64,000 nt of DNA from Salipiger mangrovisoli (GTDB taxonomy: Bacteria; Pseudomonadota; Alphaproteobacteria; Rhodobacterales; Rhodobacteraceae): assembly GCF_015223355.1 (NCBI RefSeq), contig NZ_JADFFK010000010.1, positions 124,001-188,000 of the forward strand. Direction: 5' to 3'. Numbering within the stretch: position 1 is the stretch's first letter; each line of letters opens with the position of its first letter. The position numbers and the translations under genes were made by a program. The notes under the pieces were generated by a model. It worked only from the letters and a program-made list of their open reading frames with translations. It had not been told where the DNA came from and made no database searches. Positions 1 through 64,000 of the stretch are shown here, in pieces.

Positions 1-680
1 GCCCGGCTCGGCGCTTCCTTGAGCGCCTCTCCCAGTTCCGCCACGGTCGAGGACACCATGCGCTGGCCCTCCTTGCTGACGTTCTCCGCCATCAGCGCGG
101 GGGTCTCGGGCGGCATCCCCGCCGCGATCAGCCGCTCGGCCAGCTTCGAGAAGGTGCGCCGCCCCATGTAAAGGCAGGTGACCGCCTCGGGATCCGCCAG
201 CGCGGCCATGTTCATCTGTTCGGGCAGCGCTCCCGTTACGTCATGGCCGGTGACGAATTGCAGGCGGCGCGCGGTGAGCCTGCGGGTCAGCGGCATCGCG
301 GCGGCGGCGGCGGCGGCAGACGCGGAGGTCACGCCCGGCACCACCTCGAAGGGAATACCCGCTGCGGTCACCGCGGCGATCTCTTCCTCGAGCCGTCCGA
401 AAATCCCCGCATCGCCCGACTTCAGCCGCACCACATGCTGACCGGCCAGCGCGTGATCCACCAGCAGCGCGCTGACGAACTCCTGCTTCGGCGACGGGCA
501 GCCAGCGCGCTTGCCGACGGCCACCATCTCGGTCCCGGCTGCGCAAAGCTCGAGGATCGGCCCCGAGGCAAGATCGTCGTAGAGCACCGCATCGGCCTTT
601 TGCAGGCATTTGAGCGCCCGCACGGTCAGAAGCTCGGGATCTCCGGGACCGGAGGAGACGAAACTGACAAAGCCGGACAT
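1..680 (-). CDS. cobA: Uroporphyrinogen-III C-methyltransferase (SUMT), 3' end outside window
   Basis: This enzyme transfers two methyl groups from S-adenosylmethionine to uroporphyrinogen III, giving precorrin-2, the entry to cobalamin and siroheme. The minus-strand frame is open from an ATG at 680 to the window edge (226 codons), so the C-terminus is missing. Visible family motifs are the N-terminal VSSGPGDPELLTVRAL loop, VVRLKSGDAGIFGRLEEE and VPGVTSA. The KSGDxGxFGRLEEE variant is, from memory, the alphaproteobacterial CobA form rather than the KGGDPFIFGRG of CysG. No cobalamin riboswitch could be recognised in the 170 bases before the next gene. The assignment is firm at the family level. 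Confidence 0.9.
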   Translation of the reverse strand, partial: MSGFVSFVSSGPGDPELLTVRALKCLQKADAVLYDDLASGPILELCAAGTEMVAVGKRAGCPSPKQEFVSALLVDHALAGQHVVRLKSGDAGIFGRLEEEIAAVTAAGIPFEVVPGVTSASAAAAAAAMPLTRRLTARRLQFVTGHDVTGALPEQMNMAALADPEAVTCLYMGRRTFSKLAERLIAAGMPPETPALMAENVSKEGQRMVSSTVAELGEALKEAPSR

Positions 681-796
681 GGGGCCTCCGCGATCGGGTC
701 AAGAATGCGTCCCGTGCTACGCCGCGCGCCGCGGCAGCGCAAGCAAGGCATCGCGCCATCCACCGGGAATCGCGCGTGAACTCGCGAAAATGCAAA

Positions 797-822
797 CGCC
801 CCGCACCTTGCGGCACGGGGCG
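797..822 (-). terminator. Rho-independent terminator of sodB
   Basis: Read on the minus strand, a cgccccg/cggggcg stem encloses a partly paired loop and is followed by tttgcatttt. It lies 28 bases past the sodB stop. A 14-base perfect palindrome (gtcgaacgttcgac, 822-835) sits between stop and stem. Confidence 0.7.
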
Positions 823-849
823 TCGAACGTTCGACCTGAGGTCAGGAAA

Positions 850-1449
850 TCACAGGCGCGAGGCCACGTTTTCCCAGTTCACCAGGTTGTCGAGGAAGTT
901 CGCCAGGTAGGCCGGGCGCTTGTTGCGGAAGTCGATGTAGTAGGAGTGCTCCCATACGTCGCAGCCCAGCAGCGCGGTCTGGCCGAAGCACAGCGGGTTC
1001 ACGCCGTTTTCGGTCTTGGTGATCTTCAGGCCACCGTCGGTGTCCTTGACCAGCCACGCCCAGCCCGAGCCGAACTGGCCGGCGCCGGCGGCGGCGAAGT
1101 CTTCCTTGAACTTGTCGAAGGTGCCGAAGGACTCGGCGATCGCCTTCTCCAGCTCACCCGGCATGGCGTTCTCGCCCGGGCCCATCATTTCCCAGAACTG
1201 GGTGTGGTTCCAGTGCTGCGAGGCGTTGTTGAAGATGCCGTTCTGGGCAACCGCGCCGGCCTGGTAGGTGCCCTTGACGATCTCTTCCAGCGACTTGCCG
1301 GCCCACTCGGTGCCCTCGACCAGCTTGTTCAGCGTGGTGACATAGGCGTTGTGGTGCAGGTCGTGGTGATACTCCAGCGTTTCCTTGGACATGCCCTTGG
1401 ACGCGAGCGCATCGTGGGCATAGGGAAGATCGGGAAGTTCAAAGGACAT
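850..1449 (-). CDS. sodB: Superoxide dismutase, iron type
   Basis: Dismutates superoxide to oxygen and hydrogen peroxide; probably cytoplasmic because there is no signal peptide. The product is 199 residues. The metal ligands are visible: His28 in YHHDLHHNAY, His82 in QHWNHTQFW, and Asp164 with His168 in DVWEHSYY; the active-site Tyr is Tyr36. Gln78, ahead of the second His, is at the position that supplies the iron-type active-site glutamine in the Escherichia coli enzyme, which favours Fe over Mn. The frame extends 90 bases upstream, but homology begins at MSFELPDLPY and the upstream stretch carries a promoter-like sequence, so the start at 1449 is preferred. Metal choice (Fe, Mn or either) is inferred only. 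Confidence 0.95.
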   Translation of the reverse strand: MSFELPDLPYAHDALASKGMSKETLEYHHDLHHNAYVTTLNKLVEGTEWAGKSLEEIVKGTYQAGAVAQNGIFNNASQHWNHTQFWEMMGPGENAMPGELEKAIAESFGTFDKFKEDFAAAGAGQFGSGWAWLVKDTDGGLKITKTENGVNPLCFGQTALLGCDVWEHSYYIDFRNKRPAYLANFLDNLVNWENVASRL

Positions 1450-1487
1450 ATGCGTTTCCTTTCGCCTGTCGGTAAAGTTTGGGTGTA

Positions 1488-1515
1488 TTCCTAGACCTGC
1501 CACACGCGAGGTCAA
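1488..1515 (-). promoter_or_regulatory. Possible sigma70-type promoter of sodB
   Basis: On the minus strand TTGACC (1510-1515) is separated by 16 bases from TAGGAA (1488-1493), about 40 bases before the sodB ATG. The match is reasonable but found by eye. Confidence 0.45.
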
Positions 1516-1539
1516 GCGAAGTCTGGTGTACCATCGCAC

Positions 1540-2055
1540 TCAGGGCTGTGCGGAAAGCTCGTCGAGAGGTTGTGCCTCGCACCGGCCATCTGCTTGAAAC
1601 ACCGAATCAAATCCGGCGGGGATGGCGGTGACGGTGACCTTCCCGCTCGCCTTGTCGATCCCCGCCCGGTAGAGCATCCTGCGGGTCTGCTGGCTGCCCG
1701 CTCCGACCGGGTAATCCCAGGTGAAACTGACCCGCGCCGTGCTCTCCGAGGCAACCTTGCCCCGGACCGGCAGTCCCGCGTTGTGATAAAGCGCCACCGG
1801 GTCCGAGATCACCACGCGCCCGGTCTCGGGATCATGGGCGATGAACAGGACGGGCGGCACCCAGCGCTGGCTGTAGGCCACGCGCAGCTGGCACAGGTAG
1901 CCCACTGCCTTGTCCGAGATCGACTCTGCCGCCGCCTGATCGCCGACCTGATCGCCCACCAGCTTCAGCGCATCGGGCGCCGGGCTCGCAGCCGCCGGGG
2001 CCAACTGCAGGGCAACGCCCAGCGTGATGGCCACGGCACGTGCCAAACCTCTCAT
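1540..2055 (-). CDS. Secreted protein of unknown function
   Basis: The 171-residue product starts with a typical Sec signal peptide (MRGLARAVAIT then a hydrophobic stretch to ATAA-like small residues near residue 24). The mature part is about 145 residues, contains two cysteines (one in YLCQL, one in GRCEAQP near the C-terminus) that could form a disulfide, and has no motif I recognise. The open frame begins 21 codons earlier, but the signal peptide fixes the start at the ATG at 2055. It is in the same orientation as sodB and the sox genes, with 90 bases to sodB's start and 74 to soxG's stop; co-transcription is possible but not shown. Confidence 0.7.
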   Translation of the reverse strand: MRGLARAVAITLGVALQLAPAAASPAPDALKLVGDQVGDQAAAESISDKAVGYLCQLRVAYSQRWVPPVLFIAHDPETGRVVISDPVALYHNAGLPVRGKVASESTARVSFTWDYPVGAGSQQTRRMLYRAGIDKASGKVTVTAIPAGFDSVFQADGRCEAQPLDELSAQP

Positions 2056-2129
2056 CCAAGCACCCCTCTTGCGCACATTCACCAAGCTGACGCTACGGGT
2101 GCCCGCCCGTCGGCGCAATGCGAAGTCAT

Positions 2130-2714
2130 TCAGAAATACCCGAAATCCGGAGCATTTCTCGCCGCACCGCCGAGCAGCCGGAAGGCGTAGTCGGCAACCG
2201 AACGGAAACAGAGAACCTCTGCCTCCTCCTCCGAGATCACCCGGATCGCGGCCGCGGTCTGAGCGATCCGCGTCCGCCGCAGGCTGCCCGGTGCGAGCAT
2301 CGCTGGCGACATGTCCACCGGGGTCAGCCGCGCCAGCGCCTCGCGCATCTGCGGTCCTGTCAGCAGCAGCCGCACCCGCATGTCCGATACATCCTGCACC
2401 AGCGCGTGCACAGCCCGCCCGTCAAGCTCGGCCTGAAGCCTTGGTGCGGCCTGCCGCGCCTCGGCATAGGGCAAGAGCAGCAGCAGCTCGTCCGGCGCCA
2501 TCCACAGCAGCGTGCGGCCGTCGCCGCCGCGCGCCTGCCAGACTGTCGGAAGCGGGCACCCCGCCAGCGCGGCGACAGGCCCGGTGAACGCGGGATCGGA
2601 CAGATCGCCGCGCAGGGCGATCATCCCCGTCGGGCCCGCCTCGCGCACGGTCAGCGCCCCCTCGGAAGACGCGCCCATGAGCGGGCTGACCGGCTCAGGA
2701 TAGCTCTCAGACAT
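2130..2714 (-). CDS. soxG: Sarcosine oxidase gamma subunit
   Basis: Smallest-but-one subunit of heterotetrameric sarcosine oxidase, which oxidises sarcosine to glycine and transfers the methyl carbon to tetrahydrofolate. The 194-residue product has the length and composition of SoxG and the family-like stretches WMAPDELLLLLP and VQDVSDMRVRLLLTGP. The start at 2714 (MSESYPEP) overlaps the end of soxA by 8 bases, indicating translational coupling; the open frame continues seven codons further upstream but that would deepen the overlap. It is the last gene of the soxDAG unit. Confidence 0.9.
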   Translation of the reverse strand: MSESYPEPVSPLMGASSEGALTVREAGPTGMIALRGDLSDPAFTGPVAALAGCPLPTVWQARGGDGRTLLWMAPDELLLLLPYAEARQAAPRLQAELDGRAVHALVQDVSDMRVRLLLTGPQMREALARLTPVDMSPAMLAPGSLRRTRIAQTAAAIRVISEEEAEVLCFRSVADYAFRLLGGAARNAPDFGYF

Positions 2715-5700
2715 CGTTCCTTGCCCCCTCGGCATCGTAGAAGACCGGGCTCACGATCGTCGCCGTGAGCGTTGTCTTCGCCTCGTCGGCCGCGTCGTAA
2801 TCGTCGGTGGTGAAGGTCAGTTCCTCGCCGATGCGCTGCGGCCCGTCCAGCACCAGCGCCATGGCGATGCCACGCCCCAGCGTCGGCGAGAAGTAGGACG
2901 AGGTCACCCGGCCCTGCGTGTTGCGCTGGCCGTTGGCGTTCTTGCCGGGTGCCAGCGCCAGCGCCCCCGTGGGCAGCACGCCGCCATCGGGGGTTTGCAG
3001 CCCGACCAGCTTCCAGCGGTTCGGATCGGCCATGTGCACGCGCTCCTGCGCCCGCTTGCCGAGGAAGTCCTCTTTCTTTTTTGAAATCGCCCAGCCAAGG
3101 TTCAGGTCCTGCGGGATCACCGTGCCGTCGGTCTCGTCGCCGATCATGATGAAGCCCTTCTCGGCCCGCATCACGTGCAGCGCCTCGGTGCCGTAGGGCG
3201 TGACGTCCCATTCGGCGCCGAGTTCGAGCAATTTGCCCCAGAAGGCGCGCCCGAGGTTCGCCGGAACCGCCACCTCGTAGCTCAGCTCGCCCGAGAAGGA
3301 GATCCGGTAGACCCGCGCCGGGAAACCGCCAAGCGTGCCCTCGGCGAAAGTCATGAAGGGCAGCACCTCGCGGCTGAGGTCCATGCCGCCGAGCTTTTCC
3401 AGCAGCCTGCGCGCCTCGGGTCCGACAACCGCGACCTGCGCGTATTGCTCGGTGATGTTGGCGGTGTAGACTCGCCAGTCAAACCATTCACATTGCAGCC
3501 AGTCTTCCATGTGAGCATGGATGCGTTCGGCACCGCCGGTGGTGGTGTGACAGAGCCAGCTGTCCTCGGACAGGCGTGCGACGACCCCGTCGTCGATCAG
3601 GAAGCCATTCTCGTTGCACATCAGCCCGTACCGGCATTTCCCGAGCGGCAGCGTGCTCATCATGTTGGTATAGAGCATGTCGAGGAAGCGCCCCGCGTCC
3701 GGCCCCTTCACCACGATCTTGCCAAGCGTCGAGGCGTCGAGCAGCCCGAGGCTGCGGCGGGTGGCGAGGATCTCTCGGTTCACCGCCATCTCGGTGGTCT
3801 CGCCCGGACGGCGGTAGCAATAGGGTCTGCGCCAATGCCCGACAGGTTCCCATTGCGCCCCATTGGCGTCATGCCAGGCGTCCATCGGCGTGCGCCGCAG
3901 CGGCTGGAACAGCGCGCCGCGGGCCTCGCCGGTGATCGCGCCGAATGAGATCGGCGTGTAGGGCGGCCGGAAGGTGGTGGTGCCGACCTGCGGGATCGGC
4001 TCACCCAACGCATCAGAAAGAACCGCAAGTCCATTGATATTGCTGAGTTTACCCTGATCCGTGGCCATGCCGAGCGTGGTATAGCGCTTGGCGTGTTCGA
4101 CGCTTTCGTAGCCCTCGCGCGCGGCGAGTTGCAGGTCAGAGACCTTTACGTCGTTCTGATAGTCGAGGAAGGCTTTCATGCGCAGGTCGGGCGTCGCCCT
4201 GGCAGGCACGATCCACAGCGGCATGAGCGCGGACTCGGCGACCTCCTGCCCCAGCGGCACGCGGATATCGCCGACCTCACACCCAACTTTAAGAGCCGCG
4301 CTTTTTCCTGCCTTCACCGCATCTTGCAGCAAGTTCCTCAGCGTCAACTCGCCATTCGCAGAGCCGGCGGGGACTACCATGGCCTGCCCATCGGCACCGG
4401 TCGGCGGGCGCGCGGGATCGGGGCGGAAGAAGGCCCCCGCCTCGTCCCAGCGCAGCTTGCCGCCGCAATGCGACCAGAGATGCACCACCGGTGACCAGCC
4501 GCCGGACATGGCCACCGCGTCGCAGGGGATGTCCTCGAGCACGTTGCCCGTGCCGTCAGCGAGACAGCTGTGCACCGTCCGCACCCGCTTGCCGCCGCTG
4601 ACCCTGGCGATGGCGCGGCCGGGATCGACGCGGATGCCCTTCTCGCGCACCTGGACCATCAGCGCGCCGCCCCCCATCTGCCGCGCATCGAGCACGCGCA
4701 CCACCTCGACCCCGGCCTCCGCCAGCACCAGCGCCGTGCGATAGCCGTCGTCGTTGTTGGTCACCAGCACCACGCGCTGGCCCGGTGTCACACCGTAGTT
4801 GACCACGTAATCGCGCATCGCCGAAGCCAGCATGACCCCCGGCACATCATTGCCCGCGAAGCTCAGCGGGCGTTCGATGGCACCGGTCGCGGTGACGATC
4901 TGCCGGGCGCGGATGCGCCAGAGCCGGTGGCGGGGCCCGATGCTGCCCGGTGCGTGGTCGGTCAGCCGCTCGTAGCCAAGCACATAGCCATGGTCCTGCA
5001 CCGCAGCGCCCATGCAGCGCGCGATGCGGCGCAGGTTGGGCAGCGCGTCAAGCGCGCCGAGGGTCTTCTCGACCCACTCCTCCGTAGAAACTCCGTCAAT
5101 CGTGCCGCCATCGACCGGCGCGCGGCCGCCCCAATGCGCCGACTGCTCGATCAGCAAAACCTGCGCGCCGCTTTCGGCCGCGACCTTCGCCGCTTGAAGC
5201 CCGGCGACGCCGCCCCCGATCACCAGCACGTCCACATGGACATGGAAATGCTCGTAGGTGTCGGCATCGCGGCTTTCCGGGTGCGGCGCCTTGCCGAGAC
5301 CGGCGGCGCGGCGGATGACCGGCTCGTAGAGGTGTTTCCAGAACGCGCGCGGCCAGAGGAAGGTCTTGTAGTAGAACCCCGCCGGCAGGACGCGCGAGAG
5401 CGCCGCGTTCACCGCACCGACATCCTGCTCGAGGCTTGGCCAGCGGTTCTGGCTCTCGGCGGTCAGCCCGTCGAAAAGCTCGGTGGTTGTGGCGCGCTGG
5501 TTCGGCTCGAAGCGCGGGCCGGTGCCGAGCCCGACCAGCGCGTTCGGCTCCTCGGCGCCCGAGGCGACCACGCCGCGCGGGCGGTGATACTTGAAACTGC
5601 GCCCGACCAGCAGGCGGTCGTTGGCGAGCAGCGCCGAGGCGAGCGTGTCGCCGGGATGGGCGCTCATCGACTCGCCGTCGAAGGTGAAGCGGATCTTGCG

Positions 5701-5745
5701 CGTGCGGTCGAGGAAGCGGCCGCCGCCGGCCAGACGGGTACTCAT
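2707..5745 (-). CDS. soxA: Sarcosine oxidase alpha subunit
   Basis: The large catalytic-scaffold subunit (1012 residues) of heterotetrameric sarcosine oxidase. Domains in order: an N-terminal ferredoxin-like fold without cluster cysteines (about 1-100), a pyridine-nucleotide-disulfide oxidoreductase fold with the dinucleotide loop GGGVAGLQAAK near residue 177 that binds NAD, and a C-terminal GcvT-like folate-binding domain (about 600-1000) where the methylene group is captured by tetrahydrofolate. The ATG at 5745 (MSTRLAGGGRF) is chosen because family homology starts there; an extension of 55 codons runs through the soxD-soxA spacer and is Arg-rich non-homologous sequence. Preceded by soxD after 82 bases and overlapped by soxG. 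Confidence 0.95.
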   Translation of the reverse strand: MSTRLAGGGRFLDRTRKIRFTFDGESMSAHPGDTLASALLANDRLLVGRSFKYHRPRGVVASGAEEPNALVGLGTGPRFEPNQRATTTELFDGLTAESQNRWPSLEQDVGAVNAALSRVLPAGFYYKTFLWPRAFWKHLYEPVIRRAAGLGKAPHPESRDADTYEHFHVHVDVLVIGGGVAGLQAAKVAAESGAQVLLIEQSAHWGGRAPVDGGTIDGVSTEEWVEKTLGALDALPNLRRIARCMGAAVQDHGYVLGYERLTDHAPGSIGPRHRLWRIRARQIVTATGAIERPLSFAGNDVPGVMLASAMRDYVVNYGVTPGQRVVLVTNNDDGYRTALVLAEAGVEVVRVLDARQMGGGALMVQVREKGIRVDPGRAIARVSGGKRVRTVHSCLADGTGNVLEDIPCDAVAMSGGWSPVVHLWSHCGGKLRWDEAGAFFRPDPARPPTGADGQAMVVPAGSANGELTLRNLLQDAVKAGKSAALKVGCEVGDIRVPLGQEVAESALMPLWIVPARATPDLRMKAFLDYQNDVKVSDLQLAAREGYESVEHAKRYTTLGMATDQGKLSNINGLAVLSDALGEPIPQVGTTTFRPPYTPISFGAITGEARGALFQPLRRTPMDAWHDANGAQWEPVGHWRRPYCYRRPGETTEMAVNREILATRRSLGLLDASTLGKIVVKGPDAGRFLDMLYTNMMSTLPLGKCRYGLMCNENGFLIDDGVVARLSEDSWLCHTTTGGAERIHAHMEDWLQCEWFDWRVYTANITEQYAQVAVVGPEARRLLEKLGGMDLSREVLPFMTFAEGTLGGFPARVYRISFSGELSYEVAVPANLGRAFWGKLLELGAEWDVTPYGTEALHVMRAEKGFIMIGDETDGTVIPQDLNLGWAISKKKEDFLGKRAQERVHMADPNRWKLVGLQTPDGGVLPTGALALAPGKNANGQRNTQGRVTSSYFSPTLGRGIAMALVLDGPQRIGEELTFTTDDYDAADEAKTTLTATIVSPVFYDAEGARNDV

Positions 5746-5800
5746 CTGCGGAACCTCGTGCACGTGGACCCGGCGGCGTCCCCGGTGGCGGGGCCCTGCG

Positions 5801-5826
5801 CGGGCGTATTTGGAAAGAGAAGAAGG
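5801..5826 (+). repeat. Dispersed intergenic motif, copy 1
   Basis: Reads ggcgtatttggaaagagaag and continues to agg, in the 82-base spacer between soxD and soxA. Related copies lie at 29549, 32782, 38851, 42477 and 57296. Shared core is C/GGC-GTATTT or GGATATTT followed after a few bases by AGAAGAA. Confidence 0.5.
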
Positions 5827-5827
5827 C

Positions 5828-6151
5828 TCATGCGGGCACCTGCCAATCGGGGTGACGGGCGCGGATGCGGGCGATGATCTCCTCGGGCGGCTGCGGCAGG
5901 CGCGCGGCATAGGTGCCGTAGACCTCCATAGTCACGCTGTCGCGCGCGGCGAGGAACCACTTGCCGCAGCCATAGGCGTGGCGCCAGCGTTCCAGCACCG
6001 GGCCCTTGGCCGCGTGGCGGTTGAACAGGTAGCCCTCGAACTCGGCGTCGCTGCTGCCGGGACCAAAGCGTTTCAGATGCGCCTCGCCGCCGGGGGCGAG
6101 CTCGATCTCCGCGGCCTCGAGGCCGCAGCAGGGACAGGGGAGGATCAGCAT
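5828..6151 (-). CDS. soxD: Sarcosine oxidase delta subunit
   Basis: The 107-residue zinc-binding subunit of heterotetrameric sarcosine oxidase. The N-terminal MLILPCPCCG supplies Cys6, Cys8 and Cys9, and a further HAYGCGKWF segment supplies a later His and Cys, matching the zinc site of the family. The ATG at 6151 gives the canonical MLILPCP start; twelve more codons upstream are open but unconserved. It is the first gene of the soxDAG unit; a strong terminator lies immediately upstream (6188-6223), so soxD probably has its own promoter and is not co-transcribed with soxB. Confidence 0.93.
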   Translation of the reverse strand: MLILPCPCCGLEAAEIELAPGGEAHLKRFGPGSSDAEFEGYLFNRHAAKGPVLERWRHAYGCGKWFLAARDSVTMEVYGTYAARLPQPPEEIIARIRARHPDWQVPA

Positions 6152-6187
6152 CGGATTGCTCCGTTTCGGGGGGTGGGCGCCGGGCAC

Positions 6188-6223
6188 GCAAAAGGCCCGG
6201 CCACCGCTGCGGGGCCGGGCCTT
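6188..6223 (-). terminator. Strong rho-independent terminator between the 133-residue gene and soxD
   Basis: An 11-base-pair perfect stem (aaggcccggcc at 6192-6202 with ggccgggcctt at 6213-6223) is followed on the minus strand by a short T run. It sits 43 bases after the stop of the upstream minus-strand gene and 36 bases before soxD, so it should separate their transcripts. Confidence 0.75.
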
Positions 6224-6265
6224 CCAGTGAGGCTGGACGTCGCGCCGGGGACGGCGCGGCGCGGG

Positions 6266-6667
6266 TCAGTTGCCGCCGTTGGTCGTGTCGGTTGCGGCAC
6301 CATCGGCCGGGGCCGTCTCGACGGGTGCGGCATCGCTCGGAGCGGCCTCGGGAGCGGTTTCGACCGGAGCTGCGGGCTCGGCCGGAGCGGTCTCGACCGG
6401 GGCTGCGCCGGCATCGGGTGCGCTGCCGTCCTGGATGGTGACGTTGACGTCATCGGCCGGGGCCGGCGCGCTGTCGTCGCTGCCGCCGAACATTGCCCAG
6501 GCCAGAACGGCCAGGACCACGACAACGATGCCGAGGATGAAGGCCATGCCGGCGCCGGCGCCGCTCTTCGTGGTGGTCGTGGTCGTGGTTGTCGTGTGAT
6601 CGCGCGCCGGACGCGACTCGAGGCGGGGATCGCGCGGGGTGCGGGTGTCGGTGGTGTAATCGGACAT
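6266..6667 (-). CDS. Single-pass membrane protein with Ala/Pro/Glu-rich tail
   Basis: The 133-residue product begins MSDYTTDTRTPRDPR, has a run of nine threonines, one transmembrane helix (about residues 40-60, MAFILGIVVVVLAVLAW), then an acidic, repetitive tail built on VETAPAEPAAP-like units that would face the periplasm. No enzymatic motif is visible and the function is unknown. The frame is open further upstream, but the ATG at 6667 is preceded on the minus strand by an aggagaa-like binding site. It is inserted between soxB and soxD and ends at a strong terminator. Confidence 0.65.
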   Translation of the reverse strand: MSDYTTDTRTPRDPRLESRPARDHTTTTTTTTTKSGAGAGMAFILGIVVVVLAVLAWAMFGGSDDSAPAPADDVNVTIQDGSAPDAGAAPVETAPAEPAAPVETAPEAAPSDAAPVETAPADGAATDTTNGGN

Positions 6668-6933
6668 TTCTCTTCTCCAGTGCATAGCGTGACTGGGGAG
6701 AGAACGCGGCTTGGCTGACGGCAGTTCCGGAAGCCCTGCGCCATGCTCCATTTTCCGCCTAGCGATGAGGCAGCGACGGTGGTTCGCCGCCTCAAATCGC
6801 GGCGCAAGCGGTAATTACACGCGGATGTCAGCACTGCGATGTCGCAGAACAATGGAGCGGGCCGCACGGGACCTATCCTGAGGGACCCAAGGGCGCATCC
6901 CGGCCCAGACGCGCCCGACACCAAGGAGGCCCC

Positions 6934-7350
6934 ATGAGCAGACTTCTGACCCTGACCCTGACCAGCCGTCGCGGACGCCGCTACCCGCTGGAGCTGTTCA
7001 CCCGCGACACCGAGCTTGCCGAGGAAGGCGCGGTCTACATGCTGCTGCGCCTGCCCGAGGGCCGCGCCGTGCAGGCGCAAATCCTCTACGTCGGCGAGAC
7101 CTGCGCGCTCGGCACGCAGCTCGAGCGCGACAAGCTGCCCGGCGGAGCCTGGGCGCGGGCGAACGAGCTGGGGTTCGACACCATCGGGGCGGTCGCCCTG
7201 GCGCGCCCCGAGGACCGTCACGCCGTGGCGCTGGAATTCATCCAGAGCTGGCACCCGCCGTGCAACGACGGACAGGGCAGCCAGGCCGGTCTCATGGAGC
7301 TGGCCGCGCCGCTGCCGGTGACGCTGCCGCGCGGCAGCACCCGCCACTGA
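6934..7350 (+). CDS. Small GIY-YIG-like protein
   Basis: The 138-residue product has AVYMLL near residue 36 and ILYVGET about 17 residues later, followed by an Arg and, near the end, ALEFIQSWHPPCN. The order AVY...YVG...R...E...PPCN resembles the GIY-YIG nuclease fold, where the two tripeptides form the central strands and the Glu binds metal. This is my reading, not a database match, and the protein could be a catalytically inactive relative. An excellent ribosome-binding site (aaggagg, 6923-6929) precedes the ATG. It is on the plus strand between minus-strand sox genes, ends 27 bases from the soxB stop (convergent), and so interrupts the sox locus. Confidence 0.65.
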   Translation: MSRLLTLTLTSRRGRRYPLELFTRDTELAEEGAVYMLLRLPEGRAVQAQILYVGETCALGTQLERDKLPGGAWARANELGFDTIGAVALARPEDRHAVALEFIQSWHPPCNDGQGSQAGLMELAAPLPVTLPRGSTRH

Positions 7351-7376
7351 CGGCGCATATCGGGGGCGTCGCGCGG

Positions 7377-8621
7377 TCAATGCGCCACCCCGGCCGCGAC
7401 GCTCTCATCGATGAAGCGGCCCTCGCGGAAGCGGTCGAGCCCGAACTCGGCGGTCAGCGGTGAATGCCCCTTGACCATCAGCTCGGCGAACCCCCAGCCC
7501 GAGCCGGGGATCGCCTTGAAGCCGCCGGTGCCCCAGCCGCAGTTCAGGAAGCAGTTCTCGAGCGGCGTCTTCGACAGGATTGGCGAGCGGTCGCCGGTGA
7601 CATCGACGATGCCGCCCCATTGCCGCAGCATCTTGAGGCGGCTGATCATCGGGAAGGTCTCGGTCAGCGCGCGCACGGTTTCCTCGATGTGCTGGAAAGA
7701 GCCGCGCTGCGTGTAGTTGACGAAGCCGTCGGTGCCGCCGCCGATCACCATCTCGCCCTTGTCGGACTGGCTCATGTAGCCGTGCACCGTGTTGGCCATG
7801 ACCACCACGTCCATGCAGGGCTTGATCGGCTCCGACACCAGCGCCTGCAGCGCGACGGATTCGATCGGCAGCCGGAAGCCCGCCTTCTCGGCCATCACGC
7901 CGGAATGCCCGGCGACGACGATGCCGAGCTTGTCGCAGTCGATCTCGCCCCTGCTGGTGGTCACGCCCTGGACCTTGCCGCCCTCGGCGCGCACGGCGGT
8001 GACCTCGCAGTTCTGGAGGATGTCCATGCCCATGTCCGAGCAGGCCCGCGCGTAGCCCCAGGCCACGGCGTCATGCCGCGCGGTGCCGCCGCGCGCCTGC
8101 CAGAGAGCGCCGAGCACCGGGTAGCGCGGCCCCTCGATGTTCATGATCGGGCAGAGCCGCTTCACCTCGCGCGGGCCGATCATCTCGGTCTCGATGCCCT
8201 GGAGGCGGTTGGCGTGCACCGTGCGCTGGTAGCCGCGCAGCTCGTGTTCCGTCTGCGCCAGCATCATCACGCCGCGCGGGCTGAACATGACGTTGTAGTT
8301 GAGGTCCTGGCTCAGCCCCTCGTAGAGCGAGCGCGCCTTCTCGTAGATCGCGGCGGAAGGATCCTGCAGGTAGTTCGAGCGAATGATCGTGGTGTTGCGC
8401 CCGGTGTTGCCGCCGCCGAGCCAGCCCTTCTCGAGGATCGCCACATCGGTGATGCCGAAGTTTTTACCAAGGTAATAGGCGGTCGCGAGCCCGTGCCCGC
8501 CCGCACCGACGATCACCACCTGGTAACGGCGCTTCGGCTCGGGCTTGCGCCAGGCGCGGGCCCAGCCGGTGTGATAGCGTGCCGCCTCGCGGGCGATGGC
8601 AAAGACCGAATAGCGTTTCAT
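7377..8621 (-). CDS. soxB: Sarcosine oxidase beta subunit
   Basis: The FAD- and FMN-binding catalytic subunit (414 residues) that oxidises sarcosine. The N-terminal region carries the Rossmann FAD loop VVIVGAGGHGLATAYYL (about residues 33-49) and the GGNTGRN segment. RHDAVAWGYAR near residue 183 contains the His that in characterised heterotetrameric enzymes forms the covalent FMN link. The C-terminal GWGTGGFKAIPGSGWGFAELM is typical of the DAO superfamily. The start at 8621 (MKRYSVFAIAREA) is the family start; a long upstream extension overlaps ccmI's leader and is spurious. In most relatives soxB directly precedes soxD; here two genes and a terminator lie between them. Confidence 0.95.
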   Translation of the reverse strand: MKRYSVFAIAREAARYHTGWARAWRKPEPKRRYQVVIVGAGGHGLATAYYLGKNFGITDVAILEKGWLGGGNTGRNTTIIRSNYLQDPSAAIYEKARSLYEGLSQDLNYNVMFSPRGVMMLAQTEHELRGYQRTVHANRLQGIETEMIGPREVKRLCPIMNIEGPRYPVLGALWQARGGTARHDAVAWGYARACSDMGMDILQNCEVTAVRAEGGKVQGVTTSRGEIDCDKLGIVVAGHSGVMAEKAGFRLPIESVALQALVSEPIKPCMDVVVMANTVHGYMSQSDKGEMVIGGGTDGFVNYTQRGSFQHIEETVRALTETFPMISRLKMLRQWGGIVDVTGDRSPILSKTPLENCFLNCGWGTGGFKAIPGSGWGFAELMVKGHSPLTAEFGLDRFREGRFIDESVAAGVAH

Positions 8622-8841
8622 TTTGATCGAATCCGCCTCTGTTGACCCCAAGGGTACCCCGATACCTGCACGGCCCGCGCCCGGCTGCAACCACCCCCTT
8701 GGTGTCGCCACGCCGGATCGGCAGAAACCGCCCGACGCCGCCGCGCCACGCAGGCGGGACGGCAGGCCAAATGCCGCGCCCCTTGCCTCTTTTGTCCCGC
8801 GCCTCTCCCGGTTACACAATCCCTGGAACGGGAGAGTTTTA

Positions 8842-10101
8842 ATGACCACATTCTGGATCGTGACCGCGCTGGCGGTGCTGGCCGTCTCGGCGCCGCTGCT
8901 CCTGGCGCTTCTGCGCGCACGGACCGAGATCGCCGGGGCCGAGGCCTTCGACCTCAAGGTCTATCGCGACCAGCTTTCCGAGATCGACCGCGACCGTGCC
9001 CGCGGCACCATCGGCGAGGCCGAGGCCGAACGCCTGCGCACCGAGGTCTCGCGCCGCATTCTCGCCGCCGACAGCCGGGCGCATCAGCCCGGCACGGGGC
9101 GGGTTGGCCGGGGCCCGCGCCGCGTCGCCGCCGTGCTGGTGCTGCTGGCGCTGCTCGGTGGCAGCTACGCGCTCTACCTGCGGCTTGGCGCGCCGGGCTA
9201 TGGCGATCTGTCGCTCGGCACCCGGATTTCCGCCGCCGAGGAACTGCGCGCCACGCGCCCGAGCCAGGCCGAAGCCGAAGCGGCGGTCAGCGAAGCACCG
9301 CCCTCCCAGGCCCCGGCGGAATACATGCAGCTTGTCACCCGCCTGCGCGAGGCAGTGGCCAGCCGCCCCGACGATCTTCAGGGCCAGGCCCTGCTTGCCC
9401 GCTCCGAGGCGGCGCTCGGAAATTACCGCGCCGCCTATGCGGCGCAGCGCCAGGTGATCACGCTTCGCGGTGATGGTGCGAGCGCGGCGGATTTTGCCGA
9501 TCTGGCGGACATGATGGTGCTCGCCGCCGGAGGCTATGTCTCGCCCGAGGCAGAGGCGGCGCTCGACGAGGTGATGGCGCGCGATCCGCACAACGGCGTG
9601 GCGCGCTACTACGGCGGGCTGATGATGGCCCAGACCGGCCGCCCCGATTCCGCCTTCCGCATCTGGGACAGCCTGCTGCGCCAGAGCGAGCCGGGCGCGC
9701 CCTGGATCCCGGCCATCGCCGGGCAGATGCCCGAACTGGCGCGGCGCGCCGGGGTCAATGACTACGCCCTGCCCGAGATTGCCAGCGCCGCGCTCAAGGG
9801 AGAGGTCCCGCCCGCCCTGCCCGGCCCCAGCACCGAGGACATGCAGGCCGCCTCTGAAATGTCCGACACCGACCGCCAGGCGATGATCGAGGGCATGGTC
9901 GACAACCTGTCCGAGCGGCTCGCCAGCCAGGGCGGCAGCCCCGAGGAATGGGCGCGCCTGCTGACCGCGCTCGGCGTGCTTGGACAGACCGACCGCGCCG
10001 CCGCGATCTGGACCGAGGCGCAGCAGGTTTTCGCCAGCCGCCCCGAGGCGCTGGACACGGTCCGCGACGGCGCCGCCCGAGCCGGGCTCGTCACCGACTG
10101 A
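8842..10101 (+). CDS. ccmI: Cytochrome c maturation protein CcmI
   Basis: Part of the haem-ligation machinery of c-type cytochrome maturation (system I); presents apocytochrome to CcmF/CcmH. The 419-residue protein has an N-terminal transmembrane helix (residues 1-22), a cytoplasmic coiled loop with LKVYRDQLSEIDRD, a second transmembrane helix (about 96-115) and a periplasmic TPR-like region ending the protein. The ATG at 8842 follows gggagag; an in-frame upstream extension has no homology. Divergent from soxB. Other ccm genes are not in the window. Confidence 0.88.
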   Translation: MTTFWIVTALAVLAVSAPLLLALLRARTEIAGAEAFDLKVYRDQLSEIDRDRARGTIGEAEAERLRTEVSRRILAADSRAHQPGTGRVGRGPRRVAAVLVLLALLGGSYALYLRLGAPGYGDLSLGTRISAAEELRATRPSQAEAEAAVSEAPPSQAPAEYMQLVTRLREAVASRPDDLQGQALLARSEAALGNYRAAYAAQRQVITLRGDGASAADFADLADMMVLAAGGYVSPEAEAALDEVMARDPHNGVARYYGGLMMAQTGRPDSAFRIWDSLLRQSEPGAPWIPAIAGQMPELARRAGVNDYALPEIASAALKGEVPPALPGPSTEDMQAASEMSDTDRQAMIEGMVDNLSERLASQGGSPEEWARLLTALGVLGQTDRAAAIWTEAQQVFASRPEALDTVRDGAARAGLVTD

Positions 10102-10173
10102 CGTGCGGCAGCTGGGGCGCGGGCCCCGCGCACGGCCTCTTGCGGGCGTCCATCCGCGAGGCTAACGCAGGCA

Positions 10174-11067
10174 ATGGCGTCCCCTGCGAACGTCGTCGCC
10201 GGAAAGGTCCTCAGCGTGATTCTCCGCAAGCGCCCCAGTATCCTTGGTCTTTTCCTGGTTCTCCGGGGGTCGGTGATCCAGGTGATCTGGAAACAGCTGC
10301 TGCTGGTCATGGCGGTCGCGCTTGCCGTGGTCTGGGCACATGGCGCGCTGCCGCAGGTCGTCGTTGCGCTGGATTTCGCCCCTTTCGGTCTGATCGGCAT
10401 CGCGCTTTCTGTCTTCCTCAGCTTCCGCAACGGCGCCTGCTACGACCGCTGGTGGGAAGCACGCAAGCTCTGGGGGCTTATGATCCAGACCGCGCGCGAC
10501 ATGGTGCGCCAGACCATCGTTCTTGAGGATACCCCGGAGCGGCGCCAGATCCTGATGGCGCTCGTGCAGTTCGGACATCGCGCCGCCAAGCAGCTGCGCG
10601 GCCAGCCCCCCGCCGACAGCGCTGACGCCGCGCTGATCGAGGCCGGGCGCAGTGTCTCGCGGCTGGAACGCGACGGGCGGCTCACCGGCACCGAGGCGCT
10701 GGTGCTGCACGAGAGCCTTGCGCGGATGGCGGGCGCGCTGCTTGGCTGCGAGCGGCTGGCCCATACGCCGGTGCCCTTCGCCTACACGCTGCTGCTGCAC
10801 CGTACCGCCTATCTGTTCTGCATCATGCTGCCCTTCGGCTTCGTGGACGAACTCGGCTGGGCGACGCCGCTCGCCGCGGGGCTGGTCGCCTATGCCTTCT
10901 TCGGCCTCGACGCGCTGGCGGACGAGCTGGAGATGCCCTTCTCGCACAACCAGAACGCCATGCCGCTGACCACATATGCCACGGCGATGGAGATCGCGCT
11001 GCGCGGCGCGCTCGGCGACAGCGACCTGCCGGAGCTGCCGAAGCCGGTGAACTACCTGCTGACCTGA
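10174..11067 (+). CDS. Bestrophin-like anion channel family protein
   Basis: A 297-residue membrane protein of the bestrophin/YneE (UPF0187) family, which form pentameric ion channels. The family signature is FRNGACYDRWWEARKLWG at about residue 86, and hydrophobic segments are present near residues 39-57, 65-85, 200-220 and 225-245. The region PFSHNQNAMPLTTYATAMEI matches the conserved C-terminal stretch. The start may be internal to the annotated one: the first residues MASPANVVAGKV are unconserved and the binding site is weak. Physiological ion and role cannot be read from sequence. Confidence 0.8.
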   Translation: MASPANVVAGKVLSVILRKRPSILGLFLVLRGSVIQVIWKQLLLVMAVALAVVWAHGALPQVVVALDFAPFGLIGIALSVFLSFRNGACYDRWWEARKLWGLMIQTARDMVRQTIVLEDTPERRQILMALVQFGHRAAKQLRGQPPADSADAALIEAGRSVSRLERDGRLTGTEALVLHESLARMAGALLGCERLAHTPVPFAYTLLLHRTAYLFCIMLPFGFVDELGWATPLAAGLVAYAFFGLDALADELEMPFSHNQNAMPLTTYATAMEIALRGALGDSDLPELPKPVNYLLT

Positions 11068-11148
11068 GGCACCGGCCGGGGTGCAGCCGCCTTCCCTCGC
11101 GCGCGCAGCTGCGGTAGGGACATCGCGACACCCCAGAGGACAGGACCG

Positions 11149-11622
11149 ATGATCCAGGAAGACATCGCCGAATTCGCCGCCGCGCTGCCGCCGATGCGCG
11201 CCATTGCCGGGCTCGACCTTGGCACCAAGACCATCGGCGTGGCGCTCTCGGACCGGCTGCTGTCCGTCGCGACGCCGGTGGAAACGATCAAGCGCAAGAA
11301 ATTCACCCTCGACGCCGAGGCGCTCTTGAAGATCGTCCGGGATCGCGAGGTCGGCGGCATCATCCTCGGCCTGCCGCGCAACATGGACGGATCGGAGGGA
11401 CCGCGCGCCCAGTCCACCCGCGCCTTCGCCCGCAACCTCTCGGCGCTCTGGGACGGGCCGATCGGCTATTGGGACGAGCGCCTATCCACCGTTGCCGCCG
11501 AGCGCGCGCTGCTCGAGGCCGACACCTCGCGCAAGAGGCGTGCGGAACTGATCGACCACGTTGCGGCGAGCTTCATCCTTCAGGGCGCGCTCGATCGGCT
11601 GCGGCACCTGCGGACCGGCTGA
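11149..11622 (+). CDS. ruvX: Putative pre-16S rRNA nuclease / Holliday-junction resolvase-like RuvX (YqgF)
   Basis: RNase H-fold protein of 157 residues implicated in 5' end processing of 16S rRNA. The first strand [15 protein letters not shown] carries the catalytic Asp23; [15 protein letters not shown] and [13 protein letters not shown] supply the central conserved motifs with Glu and Arg, and [17 protein letters not shown] carries the C-terminal Asp. All expected acidic residues are present. Its stop overlaps the DUF1289 start by one base (TGATG), so the two are probably co-translated. Confidence 0.93.
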
Positions 11623-11840
11623 TGAGCGGGCCCATCGAAAGCCCCTGCGTGAACATCTGCGTGGTGCACCGCGAGAGCGGCCTCTGCACCGGCTGCCTGC
11701 GCACCCTTGACGAGATCGCCGGCTGGTCGGGCTACACCGCCGAGCAACGCCGCGCCATCATGGAGGCCCTGCCCGAGCGCAAGGCGGTGTTGCGCCAGCG
11801 CCGCGGCGGGCGCGCAGGGCGGATGAACCGCGAGCGCTGA
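11622..11840 (+). CDS. DUF1289 small cysteine-motif protein
   Basis: A 72-residue protein with SPCVNICVVHRESGLCTGCLR, i.e. C-x3-C-x8-C-x2-C, typical of the DUF1289 family and suggesting a small metal- or cluster-binding fold. The rest is basic (KAVLRQRRGGRAGR). No function is established that I know of. The ATG overlaps the ruvX stop. This ruvX-DUF1289 pairing is common in alphaproteobacteria. Confidence 0.85.
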   Translation: MSGPIESPCVNICVVHRESGLCTGCLRTLDEIAGWSGYTAEQRRAIMEALPERKAVLRQRRGGRAGRMNRER

Positions 11841-11899
11841 GGCGCGCAGGGAGAGGCAACCTGCGTGGGTCGGCCCCGGGGCCGACTCCGGGACGGCGC

Positions 11900-12922
11900 T
11901 CAGGCGGCCTCGCGCATCCGCCCCAGCGCCTCGTCCAGCACCTCCGTGCCCGCGCCATCGCGCGAGGCTTTCTCCGACAGGACCTGCCGCCACTTGCGCG
12001 CGCCCGGACGGCCCGCGAAGAGCCCCAGCATGTGCCGTGTGACCTGGTGCAGGCGGCCGCCCGCCGCGATGTGCCGCTCGATATAGGGCACCATGGCGGC
12101 GACGGCCTCATCCGGCGAGACGGTGGCGCGCTCGCTGCCGTAGATGCGTGCATCGGCCTCGGCCAGCACATCCCACGGCGTGTGATAGGCCGAACGCCCG
12201 ATCATCACCCCGTCGAGCCCGCGCGCCAGATGCGCCTCGGCCTCGTCAAGGCTCTGCACCCCGCCGTTGATCGAGACGTGCAGCTGCGGGAACGCCGCCT
12301 TCATCGCGTGCACGAGCTCGTAGTCGAGCGGCGGGACATCGCGGTTCTCCTTGGGACTGAGACCCTTCAGCCAGGCCTTGCGGGCGTGGATGGCCACCCG
12401 CGCGCAGCCCGCCGCGGCGATCTTCTCAAGGAAATCCGGCAGGATTTCTTGCGGCTCCTGTTCGTCGACCCCGATGCGGCATTTCACCGTCACCTCGACA
12501 TCGACCGCCTCGCGCATGGCGGCGACGCACTCGGCGACCAGCTCGGGGTGCTTCATCAGCACCGCGCCGAAGGTGCCCGACTGCACGCGGTCCGAGGGGC
12601 AGCCGCAATTGAGGTTGATCTCGTCGTAGCCCGCCTCGGCCCCCAGTTTCGCCGCCTGCGCCAGTTCGAGGGGGTCCGAGCCGCCCAGTTGCAGGGCCAA
12701 CGGGTGCTCGGAGGGATCATGCGCCAGCAGGTGCAGCGCTCCGCCCCGCACCAGCGCGGGCGACGTCACCATCTCGGTATAGAGCAGCGTCTGCCGCGAA
12801 AGGATGCGATGCAGGTAGCGGCAATGCCGGTCGGTCCAGTCCATCATCGGGGCGACGCTCAGGCGGGCGGCCCTGGGAAGCCCTGAAACCCCTTGCTTTT
12901 CTGGCTTTTCCGTCATCAGCAT
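11900..12922 (-). CDS. dusA: tRNA-dihydrouridine(20/20a) synthase
   Basis: FMN-dependent reductase that converts U20/U20a of tRNA D-loops to dihydrouridine. The TIM-barrel N-terminus shows LSVAPMMDWTDRHCR; the catalytic Cys lies in INLNCGCPSDRVQ (about residue 110), and CRIGVDE, HARKAWLKGLSPKENR and SINGGV are DusA-subfamily motifs. Length, about 340 residues, is normal. The open frame begins with TTG at 12925; ATG codons follow at 12922 and 12916, and 12922 is taken as start. The upstream region contains two hairpins (12944-12965 and 12973-12993) that would lie in the 5' leader. Confidence 0.93.
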   Translation of the reverse strand: MLMTEKPEKQGVSGLPRAARLSVAPMMDWTDRHCRYLHRILSRQTLLYTEMVTSPALVRGGALHLLAHDPSEHPLALQLGGSDPLELAQAAKLGAEAGYDEINLNCGCPSDRVQSGTFGAVLMKHPELVAECVAAMREAVDVEVTVKCRIGVDEQEPQEILPDFLEKIAAAGCARVAIHARKAWLKGLSPKENRDVPPLDYELVHAMKAAFPQLHVSINGGVQSLDEAEAHLARGLDGVMIGRSAYHTPWDVLAEADARIYGSERATVSPDEAVAAMVPYIERHIAAGGRLHQVTRHMLGLFAGRPGARKWRQVLSEKASRDGAGTEVLDEALGRMREAA

Positions 12923-12943
12923 CAAACCTGTCTTCGCTCATTT

Positions 12944-12993
12944 GGGGGCCTTTTGCCCCCGTTTTCCGGGGTGGTGCAACAGAATGTTGCACC
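12944..12993. promoter_or_regulatory. Two adjacent perfect hairpins upstream of dusA
   Basis: First stem gggggc/gccccc (12944-12949 with 12955-12960) is followed on the plus strand by gtttt and could terminate leftward-antisense transcripts. Second is ggtgcaac-agaat-gttgcacc (12973-12993), eight perfect pairs with a five-base loop, which could be an operator or RNA hairpin. Both lie 20-70 bases before the dusA start. Confidence 0.45.
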
Positions 12994-13155
12994 GAATCCG
13001 AATTGTGTCACCGCCCCGCGAAGTCTCGCCTTTCCGCCGCGAAGGCGAGGTCTCCGCCGGGTCTGTCGTGAGGAGATATCGAACCTTGATCAAAGGTCCG
13101 ACCGGCACGTCCGACCTTCGAACCATCGGCAATCGTCTCGCGAAGGGAGACCCGA

Positions 13156-13365
13156 GTGGGTACCATTTTGGAGCGCCAGACGGAAGACGGCGCAAAGAGC
13201 TTCTCAGCGGTGCTCCGCAAGAAGGAAGGCGGCAAGGTTGTCCTCTCCTACTTTCGTCACAGGTTTCAGGCTGATCTGCGGCGCATGGTCGTGATCGCTT
13301 GCGAGCGACCGCCGCGCGGGCCGGTGCCACCTCAAACCCTCCGCACCGCGCTTTCGCGGACCTGA
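13156..13365 (+). pseudogene. Integrase N-terminal fragment (truncated)
   Basis: A GTG at 13156, preceded by gaaggga gag-like sequence (13142-13150), opens a 69-codon frame whose first 43 residues read like the arm-binding N-terminus of tyrosine recombinases: MGTILERQTEDGAKSFSAVL, then KKEGGKVVLSYFR. After residue 45 the resemblance ends and the frame stops with no core or catalytic domain (no R-H-R-Y). I infer a remnant of an integrase gene. The upstream 160 bases contain no coding sequence I recognise, and no tRNA or attachment-site duplication is seen nearby. The alternative is a chance frame. Confidence 0.45.
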
Positions 13366-13460
13366 GGGGGAAGAAGCTGTTCACGGGCATTGCTCACGAT
13401 GCTCCATGTTCCTCGGGGGGTGCAGCCTCCGGCAAACTTGCAGCGGTTCAGGGGGACGGC

Positions 13461-13934
13461 CTAGCCGCCGAGACCCGACAAATCCAGCGCATCGCTGTCC
13501 TTCAGCGTCTTCAGCACGAAATCCGAACGGACCTGCGCGATGTCGGGCCGCAGCAGCAGTCGCTCGTGCAGGAAGTTCGAGAAACTCTCGAGATCGCGCG
13601 CCCGCACGTGCAGAACATAGTCGGCATCACCCGAGACCGAGAACGCCGCCTGGATCTCGGGCTGGCGCTCGATCCACGCTGAAAAATCCATGTCGGCGGT
13701 CTTGGCGTGGGTGCGCAGGTTGACCCGCACCACCACCCGGATCCCCAGCCCCAGCTTTCCGGCATTGAGCCGGGCACGATAGCCCTCGATCACCCCCTCG
13801 GCCTCCAGCGCGGCGCGGCGGCGCGAGCATTGCGAGGCCGAGAGGTTCACCCGCTCCGAGAGCTGCGCATTGGTGAGCGCACCGTCCTTCTGGAGCGCGT
13901 CGAGGATCAGGCGGTCGTAGCGGTCGAGCGGCAT
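13461..13934 (-). CDS. Lrp/AsnC family transcriptional regulator
   Basis: A 157-residue feast/famine regulator. Residues 1-60 form the helix-turn-helix (YDRLILDALQKDGALTNAQL, then LSASQCSRRRAALEAEGVI); residues 65-150 form the ligand-binding RAM domain (VVVRVNLRTH, FSVSGDADYVLHVRARDLES). The start at 13934 is fixed by homology. The gene is divergent from a thiamine-diphosphate enzyme across a 165-base region rich in TGCA-containing palindromes, so it probably regulates that gene and itself. The effector is unknown; an amino acid is usual for the family. Confidence 0.92.
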   Translation of the reverse strand: MPLDRYDRLILDALQKDGALTNAQLSERVNLSASQCSRRRAALEAEGVIEGYRARLNAGKLGLGIRVVVRVNLRTHAKTADMDFSAWIERQPEIQAAFSVSGDADYVLHVRARDLESFSNFLHERLLLRPDIAQVRSDFVLKTLKDSDALDLSGLGG

Positions 13935-14099
13935 TCGGCGTCCTTCATGCAGAGGCAAGCAATTACATGCACGATTCACGCATAAATTTCGTTGTCGCGC
14001 ACATCTTGATGCATAGCTCGCGCGTGGCTTGCATGCAATTGCACACCTTTTGCAGCCCCGTCGCGCTATCCTGCTCGAAAGACATACGGGAGTGAGACC
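13935..14099. promoter_or_regulatory. Divergent control region with TGCAT/ATGCA repeats
   Basis: The spacer between the Lrp-type gene and the ThDP enzyme contains several ATGCA or TGCAT pentamers, including a perfect 10-base palindrome ttgcatgcaa at 14029-14038 followed by ttgca. Their clustering in 120 bases of otherwise GC-rich DNA is consistent with sites for the adjacent Lrp-type protein. This is inferred, not demonstrated. Confidence 0.5.
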
Positions 14100-15731
14100 A
14101 TGTACGACGCCGGCCCCATTCATGTGCATCAGGCCATCGCCCAGGCGGTGCGCGATCACGGGATCGACACGATGTTCGGCCTGATGGGCGATGCCAACCT
14201 GTTCATTGCCGACCATTTCGTACGGGGCTGCGGCGGCCGCTTCGTCCCGGCCGCGCATGAGGGAAGCTCGGTGCTGATGGCGCTGGCCTACGCGCATGTC
14301 GCCGGAAAGATCGGCGTCGCCACGGTCACCCACGGCCCGGCCCTGACCAATTGCGTCACCGCGCTGACCGAGGGCGCGCGCGGCCAGATCCCGATGGTGC
14401 TGCTCGCGGGCGACACGCCCGTCGCCAATCCGCGCCACCTGCAGGGCATCGACCAGCGCGCCGTGGTCATGTCCACCGGCGCAGGCTTCGAACAGATGCG
14501 CTCGCCCGAGCTGGCGGTGCGCGACGTCGCCCGTGCCTTCTACCGCGCCCGTGTCGAGCGGCGCCCAATCGTGCTCAACATGCCCGCCGAATTCATGTGG
14601 CAGGAGGCACCCTATGCCCCCTACGTGCTCAGCGTCTTCGAGACCCGCAGCTTCGTGCCCGAAGGCGAGGCGCTCGACGAGGCGATCGGCATGATCGCCA
14701 GCGCCCGCCGCCCGATGATCCTCGCCGGAGCCGGCGCCTACGGAGCGCGTGAGCAGATCATCCGTCTTGCCGACCGGCTCGAAGCGCCGCTGGCCACCAC
14801 GCTCAAGGCCAAGGGGCTGTTCAGCGGTCATCCGCATGACATCGACATCTTCGGCACGCTCAGCACCCCCGCCGCCTATGACGTCATCGGCAAGTCGGAC
14901 TGCATCATCAGCTTCGGCGCGGCGCTGCACGAGTTCACCACCGACCGCGGCAAGCTGCTGACCGGCAAGCGCCTCGTGCAGATCGACAGCGACCGCAGCG
15001 CCATCGGACGCACCGTGCATCCAGATGCCGCATTGGTGGCCGATGCCGGGCTGACCGCCGACAACTTCGTGCATTGGCTCGACGAGGCGGAGATTCCCGG
15101 CAGCGGCTTCACCCGCGAGTTGAACGGGGCCGAGCTGCGCCGCCATCCGCCCGCGCGCAGCAACAAGACCCCCGAGAGCAGCGTCAATTACGTCGCGGCG
15201 CTGGAGCGGCTGGAGCAGGCGCTGCCGAAGGACCGCATCCTCGTCACCGACGGCGGGCGCTTCATGACCGAGGTCTGGTGCCGGATCTCGGCGCCGGATC
15301 CGCGCAGCTTCGTGGTCACCGCCAACTTCGGCTCGATCGGGCTGGGTCTGCAAGAGGCGATCGGTGCCGCAGTTGCTGCGCCGGATCGGCCGGTGGTGCT
15401 GTTTTCCGGAGACGGCGGCTTCATGATGGGCGGGCTTGGCGAGTTCAACACCGCGGTCCGGCTGCGACAGGACATGGTGGTGATCCTGTGCAACGACAGC
15501 GCCTATGGCGCCGAGCACATCCAGTTCATCGACCGCAAGATGGATCCGGGGCTGACCCAGTTCGACTGGCCCTGCTTTGCCGAGGTGGCGACCTCGCTCG
15601 GCGGCAAGGGCATCCTCGTGCGCTCGGACGACGAGCTTCAGGCTGCGCTCGACGCCATCGAGACCCGCGACCGCCCGCTGCTGATCGAATTGCGGCTCGA
15701 CCCGAACGACGTTCCGCGCATGCGGATCTGA
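14100..15731 (+). CDS. Thiamine-diphosphate-dependent enzyme (acetolactate synthase-like family)
   Basis: A 543-residue enzyme with the three-domain layout of the ALS/benzoylformate decarboxylase family: PYR domain (1-170) with the activating Glu54 in AAHEGSSVLMA, central domain (190-330), and PP domain (370-540) with the cofactor motif SGDGGFMMGGLGEF followed 25 residues later by CNDSAYGAE. Substrate is not evident. It differs clearly from the true acetolactate synthase at 30313 and has no small subunit. Its divergent Lrp-type neighbour suggests control by an amino acid or its 2-oxoacid, so a 2-oxoacid decarboxylase or ligase role is plausible. A hairpin follows the stop. Confidence 0.85.
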   Translation: MYDAGPIHVHQAIAQAVRDHGIDTMFGLMGDANLFIADHFVRGCGGRFVPAAHEGSSVLMALAYAHVAGKIGVATVTHGPALTNCVTALTEGARGQIPMVLLAGDTPVANPRHLQGIDQRAVVMSTGAGFEQMRSPELAVRDVARAFYRARVERRPIVLNMPAEFMWQEAPYAPYVLSVFETRSFVPEGEALDEAIGMIASARRPMILAGAGAYGAREQIIRLADRLEAPLATTLKAKGLFSGHPHDIDIFGTLSTPAAYDVIGKSDCIISFGAALHEFTTDRGKLLTGKRLVQIDSDRSAIGRTVHPDAALVADAGLTADNFVHWLDEAEIPGSGFTRELNGAELRRHPPARSNKTPESSVNYVAALERLEQALPKDRILVTDGGRFMTEVWCRISAPDPRSFVVTANFGSIGLGLQEAIGAAVAAPDRPVVLFSGDGGFMMGGLGEFNTAVRLRQDMVVILCNDSAYGAEHIQFIDRKMDPGLTQFDWPCFAEVATSLGGKGILVRSDDELQAALDAIETRDRPLLIELRLDPNDVPRMRI

Positions 15732-15812
15732 CACCTCGTCGCGGGGCGCGCCATAGCGCGGCCCCCGTTCGCACCGCTTCCGCGCGTTCCGGGGCCGCGC
15801 GGAAGCGGCGAG

Positions 15813-15845
15813 CCTGCCGGGCGGACTTCCCTCGCGCCCGGCAGG
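15813..15845 (+). terminator. Hairpin downstream of the ThDP enzyme
   Basis: An 11-base-pair perfect stem (cctgccgggcg at 15813-15823, cgcccggcagg at 15835-15845) with an 11-base loop lies 82 bases after the stop. It lacks a clear T run, so its terminator role is uncertain. Confidence 0.45.
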
Positions 15846-17451
<1,606 letters not shown>

Positions 17452-17452
<1 letters not shown>

Positions 17453-18531
17453 TGACGGCGGCAAGCTCCATGCCCTCCGCCGCGGTGCGCTACTGGAAGG
17501 ATGACGAGATGCTGGAATGCGTCTCGGTCATCCCCGAGGCGCCGAACGTGTCGACCTTCTGTTTCGCCGCGCCCTCGGGCGCCCTGTTCGACTATCTGCC
17601 CGGTCAGTTCGTCACGCTTGAACTGCCGGTGCCGGGCGGGCCGCTCTACCGCACCTACACGATCTCCTCCTCGCCCTCGCGGCCGCTGTCGATCACCGTG
17701 ACGGTGAAGGCGCAGCCGAATTCGATCGGCACCCGCTGGATGCTCGACAACCTGCGGCCGGGGATGCGGATGAAGGCGATGGGCCCGGCCGGGCACTTCA
17801 CCTCGCATCACCATCCGGCCGAGAAATACCTGTTCATCTCGGCGGGGTCGGGCATCACCCCGATGATGTCGATGGTCACCTACATGTACGACCTCGGCCG
17901 CACGCCGGACGTGGTCTTCGTCAATTGCGCCAAGCGTCCCTCCGAGATCGTCTTCCGCGAACGGCTCGAGCATATCGCCAGCCGCATCGACGGGGTCGCG
18001 CTGCGCTGGGTCGTCGAAGAGGGCGACCGCTTCCAGCCCTGGACCGGCTATCAGGGCATGTTCAACCAGCTGATGCTGGGCCTCACGGCGCCCGACTACC
18101 TGGAGCGCGAGGTGTTCTGCTGCGGCCCCGAGCCCTTCATGCGGGCAGTGCGCGACGCGCTGGCGGGTCTCGGCTTCGACATGGACCACTACCACCAGGA
18201 GAGCTTCCAGCCCTCCGTCGAGGAAGAAGACCGCGACGCCACCGAGGGCGACGTGGTGCCCGAGGATGCCAAGGCCGAGGTCAACTTCCTCGACTCCGGC
18301 ATCGTCCAGACCTGCAAGGAGACCGACACGATCCTCGCCACCGCGCGGGCGGCCGGGCTCAACATCCCCTCGGGCTGCACCTTCGGCGTCTGCGGCACCT
18401 GCAAGATCAAGAAGAAGTCCGGCCAGGTGCACATGGTGCACAACGGCGGGATCACCGACGACGACATCGCCGAGGGCTACGTGCTGGCCTGCTGCTCGCA
18501 CCCGATCGGCAAGGTCGAGGTCGAGGCCTGA
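17452..18531 (+). CDS. gbcB: Glycine betaine monooxygenase, ferredoxin reductase subunit
   Basis: Passes electrons from NAD(P)H through flavin and a [2Fe-2S] cluster to GbcA. The 359-residue protein has an FAD domain with YRTYTISSSP (about residue 63), an NAD domain with ISAGSGITPMMSM and FCCGPEPFM, and a C-terminal plant-type ferredoxin domain with SGCTFGVCGTCK, plus ACCSHP, giving the four cluster cysteines. The start overlaps the gbcA stop. It is followed by a strong terminator at 18558, so gbcAB appears to be a two-gene unit. Confidence 0.87.
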
Positions 18532-18557
18532 GGGCCTCCACTTCCCGGAAATGACGA

Positions 18558-18590
18558 GGCCGCCGCGAGGGTATCGCGGCGGCCTTTTCT
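18558..18590 (+). terminator. Rho-independent terminator of gbcAB
   Basis: Perfect 11-base-pair stem ggccgccgcga (18558-18568) with tcgcggcggcc (18574-18584), five-base loop, then ttttctgttt. Lies 27 bases past the gbcB stop; metH converges from the other side. Confidence 0.85.
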
Positions 18591-18666
18591 GTTTCCGGAC
18601 GGCCACTTGGCCTGCAAACCTCATGCCTGGTGCCGGGCGCCCTGACGCCCGGCCACCGCTGTCACC

Positions 18667-22437
<3,771 letters not shown>

Positions 22438-22548
22438 GACGGACTCCGGGCGTGGGGCAAGCTGAGAATTGACCCTCTCTACCGATCCGGGCCGCTGAAG
22501 GCCATCTCATAATAATCATCGTTTTCATGAGTCCGGCTCACATGGTGG

Positions 22549-22594
22549 GCAAAAGCCTTCGAAGGCTTTTGCAAATCTCTTCGAAGAGATTTGC
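22549..22594. repeat. Tandem pair of perfect palindromes between metH and the TRAP genes
   Basis: Two 24-base perfect palindromes, gcaaaagccttcgaaggctt extending to 22572 and gcaaatctcttcgaagagat extending to 22594, overlap by two bases (gc at 22571-22572). Both have TTCGAA at the centre, so each can form a hairpin on either strand or be bound as DNA. The position is between the metH start and the end of the TRAP operon. Confidence 0.75.
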
Positions 22595-22606
22595 CCCTGC
22601 CAACGC

Positions 22607-22633
22607 AAAGGGGCGGACCTTGCGGCCCGCCCC
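22607..22633 (-). terminator. Terminator of the TRAP operon
   Basis: Minus-strand stem ggggcgg/ccgcccc (22627-22633 with 22610-22616) followed by ttt, 23 bases past the dctM stop. The tandem palindromes lie just beyond. Confidence 0.6.
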
Positions 22634-22655
22634 CTGCTGTCTCATCCCTGCCCGA

Positions 22656-25010
22656 TCAGTTCGGGATCAGGTCCGGCACGATGGTCACGATGCCCGGCGC
22701 GAACCACAGCAGCGCAAGTCCTGCCACCTGGATCAGCACGAAGGGGATCACGCCGCGGTAGATATGGCCGGTGGTCACCGAGGCCGGTGCCACGCCGCGC
22801 AGGTAGAACAGCGCGAAGCCGAACGGCGGCGTGAGGAACGAGGTCTGCAGGTTGACCGCGATCATGATGGTCACCCACTTCGGATCGAAGCTGCCGCCGT
22901 AGATCACCGGGCCGACGATCGGCACCACGATGTAGATGATCTCGAGGAAGTCGAGCACGAAGCCGAGGATGAACAGCACCAGCATGACGATCAGGAAGAC
23001 CTTGTGCTCGTCATCGAAGCTTTTCAGGAAGCTCTGGATGTAGTGCTCGCCGCCGAAGGAGATCACCACGAGGTTCAGCAGCTGCGAGGCCACCAGGATG
23101 GTGAAGACCATCGAGGTCACCTTTGCCGTCTCGCGCACCGCCGGGGTCAGCACCCCTGCCTTGTAGAGCACGTAGCAGGCAAAGAGCAGCCCGAAGAGCG
23201 CGTAGAGATAGGCTGCCTGAGCCACCATGAAGGCGATCCAGGTGTCCGCGCCCGCGCCCTCGGTGCCGACCCGCAGGTCGAAGTTCACCCCGATGAGGAT
23301 CATGATCGCCACCGCGAAGGTGGACATCAGGATGATCTTCGGCGAACGGCCGTCCTCGTTCAGCTTGCGGTAGGCCGCCAGCATGATGGCACCGGCCGCG
23401 CCAAGCGCCGCGGCGGGCGTCGGGTTGGTGATGCCGCCGAGGATCGAGCCGAGCACCGCGACGATCAGCACCAGCGGCGGGAAGACCACCCGGATGAGAT
23501 CGTTGTGTGCCAGCCGCCCCGCCGCCTTGCCGGCGGCCCAGAGCGCGATCGCCCAGGGGATCAGCATCATCAGCACGGTGGCCATGGACGAGGTGTTCGG
23601 ATGGATGAACAGCACGTCGACCAAAATGCCAAGCGCCAGGCCCGCCGCGCCGATCAGCAGCGGCTTGGGGTCCGACGAGGGCGAGACCGCCCGCGCCCAG
23701 GCCAGCACGATGCCGATCAGCACGGCGATGACCGCGATGCCGGTGCCGATGGGCGCCGCATTCTCGATCTTGGCCGCGCGCAGGGTCTCGATCTCTTCCG
23801 CGGTCAGCTTGTGCGACTGCTCGACACCGCCGGCCTCGTCGATGACCTTCTGTTCGGCCTCGGCCTTGTCCCAGGCCGCCTGACCGTGCAGGTCGATCAT
23901 CGCCGCCTTGCACTCGGGTCCGACATTGGTGCGCAGCGACGCCATCTGGCCGCTGTCGGAGTAGCTGTCGACATGGGTCGACTGCGAGCCCACGAGACCC
24001 ACCTGCCCCAGCACGATGGTGCCGACGATCAGCAGCGCCGGAACGCCGAGATACCAGGTGAAGGCCTCGCCACGGGTCACCGGCTCACCGGTGCTCGGAC
24101 CGAACTGCACCGGCGGGGCCGACTGCGGGCGGAACATGGCGAAGCCGAAGGCATAGAGGCCGTAGAGCACGGCCAGCAGGATGCCCGGCAGCAGCGCCGC
24201 CTGGAAGAGCGTGCCCACAGAGACCACCGCAGGCTCGCCCAGCAGGGTCAGCGCGTCGGTGCAGCCGGCGAGCTGCGCGCGGTCTTCCTGGGCGGTGGCA
24301 TAGAGGTCACCCGCCAGCGTGCCGAGCAGAACGATCACGATCGACGGCGGGATGATCTGCCCCAGCGTGCCCGAGGCCGCAATGACGCCGGTCGCCAGTT
24401 CCGGCGAGTAGTTGTTGCGCAGCATGGTCGGCAGGGCCAGCAGGCCCATGGTGACCACGGTCGCGCCGACGATGCCGGTCGAGGCCGCAAGGAAGGCGCC
24501 CACGACCACGATCGACACGGCCAGACCGCCCGGGAGCGGGCCGAAGACGCGCGCCATGGTGGTCAGCAGGTCGTTGGCGATCTTCGAGCGCTCGAGCACG
24601 ATGCCCATCATCACGAACATCAGCACGGCGAGCAGCGTCTCGATGGACTGGCCCGCGATGACCCGCTCGTTGATGCGGTTGACGATGAAGGAGACGTTGC
24701 GGTCCAGCGCCACTTCCCAGCCCCGCTCGAAGACCGGCATCGCGTAGCGTGGCAGGTCCGGATAGCGGAAGATGGATATGGCGTCGTCCCGCACGCCGCT
24801 CGCGACCAGCGCCCGATAGGCCTCGGAGCCGGTGTCGATGGCCTGGTGCACCAGAAGCCCGGCGCTGTCGAGCGCCGCGATGATGAAGAACGAGATCACC
24901 CCCGCGCCACCGATGGCAAAGGCCACCGGGAAGCCAGAGAGGATCGCGCCGAAAAGCGTGAGAAAGACGATGATCAGGCCGATCTCGACGCCATCGAGTC
25001 CGAATAACAT
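22656..25010 (-). CDS. dctM: TRAP transporter large permease (DctM family), unusually long
   Basis: Membrane subunit that couples sodium influx to uptake of the substrate delivered by the binding protein. The 784-residue product is far longer than a standard DctM (about 430). The two ends match DctM (FLTLFGAILSGFPVAFAIGG at the start; FILGFVLDFLEIIYIVVPIVGP and FLTPPFGFALFYLRGVAP near the end), and the middle (about residues 270-560) holds extra hydrophobic segments and a soluble stretch rich in charged residues around 380-430. This enlarged form is familiar from monocarboxylate/2-oxoacid-type TRAP systems. Starts 15 bases after dctQ. Confidence 0.88.
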   Translation of the reverse strand: MLFGLDGVEIGLIIVFLTLFGAILSGFPVAFAIGGAGVISFFIIAALDSAGLLVHQAIDTGSEAYRALVASGVRDDAISIFRYPDLPRYAMPVFERGWEVALDRNVSFIVNRINERVIAGQSIETLLAVLMFVMMGIVLERSKIANDLLTTMARVFGPLPGGLAVSIVVVGAFLAASTGIVGATVVTMGLLALPTMLRNNYSPELATGVIAASGTLGQIIPPSIVIVLLGTLAGDLYATAQEDRAQLAGCTDALTLLGEPAVVSVGTLFQAALLPGILLAVLYGLYAFGFAMFRPQSAPPVQFGPSTGEPVTRGEAFTWYLGVPALLIVGTIVLGQVGLVGSQSTHVDSYSDSGQMASLRTNVGPECKAAMIDLHGQAAWDKAEAEQKVIDEAGGVEQSHKLTAEEIETLRAAKIENAAPIGTGIAVIAVLIGIVLAWARAVSPSSDPKPLLIGAAGLALGILVDVLFIHPNTSSMATVLMMLIPWAIALWAAGKAAGRLAHNDLIRVVFPPLVLIVAVLGSILGGITNPTPAAALGAAGAIMLAAYRKLNEDGRSPKIILMSTFAVAIMILIGVNFDLRVGTEGAGADTWIAFMVAQAAYLYALFGLLFACYVLYKAGVLTPAVRETAKVTSMVFTILVASQLLNLVVISFGGEHYIQSFLKSFDDEHKVFLIVMLVLFILGFVLDFLEIIYIVVPIVGPVIYGGSFDPKWVTIMIAVNLQTSFLTPPFGFALFYLRGVAPASVTTGHIYRGVIPFVLIQVAGLALLWFAPGIVTIVPDLIPN

Positions 25011-25025
25011 TACCCCAGGTCCTTC

Positions 25026-25955
25026 TCAGAATTCCGCGTGGTCGTAGGCTTCTTCGCCTGCCTCGACCCGGTCGTGATCGTGATATTTGCCTTCGCTCTC
25101 GGGGCCTTCCTTCCATTCGAGGTAGGAGCGCCAGAAGAACACGACCCCCTGCAGGAAGATGAAGCCGCACATCAGCACGATCAGGATCTTGAACAGGAAG
25201 TAGGCGGAAAAGCCGTTGGGGCTGAAGCCGATGGTCTCGACGTTCCACTTCAGCGCGCGCGCCTTCATGACCAGCCGCTCAAGGCCTTCCGAGGCCGAGG
25301 GCTTGGGCACGATCAGGTGGCGCCACAGGAAGTACCAGGAGTAGAGCCAGACCAGCGCGGCCATCGGCATCATGAAGAACAGGCTGCCGAACATGTCGAT
25401 GAGCTTCTTCGTGCGGTAGCTTGCCGGCGAATAGAGCAGGTCGACCCGCACGTGCCCGCCCTGCACGAAAGTGTAGGCCAGGCAGAGCGCCACGACGATG
25501 GAGTTGTAGAGCTTGAGTTCCTCGGACCACCAGCTGACGTCGAAGGTCACCGGCACGCCGAAGCCGAACGACAGGTCAGGCCGGGCGAAGACACGCTGCA
25601 CCAGGATGATGACCACCTGCTGCAGCACCATGATCAGGCCTGCCCAGGCGGCGATGCGACCGATGCTGTTGTGGAACGCCTCGAGACCGCGCACCATCCC
25701 CCACATGAAGCTGTGACGCCACATGCCGATGGCGGTGAGCACCAGGAAGGTGGTCAGCACCACGAAGAACAATTCCAGCGATGCGCCGTAGTAGACGAAG
25801 CGCATCACCGCCTCGTTGTCCGTCCAGTTCAGCCAGCTCGACGGGTGCGTCACAGCGTAGCCGAGGTTCCAGAAGGACATGGCGATATTGCCGAAGAACC
25901 AGGTCAGGCCGTCCAGTATCGCACCGAACGCCCCACCCGAGGCCGTCTCTTCCAT
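25026..25955 (-). CDS. dctQ: TRAP transporter small permease (DctQ family)
   Basis: Small membrane subunit partnering the DctM protein. At 309 residues it is almost twice the usual length; hydrophobic helices lie near residues 50-72, 97-117, 150-165, 188-212 and 250-278, and the C-terminal tail is acidic and His-rich (KYHDHDRVEAGEEAYDHAEF). The central VVALCLAYTFVQGGHVRVDL segment is the DctQ signature. The extra length parallels the enlarged DctM partner. Lies 143 bases after dctP in the transcript, with a strong hairpin between. Confidence 0.87.
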   Translation of the reverse strand: MEETASGGAFGAILDGLTWFFGNIAMSFWNLGYAVTHPSSWLNWTDNEAVMRFVYYGASLELFFVVLTTFLVLTAIGMWRHSFMWGMVRGLEAFHNSIGRIAAWAGLIMVLQQVVIILVQRVFARPDLSFGFGVPVTFDVSWWSEELKLYNSIVVALCLAYTFVQGGHVRVDLLYSPASYRTKKLIDMFGSLFFMMPMAALVWLYSWYFLWRHLIVPKPSASEGLERLVMKARALKWNVETIGFSPNGFSAYFLFKILIVLMCGFIFLQGVVFFWRSYLEWKEGPESEGKYHDHDRVEAGEEAYDHAEF

Positions 25956-26054
25956 GACCTGTGCCCCCTTTTGTCTCTTGTTGATCTTGTTGGGTACCCG
26001 GCCCGCCCCGCGTTTCCTGCGGTCTGGGGCTGAGTTGTGTCTTCAAAGCAGTTG

Positions 26055-26077
26055 CGCCCCCGCGAAACGCGGGGGCG
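26055..26077 (-). terminator. Intra-operon hairpin between dctP and dctQ
   Basis: A 10-base-pair perfect GC stem (cgcccccgcg, loop of three, cgcgggggcg) 21 bases past the dctP stop. There is no T run. Such hairpins commonly stabilise the mRNA of the binding protein, so it may let dctP exceed the permease genes in expression. Confidence 0.6.
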
Positions 26078-26098
26078 ACTGACGCGATCGATGCCTGA

Positions 26099-27184
26099 TC
26101 AGAGGCCCATGACGCGGTTACGCTGTGCCGAGAAGGCGCCTTCCGAGCGGGAGATCCACTGCGCGGAGGACTTCAGCGAGGCGTAGTAGCTGTCGTAGCA
26201 CTTCTTGTAGATCTCGTCGCCCATGGGCTCCTCGACCACTTCCTTGGCTGCCGCGCCGAAGGCGTCCCAGACGCTGTCGGGGAACTCCACCAGCTTCACG
26301 CCGCCGGACTGCAGGCGCTGCAGCGCCGCCGAGTTGTTCGCCATGAACAGCGACATGGTCCACAGGTTCGACGCGCGCGCCACCTGCTCGACGATCTTCT
26401 GCTGCGAGGGCGTCAGGCTCTCGAAGACTTCGAGGTTCATCGTCAGGTTCAGGTTCGGACCCGGCTCGTGGAAGCCCGCGGTGTAATATGTCTTGGTGAT
26501 TTCCTGGAAACCGGCCTTCTCGTCCGCCCAGGGACCGATCCACTCGGTGCCGTCGATCGCGCCCGAGGACAGCGCCTGGTACACTTCCGCGCCGGGCAGG
26601 TTCTGGACGCTCGCGCCCAGCTTGCCGAGCACCTGGCCACCCTGGCCGGGCATGCGGAACTTCAGGCCCTGGAAGTCTTCGGGCGAGTTGATCTCTTTCT
26701 TGAACCAGCCGCCCGACTGCGGACCGGTGTTGCCGGCCGCAAAGGCTTTCAGGCCGAAGATCGAGTAGAGCTCGTCCGCCAGCTCGTTGCCGCCCTCATG
26801 GTAGATCCAGTTGGAGTATTCCATGAAGTTCATGCCGAACGGCACCTGGCTGAAGAACGACAGCGCGGGATGCTGGCCGAGGAAGTAGTAGTCGACGCCG
26901 TGGTACATGTCGGCCTGGCCGGCGGACACCGCGTCGAACACCTCGAAGGCACCGACGAGTTCGCCCGCGGCCTTCAGCTCGACGGTCAGCTCGCCATCGG
27001 TGGCTGCGGTGATCTGGTCTGCGCAGTACTGCGCGCTGTCATGCACACCGGCGAGGCCGCGGCCCCAGGTGGTCACGAGGGTGAGGGTGCGGCGACCCTG
27101 CGCGATGGCCGGTGCGGCAAGCGCGGTCGCAGCGGCAGCAGCGCCGCCCGCGGTGGAGGCCCTCAGAAAAGAACGACGATCCAT
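26099..27184 (-). CDS. dctP: TRAP transporter substrate-binding protein (DctP family, monocarboxylate/2-oxoacid type)
   Basis: Periplasmic receptor of 361 residues. It begins MDRRSFLRASTAGGAAAAAT with a twin-arginine-type signal (RRSFLR), cleaved near APAIAQ at residue 29. The mature part has the DctP fold; GLKFRMPGQGGQVLGKLGAS carries the Arg that binds the substrate carboxylate, and GTEWIGPWADEKAGF resembles the metal-plus-substrate site of the lactate/2-oxoacid branch (Thermus TTHA0766 type), so a monocarboxylate ligand is likely. The first gene of the dctPQM operon; a hairpin (27209-27237) lies in its leader. Divergent from the sensor kinase at 27432. Confidence 0.88.
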   Translation of the reverse strand: MDRRSFLRASTAGGAAAAATALAAPAIAQGRRTLTLVTTWGRGLAGVHDSAQYCADQITAATDGELTVELKAAGELVGAFEVFDAVSAGQADMYHGVDYYFLGQHPALSFFSQVPFGMNFMEYSNWIYHEGGNELADELYSIFGLKAFAAGNTGPQSGGWFKKEINSPEDFQGLKFRMPGQGGQVLGKLGASVQNLPGAEVYQALSSGAIDGTEWIGPWADEKAGFQEITKTYYTAGFHEPGPNLNLTMNLEVFESLTPSQQKIVEQVARASNLWTMSLFMANNSAALQRLQSGGVKLVEFPDSVWDAFGAAAKEVVEEPMGDEIYKKCYDSYYASLKSSAQWISRSEGAFSAQRNRVMGL

Positions 27185-27431
27185 GTAAATCCTCCCATAG
27201 ATTATTCTGCGCGGGGTCGTCTCCTCCGTCCCCGCGCGGATCGTTACAGTGCGGGCACCCTAAGACAGATAATTGCGCAAACGAAATACCCATCACTGCG
27301 TAGAATTGGACATAATCTTGCCCATGACGTCAGGGAACTGCGACTTCCCCTTGCCTTCCGTGGGGTTAATCCTAACGAAATGCAGCCTCTCGACTTCCCA
27401 AGACGCCGAATCGTGACGTAATCCGCAGGGG

Positions 27432-28868
27432 ATGGGCGCAATTTTACGAAACCTCAGGCAGACCCTCAGGCTCAGCTACGGACAGAAGCTCTTCCTTCTG
27501 GCCTCGGTGCCGCTCATTCTGGCCTGCGCCGCCATTGCCCTGCTCGTTGCCTTCCAATCGCGCATGCTGGCCGAGCGCGAGATCCGTCAACTCGAAAACG
27601 AATTGCTGGAAGCCAAGAAGCAGGAATTGCGCAACTACGTCACCCAGGCGCGCAACGGCTTCTATTTCATCTACGGTGCCGCCGCTCCCGATGACGAGGC
27701 GGCAAAGACCCAGGTGGCGCAGATCCTCGCGGCGATGATCTACGGCGAGGACGGCTCGTTCTTCGTCTACGACTATGACGGCACCAACCTCGTCTCGCCG
27801 CGGCAGACCGACATGATCGGCCGCAACTGGTCGGGACTCACCGACAGCGCGGGCACGCCGGTCGTTGATCCGATCATCGAGATCGCGCGGCAAGGATCGG
27901 GCTACCTGTCGTTCCTCTGGCCCAAGCCCTCGACCGGCGAAGAGGCCGAGATGATCGCCTTCGTGCTCGGCTTTCAGGATTGGCAATGGGCGGTGGGCAC
28001 CGGGGTCTGGATCGACGACGTGCTGGCCACGGTGAGCGCCAGCCGCGCCGAGGTCAAGGCGCGCATCCGCCGCACTTTCCTCTACATCGGCGGCATCACC
28101 CTCGGCGCGCTCTTGGTGGTGTTCTTCTCCGGCCTTGCGATGAACCTGCGCGAGCGGCGGCTGGCGGATGCCAAGCTCAAGGAGCTGACCCAGCGCGTGT
28201 TCGACGCGCAGGAGGACGAGCGCCGCCGCGTCGCGCGCGAGTTGCACGACGGCATCAGCCAGATCCTCGTCGGGGTGAAATACGCGCTCGATATCACCCG
28301 GCGGCGGCTTGCGCAGAACGACCCGCGCGCCACCGACACGCTCGAGCGCGGCCACGAGGCGCTCACCGGCGCCATCCAGGAGGTCCGCCGCATCAGCCGC
28401 GACCTGCGCCCCGGCGTGCTCGACGACCTCGGGCTCGGTCCGGCGCTGAAGGCGCTGCTCGACGATTTCGAAGCCCGCACCGGCATCGTGAGCCGGCTCG
28501 AGACCGTGGTCTTCCGCAACCGTGTCGACCAGGAGGGGCGCATCGCGCTCTACCGCATCGCCCAGGAGGCGCTGACCAACATCGAGCGCCACTCCGGGGC
28601 CACCGAGGTCACGCTCGACCTGCGCGGCCACCGCCGCGGCGCGACGCTCAGGATCGAGGACAACGGCCGGGGCATCGACCCCGACAAGGTCCGCGGCCAG
28701 CGCGGCATCGGCCTGCGCAACATGCAGGAGCGCATGGACCAGCTTGGCGGCAGCCTGCGCATCTTGTCCTCGAAATCCGGCACGGTTATCGAGGCACAGA
28801 TCCCGCTGTCGCACCTGCTTCCGCCCGAAGACGGCGCCCCCACCCCGAAAGCCAAGGCAAGCGCATGA
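27432..28868 (+). CDS. Cache-domain sensor histidine kinase (NarX/DegS type)
   Basis: Membrane sensor of 478 residues. Transmembrane helices are near 20-42 and 215-235 and flank a periplasmic single Cache domain (motifs YGEDGSFFVYDYDGTNLVSP and GFQDWQWAVGTGVWIDDV) of the kind that binds small carboxylates. The cytoplasmic part has the HisKA_3 box ERRRVARELHDGISQ with phospho-acceptor His272, then the ATPase domain with EALTNIERHS, DNGRGID and GIGLRNMQERM. Overlaps the response regulator by four bases (ATGA). Divergent from the TRAP genes, which it probably controls. Confidence 0.92.
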   Translation: MGAILRNLRQTLRLSYGQKLFLLASVPLILACAAIALLVAFQSRMLAEREIRQLENELLEAKKQELRNYVTQARNGFYFIYGAAAPDDEAAKTQVAQILAAMIYGEDGSFFVYDYDGTNLVSPRQTDMIGRNWSGLTDSAGTPVVDPIIEIARQGSGYLSFLWPKPSTGEEAEMIAFVLGFQDWQWAVGTGVWIDDVLATVSASRAEVKARIRRTFLYIGGITLGALLVVFFSGLAMNLRERRLADAKLKELTQRVFDAQEDERRRVARELHDGISQILVGVKYALDITRRRLAQNDPRATDTLERGHEALTGAIQEVRRISRDLRPGVLDDLGLGPALKALLDDFEARTGIVSRLETVVFRNRVDQEGRIALYRIAQEALTNIERHSGATEVTLDLRGHRRGATLRIEDNGRGIDPDKVRGQRGIGLRNMQERMDQLGGSLRILSSKSGTVIEAQIPLSHLLPPEDGAPTPKAKASA

Positions 28869-29509
28869 CCGAACCCACCAAAGTCGTCATCGTCGACGAC
28901 CACCCGCTTGTCGCCGAGGGCATCGAGGCGCTGCTCGAAAGCTACGACGACATCCGCGTGCTCGCCACGGTGTCGGACGGGCAGCAGATGATAGACCGGC
29001 TCGACGAGCTTCTGCCCGACGTGATCCTGATGGACCTCAACATGCCGGGGCTGGGCGGGCTCTCGGCCACCGAGATGATCCTCGAACGCCGCCCCGAGAC
29101 GCGGGTGCTGGTGCTCTCGATGCATGACACACCGCAATACATCACCACCGCGCTCGGCCATGGTGCCTCGGGCTACCTGCTCAAGGACGTGCCGACCGAG
29201 GAAATCAAGATCGCCATAGACACGGTGATGGCCGGCGAACGCTACCTCTGCACCGGCGCCGAGGGGGCGCTGGCACCGGTCCTGTCGAACGGCGGCGAAC
29301 AACTCACCAACCGCGAGCAGACCATCCTGCTGCAACTGGCGCAGGGCAAGTCGAACAAGGAGGTTGCGCAGGTACTCGACATCTCGGTCCGCACGGTCGA
29401 GACCCACCGCAAGAACATCAAGCGCAAGCTCGGCATCAGCTCCACGGCCGGGCTCACGCGCTACGCGCTCGAGCATGGCGTGCTGCAGGGCACGGGCGTC
29501 AACAGCTGA
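28865..29509 (+). CDS. LuxR/NarL-type response regulator
   Basis: A 214-residue two-domain regulator. The receiver domain has the acidic pocket Asp11-Asp12, phospho-acceptor Asp57 (LMDLNMPG) and Lys in YLLKDV. The C-terminal helix-turn-helix (LTNREQTILLQLAQGKSNKE, then VRTVETHRKNIKRKLGI) is the LuxR type. Its start overlaps the kinase stop, so the pair is co-translated. Likely targets are the divergent dctPQM genes, by position only. Confidence 0.94.
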   Translation: MTEPTKVVIVDDHPLVAEGIEALLESYDDIRVLATVSDGQQMIDRLDELLPDVILMDLNMPGLGGLSATEMILERRPETRVLVLSMHDTPQYITTALGHGASGYLLKDVPTEEIKIAIDTVMAGERYLCTGAEGALAPVLSNGGEQLTNREQTILLQLAQGKSNKEVAQVLDISVRTVETHRKNIKRKLGISSTAGLTRYALEHGVLQGTGVNS

Positions 29510-29548
29510 CGCAATCCTCGCGAAGCGGCTTTCTTTCCGGAAAGAGAA

Positions 29549-29575
29549 TTTCTTCTAGGAAAAATATCCCGGGGG
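29549..29575 (-). repeat. Dispersed intergenic motif, copy 2
   Basis: Plus-strand reading is tttcttctaggaaaaatatc followed by ccggggg, i.e. the reverse complement of the motif at 5801, 40 bases after the response-regulator stop. A G/C-rich inverted repeat (ccggggga ... cggggg ... ccccc) follows, as at other copies. Confidence 0.5.
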
Positions 29576-29660
29576 AGTCCGCGCCAGCGGACGGGGGCAG
29601 AGCCCCCGATGCCGCCGCCGGCGGCACGATACGGCCCGCGACCGGCGGGCCGAGACGGTC

Positions 29661-29882
29661 TCAGATCAGCGTGCCGACCCAGGCCATCACGTCACGCTCC
29701 GCCGCGCCGAGCGCCGCGGGAAGCACCTGGACCGCTTCGGGGTTTTTCAGACGCGCTTCTTCCTCGGGATCGCTCTCGAGTGTCGCAAGCGCCTGCGTCA
29801 AAACCAGCAAGCCGATCAGCGTCAGCGCCTTGATGACACCGAAATCGCGCGCCTGGCGATAGAACCGGTGATAATGCGCCAT
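29661..29882 (-). CDS. Small single-pass membrane protein
   Basis: A 73-residue protein with one hydrophobic segment (about 18-33, IKALTLIGLLVLTQAL) between a basic N-terminus (MAHYHRFYRQARDFG) and an acidic region (ESDPEEEARLKNPE). A very good ribosome-binding site (aggaggg) lies six bases before the ATG, which supports a real gene. Function is unknown. It is divergent from the ilv leader region. Confidence 0.65.
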   Translation of the reverse strand: MAHYHRFYRQARDFGVIKALTLIGLLVLTQALATLESDPEEEARLKNPEAVQVLPAALGAAERDVMAWVGTLI

Positions 29883-30014
29883 GATACCCTCCTGCGCAAA
29901 AAGTAAACCCTCGGGTTCAGTATTGCAGCGTAAGACATCCGGGGCAAATCACGACATCGCGTCTGCCGCCGCGAGATTTGAAACATTGCAGGACTCCGCC
30001 CCCGTCACGGGCAA

Positions 30015-30028
30015 ATTTTCGCGAAAAT
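30015..30028. promoter_or_regulatory. 14-base perfect palindrome upstream of the ilv promoter
   Basis: attttcgcgaaaat, about 77 bases before the ilv -35 box, in an AT-rich patch. It could be an operator or simply a chance palindrome; no regulator is indicated. Confidence 0.3.
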
Positions 30029-30104
30029 GCGCGTTTGACCCCCAAGCGCGCAATAAATGCAAAATTTTCTCGCCCCCAGAGTATTTTTTCTGAGTCGATA
30101 GGTG

Positions 30105-30133
30105 TTGACCCTCCCTCCCCCTCAGCCTATGGT
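30105..30133 (+). promoter_or_regulatory. Promoter of the ilvBH operon
   Basis: TTGACC (30105-30110), a 17-base spacer, and TATGGT (30128-30133). Spacing is optimal and transcription would start near 30140, just ahead of the leader-peptide ribosome-binding site at 30148-30154. Confidence 0.75.
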
Positions 30134-30162
30134 CCGCCCCACGCACGAAGGGAGTCCGCCAG

Positions 30163-30210
30163 ATGGGCCTACTTGTAATTATCGTAGAGACATGGCGCAT
30201 GGGCCGGTAA
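30163..30210 (+). CDS. ilvL: ilv leader peptide (branched-chain amino acid attenuator)
   Basis: A 15-codon frame, MGLLVIIVETWRMGR, preceded eight bases upstream by aagggag. Residues 3-8 are Leu-Leu-Val-Ile-Ile-Val: six consecutive branched-chain residues, the exact set of products of the downstream pathway. The Leu and Val codons include the less common CTA and GTA (GTA twice), which would sharpen stalling. Ribosome stalling here when charged Leu, Val or Ile tRNA is scarce should favour an antiterminator over the terminator at 30236. The gene is too short for standard gene finders. The symbol follows the enterobacterial name for analogous peptides. Confidence 0.88.
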   Translation: MGLLVIIVETWRMGR

Positions 30211-30238
30211 CCGGAACCATAATGGACCCCCATGCGCC
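30194..30238 (+). promoter_or_regulatory. Candidate antiterminator pairing of the ilv attenuator
   Basis: ggcgcatggg (30194-30203, inside the leader peptide's W-R-M-G codons) is the reverse complement of cccatgcgcc (30229-30238). The ten-pair helix takes the first three bases of the terminator's left arm, so both cannot form fully. Which RNA fold follows stalling was judged by eye only. Confidence 0.5.
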
Positions 30239-30262
30239 CCCGAAATCCTCGGGGGCTTTTTT
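30236..30262 (+). terminator. Attenuator terminator of ilvBH
   Basis: Stem gcccccga (30236-30243) with tcgggggc (30249-30256), five-base loop, followed by six T (30257-30262). It lies 25 bases after the leader-peptide stop and before ilvB. Confidence 0.85.
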
Positions 30263-30312
30263 GTGCGCAAACGAGAAGTAAAACCGAAATGACGTCTGGA
30301 ACGGAGACCGCG

Positions 30313-32067
30313 ATGACACGTCAGATGACCGGAGCGAAGATGGTGGTTCAAGCCCTGAAGGATCAGGGTGTGGACACGGTATTCGGCTATCCCGGTGGCG
30401 CGGTGCTACCGATTTACGACGAGATTTTCCAGCAGAACGACATCCGGCACATCCTCGTCCGGCACGAGCAGGCAGCGATCCACGCCGCCGAGGGCTATGC
30501 CCGCTCGACCGGCAAGCCGGGCGTTGCGCTGGTGACCTCGGGGCCCGGCGCCACCAATGCCGTGACCGGCCTCACCGACGCGCTGCTCGACTCGATCCCG
30601 ATCGTCGTGCTCTCGGGCCAGGTGCCGACCTTCATGATCGGCTCGGACGCCTTCCAGGAGGCCGACACCGTCGGCATCACCCGGCCCTGCACCAAGCACA
30701 ACTGGCTGGTGAAGGAGACCGACAAGCTGTCGGGCATCCTGCATCAGGCCTTCCACGTGGCGACCTCGGGCCGTCCCGGCCCGGTGCTGGTCGACATCCC
30801 CAAGGACGTGCAGTTCGCCACCGGTGACTACACGCCGAAGCCGCAGGCGCCGATCGGTCACTACCAGCCGCAGGTCAAGGGCGACATCGAGACGATCACC
30901 CAGCTCGTCGAGGCCATCGAGAGGGCCGAGAAGCCGGTCTTCTACACCGGCGGCGGCGTGATCAACTCGGGTCCGGGCGCGAGCCACCTGCTGCGCGAAC
31001 TGGTCGAGGCCACGGGCTTCCCGATCACCTCGACGCTGATGGGCCTCGGTGCCTACCCTGCCTCGGGCAAGGCGTGGCTCGGAATGCTCGGCATGCACGG
31101 TCTCTACGAGGCCAACCTGGCGATGCACGGCTGCGATCTGATGATCAACATCGGCGCGCGCTTCGACGACCGCATCACCGGCCGGCTCGATGCCTTCTCG
31201 CCGCGCTCGAAGAAGGCGCATATCGACATCGACCCGTCGTCGATCAACAAGGTGATCAAGGCGGACATGCCGATCGTCGGCGACGTCGGACACGTGCTGG
31301 AAGACGTGCTGAAGATCTGGAAGGCGCGCGGCCGCAAGGTCAACCGTGAGGCGATCGCCAAGTGGTGGCAGCAGATCGAGGAGTGGAAGAAGGTCAAGTG
31401 CCTGACCTACAAGCAGTCCGAGACCGTCATCAAGCCGCAGTACGCGCTCGAGCGGCTCGAGGCGCTGACCAAGGGCCGCGACCGCTACATCACCACCGAG
31501 GTGGGCCAGCACCAGATGTGGGCCGCGCAATACCTCGGCTTCGAGGATCCGAACCGCTGGATGACCTCCGGCGGGCTCGGCACCATGGGCTACGGCTTCC
31601 CGGCCTCGGTCGGCGTGCAGGTGGCCCACCCCGAGGCGCTGGTGATCAACGTCGCGGGCGAAGCCTCGTGGCTGATGAACATGCAGGAGATGGGCACCGC
31701 GGTGCAGTTCAACCTGCCGGTGAAGCAGTTCATCCTCAACAACGAGCGTCTGGGCATGGTGCGCCAGTGGCAGCAGCTGCTGCACGGCGAGCGCTATTCG
31801 CAGAGCTGGTCCGAGGCGCTGCCTGATTTCGTCAAGCTGGCAGAGGCCTTCGGCGCCAAGGGCATCATCTGCAAGGATCCCAAGGATCTGGACGATGCGA
31901 TCATGGAGATGCTTGATCACGACGGTCCGGTGATCTTCGACTGCCTGGTCGAGAAGCACGAGAACTGCTTCCCGATGATCCCGTCGGGCGAGCCGCACAA
32001 CAAGATGCTGCTCGGCGACGCGCAGGCCACCAACGCCATCGCCGGCAAGGGCGCGGTGCTGGTCTGA
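30313..32067 (+). CDS. ilvB: Acetolactate synthase (acetohydroxyacid synthase) large subunit
   Basis: Catalyses the first common step of Val, Leu and Ile synthesis with ThDP, Mg and FAD. The 584-residue protein has the activating Glu52 (VRHEQAAIHAAEG), the FAD-binding middle domain, and the C-terminal cofactor domain. The Mg/ThDP motif is unusual: where most relatives have GDGS or GDAS, this one reads AGEASWLMNMQEM (Glu450) before the conserved LNNERLGMVRQWQ. The start at 30313 follows ggag by six bases and gives MTRQMTGAKM; ATG at 30289 is an alternative. Expression is expected to be under the upstream attenuator. Confidence 0.95.
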   Translation: MTRQMTGAKMVVQALKDQGVDTVFGYPGGAVLPIYDEIFQQNDIRHILVRHEQAAIHAAEGYARSTGKPGVALVTSGPGATNAVTGLTDALLDSIPIVVLSGQVPTFMIGSDAFQEADTVGITRPCTKHNWLVKETDKLSGILHQAFHVATSGRPGPVLVDIPKDVQFATGDYTPKPQAPIGHYQPQVKGDIETITQLVEAIERAEKPVFYTGGGVINSGPGASHLLRELVEATGFPITSTLMGLGAYPASGKAWLGMLGMHGLYEANLAMHGCDLMINIGARFDDRITGRLDAFSPRSKKAHIDIDPSSINKVIKADMPIVGDVGHVLEDVLKIWKARGRKVNREAIAKWWQQIEEWKKVKCLTYKQSETVIKPQYALERLEALTKGRDRYITTEVGQHQMWAAQYLGFEDPNRWMTSGGLGTMGYGFPASVGVQVAHPEALVINVAGEASWLMNMQEMGTAVQFNLPVKQFILNNERLGMVRQWQQLLHGERYSQSWSEALPDFVKLAEAFGAKGIICKDPKDLDDAIMEMLDHDGPVIFDCLVEKHENCFPMIPSGEPHNKMLLGDAQATNAIAGKGAVLV

Positions 32068-32074
32068 GGACGGC

Positions 32075-32096
32075 GCGGAGGGGTTCGCCCCTCCGC
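32075..32096 (+). other. UUCG-tetraloop hairpin between ilvB and ilvH
   Basis: Nine-base-pair stem gcggagggg-ttcg-cccctccgc, seven bases past the ilvB stop. The very stable tetraloop and absence of a T run suggest mRNA stabilisation or partial termination rather than full termination, since ilvH follows. Confidence 0.6.
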
Positions 32097-32142
32097 CCCC
32101 GCAGATCGCCATCCCCAGAAAAGTTTACAGGAGCTGCAACCC

Positions 32143-32706
32143 ATGTCCGCGCTACAGATCAAGAAAGGCTCGTCCAAGCATTCGGCCTACAACCTACGGC
32201 CCACCTTCTCGGACGTTCAGGAAACCCACACCATCACCGTTCTTGTCGAGAACGAACCGGGCGTGCTGGCCCGTGTCATCGGCCTGTTCTCGGGCCGGGG
32301 CTACAACATCGACAGCCTCACCGTGGCCGAGGTGGACCACGAGGGGCACCTGTCGCGCATCACCATCGTCACCACCGGCACGCCGCAGGTGATCGAGCAG
32401 ATTAAGGCCCAGCTCGGCCGCATCGTCTCGGTGCGCGATGTGCACGACCTCACCGCCGAGGGGAGCTCGGTCGAACGCGAATTGGCGCTGCTGAAGGTTG
32501 CCAGCACCGGTGACAAGCGCGTCGAGGCGCTGCGCCTCGCCGACATCTTCCGCGCGCAGGTGGTGGACAGCACGCTGGAGAGCTTCGTCTTCCAGCTGAC
32601 CGGCACCCCCGACAAGATCGACGCCTTCGCCGAGCTGATGCGCCCGCTGGGTCTGGTGCAGGTGGCGCGCACCGGCGTCGCCGCGCTTGCCCGCGGCAAG
32701 GCCTGA
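32143..32706 (+). CDS. ilvH: Acetolactate synthase small (regulatory) subunit
   Basis: A 187-residue regulatory subunit that activates IlvB and confers valine feedback inhibition. An ACT domain spans about residues 28-105 (HTITVLVENEPGVLARVIGL, then GRGYNIDSLTVAE), followed by the C-terminal ALS_ss domain (VERELALLKV, DSTLESFVFQLTG). Ribosome-binding site cagga lies upstream of the ATG. A terminator at 32753 ends the operon. Confidence 0.95.
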   Translation: MSALQIKKGSSKHSAYNLRPTFSDVQETHTITVLVENEPGVLARVIGLFSGRGYNIDSLTVAEVDHEGHLSRITIVTTGTPQVIEQIKAQLGRIVSVRDVHDLTAEGSSVERELALLKVASTGDKRVEALRLADIFRAQVVDSTLESFVFQLTGTPDKIDAFAELMRPLGLVQVARTGVAALARGKA

Positions 32707-32752
32707 CGCCGGTTCAGCCGTCGGAGCAGCTTTTTCCGAATGCACCTTGAAG

Positions 32753-32787
32753 ACGGGCCCGATCCTTGGACGGGCCCGTTTCTGTTT
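32753..32787 (+). terminator. Terminator of the ilvBH operon
   Basis: Stem acgggcccg (32753-32761) with cgggcccgt (32771-32779), nine-base loop, followed by ttctgttt. Confidence 0.8.
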
Positions 32788-32802
32788 GCCCAAATACGCC
32801 GG
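32782..32802 (-). repeat. Dispersed intergenic motif, copy 3 (degenerate)
   Basis: Reads ctgtttgcccaaatacgccg then g, the reverse complement of a GGCGTATTTGGG form of the motif, between the ilv terminator and the next gene. It lacks the AGAAGAA part. Confidence 0.35.
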
Positions 32803-32834
32803 ATCAAGGGGCCGGCCCCCGGAGCAAGGGCTGC

Positions 32835-33182
32835 TCAGGCCACGTTTCTTTCGCGCGGCGGCGTGCCGGGAAAGCTGATCACCCGGCTTTCGGCAGGGCG
32901 GAGACCCCGCGCGAGCTCCGCCGCATCTCCGGCCGCGTGAAGGCTCTGGACGAGCCCAAAAAATTGATTTGATTCCAGGCGTTGCGGGTTCATCGCAAGG
33001 CGCAGACTGTCGCTGCCCGCCATGTCGAATTGCACGAGATCACCGACCTCGAGCACATCCCCTCCATGCACGCTGGGCTCGGGATCGTGCCAGTAAGCCA
33101 GCTCGCCGTGATCTTCGCACCAGATCACGGCCTTCTGATCCATCTGATCAGCCCAGAGTACGACGCCCACCATCTGTGACAT
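32835..33182 (-). CDS. Small conserved-looking protein of unknown function
   Basis: A 115-residue acidic protein without signal peptide or membrane segment. The N-terminal part has the beta-rich sequence MSQMVGVVLWADQMDQKAVIWCEDHGELAY and a VGDLVQFDM stretch that recalls small beta-barrel domains, but I do not recognise the family. A ggggga binding site lies five bases before the ATG. Divergent from the XRE-type regulator at 33359 across 176 bases, so shared control is possible. Confidence 0.65.
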   Translation of the reverse strand: MSQMVGVVLWADQMDQKAVIWCEDHGELAYWHDPEPSVHGGDVLEVGDLVQFDMAGSDSLRLAMNPQRLESNQFFGLVQSLHAAGDAAELARGLRPAESRVISFPGTPPRERNVA

Positions 33183-33358
33183 GCAATCCCCCGCACCTCA
33201 TCACCGTTAGAGTGACGCAGATACGCGTCTGCTCACATGCGACGAAACGTGACGTGCGCTTGCTTTTTGTGTCAATTTCGATCAGGCTTGTCTCCATATA
33301 GCATCTAACATGACGCTATTTAGCTACAACAAGAAGTTCACAGGGAGGGCAAACACGT

Positions 33359-34228
33359 ATGGACGGCGTCGCCTTGGAAAGAACTGTCGCGAAACAGAAA
33401 GAAAACGGGATGCTCACGGCGCGAAAGGACTTGGCGCATCAGCCCAGTCCGGCGGAATTGCGCAGCGTCTTCGGTGCCAATCTCCGGAAACTCGGAAGTC
33501 ACGCGGCATCAATCTCGGCCCTGTGCCGGGATCTTGGCATCAACAGGACTCAATTCAACAGGTATCTCGCGGGGGAGTCGTTCCCGAGGCCGGATGTGCT
33601 CCACCGCATCTGCAGCTTCTTCGAGGTCGATGCGCGCATCCTGCTCGAACCTGTGGAAGAGATACGTGAAACCCCGAGCAGCCTGCTCAGTCATCCCTTC
33701 ATCGCCGATTTCGTCGGCGCGGGGGTCCTGGGGCTGAGCGAGGACGACTTTCCCTCCGGCTTCTACCGCTTTTCCCGCGCGGCATTTTCCGAGGAATCGC
33801 GCTTCGTGGTCGGCGTGGTGCAGATCAGCCGCCGGGACGGGATGACCTTCCTGCGCGGCTTCGAGCCGAAAGAGGCGCTCACCATGTATGACCTGCCCAC
33901 CGATGCCGCCTCGCGCGAGTATCGCGGGCTGGTGCTGCAACAGGCCGAGGGGATCGCCGCGCTGGTCAGCCGCAAGGGCGCGGTGACCACCTCGTTCAAC
34001 TACCTGTCGAAGGCGGGCGGTCTCGCCAACCATTTCTGGGTCGGCTACGCGGTCCGGACCACACCCGAGAATCATTCTGGCCGTCGCGCGGCGCGTCTGG
34101 TCTACGAATATCTCGGCTTCGACACCCACAAGGTGCTCGCCGCGGCACGCGGCAGCGGCTACCGAACCGCGAAGGAACTCGTCCCCTTCCACCGCCAGCA
34201 ACTGCGGGTCGACGAAGAGTTCCGCTGA
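33359..34228 (+). CDS. XRE-family transcriptional regulator with C-terminal domain
   Basis: A 289-residue DNA-binding protein. Residues about 33-95 form a cro/C1-type helix-turn-helix (FGANLRKLGSHAASISALCR, then INRTQFNRYLAGESFPRP and LHRICSFFEVDARIL). The remaining 190 residues form a beta-rich domain of unknown function with GFYRFSRAAF and YRGLVLQQAEGIAALVSR. The ATG at 33359 has agggagg nine bases upstream; an internal ATG at 33410 is less well preceded. Ligand and targets are unknown; the divergent neighbour at 32835 is a candidate target. Confidence 0.82.
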   Translation: MDGVALERTVAKQKENGMLTARKDLAHQPSPAELRSVFGANLRKLGSHAASISALCRDLGINRTQFNRYLAGESFPRPDVLHRICSFFEVDARILLEPVEEIRETPSSLLSHPFIADFVGAGVLGLSEDDFPSGFYRFSRAAFSEESRFVVGVVQISRRDGMTFLRGFEPKEALTMYDLPTDAASREYRGLVLQQAEGIAALVSRKGAVTTSFNYLSKAGGLANHFWVGYAVRTTPENHSGRRAARLVYEYLGFDTHKVLAAARGSGYRTAKELVPFHRQQLRVDEEFR

Positions 34229-34237
34229 CCCCGCGCC

Positions 34238-34264
34238 CCGGCACCGCCCGCGCGGTGCCGGTTT
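34238..34264. terminator. Bidirectional terminator between the XRE gene and DUF2189 gene
   Basis: Perfect 10-base-pair stem ccggcaccgc-ccgc-gcggtgccgg (34238-34261) followed by ttt on the plus strand, between two convergent genes. Confidence 0.7.
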
Positions 34265-34267
34265 GCC

Positions 34268-35062
34268 TCAGGCCTCTTCCGGGATGCGCAGCTGGTCATA
34301 GAGATGCCAGGTCGCATGGCCGAGCACGGGCAGCGCCGCGAACAGGCCCAGGAAGAACGGCAGCATCGCCACGAAGGTCGCCAGCGCCAGGAAGGCCCCC
34401 CAGGCCAGCATCGGCAGCGGATGGCGCTGCACGTAGCCGAAAGAGGTGATCATCGCCGTGACGAAGTCGACGTCGCGATCCAGCAGCAGGGGCAGCGCCA
34501 GCACGGTGATCATGTAGAGCAACAGCGCGAATCCCGCGCCTACCACGGTGCCCACCGCCAGCATGGTCAGCCCGTTCGGGGTCAGGAAGACATCGAGGCT
34601 CGAGCTGACATTGGTCATCGGCGACAGCCCGAGGAACAGCGCGAAGATCATGTGCCCAAGGAAGAACCAGAACAGGAAGACGATGACGATCACCGCGCAG
34701 AGTGACGGCAACTGGCGTTTCGACTGGCGCAGGATGACGCTGAAGACCTGCATCCAGTCGAGCGGCTGGCCGCGTTCCAGCCTGCGCGAGACTTCGTAGA
34801 AGCCCACCGCCGCGAAGGGGCTGAACAGGGGAAAGCCGATCGCCGCCAGCACCAGCCAGTAGCTCGTGCCAGTGGCCATGGTCAGCCATGTCAGGAAGAG
34901 GCCCGCGAGCACGTAGACCCCGCCGAAAACCAATGCAAAGCCGGGCGCGAAGATCAGATCGCTCAGCCCGAGGCGCAGCGCCTTGCCGAGCGTGGCGAAG
35001 GTGACGTCGGAGAACTCCGGCACCCCCTGCTGCGGCGCGTCGTCATGAATGACGCTTTCCAT
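34268..35062 (-). CDS. DUF2189 integral membrane protein
   Basis: A 264-residue membrane protein with about six hydrophobic helices (near 42-62, 65-90, 118-140, 160-190, 210-235, 235-255) and the DUF2189-type start FSDVTFATLGKALRLGLSDL followed by the PFAAVGFYEVSRRLERG segment. Function of the family is not known. The ATG at 35062 is preceded by gagaga-type purines. Confidence 0.8.
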   Translation of the reverse strand: MESVIHDDAPQQGVPEFSDVTFATLGKALRLGLSDLIFAPGFALVFGGVYVLAGLFLTWLTMATGTSYWLVLAAIGFPLFSPFAAVGFYEVSRRLERGQPLDWMQVFSVILRQSKRQLPSLCAVIVIVFLFWFFLGHMIFALFLGLSPMTNVSSSLDVFLTPNGLTMLAVGTVVGAGFALLLYMITVLALPLLLDRDVDFVTAMITSFGYVQRHPLPMLAWGAFLALATFVAMLPFFLGLFAALPVLGHATWHLYDQLRIPEEA

Positions 35063-35174
35063 GGCTTCTCTCCCTCAAATCCCCTCTTTGCAGGGATTTA
35101 AGCCGGGAAGATGGACCTGTGGCAAGGCTTGGCGCGGATCGGGCGGCGGGGCGGCCAGCTTGGCCGCGCCGGGA

Positions 35175-36296
35175 TCAGTCCTCGCGCGCGTCGGCGCGGG
35201 ACTTGCCCGAGACCTGCTGCGCCAGCGTCGCGCCCATGAACGGGTCGAGATCGCCGTCGAGCACGCCCTGGGTGTCCGAGGTCTCGTGGCTGGTGCGCAG
35301 GTCCTTCACCATCTGGTAGGGCTGCAGCACGTAGGAGCGGATCTGGTTGCCCCAGCCCGCCGAACCCTTGTTCTCATGCGCCTCGTTGATCGCCGCGTTC
35401 CGCTTGTCGAGCTCGAGCTGGTAGAGTCGCGATTTCAGCGCTTTCATGGCGATGTCACGGTTCTGGTGCTGCGATTTCTCGGACGAGGTCACCACGATGC
35501 CCGTGGGATGGTGGGTGATCCGCACCGCAGAGTCGGTGGTGTTGACGTGCTGGCCGCCCGCACCGGACGAGCGATAGGTGTCGACACGGATGTCGGCGGG
35601 GTTCACCTCGATCTCGATGTTGTCGTCCACCACAGGGTAGACCCAGACCGAGGCGAAAGAGGTCTCGCGCGTGCCCTTGCCGAAGGGCGAGATGCGCACC
35701 AGCCGGTGCACGCCGCTTTCCGACTTCAGCCAGCCATAGGCGTTGAGGCCGGAGATCTTGTAGGCGCAGGACTTGATGCCCGCCTCGGCGCCGGCTTCTT
35801 CCGACTGCAGCTCGACCTCGTAGCCGCGCTTTTCGGCCCAGCGGACATACATGCGCTGCAGCATCGCGGCCCAGTCGCAGGCCTCGGTGCCGCCAGCGCC
35901 TGCGTTGATCTCGAGGAAGGTGTCGTTGCTGTCGGCCTCGCCGTCGAGCAACGCTTCGAGTTCCTTGGTGCCCGCGGTCTCGGCCAGCGCCTTGAGCGAC
36001 GCCTCCGCCTCGCCGACCACTTCGGCGTCGTCTTCCATCTCGCCAAGCTCGATCAGCTCGATCTGGTCGGCCAGCTCCTGCTTGATCGACTTGTAGGTGT
36101 CGATGGCATCGACCAGCTGCTGACGCTCGCGCATCAGCTTTTGCGCGGCGGCAGGATCGTCCCAGAGGTTCGGATCCTCGACGCGCGCGTTGAACTCCTC
36201 GAGCCGGAACTCCGCCGTCTCCCAGTCGAGCCGCTGCTCCAGCAGGCCCAGGGACTTGCGGATTTTCTCGACGGTGTTCTGGGTCTCGGCGCGCAT
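35175..36296 (-). CDS. prfB: Peptide chain release factor 2
   Basis: Recognises UGA and UAA stop codons and triggers peptide release. The 373-residue protein has the SPF anticodon-like tripeptide in VRISPFGKG (near residue 203) that defines RF2, and the catalytic GGQ at about 247-249 in [10 protein letters not shown]. The frame is continuous from [16 protein letters not shown], without the in-frame UGA and +1 frameshift seen near codon 26 in many bacteria, so autoregulation by frameshifting is absent. The open frame extends 41 codons further upstream but that part is not conserved. Confidence 0.95.
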
Positions 36297-36457
36297 GCGG
36301 GTGTTCCTGCGAATGGGACGTCTTGGTTCCGGGGGGACATAAACCAGCGCAGGGGCGCCTTCAAGCTCGGAGGCGCGGCGAGCGGTCCGGCGCGTGGTCA
36401 AACGCACCGGGGGCGCCACGCTGGCGCCCCGCCTGTCATCCCGTCCTTGATGTGGTC

Positions 36458-36940
36458 TTAGCCCGTCGCCCCGCCCGCGTAGACAGTCAGGGTCGGCAGG
36501 TCGGTCAGCGGCGCGCCGATGAGCCGCATCGCGGGCAGCGAGATGCGGCTGCCCCCCGAGGCCGGGCCCTCTATGGGGCGCAGCTCGACCTGCGCCGATT
36601 TTCCGGTGGCCGGGTAAACCACCCTGCCCTTGGTCACGCTCGAGACCATCGGCGTCTCCAGCCAGAAGCCGGGATCAGCCGGATCGCCCAGCGAGGCGAC
36701 GGTACTCCCCAGCTTGCGCTCGGAGGCCGCGGGTGCCGCCGCAGCCGCGCTGCGTTCGGCGGCGCTGGTGGTGTCGAACTGCTCTTGCGTGCGCGCGCTC
36801 GTCGGCGGACGCAACGCCGCCCCCGACGCCGCGGAGGAGGCCGGAGCCGCCACCGGGGCGGCCGCCTGCTGGCCCTGCTGGGCGCAGGCGGCAAGCAGGA
36901 CGGGCAGAAGAAGGGCGGGAAGGGGTGCTATCACTCTCAT
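36458..36940 (-). CDS. Lipoprotein of unknown function
   Basis: A 160-residue predicted lipoprotein. The signal peptide [19 protein letters not shown] ends in a lipobox with Cys19. An Ala/Gln-rich linker follows, then a folded part (about 80-160) with [22 protein letters not shown] and [20 protein letters not shown]. Relatives are sometimes labelled D-galactarate dehydratase-like, which nothing in the sequence supports. The start at 36940 is set by the signal peptide; the longer frame upstream overlaps the moaA leader. Confidence 0.78.
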
Positions 36941-37023
36941 GGCGATGAAGCTAGGCCGCGCGCCCCTCTCTGGCAATTGCGCAGATGCTTGTCCCGGCAG
37001 GGTTTCGCGCATACATTCGCTTC

Positions 37024-38052
37024 ATGACCTCGCTCATCACATCCGCAAGCGCCCCTTTGGTCGATCCGTTCCTGCGGCCGATCTCCTACCTGCGCGTCTC
37101 GGTGACGGACCGCTGCGATTTCCGCTGTGTCTACTGCATGTCAGAGAACATGAGCTTCCTGCCCAAGAAGGAGCTGCTGACGCTTGAGGAACTGGACCGG
37201 CTGTGTTCGGCCTTCGTCGGACTCGGCGTCGAGAAGCTGCGCATCACCGGCGGCGAGCCTTTGGTGCGACGGGACATCATGACCTTCTTCGGAGCCATGA
37301 CGCGCCACCTCGAGTCTGGCGCGCTGAAGGAGCTGACGCTGACCACGAACGGCTCGCAGCTCGAACGCTTCGCCCAGCCGCTCTGGGATGCCGGCGTGCG
37401 CCGGGTCAACGTCTCGCTCGACACGCTCGACGAGGGCAAGTTCGCCGAGATCACCCGCTGGGGCCGCCTGCCCCAGGTGCTGCGCGGCATCGACGCGGCG
37501 CAGCAGGTCGGCATGCGCGTGAAGCTCAATGCCGTGGCGCTGAAGGGCTTCAACGAGGATGAGCTCTTCGCGATGACGGAATGGTGCGCCGCCCGCGACA
37601 TTGATCTTACCTGGATCGAGGTCATGCCGATGGGCGACATCGGCAACGAGGACCGGCTTGGGCAGTACTGGAAGCTTTCCGACGTGCGTGCCAAGCTCGC
37701 CGAGCAGTACACGCTCACCGACCTGCCCGAGAGCACCGGCGGCCCGGCCCGTTACGTGCGGCTGGAAGAAACCGGCCAGAAGATCGGCTTCATCACACCG
37801 CTCACCCATAATTTCTGCGAAAGCTGCAACCGTGTCCGGCTGACCTGCACCGGCGAGCTGTTCATGTGCCTGGGCCAGGAAGACAACGCCGACCTGCGCG
37901 CGCCGCTGCGCAACCATCCGGGCACCGACGCTCCGCTGGAAGAGGCGATCCGCGCTGCCATCGCGCGCAAGCCCAAGGGGCATGACTTCGACTATTCGCG
38001 CCAGTCGGTGGATGGGCGCGTCTCGCGCCACATGAGCCACACCGGCGGCTGA
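37024..38052 (+). CDS. moaA: GTP 3',8-cyclase (molybdenum cofactor biosynthesis)
   Basis: Radical-SAM enzyme that with MoaC converts GTP to cyclic pyranopterin monophosphate. The 342-residue protein has the N-terminal cluster motif CDFRCVYC (C-x3-C-x2-C), the [12 protein letters not shown]-binding motif, the second cluster site [19 protein letters not shown], and ends in the essential Gly-Gly (SHTGG). The start at 37024 ([11 protein letters not shown]) is preferred over an upstream ATG at 36985. Divergent from the lipoprotein gene. No other moa gene is present. Confidence 0.95.
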
Positions 38053-38236
38053 TCGCCCCCGGGATCCGATCGCTCACCCGTCCGCCAGAAGTGCCCGGCC
38101 CGCTCCCGAGGGGACCGCGCGCCGTGGCCTCCCGGCCCGTTTGCAGGGGCTTTTGTGCGGCCCCGCGGCGCTATCTGCTTTCACAAGGCCCCGCGACCCA
38201 CTAGGCAGCGCTATCGACGCGAGCAAGGGACCTGTC

Positions 38237-38782
38237 ATGGCGCAAAAATCCACCATCTACAAAGTTGAACTTTCCGTCTCGGACATGGACCGCCACTATT
38301 ACGAGACGCACAAGCTGACCGTCGCGAAACATCCCTCCGAGACCGACGAAAGGCTGATGGTGCGCCTGCTGGCCTTTGCGCTCAACGCCGACGAGCAGCT
38401 CGAGCTCACCAAGGGCCTGTCGACGGATGACGAGCCCGACATTTGGCAGAAGAGCCTGAGCGGCGAACTTGATCTCTGGGTGGCTCTGGGCTTGCCGAGC
38501 GACAAGGTGGTGCGCCAGTCCTGCGCCAAGGCCGCGAAGGTCATCGTCTATTCCTACGGCGGCAGGCCCGCCGAGGTCTGGTGGGACAAGATCAAGGGCA
38601 GCACCACAAGGTTCGACAACCTGCAGGTGATGAATTTCTCGGATGAGGCGACCCGTGATCTGGCGGACATGGCGAGCCGCTCGATGAAGCTGCAGGTGAA
38701 TATCCAGGACGGCGACGTCATGGTCAGTGCCGACGACCGCATTGCCTATGTCACGCCGGTCCGCTGGAAGGATATTGCGTAA
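38237..38782 (+). CDS. yaeQ: YaeQ family protein
   Basis: A 181-residue protein of the YaeQ family, which adopts a PD-(D/E)xK nuclease-like fold but has no settled function. Motifs: STIYKVELSVSDMDRHYYET, HPSETDERLMVRLLAFAL, DEPDIWQKSLSGELDLWVAL and KVIVYSYGGRPAEVWW. Length is typical. The start at 38237 is set by homology; the frame runs open 32 codons further upstream. Confidence 0.92.
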   Translation: MAQKSTIYKVELSVSDMDRHYYETHKLTVAKHPSETDERLMVRLLAFALNADEQLELTKGLSTDDEPDIWQKSLSGELDLWVALGLPSDKVVRQSCAKAAKVIVYSYGGRPAEVWWDKIKGSTTRFDNLQVMNFSDEATRDLADMASRSMKLQVNIQDGDVMVSADDRIAYVTPVRWKDIA

Positions 38783-38818
38783 AGGGGGAGCGCGCTTTCC
38801 CCGCCGAATGCTCGGCCA

Positions 38819-38835
38819 AGGGGGCGCTGCCCCCT
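38819..38835 (+). terminator. Hairpin after yaeQ
   Basis: Seven-base-pair stem agggggc-gct-gccccct, 37 bases past the yaeQ stop, directly followed by motif copy 4. No T run, so a weak terminator at best. Confidence 0.45.
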
Positions 38836-38850
38836 CGCCATGCGGGCTCA

Positions 38851-38876
38851 CCCCCGGCGTATTTTTCGAGAGAAGA
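38851..38876 (+). repeat. Dispersed intergenic motif, copy 4
   Basis: Reads cccccggcgtatttttcgag followed by agaaga, between yaeQ and the OmpA-family gene, with a GC hairpin on each side. Confidence 0.5.
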
Positions 38877-38891
38877 CGCTCTCAAGATGCA

Positions 38892-38920
38892 GCGCCCGCC
38901 CGGAGTGACCGGGCGGGCGC
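38892..38920. terminator. Strong hairpin between convergent yaeQ and OmpA-family gene
   Basis: Twelve-base-pair perfect stem gcgcccgcccgg (38892-38903) with ccgggcgggcgc (38909-38920), five-base loop, followed on the plus strand by ctttgctt. Confidence 0.7.
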
Positions 38921-38956
38921 CTTTGCTTGCTTCGCGCTCGAGCGCCTGGCGGCCGA

Positions 38957-41050
38957 TCAGCTGCCCTGCAGCAGCGGCGTGATGCGGCGCACGGCGGCGC
39001 GGCGGTTTTCGCGCTCGTCGGCCTGGGTCTGCACGGCAAGGTCGCTCTCGCCGTAGCCCTGCAGCACCATGTTCTCGGGCGGCACATCGAAATATTCGCT
39101 GAGCGCCAGCGCCACCGATTCCGCGCGGCGGTCAGAGAGGGCGAGGTTGTAGCTCGCCGCACCCGTTGCGTCGGTGTGGCCCTCGATCAGGAAGACCTCG
39201 CCGGGGTTCTGCTCGATCATCCGCTTCATGGCGTTGCCAAGCGCCGCCAGTTCCTCGGCCTCGCCGGGACGGATCGCCGCCGAGTTGGTTTGGAAGGTCA
39301 CCGTGTCCACCGAGATCTCGGGCACCAGATGACGCACGCGGTCGATGTTGCGGATCTGATTGAGCGAGAAGGCACGGTTCACGCCCTGGGCTTCCTGTGC
39401 GGAGAGCGCGGCAGCAAGTTCCTCGCCATCCATCTCGCGGAAGTTCAGACGCTGGGTGTTGGCCTGCGGCAGCTCGCTGACCACCACCTGCTGGGCGCTC
39501 TGCGTGTCGTCGAAGAGCACCACGCGCTGGCCGTCGGGCAGGATGCGCGTGCGGCGCAGCACGCGGCCATCGGAGGTTTTCACCGTCTCGACGGTGTTGC
39601 CGTCGTCATAGGCGACAACCGTGCGGGTCGAGCCGTCGTTGTAGCGATAGGTCTTCACCTCGGACCCCGGCTGGCGCAGCAGCACGTCGTCGTTGCGCAG
39701 CACGCGGTACTGGCCATCCTGCTCGACCACCACGCGGTCGCCGGTGTTCTGCACCACCTGCGCGCCGTCGTCGAGGATCTGGCTCAGCGCGAAGGTGCCG
39801 AGACCGACCAGAGCCGCCTTCTCGAAGTTGCTCAGACCGTCCTCGTCGTCATCCTTCTTCGCCTTCTTGGCTTCGGCCGCAGCGGCAGCCTGTTGTTCTG
39901 CCGTGGCCTGCGCGCGCAGGTCGGTGGCAAAGTCCTCGTCCGAAGTGCGCACGTCGGCCTCGGTCAGGGTTTCCTCGACCAGCTCGGCATCGTCGGGGGT
40001 TTCTTCCGAAGATGCGGCAGCTGCGGCAGCGGCGGTCTGCTGCTGTTCTTCCTCGCGGGCAACGGCCTCGGCCTGCTGCTCGGCGCTCGGCGCCTCGGGC
40101 TCGGCGGCGGGTTCCGCGGCGGCCTCGGCTTCGGCTGCCGGAGTTTCGGCACCCGCGGTCGGTTCGGCATCCGCGGTCGCTTCGGACTCGGCGGTGGCTT
40201 CGGCCTCAGTCTGCGCCTCGGGGGTGACCTGTGCGGTACCCTCGCCCTCGGCGGCCTGCTGCGCTTCGAGCGCCTGCTTCAGCTCGTCCGTGCCTTCGGT
40301 CTCGCCAGCGGTTTCGGCCTGCATCTCCGGGGCGTCCGTCGGCTCGGGTGCCGCGGTGGGTTCGGCCGTGGTCTCGGCGGCCTGTTCCTCGGCCTGTTCC
40401 TCGGGCTGTGCCTCGGGCTCGGCACCGCGTTCCGCGGTGGCGTCTGCCGAAGCCTCGGGAGCCGCGGTATCGCCGGCCTGCTCCGCTTCGAGCTGCTGTT
40501 TCAGCTCATCCGCTGCAACGGCGTCACCTTCGGGTGCCGTCGCCTCGGCGTCTGCGGTGGCGGCGGGAGCCTCTGCCTCGGCCTTCGGCGCGGGGGCAGG
40601 CTCGGTTGCGGTCACCTCCGGTTGCGTCTCGACGGGCGCGGCCTCGCCGCCCTCGGCCTGGGCCTCGGCGTCCATCTGCGCCTCGGGCGCGGGTTCGGCG
40701 GGGGCAGCCTGCGCGGCCGCCTCTGCTGCCGGCTGCTCGGGCTGGACCGGCGCGGCGCTTTCGGCGGTTGCTTCGGGCGCTGCCTCGGCACCACCGGCCG
40801 CGCCGGTTTCAGCCTGCGCGTCGGCCTGGGCCTCGGCTTCGGCGGTCACACCGGTTTCTGCCGCGGATGCCTCCGGCTCGGCTGCGGTCGCCTGCTTGCC
40901 CTTCGCCTTCGGCGCCGCGTCGAGGCACGCCTTGGCGTCGGGGGTCTGCGCGCAGTCAGCCTTGTCCTGCTGGTTCTGAGCGGCAACGGGCATGGCGAGG
41001 CTGGCAGCCAGGGCGAGCATCGTCGTCGATTTCAGAAGACCTCTGGTCAT
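38957..41050 (-). CDS. OmpA-family outer membrane protein with long Ala/Glu-rich region
   Basis: A 697-residue exported protein. Signal peptide 1-24 (cleavage near PVAAQ); a Cys-containing segment; then about 300 residues (roughly 48-350) composed largely of Ala, Glu, Pro, Gln and Thr, including two related blocks DELKQQLEAEQAGD and DELKQALEAQQAAE; a hydrophobic stretch in EKAALVGLGTFALSQIL (about 405); a beta-rich middle; and a C-terminal OmpA peptidoglycan-binding domain (about 580-690) with VTFQTNSAAIRPGEAEEL and EGHTDATGAASYNLALSDRRA. The C-terminal Asp and Arg that bind diaminopimelate are present. The low-complexity part may span the periplasm. The DNA there is so biased that a 1238-codon antisense frame is open opposite. 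Confidence 0.88.
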   Translation of the reverse strand: MTRGLLKSTTMLALAASLAMPVAAQNQQDKADCAQTPDAKACLDAAPKAKGKQATAAEPEASAAETGVTAEAEAQADAQAETGAAGGAEAAPEATAESAAPVQPEQPAAEAAAQAAPAEPAPEAQMDAEAQAEGGEAAPVETQPEVTATEPAPAPKAEAEAPAATADAEATAPEGDAVAADELKQQLEAEQAGDTAAPEASADATAERGAEPEAQPEEQAEEQAAETTAEPTAAPEPTDAPEMQAETAGETEGTDELKQALEAQQAAEGEGTAQVTPEAQTEAEATAESEATADAEPTAGAETPAAEAEAAAEPAAEPEAPSAEQQAEAVAREEEQQQTAAAAAAASSEETPDDAELVEETLTEADVRTSDEDFATDLRAQATAEQQAAAAAEAKKAKKDDDEDGLSNFEKAALVGLGTFALSQILDDGAQVVQNTGDRVVVEQDGQYRVLRNDDVLLRQPGSEVKTYRYNDGSTRTVVAYDDGNTVETVKTSDGRVLRRTRILPDGQRVVLFDDTQSAQQVVVSELPQANTQRLNFREMDGEELAAALSAQEAQGVNRAFSLNQIRNIDRVRHLVPEISVDTVTFQTNSAAIRPGEAEELAALGNAMKRMIEQNPGEVFLIEGHTDATGAASYNLALSDRRAESVALALSEYFDVPPENMVLQGYGESDLAVQTQADERENRRAAVRRITPLLQGS

Positions 41051-41164
41051 TCGTTACATCCTTCTGCTTTTCCGCATCGCGCGGCATGGGAGGGCAACGA
41101 CGCGGGGTGCAAAAAGGTTCATTCAAAATGCGTAATAAATAAGCGGAAATGTGCTGGCCCGGCG

Positions 41165-42424
41165 CTAGGAACCGGTCAGCAGCGTCATCAACCGCATCTT
41201 CTCGCCGCTGTCCCGCGCGCTGGAAATAACCTCTGCGAGATCCTCGAGCGAGGCGATACTATGCCCGGCGCGGAAGCTGTCGACATGCGGCAGCATGGCG
41301 CGGATCCCGGCGGCCTTCGGCGCGAAACCGTCCCAGCGCAACAAGGGGTTGAGCCAGATCAACCGCCGCGCGGAGAGATGCAGCCGCTGCATCTCGCGCT
41401 CCAGCAGAACCGTGTCGTCGCGGTCGAGCCCGTCGGTGATCAGCAGCACCACCGCGCCCTGCCCCATGACCCGGCGCGACCAATCGCGGTTGAAGGCATG
41501 CAGACATTGCCCGATGCGGGTGCCGCCCTCCCAGTCCTGCGCCTCGGCCCCGGCGGCCTTCAGCGCGGCATCGACGTCTCGGGCTGCAAGATGGCGGGTG
41601 ATATTGGTGAGCCGCGTGCCGAAGGTGAAGGCATGCACCCTCGCCCAGCCTGCGCCGCGCCGGCCCGCCACCGCATGCAGGAAATGCAGCACCATCCGGG
41701 AGTACTGGCTCATCGAGCCCGAGATGTCGCAGAGCACCACGAGGTTGGGCCATTTCTCGCGCGGGGCAAGATGGGCAAGCCCGCGGATCTCGCCCCCCTG
41801 CCGCATCGCCGCGCGCAACGTGCGCCGCCAATCGAGCCGCCGCCCCTGCGCCGAAGCCTTGCCGCGCCGCGATGGCAGGGGCTTTACCGGAAGCTCGAGC
41901 CGGGCCAGCATGCGCTTCGCCTCGGCCACCTCCGCGAGCGACATCTGCTCGAAGTCGAGCTTTTTCAGCCGTTCCTCGCGCGAGGTCGTGAACGAGGCAT
42001 CGACCTCGATCCTGGTGTCCTCCTCCGCCTGCTCGGCGGCCGGGACCTCGGGCATCTGGTCGCCCAGCAACGCCTGCGCGGCGCGCTTCTCGGCCGATTG
42101 CGCCAGCTTCTCTTCCTGCACGCCGCGGATCGCCGGCAGCATCATCGACATCATGTGCTCGAGATAGCGCGGGTCGCGCCAGTAGAGCCGGAACACCTGC
42201 GCAAAGACCACGCGCTGATCTGGGCGCGAGACGAAACAGGCGTGCAGCGTCCAGTAGAAATCCATCCGGTCGGTGAAGCCCGCCGCCTCGACCGCGCGCA
42301 CCGCGTCGACCACCCGCCCCGGACCCACCGGGAGCCCGGCGCGGCGCAGGGCGCGGGCGAAATGCAGGATGTTTTGCGCCAGCCGCGGGTGCTCGGGGAG
42401 CGTGAGGGGGATTTGCTCGGCCAT
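41165..42424 (-). CDS. VWA-domain protein, CoxE-like
   Basis: A 419-residue protein with a von Willebrand A domain in the C-terminal half: the metal-site motif VVLCDISGSMSQYSRM (about residue 230) and the later TDGLDRDD. The N-terminal half is the CoxE-family region (FARALRRAGLPVGPGRVVDA). In carbon-monoxide dehydrogenase clusters CoxD (AAA+) and CoxE (VWA) insert or mature the metal site; elsewhere such pairs are chaperone-like systems of unknown client. The paired ATPase is 82 bases upstream. No molybdenum hydroxylase lies in the window, though moaA is nearby. Confidence 0.85.
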   Translation of the reverse strand: MAEQIPLTLPEHPRLAQNILHFARALRRAGLPVGPGRVVDAVRAVEAAGFTDRMDFYWTLHACFVSRPDQRVVFAQVFRLYWRDPRYLEHMMSMMLPAIRGVQEEKLAQSAEKRAAQALLGDQMPEVPAAEQAEEDTRIEVDASFTTSREERLKKLDFEQMSLAEVAEAKRMLARLELPVKPLPSRRGKASAQGRRLDWRRTLRAAMRQGGEIRGLAHLAPREKWPNLVVLCDISGSMSQYSRMVLHFLHAVAGRRGAGWARVHAFTFGTRLTNITRHLAARDVDAALKAAGAEAQDWEGGTRIGQCLHAFNRDWSRRVMGQGAVVLLITDGLDRDDTVLLEREMQRLHLSARRLIWLNPLLRWDGFAPKAAGIRAMLPHVDSFRAGHSIASLEDLAEVISSARDSGEKMRLMTLLTGS

Positions 42425-42476
42425 CAGGCGCGGAATGCCACTGGCGGGAAGGGCTTTCGGGGGCGCTGCCCCCGGA

Positions 42477-42504
42477 CCCCCGGGATATTTGGACCTAGAA
42501 GAAA
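42477..42504 (+). repeat. Dispersed intergenic motif, copy 5
   Basis: Reads ccccgggatatttggaccta followed by gaagaaac, in the spacer between the AAA+ and VWA genes, next to the inverted repeat gggggc-gct-gccccc. Confidence 0.5.
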
Positions 42505-42506
42505 CA

Positions 42507-43415
42507 TCAGGCGGGTTCGAGGGAGGCCCGCGCCTCGTCGAGCAGCCGCTTGGCCTCGCTGCCCTGGATCTTGGCGATGTCGTCCTGGTATTTCAGGATG
42601 GCGCCAAGCGTGTCGGAGATCACCTCGGGCGAAAGATCGATGACGTCGAGCGCCAGCAGGCACTTGGCCCAGTCGATGGTCTCGGCGACGCCGGGTTTCT
42701 TGAACAGATCCTCGGTGCGCAGGCGCTGCACGAAGGCGACGATCTGGCGCGACAGCGCCTCGGCCACCTCTGGCGCGCGGGCGTTCAGGATCTCGAGCTC
42801 GCGGGCGAAGTCGGGGTAATCGACCCAGTGGTAGAGGCAGCGGCGCTTCAGCGCGTCATGCACCTCGCGCGTGCGGTTCGAGGTGAGGATCACCGTCGGC
42901 GGCTCGGGGGCGCTGATCGTGCCGAGCTCGGGGATGGTGACCTGGAAATCGCTCAGCGCCTCGAGCAGGAAGGCCTCGAACGGCTCGTCGGTGCGGTCAA
43001 GCTCGTCGATCAGCAGGATCGGCGCGCCCGCCTCATCGGGGCGCATGGCCTGCAGAAGCGGGCGCTCGATCAGGAAATCGGGGCCGAAGAGATCGTGCCG
43101 GAGCCGCCCGCGGTCGGCCTCGCCGGCCGCCTCCGCGGCGCGGATGGCGATCATCTGCGCCGGGAAATTCCACTCGTAGACCGCCGAGCCCGCGTCGAGC
43201 CCCTCGTAGCATTGCAGGCGGATCAGCCGCCGGCCGGTGGCCAGCGCCAGCGCCTTGGCGATCTCGGTCTTGCCGACGCCCGCCTCGCCCTCGAGGAACA
43301 GCGGCCGGCCGAGCCGCAACGACAGAAACAGCACCGTGGCGAGCGGGCGGGGACAGACATAGCCGGTGCCCGCCAGCAGCGCCTGCACCGCGTCGATCGA
43401 GCTGGGTTCTTGCAT
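42507..43415 (-). CDS. MoxR/CoxD-family AAA+ ATPase
   Basis: A 302-residue AAA+ ATPase. Walker A is GEAGVGKTEIAKAL (about residue 43), Walker B ILLIDELDRTDE (about 133), sensor 1 VILTSNRTRE (about 174), and the arginine-bearing LKRRCLYHWVDYPD follows. It belongs with the VWA protein at 41165 as a MoxR-VWA pair, probably a metal-insertion or folding chaperone as for CoxD/CoxE. The start at 43415 follows an aggagga site; the frame is open for another 380 codons upstream, but that is antisense to a glycosyltransferase gene. Confidence 0.9.
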   Translation of the reverse strand: MQEPSSIDAVQALLAGTGYVCPRPLATVLFLSLRLGRPLFLEGEAGVGKTEIAKALALATGRRLIRLQCYEGLDAGSAVYEWNFPAQMIAIRAAEAAGEADRGRLRHDLFGPDFLIERPLLQAMRPDEAGAPILLIDELDRTDEPFEAFLLEALSDFQVTIPELGTISAPEPPTVILTSNRTREVHDALKRRCLYHWVDYPDFARELEILNARAPEVAEALSRQIVAFVQRLRTEDLFKKPGVAETIDWAKCLLALDVIDLSPEVISDTLGAILKYQDDIAKIQGSEAKRLLDEARASLEPA

Positions 43416-43574
43416 CAAGGTCTCCTCCTGCCTGAATTGCTGCCCGCCCGAGGCGGTGCGGTCAAGGGCCAAGCGTGGCCCGGCGGCCCGCCCGCGTTGA
43501 CGCGCCGAAGGCAAGATGCGAAGGTTTTGCGGCAGGATAACCGGGGCACAGCCCGGACGGCTACGGGCAGCGGT

Positions 43575-44636
43575 ATGAGTAAAGAAGACGGGACCTTGCC
43601 GCGCATCTGCGCGGTCACCTGCGTGAAGAACGAGGGCCCCTTCGTGGTGGAGTGGGTGGCCTACAACCGTGCTCTCGGCGTAAGCGACTTTCTTTTCTAC
43701 TCCAACGATTGCGACGATGGCACCGATGCGCTGCTCGACGCGCTGGCGCCCGCCGGTGTCGTGCATCTTGCCAACCCCGCCGCCGGCCGCAATTACCAGA
43801 TGGAGGCGCTGAAGGACGCCGCCCGTCAGGAGGTGGTGCGCCGCGCCGACTGGGTCTGGGTGGCCGATGTCGACGAGTTCCTCAACGTGCATGTCGGCGA
43901 TCACCGCCTGCCCGCCCTGATCGCCGCCTGCGGCGCACCGCAGGCCATCTCGGTCAGCTTCCAGTTCTTCGCCAACGGCGGCGTCTTGGGCTTCGAGGAT
44001 GCGCCGGTCATCGGCCAGTTCACCCGGACCCACAACCCGGATCTCTGGTGCGACCAGAGCGCCATCGAGGTGAAGACGCTGGTCCGCAGCGACTTCCCGC
44101 TGCAGTATTTCGGCGCGCACAGACCGTTCATCCGCAAGCGCCTGCCTGACGGTAAGCCGCCGCGCTGGACCGATGGCAGCGGGCGCCCGGTGCCCGCGTC
44201 CTTCCTTGCCGCCGACCGGCCGCGCCGGATGCGCAAATTCCCTGCCGCCGGAGCCCGGCGCCTTGCCACGCTCAACCATTATGCACTGCGCTCGCTCGAC
44301 AGCTATCTGGTCAAGACCGAGCGCGGCGACGTCAACCGCGAGGGGCGCGTCTTCGACGAGCGCTATTGGCAGGAACGCAACGACAGCGCCTGGGAAGAGC
44401 GCTCGATCCTGCGCATGCTGCCCGCGGTCCAGGCGGGCATCGCGGCGCTGCGCGCCCTGCCCGGTGTCGCCCGGCTGCACGAGCTGTCGGTGCAGGCGCA
44501 TCGTGCCAAGGTGGGAATGCTGCGTGCGCAGCCGCAGATCGCCGCCCGCGCCGCGCATCTCGCCGCGCTTCCGGCGCTGCCGCCCGGAGAGGCGGAACTC
44601 GTGACCCGGCTCGGACTGGCGGAGGGCGCGGCGTGA
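43575..44636 (+). CDS. Glycosyltransferase family 2-like protein, first of three paralogues
   Basis: A 353-residue GT-A-fold protein of the Glyco_tranf_2_4 type. N-terminal AVTCVKNEGPFVVEWVAYNR and FLFYSNDCDDGTD form the nucleotide-sugar site; Asp98-Val-Asp100-Glu-Phe is the metal-binding D-x-D motif. A C-terminal NHYALRSLDSYLVKTERG segment is shared with the domains at 45262 and 47578. There is no membrane segment, so it acts in the cytoplasm. Its stop overlaps the sulfotransferase GTG (GTGA). Acceptor and sugar are unknown; a cell-surface or exported polysaccharide is likely. Confidence 0.85.
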   Translation: MSKEDGTLPRICAVTCVKNEGPFVVEWVAYNRALGVSDFLFYSNDCDDGTDALLDALAPAGVVHLANPAAGRNYQMEALKDAARQEVVRRADWVWVADVDEFLNVHVGDHRLPALIAACGAPQAISVSFQFFANGGVLGFEDAPVIGQFTRTHNPDLWCDQSAIEVKTLVRSDFPLQYFGAHRPFIRKRLPDGKPPRWTDGSGRPVPASFLAADRPRRMRKFPAAGARRLATLNHYALRSLDSYLVKTERGDVNREGRVFDERYWQERNDSAWEERSILRMLPAVQAGIAALRALPGVARLHELSVQAHRAKVGMLRAQPQIAARAAHLAALPALPPGEAELVTRLGLAEGAA

Positions 44637-45265
44637 TCGTCGTCAACCTCGGCCTGCCGAAGAGCGGCACCACCACGCTTGGCCTTGCGCTGGAACGGGC
44701 CGGGCTCACGGTGGCCGACCACAGGCTGCGGCGGGGCAAGTGCCCCAATCCGGCGCTTGCCGGCAGCTATGTCGCGCGGCAGCTCTACGACGGCTATTTC
44801 CGCTCCGGCGATCCTCTGCAACGCCTCGGCGGGATCGACGCGCTTGCCGAGATCAGCGTTCTGAACACCCGGCTCAACCTCTGGCCGCAGACCGATTTCG
44901 GGCTGATCGAGGCGCTGCGGCAGCATCACCCCGAGTTGAAGTTCGTCGCCTCGATGCGTGACCCGCAGGCCATGGCGCAATCCATGCTGCGCTGGTCCGA
45001 CCTTGGCGCCAACCGGCTGCCGCGCCACGCGATCCCCGGCCTTCCGGCGGGCTACGGAGAGACCCGCCTGGAGCGCGCCCAGTGGATCGCCGCACATCAG
45101 GCATTCCTTCGCCGCATCTTCGCGGGCGATCCGCGCTTCCTGGCCTATGACATCGCGGACCCGCAGGCCCCGGCGCTGATCTCGGCGCATCTGGGCATTG
45201 CGCTGCCTTGGTGGGGCAAGGCGAACGAGAACACCGGCGGCCGCGGCAAGAGGGCACACGGGTGA
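44633..45265 (+). CDS. Sulfotransferase-like protein
   Basis: A 210-residue protein starting at a GTG that overlaps the preceding stop. VNLGLPKSGTTTLGLALERAG holds the intact PAPS 5'-phosphosulfate loop (PKSGTTTL), and VASMRDPQAMAQSMLRWS matches the 3'-phosphate-binding motif (R-D-P...S). It is short for the family, but both donor-site motifs are present, so transfer of sulfate from PAPS to a saccharide is a reasonable prediction. Its stop overlaps the next GTG in the same GTGA arrangement. Confidence 0.75.
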   Translation: MIVVNLGLPKSGTTTLGLALERAGLTVADHRLRRGKCPNPALAGSYVARQLYDGYFRSGDPLQRLGGIDALAEISVLNTRLNLWPQTDFGLIEALRQHHPELKFVASMRDPQAMAQSMLRWSDLGANRLPRHAIPGLPAGYGETRLERAQWIAAHQAFLRRIFAGDPRFLAYDIADPQAPALISAHLGIALPWWGKANENTGGRGKRAHG

Positions 45266-47574
45266 GAATTTTTGTCCATATCGGTCCCGAGGCCCGGACC
45301 AGCGCGCGTCTGCAGCAGGTGATGGACGCCAAGCGCCGGCAGATGGCCAAGCGCGGTGTGCTCTATGCCCGCAGCCCCGGCGCGCGCAACCACACGCGGC
45401 TCTTCATGGCGGTCAGCGATCCGCAGGCGGTGGATGCGCTGCGCTGGGGTCGCGGCTTTGCCGATCCTGCGCGCCAGGCCGCGTTGCGCGACGAGGTTGC
45501 GGCCCAGTTGCGCGGCGAGGTCGAGGCGGCCCGGCCGGAGGTGCTGATCCTCTCGGCACATCAGCTCGGCAGCGCACTGACCAGCCGCAGCGAGCTGACA
45601 CGGTTGCGCGCCCTGCTTGCCCCGCTGTCCGAAGACATCACCATCGTCGCCCATGTCGATGCCCCGGCCCGGATGCTCGCAGCCCAGTACGCGGCGCAGG
45701 TTCTTGAGGGCCGCAGGCGCGGGCTCGAGCTGGAGCTCGGCCTTGCCGGTGCCACGGACTGGTGGCAGGCGGCGCTCGACAGCCGGCCCGCGGCGGCGCC
45801 CGAGCGCGGGCTTTTCCCGGAGACGCAGGGAGCGGTTCACTGGCTCGATCTCGCGCGGCTCCAGCGCGGCTGGGAGGCCGCCTTCGGACCCGGAGCCGTG
45901 CGGCTGCGCAGCCTGGATCCGGCGACGTTTCATGGCGCCGGGGTGATCGACGAGATCCGCGCCGCCTTCGAGATCGCGCCGGCAATCGGCAAGGTGGCAC
46001 CGACAGAGCCGCCGCGCCCGCCTTCGGCGGCCTGGCTGAGCCGCTGCCGGCGGCTGAACGACGTGCTGCTGCGCTATCTCGCGGCCGAGCCCGCGCAGCA
46101 GATTCCACGCCCGCTCTGGCGCCGCTTGCTGGGCGAGATCAAGCTCGACGGCGCGCCGCTCGATCCCGGTGCGCTCGACGCCGTGAGCCGCCGCTTCGCC
46201 GCGGACATCGAGGGGCTGCTGGCGCAGCACCCCGGCCTGTCCCGCGACCACCTGCGCCCGGATCCCGCCACCACGGCCTGGCAGGAGGCCGATCCCGGCT
46301 TCGGCTTCCGCGCAACGCAATATCTCATGGCGTTCCGCTGGCGCATCGCCCAGGCCTCGAAGGAAGCCACATCCGACCCGAAGATCGCCACGCAATACAC
46401 TGATATATCGTCAAAACTCCCAGACTCCGCGCAGCGCAAGCTGGCCGCGTTGCAGGGCTCGCCCTGGGTGCCGCACAACCGTCTGGGCGGGCTGGACGAA
46501 ACCGCACCACAGGCGCCTTACAGCGCGACACCCGCGACAGCGACGCCGGACCGGGGCCAGCGGGTGATCCTCGGCTGCATGAAGAACGAAGCCCCCTATG
46601 TCGTCGAGTGGATCGCCTATCACCGGGTGATCGGTTTTGACGATTTTCTCATATATTCCAATGGCTGCGAGGATGGAACCGAGCTGATCCTCGGGCGGCT
46701 GGACCAGTTGGGCATCCTGCGGCACCGCGACAACAACGGCTGGAGCGGAAACTCGCCGCAGCAGCATGCGCTCGACGGCGCGCTCGACGAGCCAATGATC
46801 CGGGATGCGGCGTGGCTGCTGCATTCGGACGTGGATGAATTCGTCAACATCCGCTGCGGCAACGGCACGCTGGACGACCTCTTCGCCGCGGCGCCGGACG
46901 CCACGCATTTCGCCCTGACCTGGCGGCTCTTCGGCTCGGGCGGTATCCGCGAGTTGTCGGATGCCCCGGTGATCGCCCAGTTCAGCGACTGCGCACCGCG
47001 CTACTGCCCCAAGCCGCATACGAACTGGGGGTTCAAGACCCTGATGCGCGGCGTCGCCCCCTACGGGAAGCTGTCCTGCCACCGCCCGAACAAGCTACAT
47101 CAAGACACTGAAAACGTTATAAAATGGTCAAATGGATCAGGCCAGGACATGACCGGCGAAGTGCTTGGCAACGGCTGGCGCAACTCGCGCCGGTCGATCG
47201 GCTACGATCTCGTCCAGCTCAACCACTACGCGCTGCGATCGGCGGAAAGCTTTCTGATCAAGCGGCAGCGCGGGCGGGCGCTGCACGTGGATCGGCAGAT
47301 CGGGCTGAACTACTGGATCCGCATGGATTGGTCCGGTGCGCGTGACCTGACCATCCAGCGCAACCTGCCGCGGCTGCGGGCCGAGATGGCGCGGCTCTTG
47401 CGCGATCCCGAACTTGCCCGGCTGCACGCCGACGGCATGGCCTGGCACAGGGCCAGGGCCGCGGAACTGCGCGCCGATCGCGAATTCGGAAAGCTATTCC
47501 GAGAGGCGACGGCTTTGTCTCTCACCCCCGAGGAGCGCGTTGCCTGGGCGCTCTCGCTGGACATGGAGAGCTGA
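45262..47574 (+). CDS. Two-domain protein: degenerate sulfotransferase-like N-terminus fused to glycosyltransferase
   Basis: A 770-residue fusion starting at GTG 45262. The N-terminal part (1 to about 375) begins RIFVHIGPEARTSARLQQVM; related sulfotransferases read HIGxHKTGTTxLQ, so the PAPS-loop Lys and Gly are missing and the domain may be inactive. The C-terminal part (about 434-740) is a Glyco_tranf_2_4 domain (LGCMKNEAPYVVEWIAYHR, D-x-D at 523-525 in SDVDEFVNI, LNHYALRSAESFLIKRQRG). Several AT-rich islands (around 46395-46425, 46640-46665 and 47090-47145) contrast with the surrounding GC. Three bases separate it from the next gene. Confidence 0.78.
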   Translation: MRIFVHIGPEARTSARLQQVMDAKRRQMAKRGVLYARSPGARNHTRLFMAVSDPQAVDALRWGRGFADPARQAALRDEVAAQLRGEVEAARPEVLILSAHQLGSALTSRSELTRLRALLAPLSEDITIVAHVDAPARMLAAQYAAQVLEGRRRGLELELGLAGATDWWQAALDSRPAAAPERGLFPETQGAVHWLDLARLQRGWEAAFGPGAVRLRSLDPATFHGAGVIDEIRAAFEIAPAIGKVAPTEPPRPPSAAWLSRCRRLNDVLLRYLAAEPAQQIPRPLWRRLLGEIKLDGAPLDPGALDAVSRRFAADIEGLLAQHPGLSRDHLRPDPATTAWQEADPGFGFRATQYLMAFRWRIAQASKEATSDPKIATQYTDISSKLPDSAQRKLAALQGSPWVPHNRLGGLDETAPQAPYSATPATATPDRGQRVILGCMKNEAPYVVEWIAYHRVIGFDDFLIYSNGCEDGTELILGRLDQLGILRHRDNNGWSGNSPQQHALDGALDEPMIRDAAWLLHSDVDEFVNIRCGNGTLDDLFAAAPDATHFALTWRLFGSGGIRELSDAPVIAQFSDCAPRYCPKPHTNWGFKTLMRGVAPYGKLSCHRPNKLHQDTENVIKWSNGSGQDMTGEVLGNGWRNSRRSIGYDLVQLNHYALRSAESFLIKRQRGRALHVDRQIGLNYWIRMDWSGARDLTIQRNLPRLRAEMARLLRDPELARLHADGMAWHRARAAELRADREFGKLFREATALSLTPEERVAWALSLDMES

Positions 47575-47577
47575 CGC

Positions 47578-48636
47578 ATGCCGACTCCCCACATCACCGC
47601 CGTCATCTGCCTGCGCAACGAGGGCGCATTCCTGCTCGACTGGCTGGCGCATCACCTCGCCGCCGGGGTGAGCCACGTGGTGGCCCTCAGCAACGACTGC
47701 CAGGACGGCACCGATGCGCTGCTCGACCGGCTGGCCGAGGTAGCGCCCCTGACCCATCTCCGCAACGACGGCCCCTATGACAAGGGCGGCATCCAGTTCA
47801 CCGGGCTGAAGCTGGCGGACCGCGCCGAGGCGGTGCGCAGGGCGGATTGGCTGCTGGCGCTGGACGTGGATGAATTCGTCAATGTGCACGCGGGTGATCA
47901 CACCCTGCCCGCGCTCATCGCCGCGCTGCCCGAGGCGACGGCGATCACCCTCACCTGGCGGCTGTTCGGCAACGCCGGCGTGGTTGGCTACACCGACACC
48001 CCGGTGCCCGCGCTATTCACCCGCGCCGCGCCGGTGCGGATGCATTGGCCCTGGCGCTCGGCGATGTTCAAGACGCTCTACCGCAATGATGGCAGCTACG
48101 CCAAGCTTGGCGTCCACCGACCGCGCAGCCCCGATCCGGCCCGGCTGGCGCAGGCCCGCTGGTTCGATGGCGAGGGGCGGGAGCTCGACGGCCAGTTCCG
48201 CACCCGGCGGATCTTCTCGAACTACGGGCGGTCGAACTACGCGCTGGCACAGCTCAACCACTACCCGCTCGGAGCGATGGAGAGCTACGTGCTCAAGGCC
48301 GATCGCGGCCGCGCGGTTCACAGCGAGCAGCTGCTTGGACTGGACTATTGGGTCGAACGGAACTTCAACACCGACGAGGACCGCAGCATCGCGGCGCTGG
48401 CCAGGCCAAGCGGCGCGCGGCGCGCAGGCTTTGCCGCCGACCCTCAACTTGCCGCGTTGCACGACCGCGCGGTGCGCTGGCGCAAGGCGCGTTTCGCCGA
48501 GCTAATGGCGCAGGAGCCTTTCCGTGCGCTCATGGGGCGGCTGATGATGACCCCGCCCTCGCGCCCGCTTCCGCCCGAACTCGCCGGGCCGCTGATCGCC
48601 GCCGCCACCCGCGCCAGGCAGCGCGGCGAAGGTTAG
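47578..48636 (+). CDS. Glycosyltransferase family 2-like protein, third paralogue
   Basis: A 352-residue Glyco_tranf_2_4 protein: AVICLRNEGAFLLDWLAHH, ALSNDCQDGTDALLDRL, metal motif Asp96-Val-Asp98-Glu-Phe, and LNHYPLGAMESYVLKADRG. The stretch gacgtggatgaattcgtcaa is identical in DNA to the same place in the preceding gene (46828), which supports descent by duplication. Ends the four-gene run that begins at 43575. A short gg-rich hairpin (gggcaatttttcttgcc region, near 48663) follows. Confidence 0.85.
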   Translation: MPTPHITAVICLRNEGAFLLDWLAHHLAAGVSHVVALSNDCQDGTDALLDRLAEVAPLTHLRNDGPYDKGGIQFTGLKLADRAEAVRRADWLLALDVDEFVNVHAGDHTLPALIAALPEATAITLTWRLFGNAGVVGYTDTPVPALFTRAAPVRMHWPWRSAMFKTLYRNDGSYAKLGVHRPRSPDPARLAQARWFDGEGRELDGQFRTRRIFSNYGRSNYALAQLNHYPLGAMESYVLKADRGRAVHSEQLLGLDYWVERNFNTDEDRSIAALARPSGARRAGFAADPQLAALHDRAVRWRKARFAELMAQEPFRALMGRLMMTPPSRPLPPELAGPLIAAATRARQRGEG

Positions 48637-48798
48637 GATTGTCCGCGCAAACGCTTCCATCCGGGCAATTTTTCTTGCCGCCGCACCACCGTCGTATTAC
48701 CCCTAAACCCACATATTTCCGCCTCAATCCACGCGCAGGCTCAGCCTTGCACCGGACGGTCGGAAGCGGCGCGAAGACCCCGCCTTGAACGGGCCCCG

Positions 48799-49800
48799 AT
48801 GGCGAGCGACAGGACGATGGCAGGTATCATGAAGGACAGCGCGGATCTGATCAGGCCCGAGAACGTCTTCGAGGACGAGCTCGACCTCACCGATGTTGAT
48901 CTCAGCATGCATTCCGGCCGCGCCTGGATCGACGCCATCTCCGAGGTTGGCGAGGCGCATGGCTTTGCCGAGCCGCTGGGCAAACGCCACCACGCGATCT
49001 TTGTCGAGGATGGCGACACGCTTCTCGTGACCTTCGAGTCGATGCCTGGGATCGCCGCCTACAGCCAAACCGCCACGCCGCTCGGCTGGGAGATGCAGGC
49101 GATCGAGGGGTGGTCCAATCTGTCGCTGATCTGCACCGCCGACACTTGGTTCCGCGACCGCGAGGTCGTCGATTTCTTCGACCAGTTGTTGGATGACGGC
49201 TTTTTCGACGAGTTCGAGAAGGTGATCTTCTACGGTGCCGGACCCTGCGGCTATGCCGCCGCCGCCTATTCGGTGACCGCGCCCGGCGCGCGCGTCGTCC
49301 TGCTCCAGCCGCAGGCCACGCTCGACCCGCGGGTGGCGGAATGGGACGACCGCTTCCCTGAAATGCGCCGTGTCGATTTCACCTCGCGCTTCGGCTACGC
49401 GCCGGACATGATCGACGCCGCGCAGGCCGCCTATGTGCTTTACGACCCTCAGGAGCGGATGGATGCCATGCATGCGGCGCTGTTCGAACGGCGCAACGTG
49501 ACGCGCTTCCGGCTGCCCTACATGGGCGATGCGCTGCAGGGCGACCTGCTCGAGATGGACCTCGTGCACCCGATCCTCGATGCCGCCGCCGATGACCGGC
49601 TCGACCGCGCCGAGATGGCACGGCTGCTGCGCGCGCGGCGCAGCCACGTGCCCTACCTGCGCCGCCTGCTGTCACGGCTCGACGCCGAGGAACGACCGCT
49701 GCTGGCCGAATGGCTCTGCACCAATGTCACCGCGCGGATGAACGCCCCGCGCTTCCGGCGCCGCCTGGAGGCGCTGCGGACCGAGGCCGAGGGCCAGTAA
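48799..49800 (+). CDS. Conserved protein of unknown function (often mislabelled PAPS reductase)
   Basis: A 333-residue cytoplasmic protein. It has VIFYGAGPCGYAAAAYSVTAPGARVVLLQ, a glycine-flanked turn at the place where alpha/beta hydrolases carry their nucleophile (G-A-G-x-C/S-G), preceded by VTFE and followed by PQATLDPRVAEWDDRF. I recall relatives in this clade annotated as phosphoadenosine phosphosulfate reductase, but no CGLHxG-type active site is present, so that label is not supported. Three possible ATG starts (48799, 48817, 48829) are not resolved. It follows the sulfotransferase/glycosyltransferase cluster by 162 bases in the same direction. Confidence 0.7.
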   Translation: MASDRTMAGIMKDSADLIRPENVFEDELDLTDVDLSMHSGRAWIDAISEVGEAHGFAEPLGKRHHAIFVEDGDTLLVTFESMPGIAAYSQTATPLGWEMQAIEGWSNLSLICTADTWFRDREVVDFFDQLLDDGFFDEFEKVIFYGAGPCGYAAAAYSVTAPGARVVLLQPQATLDPRVAEWDDRFPEMRRVDFTSRFGYAPDMIDAAQAAYVLYDPQERMDAMHAALFERRNVTRFRLPYMGDALQGDLLEMDLVHPILDAAADDRLDRAEMARLLRARRSHVPYLRRLLSRLDAEERPLLAEWLCTNVTARMNAPRFRRRLEALRTEAEGQ

Positions 49801-49887
49801 CACCGACCAGGGATTGACCCAGGACACGCCCCCGCCCGACCCTGCCTGGCCGTCGACCGAGGTCGCCGGGCGGCGCCTGCCGCTGCG

Positions 49888-51003
49888 TCAGACCACCAGC
49901 GAGCCGACGCGCGAGACCTGCCCGCCGCCGACCGGCGCCGCGACGCCCGTGGTCGCGGGCGCCGAGGTCGGCCAGCCCTGCGCGACCCGAACCGCCAGGA
50001 AACCGAAGGCTTGCGCTTCCAGCATGTCGCCATCGAGCCCGGCCGCCTCGACCGGAACCACCGGACAGTCGATCCCGGCGGCCAGCATCGCCATCATCAC
50101 CGGGTTGTGCCTCCCGCCGCCGGTGACCAGCAGCCGCTCGGGCGGGCTCGGGCAATGCTCCATGCCCTGCATCACCGCCGCCGCTGCCATGGCGGTCATC
50201 GTGGCCGCGGCATCCGCATCCGACAGCTCGCGCACGAGGTCGAGCATCAGCGAGAAATCATCCCGATCGAGGGATTTCGGCGGCATGCGGCGGAAGAACC
50301 CCTCCTCCAGGAAGAGCTCCAGAGCGCCATCGGCCACCTCTCCCTGCGCGGCGAGGGCGCCGTCGCGGTCGCAGTCGAGCCCCAGGCGCTCGCCGACCAG
50401 GTCGTTGATCGGCGCATTCGCCGGGCCGGTGTCGAAGGCGAGCAGCGCGCCCGGTATCTCGGGCGAGGATTTGCGAGGATCGACCCACGTCAGGTTGCCG
50501 ACACCGCCAAGGTTCAGGAAGGCGACCGGGCGGTCGGCTTTCATCCACTTGGCACAGGCGAAGTGATAGAAGGGTGCCAGCGGCGCGCCCTCGCCTCCGA
50601 GGGCCACGTCGGCGGAGCGGAAATCCCAGACCACGTCGCGCCCCAGCGCTTCGGCAAGCGCCGCGCCGTCGCCCAGCTGATGCGTGCCGCGCCCCTGCGG
50701 CTCATGCGCCAGCGTCTGGCCGTGGAAGCCCACCAGCTCGGCCTCGGGAAAGTCGGCCAGCAACTCGGCATGGGCGCGCTGCACAACCGAGAGCGCCTCT
50801 TCCAGCCCCTCGCCCGGCCAGCGCCCCAGCGCCGCCTTCAGCACCCGGCGCTCGGCCTCGGAATAGGGCCGGTAGCCGCCGCGTCCGAACTCGTGGATCT
50901 GCGCCCCGTCGGTGCGGATCAGCGCCGCGTCCACCCCGTCGAGAGAGGTCCCCGACATACACCCCAGAGCCCAAACGGAGCGTGCACCCAACTTGCCCTT
51001 CAC
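49888..51003 (-). CDS. anmK: Anhydro-N-acetylmuramic acid kinase
   Basis: Phosphorylates and opens 1,6-anhydro-MurNAc recovered from peptidoglycan turnover to give MurNAc-6-phosphate. The protein (about 371 residues from the GTG at 51003) has the phosphate-1 motif [24 protein letters not shown], the [11 protein letters not shown] and [11 protein letters not shown] motifs, and [14 protein letters not shown]. The frame is open to a GTG at 51054, but the inner GTG has a ggaagg site and gives the usual length. Divergent from tyrS with only about 50 bases between. Confidence 0.92.
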
Positions 51004-51055
51004 CTTCGCCTTCCCCGCGCTTATAGGAACTTTCGGACTATAAGAGGGATCCACG

Positions 51056-52306
51056 ATGACCTACCATCCCAAATCGGACTTCATGCGCGTCATGATCGAG
51101 CGCGGCTATCTCGCCGACTGCACCGATTACCAGGGCCTCGACGAGGCGCTGTGCAAGGGCGTGGTCACCGCCTATATCGGCTATGACGCGACGGCGAAAT
51201 CGCTGCACGTGGGCCACCTGCTCAACATCATGATGCTGCGCTGGCTGCAGAAGACCGGCCACAAGCCGATCACCCTGATGGGCGGCGGCACCACCAAGGT
51301 GGGCGATCCCTCGTTCCGCTCGGACGAGCGCCCGCTGCTCGGGCCGGAACAGATCGACGCCAACATCGAGGGCATGAAGCAGGTCTTCGCCAAGTACCTG
51401 AGCTACGGCGGCGGCGAGACCGACGCGCTGATGCTCAACAACGCCGAGTGGCTCGACAACCTCAATTACCTCGAGTTCCTGCGCGACATCGGCCGCCATT
51501 TCTCGGTGAACCGGATGCTGTCCTTCGAGAGCGTGAAGTCGCGCCTCGACCGCGAGCAGTCGCTGTCGTTCCTCGAGTTCAACTACATGATCCTGCAGGC
51601 CTACGACTTCCTCGAACTGAACCGCCGCTACGGCTGCGTGCTGCAGATGGGCGGCTCGGACCAGTGGGGCAACATCATCAACGGCATCGACCTGACCCGC
51701 CGGGTGCTGGACCACGAAATCTACGGCCTGACCTCGCCGCTGCTGACCACCTCGGACGGTCGCAAGATGGGCAAGAGCCAGGGCGGCGCCATGTGGCTCA
51801 ACGCCGACATGCTCTCGCCCTACGAGTTCTGGCAGTTCTGGCGCAACACCACCGATGCCGACACCGGCCGGTTCCTCAAGCTCTACACCGAGCTGCCGGT
51901 CGAGGAATGCGAGCGCCTCGGCGCGCTGCAGGGCTCGGAGATCAATGCCGCCAAGATCATCCTCGCCAACGAGGTCACCACGCTTTGCCACGGCGCCGAG
52001 GCGGCTGCTGCCGCAGAGGCGACGGCGCGCGAGGTCTTCGAGAAGGGCGGCGTCGGGGACGACCTGCCGACGCTCGAGCTGACCTCCGAGGAAGTGGGCG
52101 ACGGCATCTCGATCGTGCAGCTGATCGTCCGCGCGGGGCTCGCCAAGACCGGCAAGGAAGCGAAGCGCCTGATCGCCGAGAACGGCGCGCGCCTCGACGA
52201 CGCGCCGCTGACCGACGCCGGGCTGATGCTGGACGCCGGGGCGCTGGCCTCGCCGGTGAAGCTCTCGGCCGGCAAGAAACGCCACGCGCTGGTGAAGCTG
52301 GGCTGA
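51056..52306 (+). CDS. tyrS: Tyrosyl-tRNA synthetase
   Basis: Class I aminoacyl-tRNA synthetase of 416 residues, normal length. The HIGH motif appears as HVGH (in [11 protein letters not shown]) and KMSKS as KMGKS (in [11 protein letters not shown]). [11 protein letters not shown] is the tyrosine-specificity helix. A C-terminal S4 domain ([20 protein letters not shown]) binds the tRNA. Ribosome-binding site gaggga precedes the ATG. No T-box is expected in this clade and none is seen. Terminated by the hairpin at 52329. Confidence 0.96.
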
Positions 52307-52328
52307 GGCTCTTCCGGCCGGAGTTCAC

Positions 52329-52363
52329 AAGGGCGGTGCCGCGCGGTGCCGCCCTTCTTCTTT
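52329..52363 (+). terminator. Terminator of tyrS
   Basis: Stem aagggcgg (52329-52336) with ccgccctt (52349-52356) and an inner ccgcgcgg, followed by cttcttt. Confidence 0.8.
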
Positions 52364-52477
52364 GCCGCAAGGACAGCCCGCCCGGACCCGCGCCGAAAGC
52401 CCCGGCACGACGACTCCACCGCACAGCGTGCCGCTTTCGGACATGTGCGCCGCCCGGCCCGCAGCCATGCTGGAGCC

Positions 52478-54505
52478 ATGACCGAGCCCGCCGATCCCCT
52501 CGTCGTCTTTACCCCCTCCGGCAAACGCGGCCGCGTGGCTGCCGGGACGCCGGTGCTCGAGGCCGCCCGCCAACTGGGCGTCGATCTCGACTCGGTCTGC
52601 GGCGGGCGGGGCATCTGCGCGCGCTGCCAGGTCACCCCCGTCTTCGGGCATTTCGCCAAGCATGGCATCACCTGCGACGAAACCACGCTGTCCGACCGGA
52701 ACGCGACCGAGGCCCGTTACACCGAGAAGCGCGGGCTTGCCCCCGGCCGCCGCCTCGGCTGCCAGGCGCGCATTCTCGGTAACGTGGTGATCGACGTGCC
52801 CGCCGAGAGCCAGCTGCACCGGCAGGTGATCCGCAAGGCTGCCGACGCGCGGCCGGCGACCATGGACCCAGCGCTGCGGCTCTGCCTCCTCGAGGTCGCC
52901 CCGCCCGACATGCACGCCCCGTCCGGCGATCTCGAACGGCTCATGGAAGCGCTCCGGGCGCAATGGGGGATCGCCGACGCAAGCGTCGATCCCGGCGTAT
53001 TCGCGCAGCTTCAGAAGACCCTGCGCGCCGGCGACTGGACCGTCACCGCGGCGCTGCACCGGGCCTCGGCAGAAGCCCCGCCGCTCCTCACCGCGCTCTG
53101 GCCGGGTCTGCTGGAGGGCGATCTCTATGGTCTGGCCATCGACCTCGGGTCCACCACCATCGCCGCGCATCTCGTCTCGTTGCGCGGCGGCGAGGTCGTC
53201 GCATCGTCAGGGGTGATGAACCCGCAGATCCGCTTCGGCGAGGACCTCATGTCGCGCATTTCCTACGCGATGATGACGCCCGGCGGGGCGGCCGAGATGA
53301 CCGGGGCCGTGCGCGCGGCGCTGAATGGGCTGGTGGCGGAGCTGGCCGCCAGCGCGGACGTCTGCACCGACCGCATTCTCGACATGACCATCGTCGGAAA
53401 CCCGGTGATGCACCATCTGCTGCTCGGACTGGACCCCGTGGAACTGGGACAGGCCCCCTTCGCACTCGCCACCGCCTCGGCGCGCGACCTGCCAGCCCGC
53501 GATCTCGGCCTTGGCGCCCTGCCTTCCGGCGCGCAGGTCTACCTGCTGCCGCTCATCGCCGGTCATGTCGGTGCCGATGCCGCCGCCGTCGCCCTTGCCG
53601 AAGCACCCGAACTGTCCGACGATCTGGTGCTGATTGTCGATGTCGGCACCAATGCCGAGCTGCTGCTTGGCAACCGCGGCCGGGTGCTCGCCTGTTCCTC
53701 GCCCACCGGCCCGGCCTTCGAGGGGGCGCAGATCAGCTCCGGCCAGCGCGCCGCGCCCGGCGCCATCGAGGCGATCCGCATCGACCCGGCGACAAAAGAG
53801 CCCCGCTTCCGCGTCATCGGCTGTCCGCTCTGGTCCGACGAGCCCGGCTTTGCCGCGGCCACCGCCCGCACCGGCGTCACCGGCCTCTGCGGGTCGGGCA
53901 TCATCGAGGCGGTGGCCGAAATGCGCCTGGCCGGGCTGCTCGACGCGGGAGGGCTGATCGGCTCGGCGCAGCAGACCGGAACGGCGCGGATGCGCGCCGA
54001 AGGCCGGACCCACGCCTATCTGATCCACGACGGCAGCGCCTCGGGCGGGCCGATCGTCAGCGTCACGCAGGCCGACATCCGCGCCATCCAGCTGGCGAAG
54101 GCCGCGCTCTACGCGGGCGCGAGACTGCTGATGGACGAGATGGGCGTCGATGCGGTGGACCGGGTGGTGCTGGCCGGGGCCTTCGGCGCGCATGTCTCGC
54201 CGCAACATGCGCTGGTTCTGGGCATGATCCCCGACGTGCCGGTCATCCGCGTAAGCTCAGCCGGCAATGCCGCCGGCACCGGTGCCCGCATCGCGCTCTG
54301 CAGCCTTGCCGCGCGCCGCCGGATCGAACGCGAGGTCCGCCGCATCACCAAGGTCGAAACCGCGCTGGAACCGCGGTTCCAGGAGCATTTCGTCGCCGCC
54401 AGCGCGATCCCCCATGCCACCGCCGCCTTCGCGCGGCTGCGCCGGAACCTGCCCCTGCCCGAGCCCTCGTTCAACACCGAGGGCAGCCGCCGCAGGCGGC
54501 GCTAA
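52478..54505 (+). CDS. RACo/RamA-like reductive activator of corrinoid proteins
   Basis: A 675-residue protein with an N-terminal [2Fe-2S] ferredoxin domain (CGGRGICARCQ and LGCQARI give four cysteines) and a C-terminal ASKHA-type ATPase region (DUF4445) with AIDLGSTTIAAHLV, TIVGNPVMHHLL, LIVDVGTNAELLLGN, GLCGSGIIEAVAEM and VLAGAFGAHV. Proteins of this design use ATP to return inactive cob(II)alamin of corrinoid methyltransferases to cob(I)alamin. No MttB-type methyltransferase or separate corrinoid protein is in the window; MetH reactivates itself with SAM. The client is therefore probably encoded elsewhere. Start 52478 follows ggag. Confidence 0.82.
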   Translation: MTEPADPLVVFTPSGKRGRVAAGTPVLEAARQLGVDLDSVCGGRGICARCQVTPVFGHFAKHGITCDETTLSDRNATEARYTEKRGLAPGRRLGCQARILGNVVIDVPAESQLHRQVIRKAADARPATMDPALRLCLLEVAPPDMHAPSGDLERLMEALRAQWGIADASVDPGVFAQLQKTLRAGDWTVTAALHRASAEAPPLLTALWPGLLEGDLYGLAIDLGSTTIAAHLVSLRGGEVVASSGVMNPQIRFGEDLMSRISYAMMTPGGAAEMTGAVRAALNGLVAELAASADVCTDRILDMTIVGNPVMHHLLLGLDPVELGQAPFALATASARDLPARDLGLGALPSGAQVYLLPLIAGHVGADAAAVALAEAPELSDDLVLIVDVGTNAELLLGNRGRVLACSSPTGPAFEGAQISSGQRAAPGAIEAIRIDPATKEPRFRVIGCPLWSDEPGFAAATARTGVTGLCGSGIIEAVAEMRLAGLLDAGGLIGSAQQTGTARMRAEGRTHAYLIHDGSASGGPIVSVTQADIRAIQLAKAALYAGARLLMDEMGVDAVDRVVLAGAFGAHVSPQHALVLGMIPDVPVIRVSSAGNAAGTGARIALCSLAARRRIEREVRRITKVETALEPRFQEHFVAASAIPHATAAFARLRRNLPLPEPSFNTEGSRRRRR

Positions 54506-54912
54506 CTGCGGTTTCTCATGCGGTCGGTGATCGCCGCGAGCAGAGGCACCGAATGAGGCCTTCAGCGTTTTCACCCGGCAAGCCGACGCGCAGGTCGGCG
54601 TTGCGCCATGTTGAGGAGGGGCGCGCAGGACCACGGGCCCGTTCGCACAGAAGGATATGGATGAACCGCGCGGCCCTGCAGGCGGTCTTTGGCGTTCAGC
54701 GCCGCGCGTCGAGGTGGCGGATGCCCGGCCAGCACAGCGCTGTGCGAAACCGAGCCGGCCACCTGCGCCGCGTGCGGACGGACACGCCAAAGACCTGCGC
54801 CACCTCGGCAGCGCCTTGTTCCTGGTGCGGCTTGATCATTCTTGCCTGTCACGGGCTGAAGACTGGCGATTGCGGTGCACCCCGCGCAGCGGCTGAACAC
54901 CCGTCCGGAACG
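54506..54912. other. Gene-free stretch with a helix-turn-helix-like remnant
   Basis: About 400 bases between convergent genes. It contains the short frame described at 54696-54839 and two inverted copies of a ggtctttggcgt-like sequence (near 54686 and 54784) about 100 bases apart. No intact gene is supported. Confidence 0.4.
54696..54839 (-). pseudogene. Possible transposase or regulator HTH fragment
   Basis: A 47-codon minus-strand frame from ATG 54839 reads MIKPHQEQGAAEVAQVFGVS then VRTRRRWPARF. The AEVAQVFGVSVRTxRRW pattern is typical of the first helix-turn-helix of transposases and some phage regulators. It stops soon after, with no following domain. I regard it as a possible remnant; chance cannot be excluded. 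Confidence 0.3.
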
Positions 54913-55902
54913 TCACACCTCGGCGCTGGCCACGATGTCGGACACCAGAGTTCGGAGATCCCCGAAATATCCGTTCGAGCGCGCGGGCGCCATCGGATCG
55001 GAGGTGATGGCGATGACCATCTCGCGCGCCGGAACCACGACCAGCATCTGCCCGCCATAGCCGCGCGCATAGGCCGCCTCTTCACCGGCGAAACGGGTCA
55101 GGAACCAGCCATAGCCATATTGATCGCCGGAGAAGGGCGAGCGCGCGCGCGGCTGCCAGGAGGTTTCGATCCAGGCCTGCGGCACCACCTGGCGTTGTTG
55201 CCAGCGCCCGCCGCGCCGCACCATCTCGCCGATGCGCAGCAGCCCGCGCGGGCTCACCGCCATATCGTTGCCGCCAAGATAGCGCCCCTGCGGGTCGCGC
55301 ACCCAGGGCGCGAACTCGATGCCCAGGGGATCGCCGAGACCCGCCCGCGCCAGCGACAGAAGGCTCTGCCCGGTCGCCGCGGAAAGCGCCGCTCCCAGCA
55401 CATGCCAGCCGCCGGTAGAATAGATAAACGTCCCACCGGGCTCTGCCTGCGGTTGCGGCCGCAGCGCGCTGTCGAGCCAGTTTTCGCTCGCCACCCAGGC
55501 CCCGTACGAGGTGCCCGAGGTGCGCACCAGCCCGGCGCGCATCGACAAAAGATCGCCCACCGTCAGGCGATCGCGGCTGTCCCCCAGCGGGCCGCGACCA
55601 AGCAGCGGCAGCACCTCCGCCTCGACGCCCGCGATCGCGCCCCGCTCGATGGCAATGCCGGTGAGCAAGGCCAGAAAGGTCTTCGACACCGATTTCACGT
55701 TGGCCACCCGGTCAAGCCCCGCTCCGCGATAGGCCTCCTCGAGCACCGGCGCGCCGCCCTGCCAAACCAACAGCGCGTGCAGCTGCCCGAGCGCCTCGGC
55801 GCGGGCGGCCCAGGGCCGGGATTGCGCCAGCGCGGGCGCGGCGATCAGGGCGGCGGCAGCGCCAAGAACGGCACGGCGGGAGGGGTTCGGTCCGAGGCTC
55901 AT
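54913..55902 (-). CDS. Beta-lactamase-family serine hydrolase, exported
   Basis: A 329-residue protein of the class C beta-lactamase/penicillin-binding fold (PF00144 type). A twin-arginine-like signal MSLGPNPSRRAVLGAAAA ends at ALAQ (residue 27). The catalytic Ser71-x-x-Lys74 lies in VKSVSKTFLAL; the second motif reads YSTGGW where YxN is usual; a late GYGGQM matches the third motif region. Members include esterases and peptidases as well as lactamases, so antibiotic hydrolysis should not be assumed. The frame runs 14 codons further upstream. Confidence 0.85.
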   Translation of the reverse strand: MSLGPNPSRRAVLGAAAALIAAPALAQSRPWAARAEALGQLHALLVWQGGAPVLEEAYRGAGLDRVANVKSVSKTFLALLTGIAIERGAIAGVEAEVLPLLGRGPLGDSRDRLTVGDLLSMRAGLVRTSGTSYGAWVASENWLDSALRPQPQAEPGGTFIYSTGGWHVLGAALSAATGQSLLSLARAGLGDPLGIEFAPWVRDPQGRYLGGNDMAVSPRGLLRIGEMVRRGGRWQQRQVVPQAWIETSWQPRARSPFSGDQYGYGWFLTRFAGEEAAYARGYGGQMLVVVPAREMVIAITSDPMAPARSNGYFGDLRTLVSDIVASAEV

Positions 55903-56028
55903 GCCCTTGAAAATCGGCGCGGCCCGCGATCCCCGCAAGGCCACGCGGCATCACGGCCGCGTGTGCGCGGATTCTGTGCGGCCCCGCTTGACGCGCCCGC
56001 GCCGCCCGCGTAGATCAGCGGTCAGAGC

Positions 56029-56102
56029 GCGGGTATGATGTAATGGTAGCCTGTCAGCTTCCCAAGCTGAACGCGCGGGTTCGATTCCCGCTACCCGCTC
56101 CA
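56029..56102 (+). tRNA. tRNA-Gly (anticodon CCC)
   Basis: Acceptor gcgggta (56029-56035) pairs with tacccgc (56092-56098); discriminator T; CCA is encoded (56100-56102). D arm has taatggta, anticodon arm is tcagc-ttcccaa-gctga with CCC at 34-36, and the T arm is gcgggttcgattcccgc. All stems pair. Confidence 0.95.
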
Positions 56103-56173
56103 AACCTTCCGAAATCCCTGACTGCACCGCCTTTCGGCCCTGCCTTTCGGCTTGGCCCGAATTCCCCTTTTCC

Positions 56174-57283
56174 TCAGGCCTGCGCGCGCAGTCGCTGGCG
56201 CAGCAGGCGCACGCCCTCGCGGATGTCCTGCCGCAGCGGGCCCTCGCGCGGCGCGTCGCGCAGCGTGGTCAGCAGCGCCTCGGAGGGACGGCCGCTGCGC
56301 GCCCAGACCTGCCGCCTGAGCACCGCCTGCGCCGCCTCCGGCAGACGCTCCGGCGCCTCGCGTCCCGACAATGTGGCCCAGACCAGCGACCAGCAGCGCG
56401 GCGCGCTCCACGGGTTGTAGCCGCCGCCGCCCGAGACGATCAGCGCCGGCGCCAGCGCGCGCAGCGCGGCCGCGGCGCGGGCGTGGGCGTTGTTCGACAG
56501 CGACAGCCGCGCCAGCGGATCCTCGGTCACCGCATCCGCTCCGCATTGCAGGAAGATCGCATCCGGGCGAAACGCCGCGACGGCGGGCAGGATCATCTCC
56601 TCCAGCACGTGCGCAAACTCGCTGTCGTTGAAATCACGCGGCACCGGCAGGTTGAAGGCCGCCCCCCCGGCCCGGTCGGCCAGCGCCCCGGTGAACGGCC
56701 AGCGCTTCGCCTCATGCACCGAGATCACCCGCACCTGCTCGGACCCATCAAAGGCGATCTCCACCCCGTCGCCGTGATGTGCGTCGATGTCGACGTAGGC
56801 CACGCGCCGCATTCCGAGCCGCAGCAGGTGGCGGATGGTCAGCACCGGCTCGTTGAGAAAACAGAAACCGCTGGCCCGGTCGGCCAGCGCGTGATGGGTG
56901 CCGCCGCCGGGATTGAACACCACGCCGCCCTGCGCCGCGACCAGCTCGGCCGCCAAAAGCCCGCCCCCCACCGCCGTGGCCGGGCGCCGGAACATCTCGG
57001 GAAACACCGGGTTCGACAGCGTGCCAAGCCCGTGACGCAGGCGCACCTCCTCGCTCACCTCGCCCGCCGCCTCGGCCGCCTGCAACGCCGCCACGTAGCG
57101 CGGTGCATGGAAGCCGGTGAGCGCCGCCGCCCGCGCGCGGGGCGAGACCCGCCATTCCTGCGGCGTCAGCCAGCCAAGCGCACGGCACAGGTCGATCACC
57201 GCCGGCACCCGCTCGATCGACAGCGGGTGCAGCCGCCCGTAGCGCGAACCGCGGTAGATCTCGGAGCCGATGAACGTCGCCAT
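56174..57283 (-). CDS. Histone deacetylase-family protein (AcuC-like)
   Basis: A 369-residue zinc amidohydrolase of the HDAC/acetylpolyamine amidohydrolase family. Zinc and catalytic residues are visible: VVFNPGGGTHHA, the metal ligands in YVDIDAHHGDGVEIAF, LQCGADAVTEDPL, and the GGGGYNP near the end. Bacterial relatives deacetylate acetyl-CoA synthetase (AcuC) or acetylpolyamines; which applies is not evident. The start MATFIGSEIYRG at 57283 is homologous; the frame continues 73 codons upstream without similarity and crosses motif copy 6. ggaggg precedes the ATG. Confidence 0.88.
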   Translation of the reverse strand: MATFIGSEIYRGSRYGRLHPLSIERVPAVIDLCRALGWLTPQEWRVSPRARAAALTGFHAPRYVAALQAAEAAGEVSEEVRLRHGLGTLSNPVFPEMFRRPATAVGGGLLAAELVAAQGGVVFNPGGGTHHALADRASGFCFLNEPVLTIRHLLRLGMRRVAYVDIDAHHGDGVEIAFDGSEQVRVISVHEAKRWPFTGALADRAGGAAFNLPVPRDFNDSEFAHVLEEMILPAVAAFRPDAIFLQCGADAVTEDPLARLSLSNNAHARAAAALRALAPALIVSGGGGYNPWSAPRCWSLVWATLSGREAPERLPEAAQAVLRRQVWARSGRPSEALLTTLRDAPREGPLRQDIREGVRLLRQRLRAQA

Positions 57284-57295
57284 AGGTGCCCTCCG

Positions 57296-57323
57296 TTTCT
57301 TCTCTTTCCCAATACGCCGGGGG
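57296..57323 (-). repeat. Dispersed intergenic motif, copy 6
   Basis: Plus-strand reading tttcttctctttcccaatac then gccgggg, the reverse complement of copy 1 with only small changes, just upstream of the HDAC-family gene and next to a gggggcagcgccccc inverted repeat (about 57344-57358). Confidence 0.5.
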
Positions 57324-57381
57324 TGAATTTGCCGAAGGCAAAGAGGGGGCAGCGCCCCCTCCCCGGCCCTGCCACCGGAGC

Positions 57382-58143
57382 TCAGCCGGCGATCGCCCGC
57401 AGCGCCCGCGTCCGTGCCGGAGGAATGCCGGCGGTCTCGACCCCGGTGAAAACATGCAGCGTGTTCATCTGCCGGTCCACCACCGCGTGATCGCTCACCC
57501 ATCCCCCCATCCCCAGGTAGGTGCGCAACAGCGGCGGGATTTGCTTGAGCACGCCGCGCGCCGCGTTGCCGGCAGGGCGGAAGCGCACCACCTCGCCCGC
57601 CTTCACCCCGATCTGCCAGCGTTCGGGCGCGGCGTGACGCGCGTGCAGAAAGCCGAAGGCGCTGTCGTAGCGCGCCGGTTCGGTGCCCGCGAAACTGGCG
57701 CAGCCAAACAGCAGCCGCGCACCGCCGCCATCGACCAGCGCGGCGATCGCCCCCCAGGCCAGCCGCAGCACATCGGGATCGACCATGCCCGGACGGGTGC
57801 AGAACCTTCCCAGTTCGATCAGCGGGCCACCAAAGGCCTCGAGCCGCGAGAGATCGTAATATTGCGCGGAATAGCTGCTGCCGATCTCGGCGCTGGAGTC
57901 GAACCAGAGATAGCGGAAGCAGCAGAGCAGCAGCCCGTTGTCGTCCTCGATCAGCACATGGCGGCAGCGCTGGTCGAGCGGATCGGTGTCGGGGCCGCCG
58001 CCGGGACCGAAAAAGGCCAGCCCGCGCAGAACCTGCGCCTTGTCCAGATCCGCGGCCCGCTGTGCGAGGCGGGCCCGGAAGCGGCCACGGGACAGGAGCG
58101 CGCCGCCTGTCCCCGCAGCATCGTCTTGCGAAGCGGGGGACAT
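57382..58143 (-). CDS. olsB: L-ornithine N-alpha-acyltransferase
   Basis: Transfers a 3-hydroxyacyl chain from acyl carrier protein to ornithine, making lyso-ornithine lipid. The 253-residue protein has the OlsB/hemolysin-like GNAT motifs: DPLDQRCRHVLIED, the SAQYYDLSRL segment, ELGRFCTRPG and LFGCASFAGTEP. The partner acyltransferase OlsA is not adjacent; bamE lies directly upstream with only 19 bases between. In marine members of this clade ornithine lipids are common under phosphate limitation. Confidence 0.88.
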   Translation of the reverse strand: MSPASQDDAAGTGGALLSRGRFRARLAQRAADLDKAQVLRGLAFFGPGGGPDTDPLDQRCRHVLIEDDNGLLLCCFRYLWFDSSAEIGSSYSAQYYDLSRLEAFGGPLIELGRFCTRPGMVDPDVLRLAWGAIAALVDGGGARLLFGCASFAGTEPARYDSAFGFLHARHAAPERWQIGVKAGEVVRFRPAGNAARGVLKQIPPLLRTYLGMGGWVSDHAVVDRQMNTLHVFTGVETAGIPPARTRALRAIAG

Positions 58144-58162
58144 GGCCAGCGCCTCCTGCGTG

Positions 58163-58606
58163 TCACATATCGCCGATGGTCAGCCCGCCGATGTTGCCGA
58201 AGAGCTTGCGGATGAAGCCAATCTCGCCATCGTTGGTGCGGGTGATCCGGCGGGTCAGCGGCACGACCTGGCCGTCCTGCAACCCGTAGCGGGTGATGTT
58301 GTCGACGACGCCCTGCCCATCGAAGGTGATCGCCAGCACCTGGCGGTCGACGATCTCGGGCTCCTGCCAGGCGAAGCTGCGGACCTGGGATTCGATGTAG
58401 TAGAACCCGCCCTGGTCGCTGACACCCGCTGCCGACGGAACCCCGATCACATCCTCGACCGTCGCGCGCGTGTCGATGCCGGGGACGATCTGCAAAAGAT
58501 CATCCTCGCGCGGGACATAGCCATGAGTCCGGTACTGCGCCGAGCAGGCGGTCAGTCCCAGCGCCGCAGTTCCAGCCAGAAGCGCAAATCTCAACCGTGA
58601 TACCAT
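58163..58606 (-). CDS. bamE: Outer membrane assembly lipoprotein BamE (SmpA/OmlA family)
   Basis: Accessory lipoprotein of the BAM complex that inserts outer-membrane beta-barrels. The 147-residue precursor begins MVSRLRFALLAGTAALGLTAC with the lipobox Cys at 21. The folded part has VPREDDLLQIVPGIDTRATV then EDVIGVPS and the later FAWQEPEIVDRQVLAITFD, as in SmpA/OmlA proteins. The start at 58606 gives the correct signal length. Divergent from the DUF177 gene. Confidence 0.9.
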   Translation of the reverse strand: MVSRLRFALLAGTAALGLTACSAQYRTHGYVPREDDLLQIVPGIDTRATVEDVIGVPSAAGVSDQGGFYYIESQVRSFAWQEPEIVDRQVLAITFDGQGVVDNITRYGLQDGQVVPLTRRITRTNDGEIGFIRKLFGNIGGLTIGDM

Positions 58607-58700
58607 GGACGCAGTCCTGCCCCTTGCCATGCCCCTGAGGGCCTTCTATCCCGCATTACACAACCGAGCCAAGCGCTTCAAGCAAAGGAAAGGCGAGCCC

Positions 58701-59264
58701 ATGGACAGAGGCGGAAACCCCGCGCGGCTGCGTGTCTCGACGCTGCGCCGCGATGTGCCCACGCAATTCGACCTGCGCCCCGAGGCAGAGGAGCGCGCAG
58801 CCCTCGCCGCGGAGCTCGGACTCCTGGGACTGCGCAAGGCGCGGCTGGCCGGTGAGCTTGTCCCCGAGGCGGGTGGAGCCTACCGTTTGACCGCCGATCT
58901 CGGCGCAACCGTGGTGCAGGCCTGTGTCGTCACCCTTGATCCGGTGACCACCCGCATCGACGAGGAAATCTCGCTGCTGTTCCGCCCGGCACAGCAGATC
59001 GATGCGCCCGATCCCGGCTCCGAGGTCGAGGTCCCCGAGGAAGAGGAAGAGCCGCTGCCGGACGTGATCGATCTGCGCAAGGTTCTCGCCGAGGCGCTGT
59101 CGCTGGCGCTGCCGCCCTACCCGCGCAGCGCCGCCGCCGAGGAGCTGGCCGAGGCCGCGCCCGAAGAGTCCGAAGCGGAGCTTTCCGAATCTCGTCCGAA
59201 CCCGTTTGCCGGGCTCGCCGGGCTGCGCGATAAGCTCTCGAAGGAGGAAAAAGACGAGGAGTGA
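58701..59264 (+). CDS. yceD: DUF177/YceD family protein
   Basis: A 187-residue protein of the YceD family, which is almost always encoded just before rpmF and has been linked to 23S rRNA accumulation. Motifs: LRVSTLRRDVPTQFDLRPEA, GATVVQACVVTLDPVTTRID with the conserved Cys, an acidic stretch VEVPEEEEEPLPDVIDL, and the C-terminal RPNPFAGLAGLRDKL. The start at 58701 has an aaggaaaggcg site; an upstream ATG at 58605 overlaps bamE and is rejected. Confidence 0.9.
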   Translation: MDRGGNPARLRVSTLRRDVPTQFDLRPEAEERAALAAELGLLGLRKARLAGELVPEAGGAYRLTADLGATVVQACVVTLDPVTTRIDEEISLLFRPAQQIDAPDPGSEVEVPEEEEEPLPDVIDLRKVLAEALSLALPPYPRSAAAEELAEAAPEESEAELSESRPNPFAGLAGLRDKLSKEEKDEE

Positions 59265-59338
59265 ACGCCTCCGGCGCGGAATCTCTCTTGCGTCTTTGCA
59301 AGAAATACCTATTTTCGCGCCTTCATCGGAATTCCGGG

Positions 59339-59368
59339 TTGCAAGCCTTCATGGGTTAAGACTATGAG
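59339..59368 (+). promoter_or_regulatory. Possible promoter of rpmF-plsX-fabH
   Basis: TTGCAA (59339-59344) and TATGAG (59363-59368) with an 18-base spacer, in the 171-base gap before rpmF. The match is weak. Confidence 0.35.
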
Positions 59369-59435
59369 GCCGGGCACGCCCGAACGTTATCGGGCACCCG
59401 TATAGCCCCCACACGCGAACAATCGAGGTTGAGAC

Positions 59436-59642
59436 ATGGCCGTCCAACAGAACAAAGTATCGAAATCGCGCCGCAACAACCGTCGCGCCCATGACGCGCT
59501 GGTCGCGGCTAACCCCAACGAGTGCAGCAACTGCGGCGAACTCAAGCGCCCGCACCACGTCTGCCCGTCCTGCGGCCACTACGCCGACCGTGAGGTCGTC
59601 GCCATGGCTGACGAGATCGACCTGGACGAAGACGCGGCATAA
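59436..59642 (+). CDS. rpmF: 50S ribosomal protein L32
   Basis: A 68-residue ribosomal protein. [20 protein letters not shown] is the typical start; the zinc-ribbon cysteines are [18 protein letters not shown] (C-x2-C ... C-x2-C), so this is the zinc-binding form. The acidic tail EIDLDEDAA is usual in this clade. Followed by plsX after 24 bases. Confidence 0.97.
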
Positions 59643-59666
59643 GCTGCTGAAAGGCCCGGTCGTCGC

Positions 59667-60782
59667 ATGACATCCGCAATGGATAACCGTCAGGCGCACG
59701 GGCCTCTGGTCCTCTCCATCGACGCTATGGGAAGCGATCGCGGACCGGCAACCATCGTTGCCGGTCTTTCCGCCTTTGCGCGGAAGCATCGCGACGTCCG
59801 CTTCCTGCTGCACGGACCCGAGGCCGAGTTGCGCCCCCTGGTGGACAAGCACAAAGGCTTGCCCGCCCAGGTCGAGATCCGCGATGCCTCTGGCGTCGTG
59901 TCGATGGAAGACAAGCCAAGCCACGTGATGCGCAACGGGCAGAAGACCTCGATGTGGTCCACGCTCGACGCCGTCCGCAATGGCGAGGCCACGGTCGCCG
60001 TCTCCTGCGGCAATACCGGCGCGCTCATGCTGCTGTCGATGGTGCGGCTGCGCAAGCTGCCCGGGGTCAACCGCCCCGCCATCGCCGTGCTCTGGCCCTC
60101 GCGCAACCCGCAGGGCTACAACGTCATGCTCGATGTCGGCGCTGACATCCGCGCCGATGCCGATGACCTGCTGAAATACGCGATGATGGGGGCGTCCTAC
60201 GCCCGCAACGGCCTGAACCTCGAGCGCCCGCGCATCGGCCTGCTGAACGTCGGCACCGAAGAGCACAAGGGCCGCGCCGAGCTCAAGGCGGCGCATGACC
60301 TCATCGCCGCGAATGCCGAGGCGGGCGGCTTCGATTACGTCGGATTCGTCGAGGGCGGAGACATCCCCGGCAAGCGCTGCGACGTGATCGTCACCGACGG
60401 CTTCACCGGCAATATCGCGCTGAAGACCGGCGAGGGCACCGCCTCTCTGATCAATTCACTTCTGCGAGAGGCCTTCACCTACTCGCCGCTGTCCCGCCTT
60501 GCCGCCCTGCTCGCTCTGAGTTCGCTCAAGCGTTTGCAGGCGCGCGTGGATCCGCGCCGCAAGAATGGCGGCGTGTTCCTCGGCCTTAACGGCACCGTGG
60601 TGAAATCCCACGGCGCTGCGGATGCCACCGGGGTGGCCGCGGCGGTGGAACTGGCCTATGACCTCGCGCAGTCCGGCTTCGGCGATCGGCTCGCGGCGCG
60701 CGTGGCGAATACCGCCCCCGTCGAGAGCGACCGCGCTGCGACGGACGGCACGGACACCAAGAAAAACGGAACAGGCAAATGA
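59667..60782 (+). CDS. plsX: Phosphate acyltransferase PlsX
   Basis: Converts acyl-ACP to acyl-phosphate, the first step of phospholipid synthesis through PlsY. The 371-residue protein has LSIDAMGSDRGPATIVAGL, VSCGNTGALMLLSMVRL, RPAIAVLWPSRNP, GLLNVGTEEHKG and VIVTDGFTGNIALKTGEG, all typical. Overlaps fabH by four bases (ATGA). Confidence 0.96.
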   Translation: MTSAMDNRQAHGPLVLSIDAMGSDRGPATIVAGLSAFARKHRDVRFLLHGPEAELRPLVDKHKGLPAQVEIRDASGVVSMEDKPSHVMRNGQKTSMWSTLDAVRNGEATVAVSCGNTGALMLLSMVRLRKLPGVNRPAIAVLWPSRNPQGYNVMLDVGADIRADADDLLKYAMMGASYARNGLNLERPRIGLLNVGTEEHKGRAELKAAHDLIAANAEAGGFDYVGFVEGGDIPGKRCDVIVTDGFTGNIALKTGEGTASLINSLLREAFTYSPLSRLAALLALSSLKRLQARVDPRRKNGGVFLGLNGTVVKSHGAADATGVAAAVELAYDLAQSGFGDRLAARVANTAPVESDRAATDGTDTKKNGTGK

Positions 60783-61750
60783 GCATCAGGGCGAAGGTCG
60801 CGGGCATCGGGCATTACCTGCCCCAGCGTGTGGTCCCCAACGCGGAATTCGAGAAGACCCTCGACACCTCCGACGAATGGATTCGCTCGCGCTCCGGCAT
60901 CGAACGCCGTCACTTCGCCGCCGAGGGGGAAACCACCTCGATGCTCGCCGCCAGCGCGGCCGAGGCGGCGCTGAAGGATGCCGGGCTTGATGCCTCTGAC
61001 CTCGACGCGCTGATCGTCGCCACCTCGACGCCCGACCTGACCTTCCCCTCTGCCGCCACCATGGTGCAGGCCCGCATCGGCATGACCGGGGGCTTCGCCT
61101 TCGACGTGCAGGCGGTCTGCGCCGGTTTCGTCTACGCCCTGTCGACCGCGAACGCGATGATCGTCTCGGGTCAGGCCAAGCGCGTCATGGTGATCGGGGC
61201 CGAGACCTTCTCGCGCATCATGGACTGGACCGACCGCTCGACCTGCGTGCTTTTCGGCGATGGCGCCGGGGCGCTGATCGTCGAGGCCTCGGAGGGCGCG
61301 GGAACCGCCGCCGACCGCGGCATCCTCTCGGTCGACCTGCATTCGGACGGCCAGTTCCGCGACCTGCTCTATGTCGACGGCGGCGTGTCCACCCAGTCCA
61401 CCGGCCATCTGCGCATGGAGGGCAAGGAAGTCTTCCGCCATGCGGTGGAAAAACTCGCCCAGACCGCCACGGCGGCGATGGACAAGGCCGGCATCTCCTC
61501 CGAAGAGGTCGATTGGGTGGTGCCGCACCAGGCCAACATCCGCATCATCAACGGCACCGCCCGCAAGCTCGGCCTGCCGATGGAGCGCGTCGTGGTCACC
61601 GTGCAGGACCATGGCAACACCTCCGCCGCCTCGATTCCGCTGGCGCTTTCCGTCGGCAAGGCCGAGGGCAAGATCAAGCAGGGCGACGTGGTGGTCACCG
61701 AGGCGATTGGCGGCGGTTTGGCCTGGGGCGCGGTCGTCCTGCGCTGGTAA
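60779..61750 (+). CDS. fabH: 3-oxoacyl-[ACP] synthase III
   Basis: Starts fatty-acid synthesis by condensing acetyl-CoA with malonyl-ACP. The 323-residue protein has the catalytic triad Cys114 (VQAVCAGFVYAL), His250 (VVPHQANIRI) and Asn280 (DHGNTSAAS). C-terminal GGGLAWGAVVLRW is standard. Coupled to plsX by an ATGA overlap; a 10-base-pair hairpin follows the stop. Confidence 0.97.
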   Translation: MSIRAKVAGIGHYLPQRVVPNAEFEKTLDTSDEWIRSRSGIERRHFAAEGETTSMLAASAAEAALKDAGLDASDLDALIVATSTPDLTFPSAATMVQARIGMTGGFAFDVQAVCAGFVYALSTANAMIVSGQAKRVMVIGAETFSRIMDWTDRSTCVLFGDGAGALIVEASEGAGTAADRGILSVDLHSDGQFRDLLYVDGGVSTQSTGHLRMEGKEVFRHAVEKLAQTATAAMDKAGISSEEVDWVVPHQANIRIINGTARKLGLPMERVVVTVQDHGNTSAASIPLALSVGKAEGKIKQGDVVVTEAIGGGLAWGAVVLRW

Positions 61751-61771
61751 CCCCAAAAACCCGGCAAAATC

Positions 61772-61804
61772 CAGCCCTTGCAGGCTTTCAGCCCGCAAGG
61801 GCTG
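61772..61804 (+). terminator. Hairpin after fabH
   Basis: Perfect 10-base-pair stem cagcccttgc (61772-61781) with gcaagggctg (61795-61804), 21 bases past the fabH stop. No T run; it directly abuts the ihfA promoter. Confidence 0.6.
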
Positions 61805-61805
61805 C

Positions 61806-61835
61806 TTGACTCGGAATCCGCCTCCCCCCTATGCT
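61806..61835 (+). promoter_or_regulatory. Promoter of ihfA
   Basis: TTGACT (61806-61811), 18-base spacer, TATGCT (61830-61835), about 26 bases before the ihfA ATG, with a gggagg binding site between. Confidence 0.65.
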
Positions 61836-61861
61836 GTGGCGCAACCTTGGGAGGCTGCCAA

Positions 61862-62164
61862 ATGAGTGACAAGACTTTGACGCGCATGGATCTCAGCGAA
61901 GCGGTGTTTCGCGAGGTCGGGCTGTCGCGCAACGAAAGCGCCGAACTCGTCGAGTCGGTGCTTCAGCACATGTCCGATGCCCTGGTCCGTGGCGAACAGG
62001 TGAAGATCTCGTCCTTCGGCACCTTTTCGGTGCGTGACAAGGCGGCGCGCATCGGCCGCAACCCCAAGACCGGGGAAGAAGTGCCGATCCAACCCCGCCG
62101 AGTCCTGACCTTCCGCCCGTCGCACCTGATGAAGGAGCGCGTGGCCGAGGGCAACAAGTCCTAA
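61862..62164 (+). CDS. ihfA: Integration host factor alpha subunit
   Basis: A 100-residue DNA-bending protein that pairs with IhfB. It shows the HU/IHF start [20 protein letters not shown], the arm motif [20 protein letters not shown] and the intercalating Pro in this arm. Length and the MerR-type neighbour downstream are typical of the clade. ihfB is not in the window. Confidence 0.95.
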
Positions 62165-62269
62165 TCCGGCGCAGCGACCCCGCGTCCTTGACCCTGCGCC
62201 CCTGACCTATCCAAGACCTATCTGAAGCCTGCGCCCCGCCCCGCGGCCGCGCAGCAGGGGGAAGACCGC

Positions 62270-63127
62270 ATGAGCAAGTCGCGCGACGCATTCCGCACCA
62301 TCTCCGAGGTGGCGGAACTTCTGGACACACCAGCGCATGTGCTGCGTTTCTGGGAAACCAAGTTCAGCCAGGTGAAGCCGGTGAAACGCGCCGGCGGGCG
62401 GCGCTACTACCGCCCGAACGACGTGGCGCTGCTGGCCGGCATCCGGCAGCTGTTGCATGACGACGGGCTCACCATCAAGGGCGTGCAGAAGGTTCTGCGC
62501 GAGCAGGGCGTGCGGCATGTCGCCGGAATCGCGCCCCCTTCCGATCTGCTGGACGAGGCGGTCGAGTACCCGGCTCAGGCCACTGACCTGCCAGAGGCAC
62601 CCGAGGCCGTGGAAAGCGCAACGGTCCTGCCCTTTGCGCCGGCGGCCGGAAGCGGTCCCGACATTGCTGCGAACCCGGGCGATCTGCCAGAGCAGAAAGC
62701 TCCGCGCGCCGCCGAGGACCCGGAGGCCGCGCTGTCTGCCGGGAGCGCAACCCCGCTCTTCCCCGAGATCACGGATCCAGAGCCTCATCCGGCCGCGCAG
62801 GCCGCGCTCTGGGAGGAGGATCCCGCGATCGGCGATATGCCCGCGCAGTCGGAAGCGCCGAAGGCCACCGACGATCACACCGGCTCGGGTCTGCCCGGCT
62901 TCATCACCGATTCTCTTGCCGAACGCGGGGCCGAACCGCTGCCCGCCGAGGCTGTGTCGCTGCCGGAGATTCCCGATCTCACGGCGCTTCCCGTCCCTGC
63001 GCCCGGCGTGCTCGGCCTTGTTGCGCAAATGGCCCGGATCGACTCCGTGCAAGCCGCCGCACTTGCCCCGCATGTCGCCGCGCTGCGCGACTTCGTGGCC
63101 GCGCGCGCGGCGGCGAGACTTACCTGA
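62270..63127 (+). CDS. MerR-family transcriptional regulator with long acidic C-terminal region
   Basis: A 285-residue protein whose first 75 residues are a MerR winged helix-turn-helix ([20 protein letters not shown], then [19 protein letters not shown]). The rest is Pro/Ala/Glu-rich and probably disordered, apart from a helical end ([20 protein letters not shown]). No effector-binding cysteines are visible. It consistently follows ihfA in this clade; target is unknown. Confidence 0.88.
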
Positions 63128-63201
63128 CGAGACAGGTGAAAAAACTTGCGCTTTGGGGGTTGTGCGTGCGCTGAAAACCAGTATGAAACGGCCTCACAAG
63201 T

Positions 63202-63278
63202 CGGGCTATAGCGCAGCCTGGTAGCGCGTCCGTCTGGGGGACGGAAGGTCGCAGGTTCGAGTCCTGCTAGCCCGACCA
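63202..63278 (+). tRNA. tRNA-Pro (anticodon GGG)
   Basis: Acceptor cgggcta (63202-63208) pairs with tagcccg (63268-63274); discriminator A; CCA encoded (63276-63278). Anticodon arm tccgt-ctggggg-acgga gives GGG. T arm cgcaggttcgagtcctgc is regular. Total 77 bases. Confidence 0.95.
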
Positions 63279-63522
63279 AATTCTCCCCTACGCCGTTTCT
63301 GACTTGTCGGCCTCCGCAGGGAGGTTAGGAAACGGCCCCGCCAACCCGCTGGCGTAAAAGCGGAATCACCCGAAAGCAAGCGCTCTGATCCGGCAGAGCA
63401 GACCCGCATCGCGGCATCCGCGCCGCACCGCCGCGAGCCACGGCCGGACGCCGCGCATTCCTCGTTCCCTTCGCCCCCGCCGCTTGTTAATCACGGTCAA
63501 CGCAATACGAGGGAACGTGACG

Positions 63523-64000
63523 ATGACAGGGGTGCTTGCCAGCCAGCAGATATCGGCGCTCGTGCAGAGCGGAGCGATCCGCATCGAGGCACCGCTGGTC
63601 GACGGGCAGATCCAACCTGCAAGCCTTGATCTGCGGCTCGGACGCGAAGCGATCCGCGTGCGCGCCTCCTTCCTTGCCGGCGAGGGCCGGACGCTGGCCT
63701 CGCGGCTCGAGGAGTTCGAGATGCACCGGGTCGACCTGACCGAAGGCGCGGTGCTGGAAAAGGGCTGCGTCTACGTCGTGCCGCTGCTCGAAAGCCTCGA
63801 TCTTCCCGCCGATCTGACCGCCGTGGCCAACGCCAAGAGCTCGACCGGCCGGCTCGACCTGCTCACCCGCACCATCACCGATGGCGGCACCGAGTTCGAC
63901 CGCATCGGCGCAGGCTACACCGGCCCGCTCTACGCCGAGATCTGCCCCCGCTCCTTCTCGGTGCTGGCGCGCACCGGCATGCGGCTCAACCAGATTCGCT
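63523..64000 (+). CDS. dcd: 2'-deoxycytidine 5'-triphosphate deaminase, 3' end outside window
   Basis: Converts dCTP to dUTP (or dUMP in bifunctional forms) for thymidylate synthesis. The first 159 codons are present. The start MTGVLASQQISALVQSGAIR and the QIQPASLDLRLG motif are family-typical; NAKSSTGRLDLLTRTITDGG holds the conserved Ser/Arg active-site segment and YAEICPRSFSVLARTG follows. This is the longer Rhodobacterales/Rhizobiales DCD type rather than the short E. coli Dcd, judged from the N-terminal sequence. Preceded by tRNA-Pro. Confidence 0.88.
   Translation, partial: MTGVLASQQISALVQSGAIRIEAPLVDGQIQPASLDLRLGREAIRVRASFLAGEGRTLASRLEEFEMHRVDLTEGAVLEKGCVYVVPLLESLDLPADLTAVANAKSSTGRLDLLTRTITDGGTEFDRIGAGYTGPLYAEICPRSFSVLARTGMRLNQIR

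Follow-up and report, generated by a model that had tools for sequence, protein, structure and literature searches.

Many roseobacter-type bacteria share a gene cassette whose probable role is the building and sulfation of a sugar chain. The copy described here lies in a 64,000-nucleotide stretch of Salipiger mangrovisoli DNA (the window) and encodes two glycosyltransferases (GT1 and GT3), a stand-alone sulfotransferase (ST) and a fusion protein (FUS) in which a second sulfotransferase-type domain precedes a third glycosyltransferase domain (Table 1). Judged from its residues and its modelled fold, the sulfotransferase domain of FUS looks long dead, yet it is conserved.

Table 1. Positions of the cassette genes, their domains and flanking genes in the window
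Feature	Position	Strand	Description
GT1	43575..44636	+	353-aa GT92-like / Glyco_tranf_2_4 glycosyltransferase; DVDEF ~43866-43880
ST	44633..45265	+	210-aa stand-alone PAPS-type sulfotransferase; PAPS loop GLPKSGTT ~44651-44674
FUS	45262..47574	+	770-aa fusion: sulfotransferase-fold domain without PAPS site + GT92-like glycosyltransferase domain
FUS pseudo-sulfotransferase domain, about residues 1-335	45262..46266	+	former PAPS loop ~45277-45315
FUS GT-A domain, residues 429-770	46546..47571	+	DVDEF ~46828-46842
GT3	47578..48636	+	352-aa Glyco_tranf_2_4 (GT92-like) glycosyltransferase; DVDEF ~47863-47877
X333	48799..49800	+	333-aa protein of a family without a name; directly downstream, conserved; possible accessory
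MoxR-type AAA ATPase gene	42507..43415	-	divergent neighbour; AAA_5 and AAA Pfam matches; syntenic marker only

Organization and inheritance of the gene block

The initial annotation, made from the DNA alone, had described a coupled four-gene cluster at 43575-48636, and its coordinates and junctions proved exact. GTGA overlaps join GT1 to ST and ST to FUS, and GT3 starts three bases past the FUS stop. The neighbourhood survey of homologues that the annotation called for covered loci chosen by similarity to FUS, of which 80 were listed (at least 80 exist). The FUS matches at these loci are nearly full length, the shortest spanning residues 1-726, and the partner genes were found at 77 (GT1), 75 (ST), 76 (GT3) and 73 (X333) of them. 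The ST/FUS overlap is kept in 70 of 74 pairs. For whichever genes were found, gene order was identical at all 80 listed loci, which, together with the conserved motifs described below, indicates that the cluster is more than a chance arrangement.

The conserved block extends past 43575-48636, up to X333 (48799-49800), and at 44 of the 80 listed loci an FkbM-like methyltransferase gene separates FUS from GT3. The first account of the cluster had included neither this gene, nor the conserved X333, nor the degeneracy of the FUS domain across all 81 copies. Pfam hits in 24 members of the X333 family never fell below E 0.014, and those from NCBIfam and PDB sequences never below 0.08. Its homologs lie near GT92-like glycosyltransferases on plasmids, and it contains a GAGPCGYAA stretch, which we take to be reminiscent of an alpha/beta-hydrolase elbow. 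An OmpA-family gene containing an extended low-complexity region lies three genes from the cassette; ompA was detected in 22 of the 80 listed loci, and its detection was possibly masked by the poorly conserved repeat region or by short flanks.

ST and FUS are present in the identical 21 of 61 relatives. Across 149 genomes of the family, by our reading of the hits, both occur in 46, FUS only in three, ST only in one and neither in 99 (Fisher p 1.2e-33, without phylogenetic correction); a stricter count, in which four genomes with the glycosyltransferase part of FUS alone are not scored as FUS carriers, gave 42, 3, 5 and 99 (p 8.5e-28). Lack of co-occurrence in relatives had been named as grounds for abandoning the idea of a dedicated system, and the co-occurrence across these 149 genomes is strong. 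In a class-wide draw of 240 genomes, ST appeared in only two, both within the same family. The searches of the 149 family genomes score the best first-look candidates only, so misses are possible. Three of the 49 FUS genomes (G076, G158 and G107) are without ST, and among five loci with no ST in place, four have it elsewhere in the genome while the genome of locus L124 has none, indicating that FUS is able to exist without this ST. In two genomes of the same genus the four-gene block is gone or disappearing, with X333 retained.

These patterns bear on whether the cassette is merely co-inherited with its neighbourhood, its parts serving unrelated pathways. The flanking moxR and vwa genes are nearly as conserved, being found in 73 and 69 of the 80 listed loci, as such a history would have it, but translational coupling, co-occurrence across genera with moved ST copies included, and joint loss in the two genomes of the same genus make it highly improbable. 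Since moxR is also present in six of seven searched genomes without ST, MoxR and VWA were set aside as functional partners. APS kinase, the source of PAPS, was found in 44 of 47 ST genomes and was dropped as a discriminating partner because it is nearly universal (135 of the 149 family genomes). We also rejected a phage origin of FUS, for which the phage collection yielded nothing, and a plasmid origin of either protein: ST was without any plasmid match, coverage of FUS stays below 80% in every plasmid record, and the plasmid matches to FUS (best 30 of 120) involve the glycosyltransferase part only. The notion that the differing N-terminus of these plasmid relatives is a second dead glycosyltransferase was unsupported (hhalign probability about 1).

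Glycosyltransferase and sulfotransferase domains

The three glycosyltransferases had been called paralogous on the strength of a shared D-x-D-E-F motif and an LNHY-[AP]-L segment. DVDEF is indeed present in all three, with LNHYAL in GT1 and FUS and LNHYPL in GT3; GT1 and GT3 are each related to the FUS domain at an hhalign probability of 100, and in the glycosyltransferase tree GT1, FUS-GT and GT3 form three supported groups that predate the divergence of the 18 clusters sampled. All three score above the curated cut-off of Glyco_tranf_2_4 (PF13704, 27.5 bits), at 77.4 (GT1), 67.9 (FUS) and 73.9 (GT3). Against the GT92 model (PF01697, cut-off 23 bits), GT1 scores above the threshold (31 bits) and FUS (18.2) and GT3 (13.1) below it; all 52 FUS copies scanned match this model at E<=0.01, the best at 4.2e-14. 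The DxD motif binds metal in glycosyltransferases, and the aspartates of DVDEF are kept in 78/78 GT1, 81/81 FUS and 77/77 GT3 copies. FUS D523, D525 and E526 are likewise kept in 81/81 copies, and its histidines H607 and H655, candidates for the catalytic base expected of a GT92 enzyme with a UDP-galactose donor, are invariant. In the predicted structure of FUS (mean pLDDT 88.2), the glycosyltransferase domain, the sole one of the three that was folded, aligns with the GT92 enzyme GalS1 (8d3t; Z 17.1, rmsd 3.1, 223 residues aligned) and is thus modelled with a GT-A fold of the GT92 type.

PAPS sulfotransferases are recognized by a 5' phosphosulfate loop with a lysine, and an arginine and a serine contact the 3'-phosphate of PAPS. 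The intact loop initially reported for ST is present (GLPKSGTT), and K10, G12, T13, T14, R109 and S117 are retained by 74 of the 75 sequences; the remaining one is truncated by a contig end. Foldseek placed the sulfotransferases SgdX2 and Cpz8 at the top of the matches to the predicted ST structure (E 1.3e-5), with Z-scores of 14.1 and 13.7; comparison with 8y9p gave Z 14.1, rmsd 3.3 and 173 aligned residues. By predicted fold, 5' loop and 3'-phosphate residues, ST falls within the PAPS-dependent sulfotransferase superfamily, with activity predicted. Pfam, which includes a Stf0 model, returned only Sulfotransfer_4, Sulfotransfer_3 and Peptidase_U32 at E<=1. The window ST scores 22.1 bits against the Sulfotransfer_4 (PF17784) cut-off of 22.8 and was therefore not filed in that family; of 47 relatives, 46 reach E<=0.01 against its model (best 4.7e-10). 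The structure predictions and HMM searches that had been recommended thus recovered glycosyltransferase and sulfotransferase folds, and none of them matched a known complete pathway.

The other sulfotransferase had been read as a degenerate domain fused to a glycosyltransferase, and we agree with that reading. The model of FUS residues about 1-335 superposes on the sulfotransferase 3rnl (Z 15.2, rmsd 3.9, 238 aligned), and the N-terminus carries HIGPEARTSARLQ at the position of the ST loop. The pattern G..K[ST]G[STA][ST] is retained in 0/81 FUS copies. Because the fold is kept and the 5' loop and 3'-phosphate residues are lost, we filed this region as a pseudo-sulfotransferase. An active enzyme with an unusual donor site, such that FUS would both add and sulfate a sugar, is very unlikely: the fold is complete and, within residues 1-340, 79 or more of the 81 sequences agree at 42 positions, but the loop lysine occurs in 1/81 copies and the 3'-phosphate arginine and serine in 0/81 each, whereas six related stand-alone domains aligned with it retain all three. 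Nor is the domain supported as a duplicate of ST, to which sequence kinship was undetectable (hhalign probability 1.1); the two have only their fold in common.

Proposed function and alternatives

The initial annotation envisaged a system that builds and sulfates a glycan. Predicted folds, PAPS residues, co-occurrence and synteny bear out its components, and glycan sulfation by ST is the part that we infer. What the computations show is the coupling of the genes, their predicted folds, which active-site residues are retained or gone, the co-occurrence and the loss of the block; activity, sugar, acceptor, cellular place and the roles of the dead domain and X333 we likewise infer. We consider it fairly probable that this is a cytoplasmic GT92-like/PAPS cassette that adds a side chain to an acceptor made and exported elsewhere and sulfates it there, the dead domain binding the acceptor or a partner. 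An acceptor that is already there, for example the LPS core or a lipid-linked repeat unit, would be extended with sugars (galactose is plausible) by GT1, FUS-GT and GT3; ST would move sulfate from PAPS onto these new residues; and where the FkbM-like gene is present, at about half of the loci, its product would probably methylate. The FUS N-terminal domain, its PAPS-binding residues lost, would most likely assist the glycosyltransferase domain by binding the acceptor or acting as a scaffold, or else would dock active ST. Machinery encoded elsewhere would complete and export the decorated glycan. Peak mean hydropathy over 19 residues is below 1.4 in all five proteins, and the limit for a membrane helix is usually about 1.6, so such a helix is not expected in them.

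In line with the initial remark, a Pfam scan of 47 other window genes (E<=1e-6) found none that matches a family for polymerization, flipping, priming or export, nor any Wzx/Wzy-type part (flippase, polymerase, co-polymerase) at that threshold. A complete EPS or capsule locus within the window was rejected accordingly. The missing polymerase and priming families, the apparent solubility of the five proteins and the low-complexity OmpA-family gene three genes away would also suit a protein acceptor, with a short sulfated O- or N-glycan made in the cytoplasm on a surface protein or flagellin. No conserved substrate gene adjoins the cassette, however, ompA being found at only the minority of listed loci given above, and we regard a protein acceptor as rather unlikely. 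It is unlikely, too, that ST and the glycosyltransferases decorate no polymer and produce a sulfated small glycoside or glycolipid. SgdX2 and Cpz8, the latter from caprazamycin synthesis, are the best fold matches of ST, but fold rank does not set substrate, the cassette is without a lipid- or scaffold-making gene, and three glycosyltransferases with a methyltransferase look like glycan decoration.

Side-chain addition to an acceptor made elsewhere has partial counterparts in known systems. GalS1, a Populus beta-1,4-galactan synthase, carries a glycan-binding module without catalytic function in front of the GT92 domain (PMC11062476). We liken the acceptor or scaffold role of the FUS N-terminal domain to this carbohydrate-binding module: both proteins have a GT-A domain, but the module is CBM95 in GalS1 and a sulfotransferase fold in FUS, where its non-catalytic nature is proposed. 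The bacterial glycosyltransferases, moreover, come in threes without a predicted membrane helix, their donor and acceptor being putative. SgdX2 and Cpz8 are bacterial stand-alone PAPS sulfotransferases like ST in size and fold, but share 17-20% identity with it in the alignments; Cpz8 is, by its structure entry title, a caprazamycin synthesis enzyme, whereas the ST gene is coupled to three glycosyltransferases. The heparan sulfate sulfotransferases NDST1 and 3-OST, together with 3rnl, have the fold of FUS residues 1-335 (Z 13.3-15.2), but the PAPS loop, 3'-phosphate arginine and serine are gone from FUS.

The synechan xss cluster of Synechocystis combines glycosyltransferases with two sulfotransferase genes to produce a sulfated exopolysaccharide (PMC8205485). 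It resembles the cassette in uniting glycosyltransferases with two sulfotransferase-type domains or genes, but it has Wzx, Wzy, PCP and eight glycosyltransferases, whereas no assembly family was found in the window and one sulfotransferase domain of the cassette is dead and fused. LpsS, annotated as Stf0 family in its source, is the LPS sulfotransferase of Sinorhizobium meliloti (PMC12445080); like ST it is alphaproteobacterial, and it acts on a surface glycan, as ST is predicted to, but the best Pfam matches of ST are Sulfotransfer_4 and Sulfotransfer_3 and its gene is coupled to glycosyltransferases. In eukaryotes, a 'sulfotransferase-like domain' is described as joined to another carbohydrate enzyme, DS-epi2 (PMC4920151). 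Among the titles and opening abstract text listed from open-licence PMC papers on roseobacter sulfotransferases and glycosyltransferases, sulfated EPS clusters, LpsS, inactive sulfotransferase domains, Salipiger EPS and GT92, none described this cassette.

Little is known about the genes behind sulfated glycans in bacteria. The synechan paper states that sulfated polysaccharides were unreported in bacteria outside cyanobacteria (PMC8205485); 0.9% sulfate was measured in the EPS of Salipiger mucosus (PMC2953402), and the term 'sulfotransferase' is absent from the searched text of the S. mucosus genome paper (PMC4148975). For roseobacters, the cassette offers a specific candidate for the sulfation of surface molecules, and cassette-free sister genomes of the same genus are natural controls. 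More tentatively, in roughly one in three of the genera sampled from a large alphaproteobacterial family, many of whose members are marine, a sulfotransferase fold may have become a module with which a GT92-like glycosyltransferase reads glycans without catalysis. This module may recognize the acceptor or the sulfated product, coupling chain building to sulfation by the partner ST, which would make a conserved sulfated surface glycan of roseobacters. The conserved dead domain also lends itself to testing how a fold that binds a donor turns into a glycan- or partner-binding module.

Layout, relationships and folds of the cassette proteins

The cassette consists of a glycosyltransferase (GT1), a stand-alone sulfotransferase (ST), a fusion of a sulfotransferase-fold domain to a glycosyltransferase domain (FUS, with domains FUS-N and FUS-GT) and a further glycosyltransferase (GT3), and lies in a draft assembly of 6.35 Mb in 95 contigs. 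We checked the coordinates and found the four genes and their junctions as initially annotated, two junctions being GTGA overlaps and the third a gap of three bases. The glycosyltransferases were said to share D-x-D-E-F and LNHY-[AP]-L, and DVDEF and LNHY[AP]L are indeed present in all three domains.

Coordinates of the cassette genes and of other features discussed in the text (window positions, or positions in the fetched locus where one is named)
Feature	Locus	Position	Strand
GT1	window	43575-44636	
ST	window	44633-45265	
FUS	window	45262-47574	
GT3	window	47578-48636	
X333 (333-aa protein)	window	48799-49800	+
OmpA-family gene	window	38957-41050	-
Predicted 210-aa gene	window	33596-34228	+
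X333 homolog near GT92-like gene	L069	7577-8527	
X333 homolog near GT92-like gene	L070	12553-13434	
X333 homolog near GT92-like gene	L174	8504-9316	
FkbM-like gene, Salipiger marinus	L089	12302-12976	
Fused relocated ST	L153	556-2196	-
Fused relocated ST	L155	565-2133	-
Fused relocated ST	L157	1450-3051	+
Relocated ST	L156	1507-2181	-
Plasmid GT fusion	L068	13828-16101	
Plasmid GT fusion	L069	3029-5326	
Plasmid GT fusion	L072	8807-11113	

A Pfam scan placed Glyco_tranf_2_4 above cut-off in GT1, FUS and GT3, and GT92, among these three, in GT1 only. ST scored 22.1 bits against Sulfotransfer_4, below the cut-off of 22.8, and the FUS N-terminus had no Pfam match; an NCBIfam search of the cassette proteins gave nothing useful. 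None of the five cassette proteins contains a stretch of sufficient hydrophobicity to form a membrane helix. Profile comparison grouped the three glycosyltransferase domains with probability 100. In a tree of 60 rows, drawn from 18 clusters and six plasmid glycosyltransferases (two long rows, from a plasmid, were flagged by the tool), GT1, GT3 and FUS-GT each formed one supported group, which places the triplication before the split of the 18 sampled clusters. On plasmids, cousins of FUS-GT are fused to an N-terminal region of another kind, some 380-400 residues long, which aligns with neither FUS-N nor ST.

Structure prediction, put forward earlier as a check, recovered the sulfotransferase and glycosyltransferase folds in ST and FUS. 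The ST model (mean pLDDT 89.1) has the PAPS sulfotransferases 8y9p and 9kf2 as its first Foldseek matches (E about 1.3e-5; Z 14.1 and 13.7). The FUS model (mean pLDDT 88.2, pTM 0.57) has two domains: residues 1-335 resemble sulfotransferases (3rnl, Z 15.2; NDST1 and 3-OST, Z 13.3-14.1), and the part from about residue 429 resembles the GT92 galactan synthase GalS1 (Z 17.1 and 16.1), with other GT-A enzymes at about Z 10.7 and lower. When the whole FUS model was searched with Foldseek, GT-A enzymes came top and 3rnl appeared at E 3.2e-3.

The sulfotransferase-fold domain of FUS

An intact PAPS loop in ST and a degenerate domain in FUS had been proposed, and residue counts over 75 ST and 81 FUS sequences (80 loci plus the window) bear this out. 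All six PAPS-site residues are retained in 74 of the 75 ST sequences, the remaining one being truncated by a contig end. The loop pattern occurs in none of the 81 FUS-N domains and a lysine at the loop position in one; position 133 is never arginine (aspartate in 69/81) and position 141 never serine (arginine in 62/81). Eight stretches of other genomes were fetched, of which six contain a related domain (BLAST E 8e-6 to 1e-10); in every one of these six the lysine of the loop and the R...S pair, missing from FUS-N, are retained. Within residues 1-340, 42 positions are identical in at least 79 of the 81 sequences, and average identity to the window's FUS is 51% there, 41% in the linker and 64% in the glycosyltransferase domain. 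These sequence patterns indicate a constraint on FUS-N that is unrelated to PAPS. Because GalS1 carries a non-catalytic N-terminal carbohydrate-binding module before its GT92 domain (PMC11062476), FUS-N may by analogy be an acceptor-binding module.

Conservation, co-occurrence and loss

Scanning the FUS alignment against the genome collection yielded at least 80 loci in which almost all of FUS is matched. The closest to the window among the 80 listed, in a scan that may omit records of the window's own genome, is in Alloyangia pacifica (FUS identity 79%). In these FUS-selected loci we found GT1 in 77, ST in 75 and GT3 in 76, together with the downstream gene X333 in 73 and, on the other side, moxR in 73 and vwa in 69; several missing genes reflect contig ends. 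The order of the genes found is identical in all 80. With start codons chosen by script, 70 of the 74 ST-FUS pairs overlap, as do 40 of the 72 GT1-ST pairs, the other 32 lying at most 30 bases apart.

A methyltransferase-like gene sits between FUS and GT3 in 44 of the 80 loci, and directly 3' of FUS in two more where GT3 was not found. We call it FkbM because the copy in locus L076 only just reaches the Pfam threshold for FkbM (22.7 bits, E 1.2e-4) and because the gene resembles one annotated as FkbM in L067; the L076 copy also has a sub-threshold TRM5 match. In Salipiger marinus an FkbM-like gene follows FUS directly, in a locus with no GT3 match.

A lack of co-occurrence in relatives had been named earlier as a refutation, but ST and FUS do co-occur in both samples examined. 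In 61 relatives, ST and FUS, the latter in one piece or two, were found in an identical set of 21 genomes. Among 149 family genomes, about one per genus, FUS was read in 49 (45 with the N-terminal part, four, G105, G127, G161 and G166, from a high-scoring partial match) and ST in 47: 46 genomes have both, three FUS only, one ST only (G095, whose ST is divergent) and 99 neither (Fisher p 1.2e-33, uncorrected for phylogeny). Not counting the four partial matches as FUS gives 42/3/5/99 (p 8.5e-28). The three FUS-only genomes carry GT1-FUS-GT3 without ST in place. Across five loci without ST in place, ST lies elsewhere in the genome for four, and none was found in the genome of L124. Of 240 genomes drawn from the Alphaproteobacteria, ST was found in two, both Rhodobacteraceae. 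APS kinase is present in 44 of the 47 ST genomes, in 135 of the 149 family genomes overall, and in two copies in the window's genome.

Some ST genes stand outside the cassette. In three genomes ST forms a fusion of 522-546 aa with a second sulfotransferase-like region; the L157 copy has an amidase gene (Amidase_3, AMIN) on one side and a transglycosylase/PBP gene (Transgly) on the other, the surroundings in L153 and L155 read alike, and in the L153 protein Pfam recognises the first domain alone. Next to the relocated ST of L156 are a GT61 gene (PF04577, 48.2 bits) and one encoding a methyltransferase with an FkbM domain (PF05050, 29.2 bits).

GT1-ST-FUS-GT3 has been lost, or is being lost, as a block in two genomes of the same genus. 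In G010 both flanks keep their order, moaA-ompA-vwa-moxR and X333-anmK-tyrS, with mere scraps of GT1 and GT3 between moxR and X333 (L172). At the G001 locus (L171), GT1 is in three fragments and GT3 is a scrap, X333 is a single continuous match, and a search for ST and FUS found neither. The survey of relatives likewise gave no ST match in either genome and no FUS match in G010. These remnants argue that the four genes are dispensable and lost together, and the retention of X333 while the block goes argues that X333 has some separate value. Homologs of X333 (27-37% identity) also lie near GT92-like genes outside the cassette, on a Paracoccus plasmid, on a Phaeobacter plasmid and in genome G029.

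Surroundings and a possible decorating role

As initially annotated, there is no sign of a polymerase, flippase or priming transferase, nor of a polysaccharide export family, among 47 other genes of the window scanned with Pfam. Their families are those of sarcosine oxidase, methionine synthase, TRAP transporter, acetolactate synthase, MoaA, OmpA, VWA/CoxE, AnmK, TyrRS, fatty-acid synthesis and other ordinary genes, and some have no Pfam match. The OmpA-family gene has a very long A/E/P-rich low-complexity region ahead of its OmpA domain and is overlapped on the opposite strand by a 1238-aa open frame. A predicted 210-aa gene has no Pfam match at E≤1e-6.

Glycan modification by glycosyltransferases and a PAPS sulfotransferase is of a known kind, and one part of the cassette is truly odd. 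Nearest in kind are the synechan xss cluster, which encodes Wzx/Wzy machinery (PMC8205485), and the Sinorhizobium protein LpsS (PMC12445080); as far as their descriptions go, the fused dead domain and the three-glycosyltransferase arrangement are in neither. A search of open-licence papers found no description of this arrangement. The exopolysaccharide of Salipiger mucosus contains galactose and 0.9% sulfate (PMC2953402), so that a sulfated product is plausible in related bacteria too; we infer that it could be linked to this cassette. The best fit to the sequences is a cytoplasmic module that would decorate an acceptor made and exported by other loci: the three GT92-like enzymes are coupled, the PAPS sulfotransferase is intact, a methyltransferase is optional, and no genes for assembly lie nearby.
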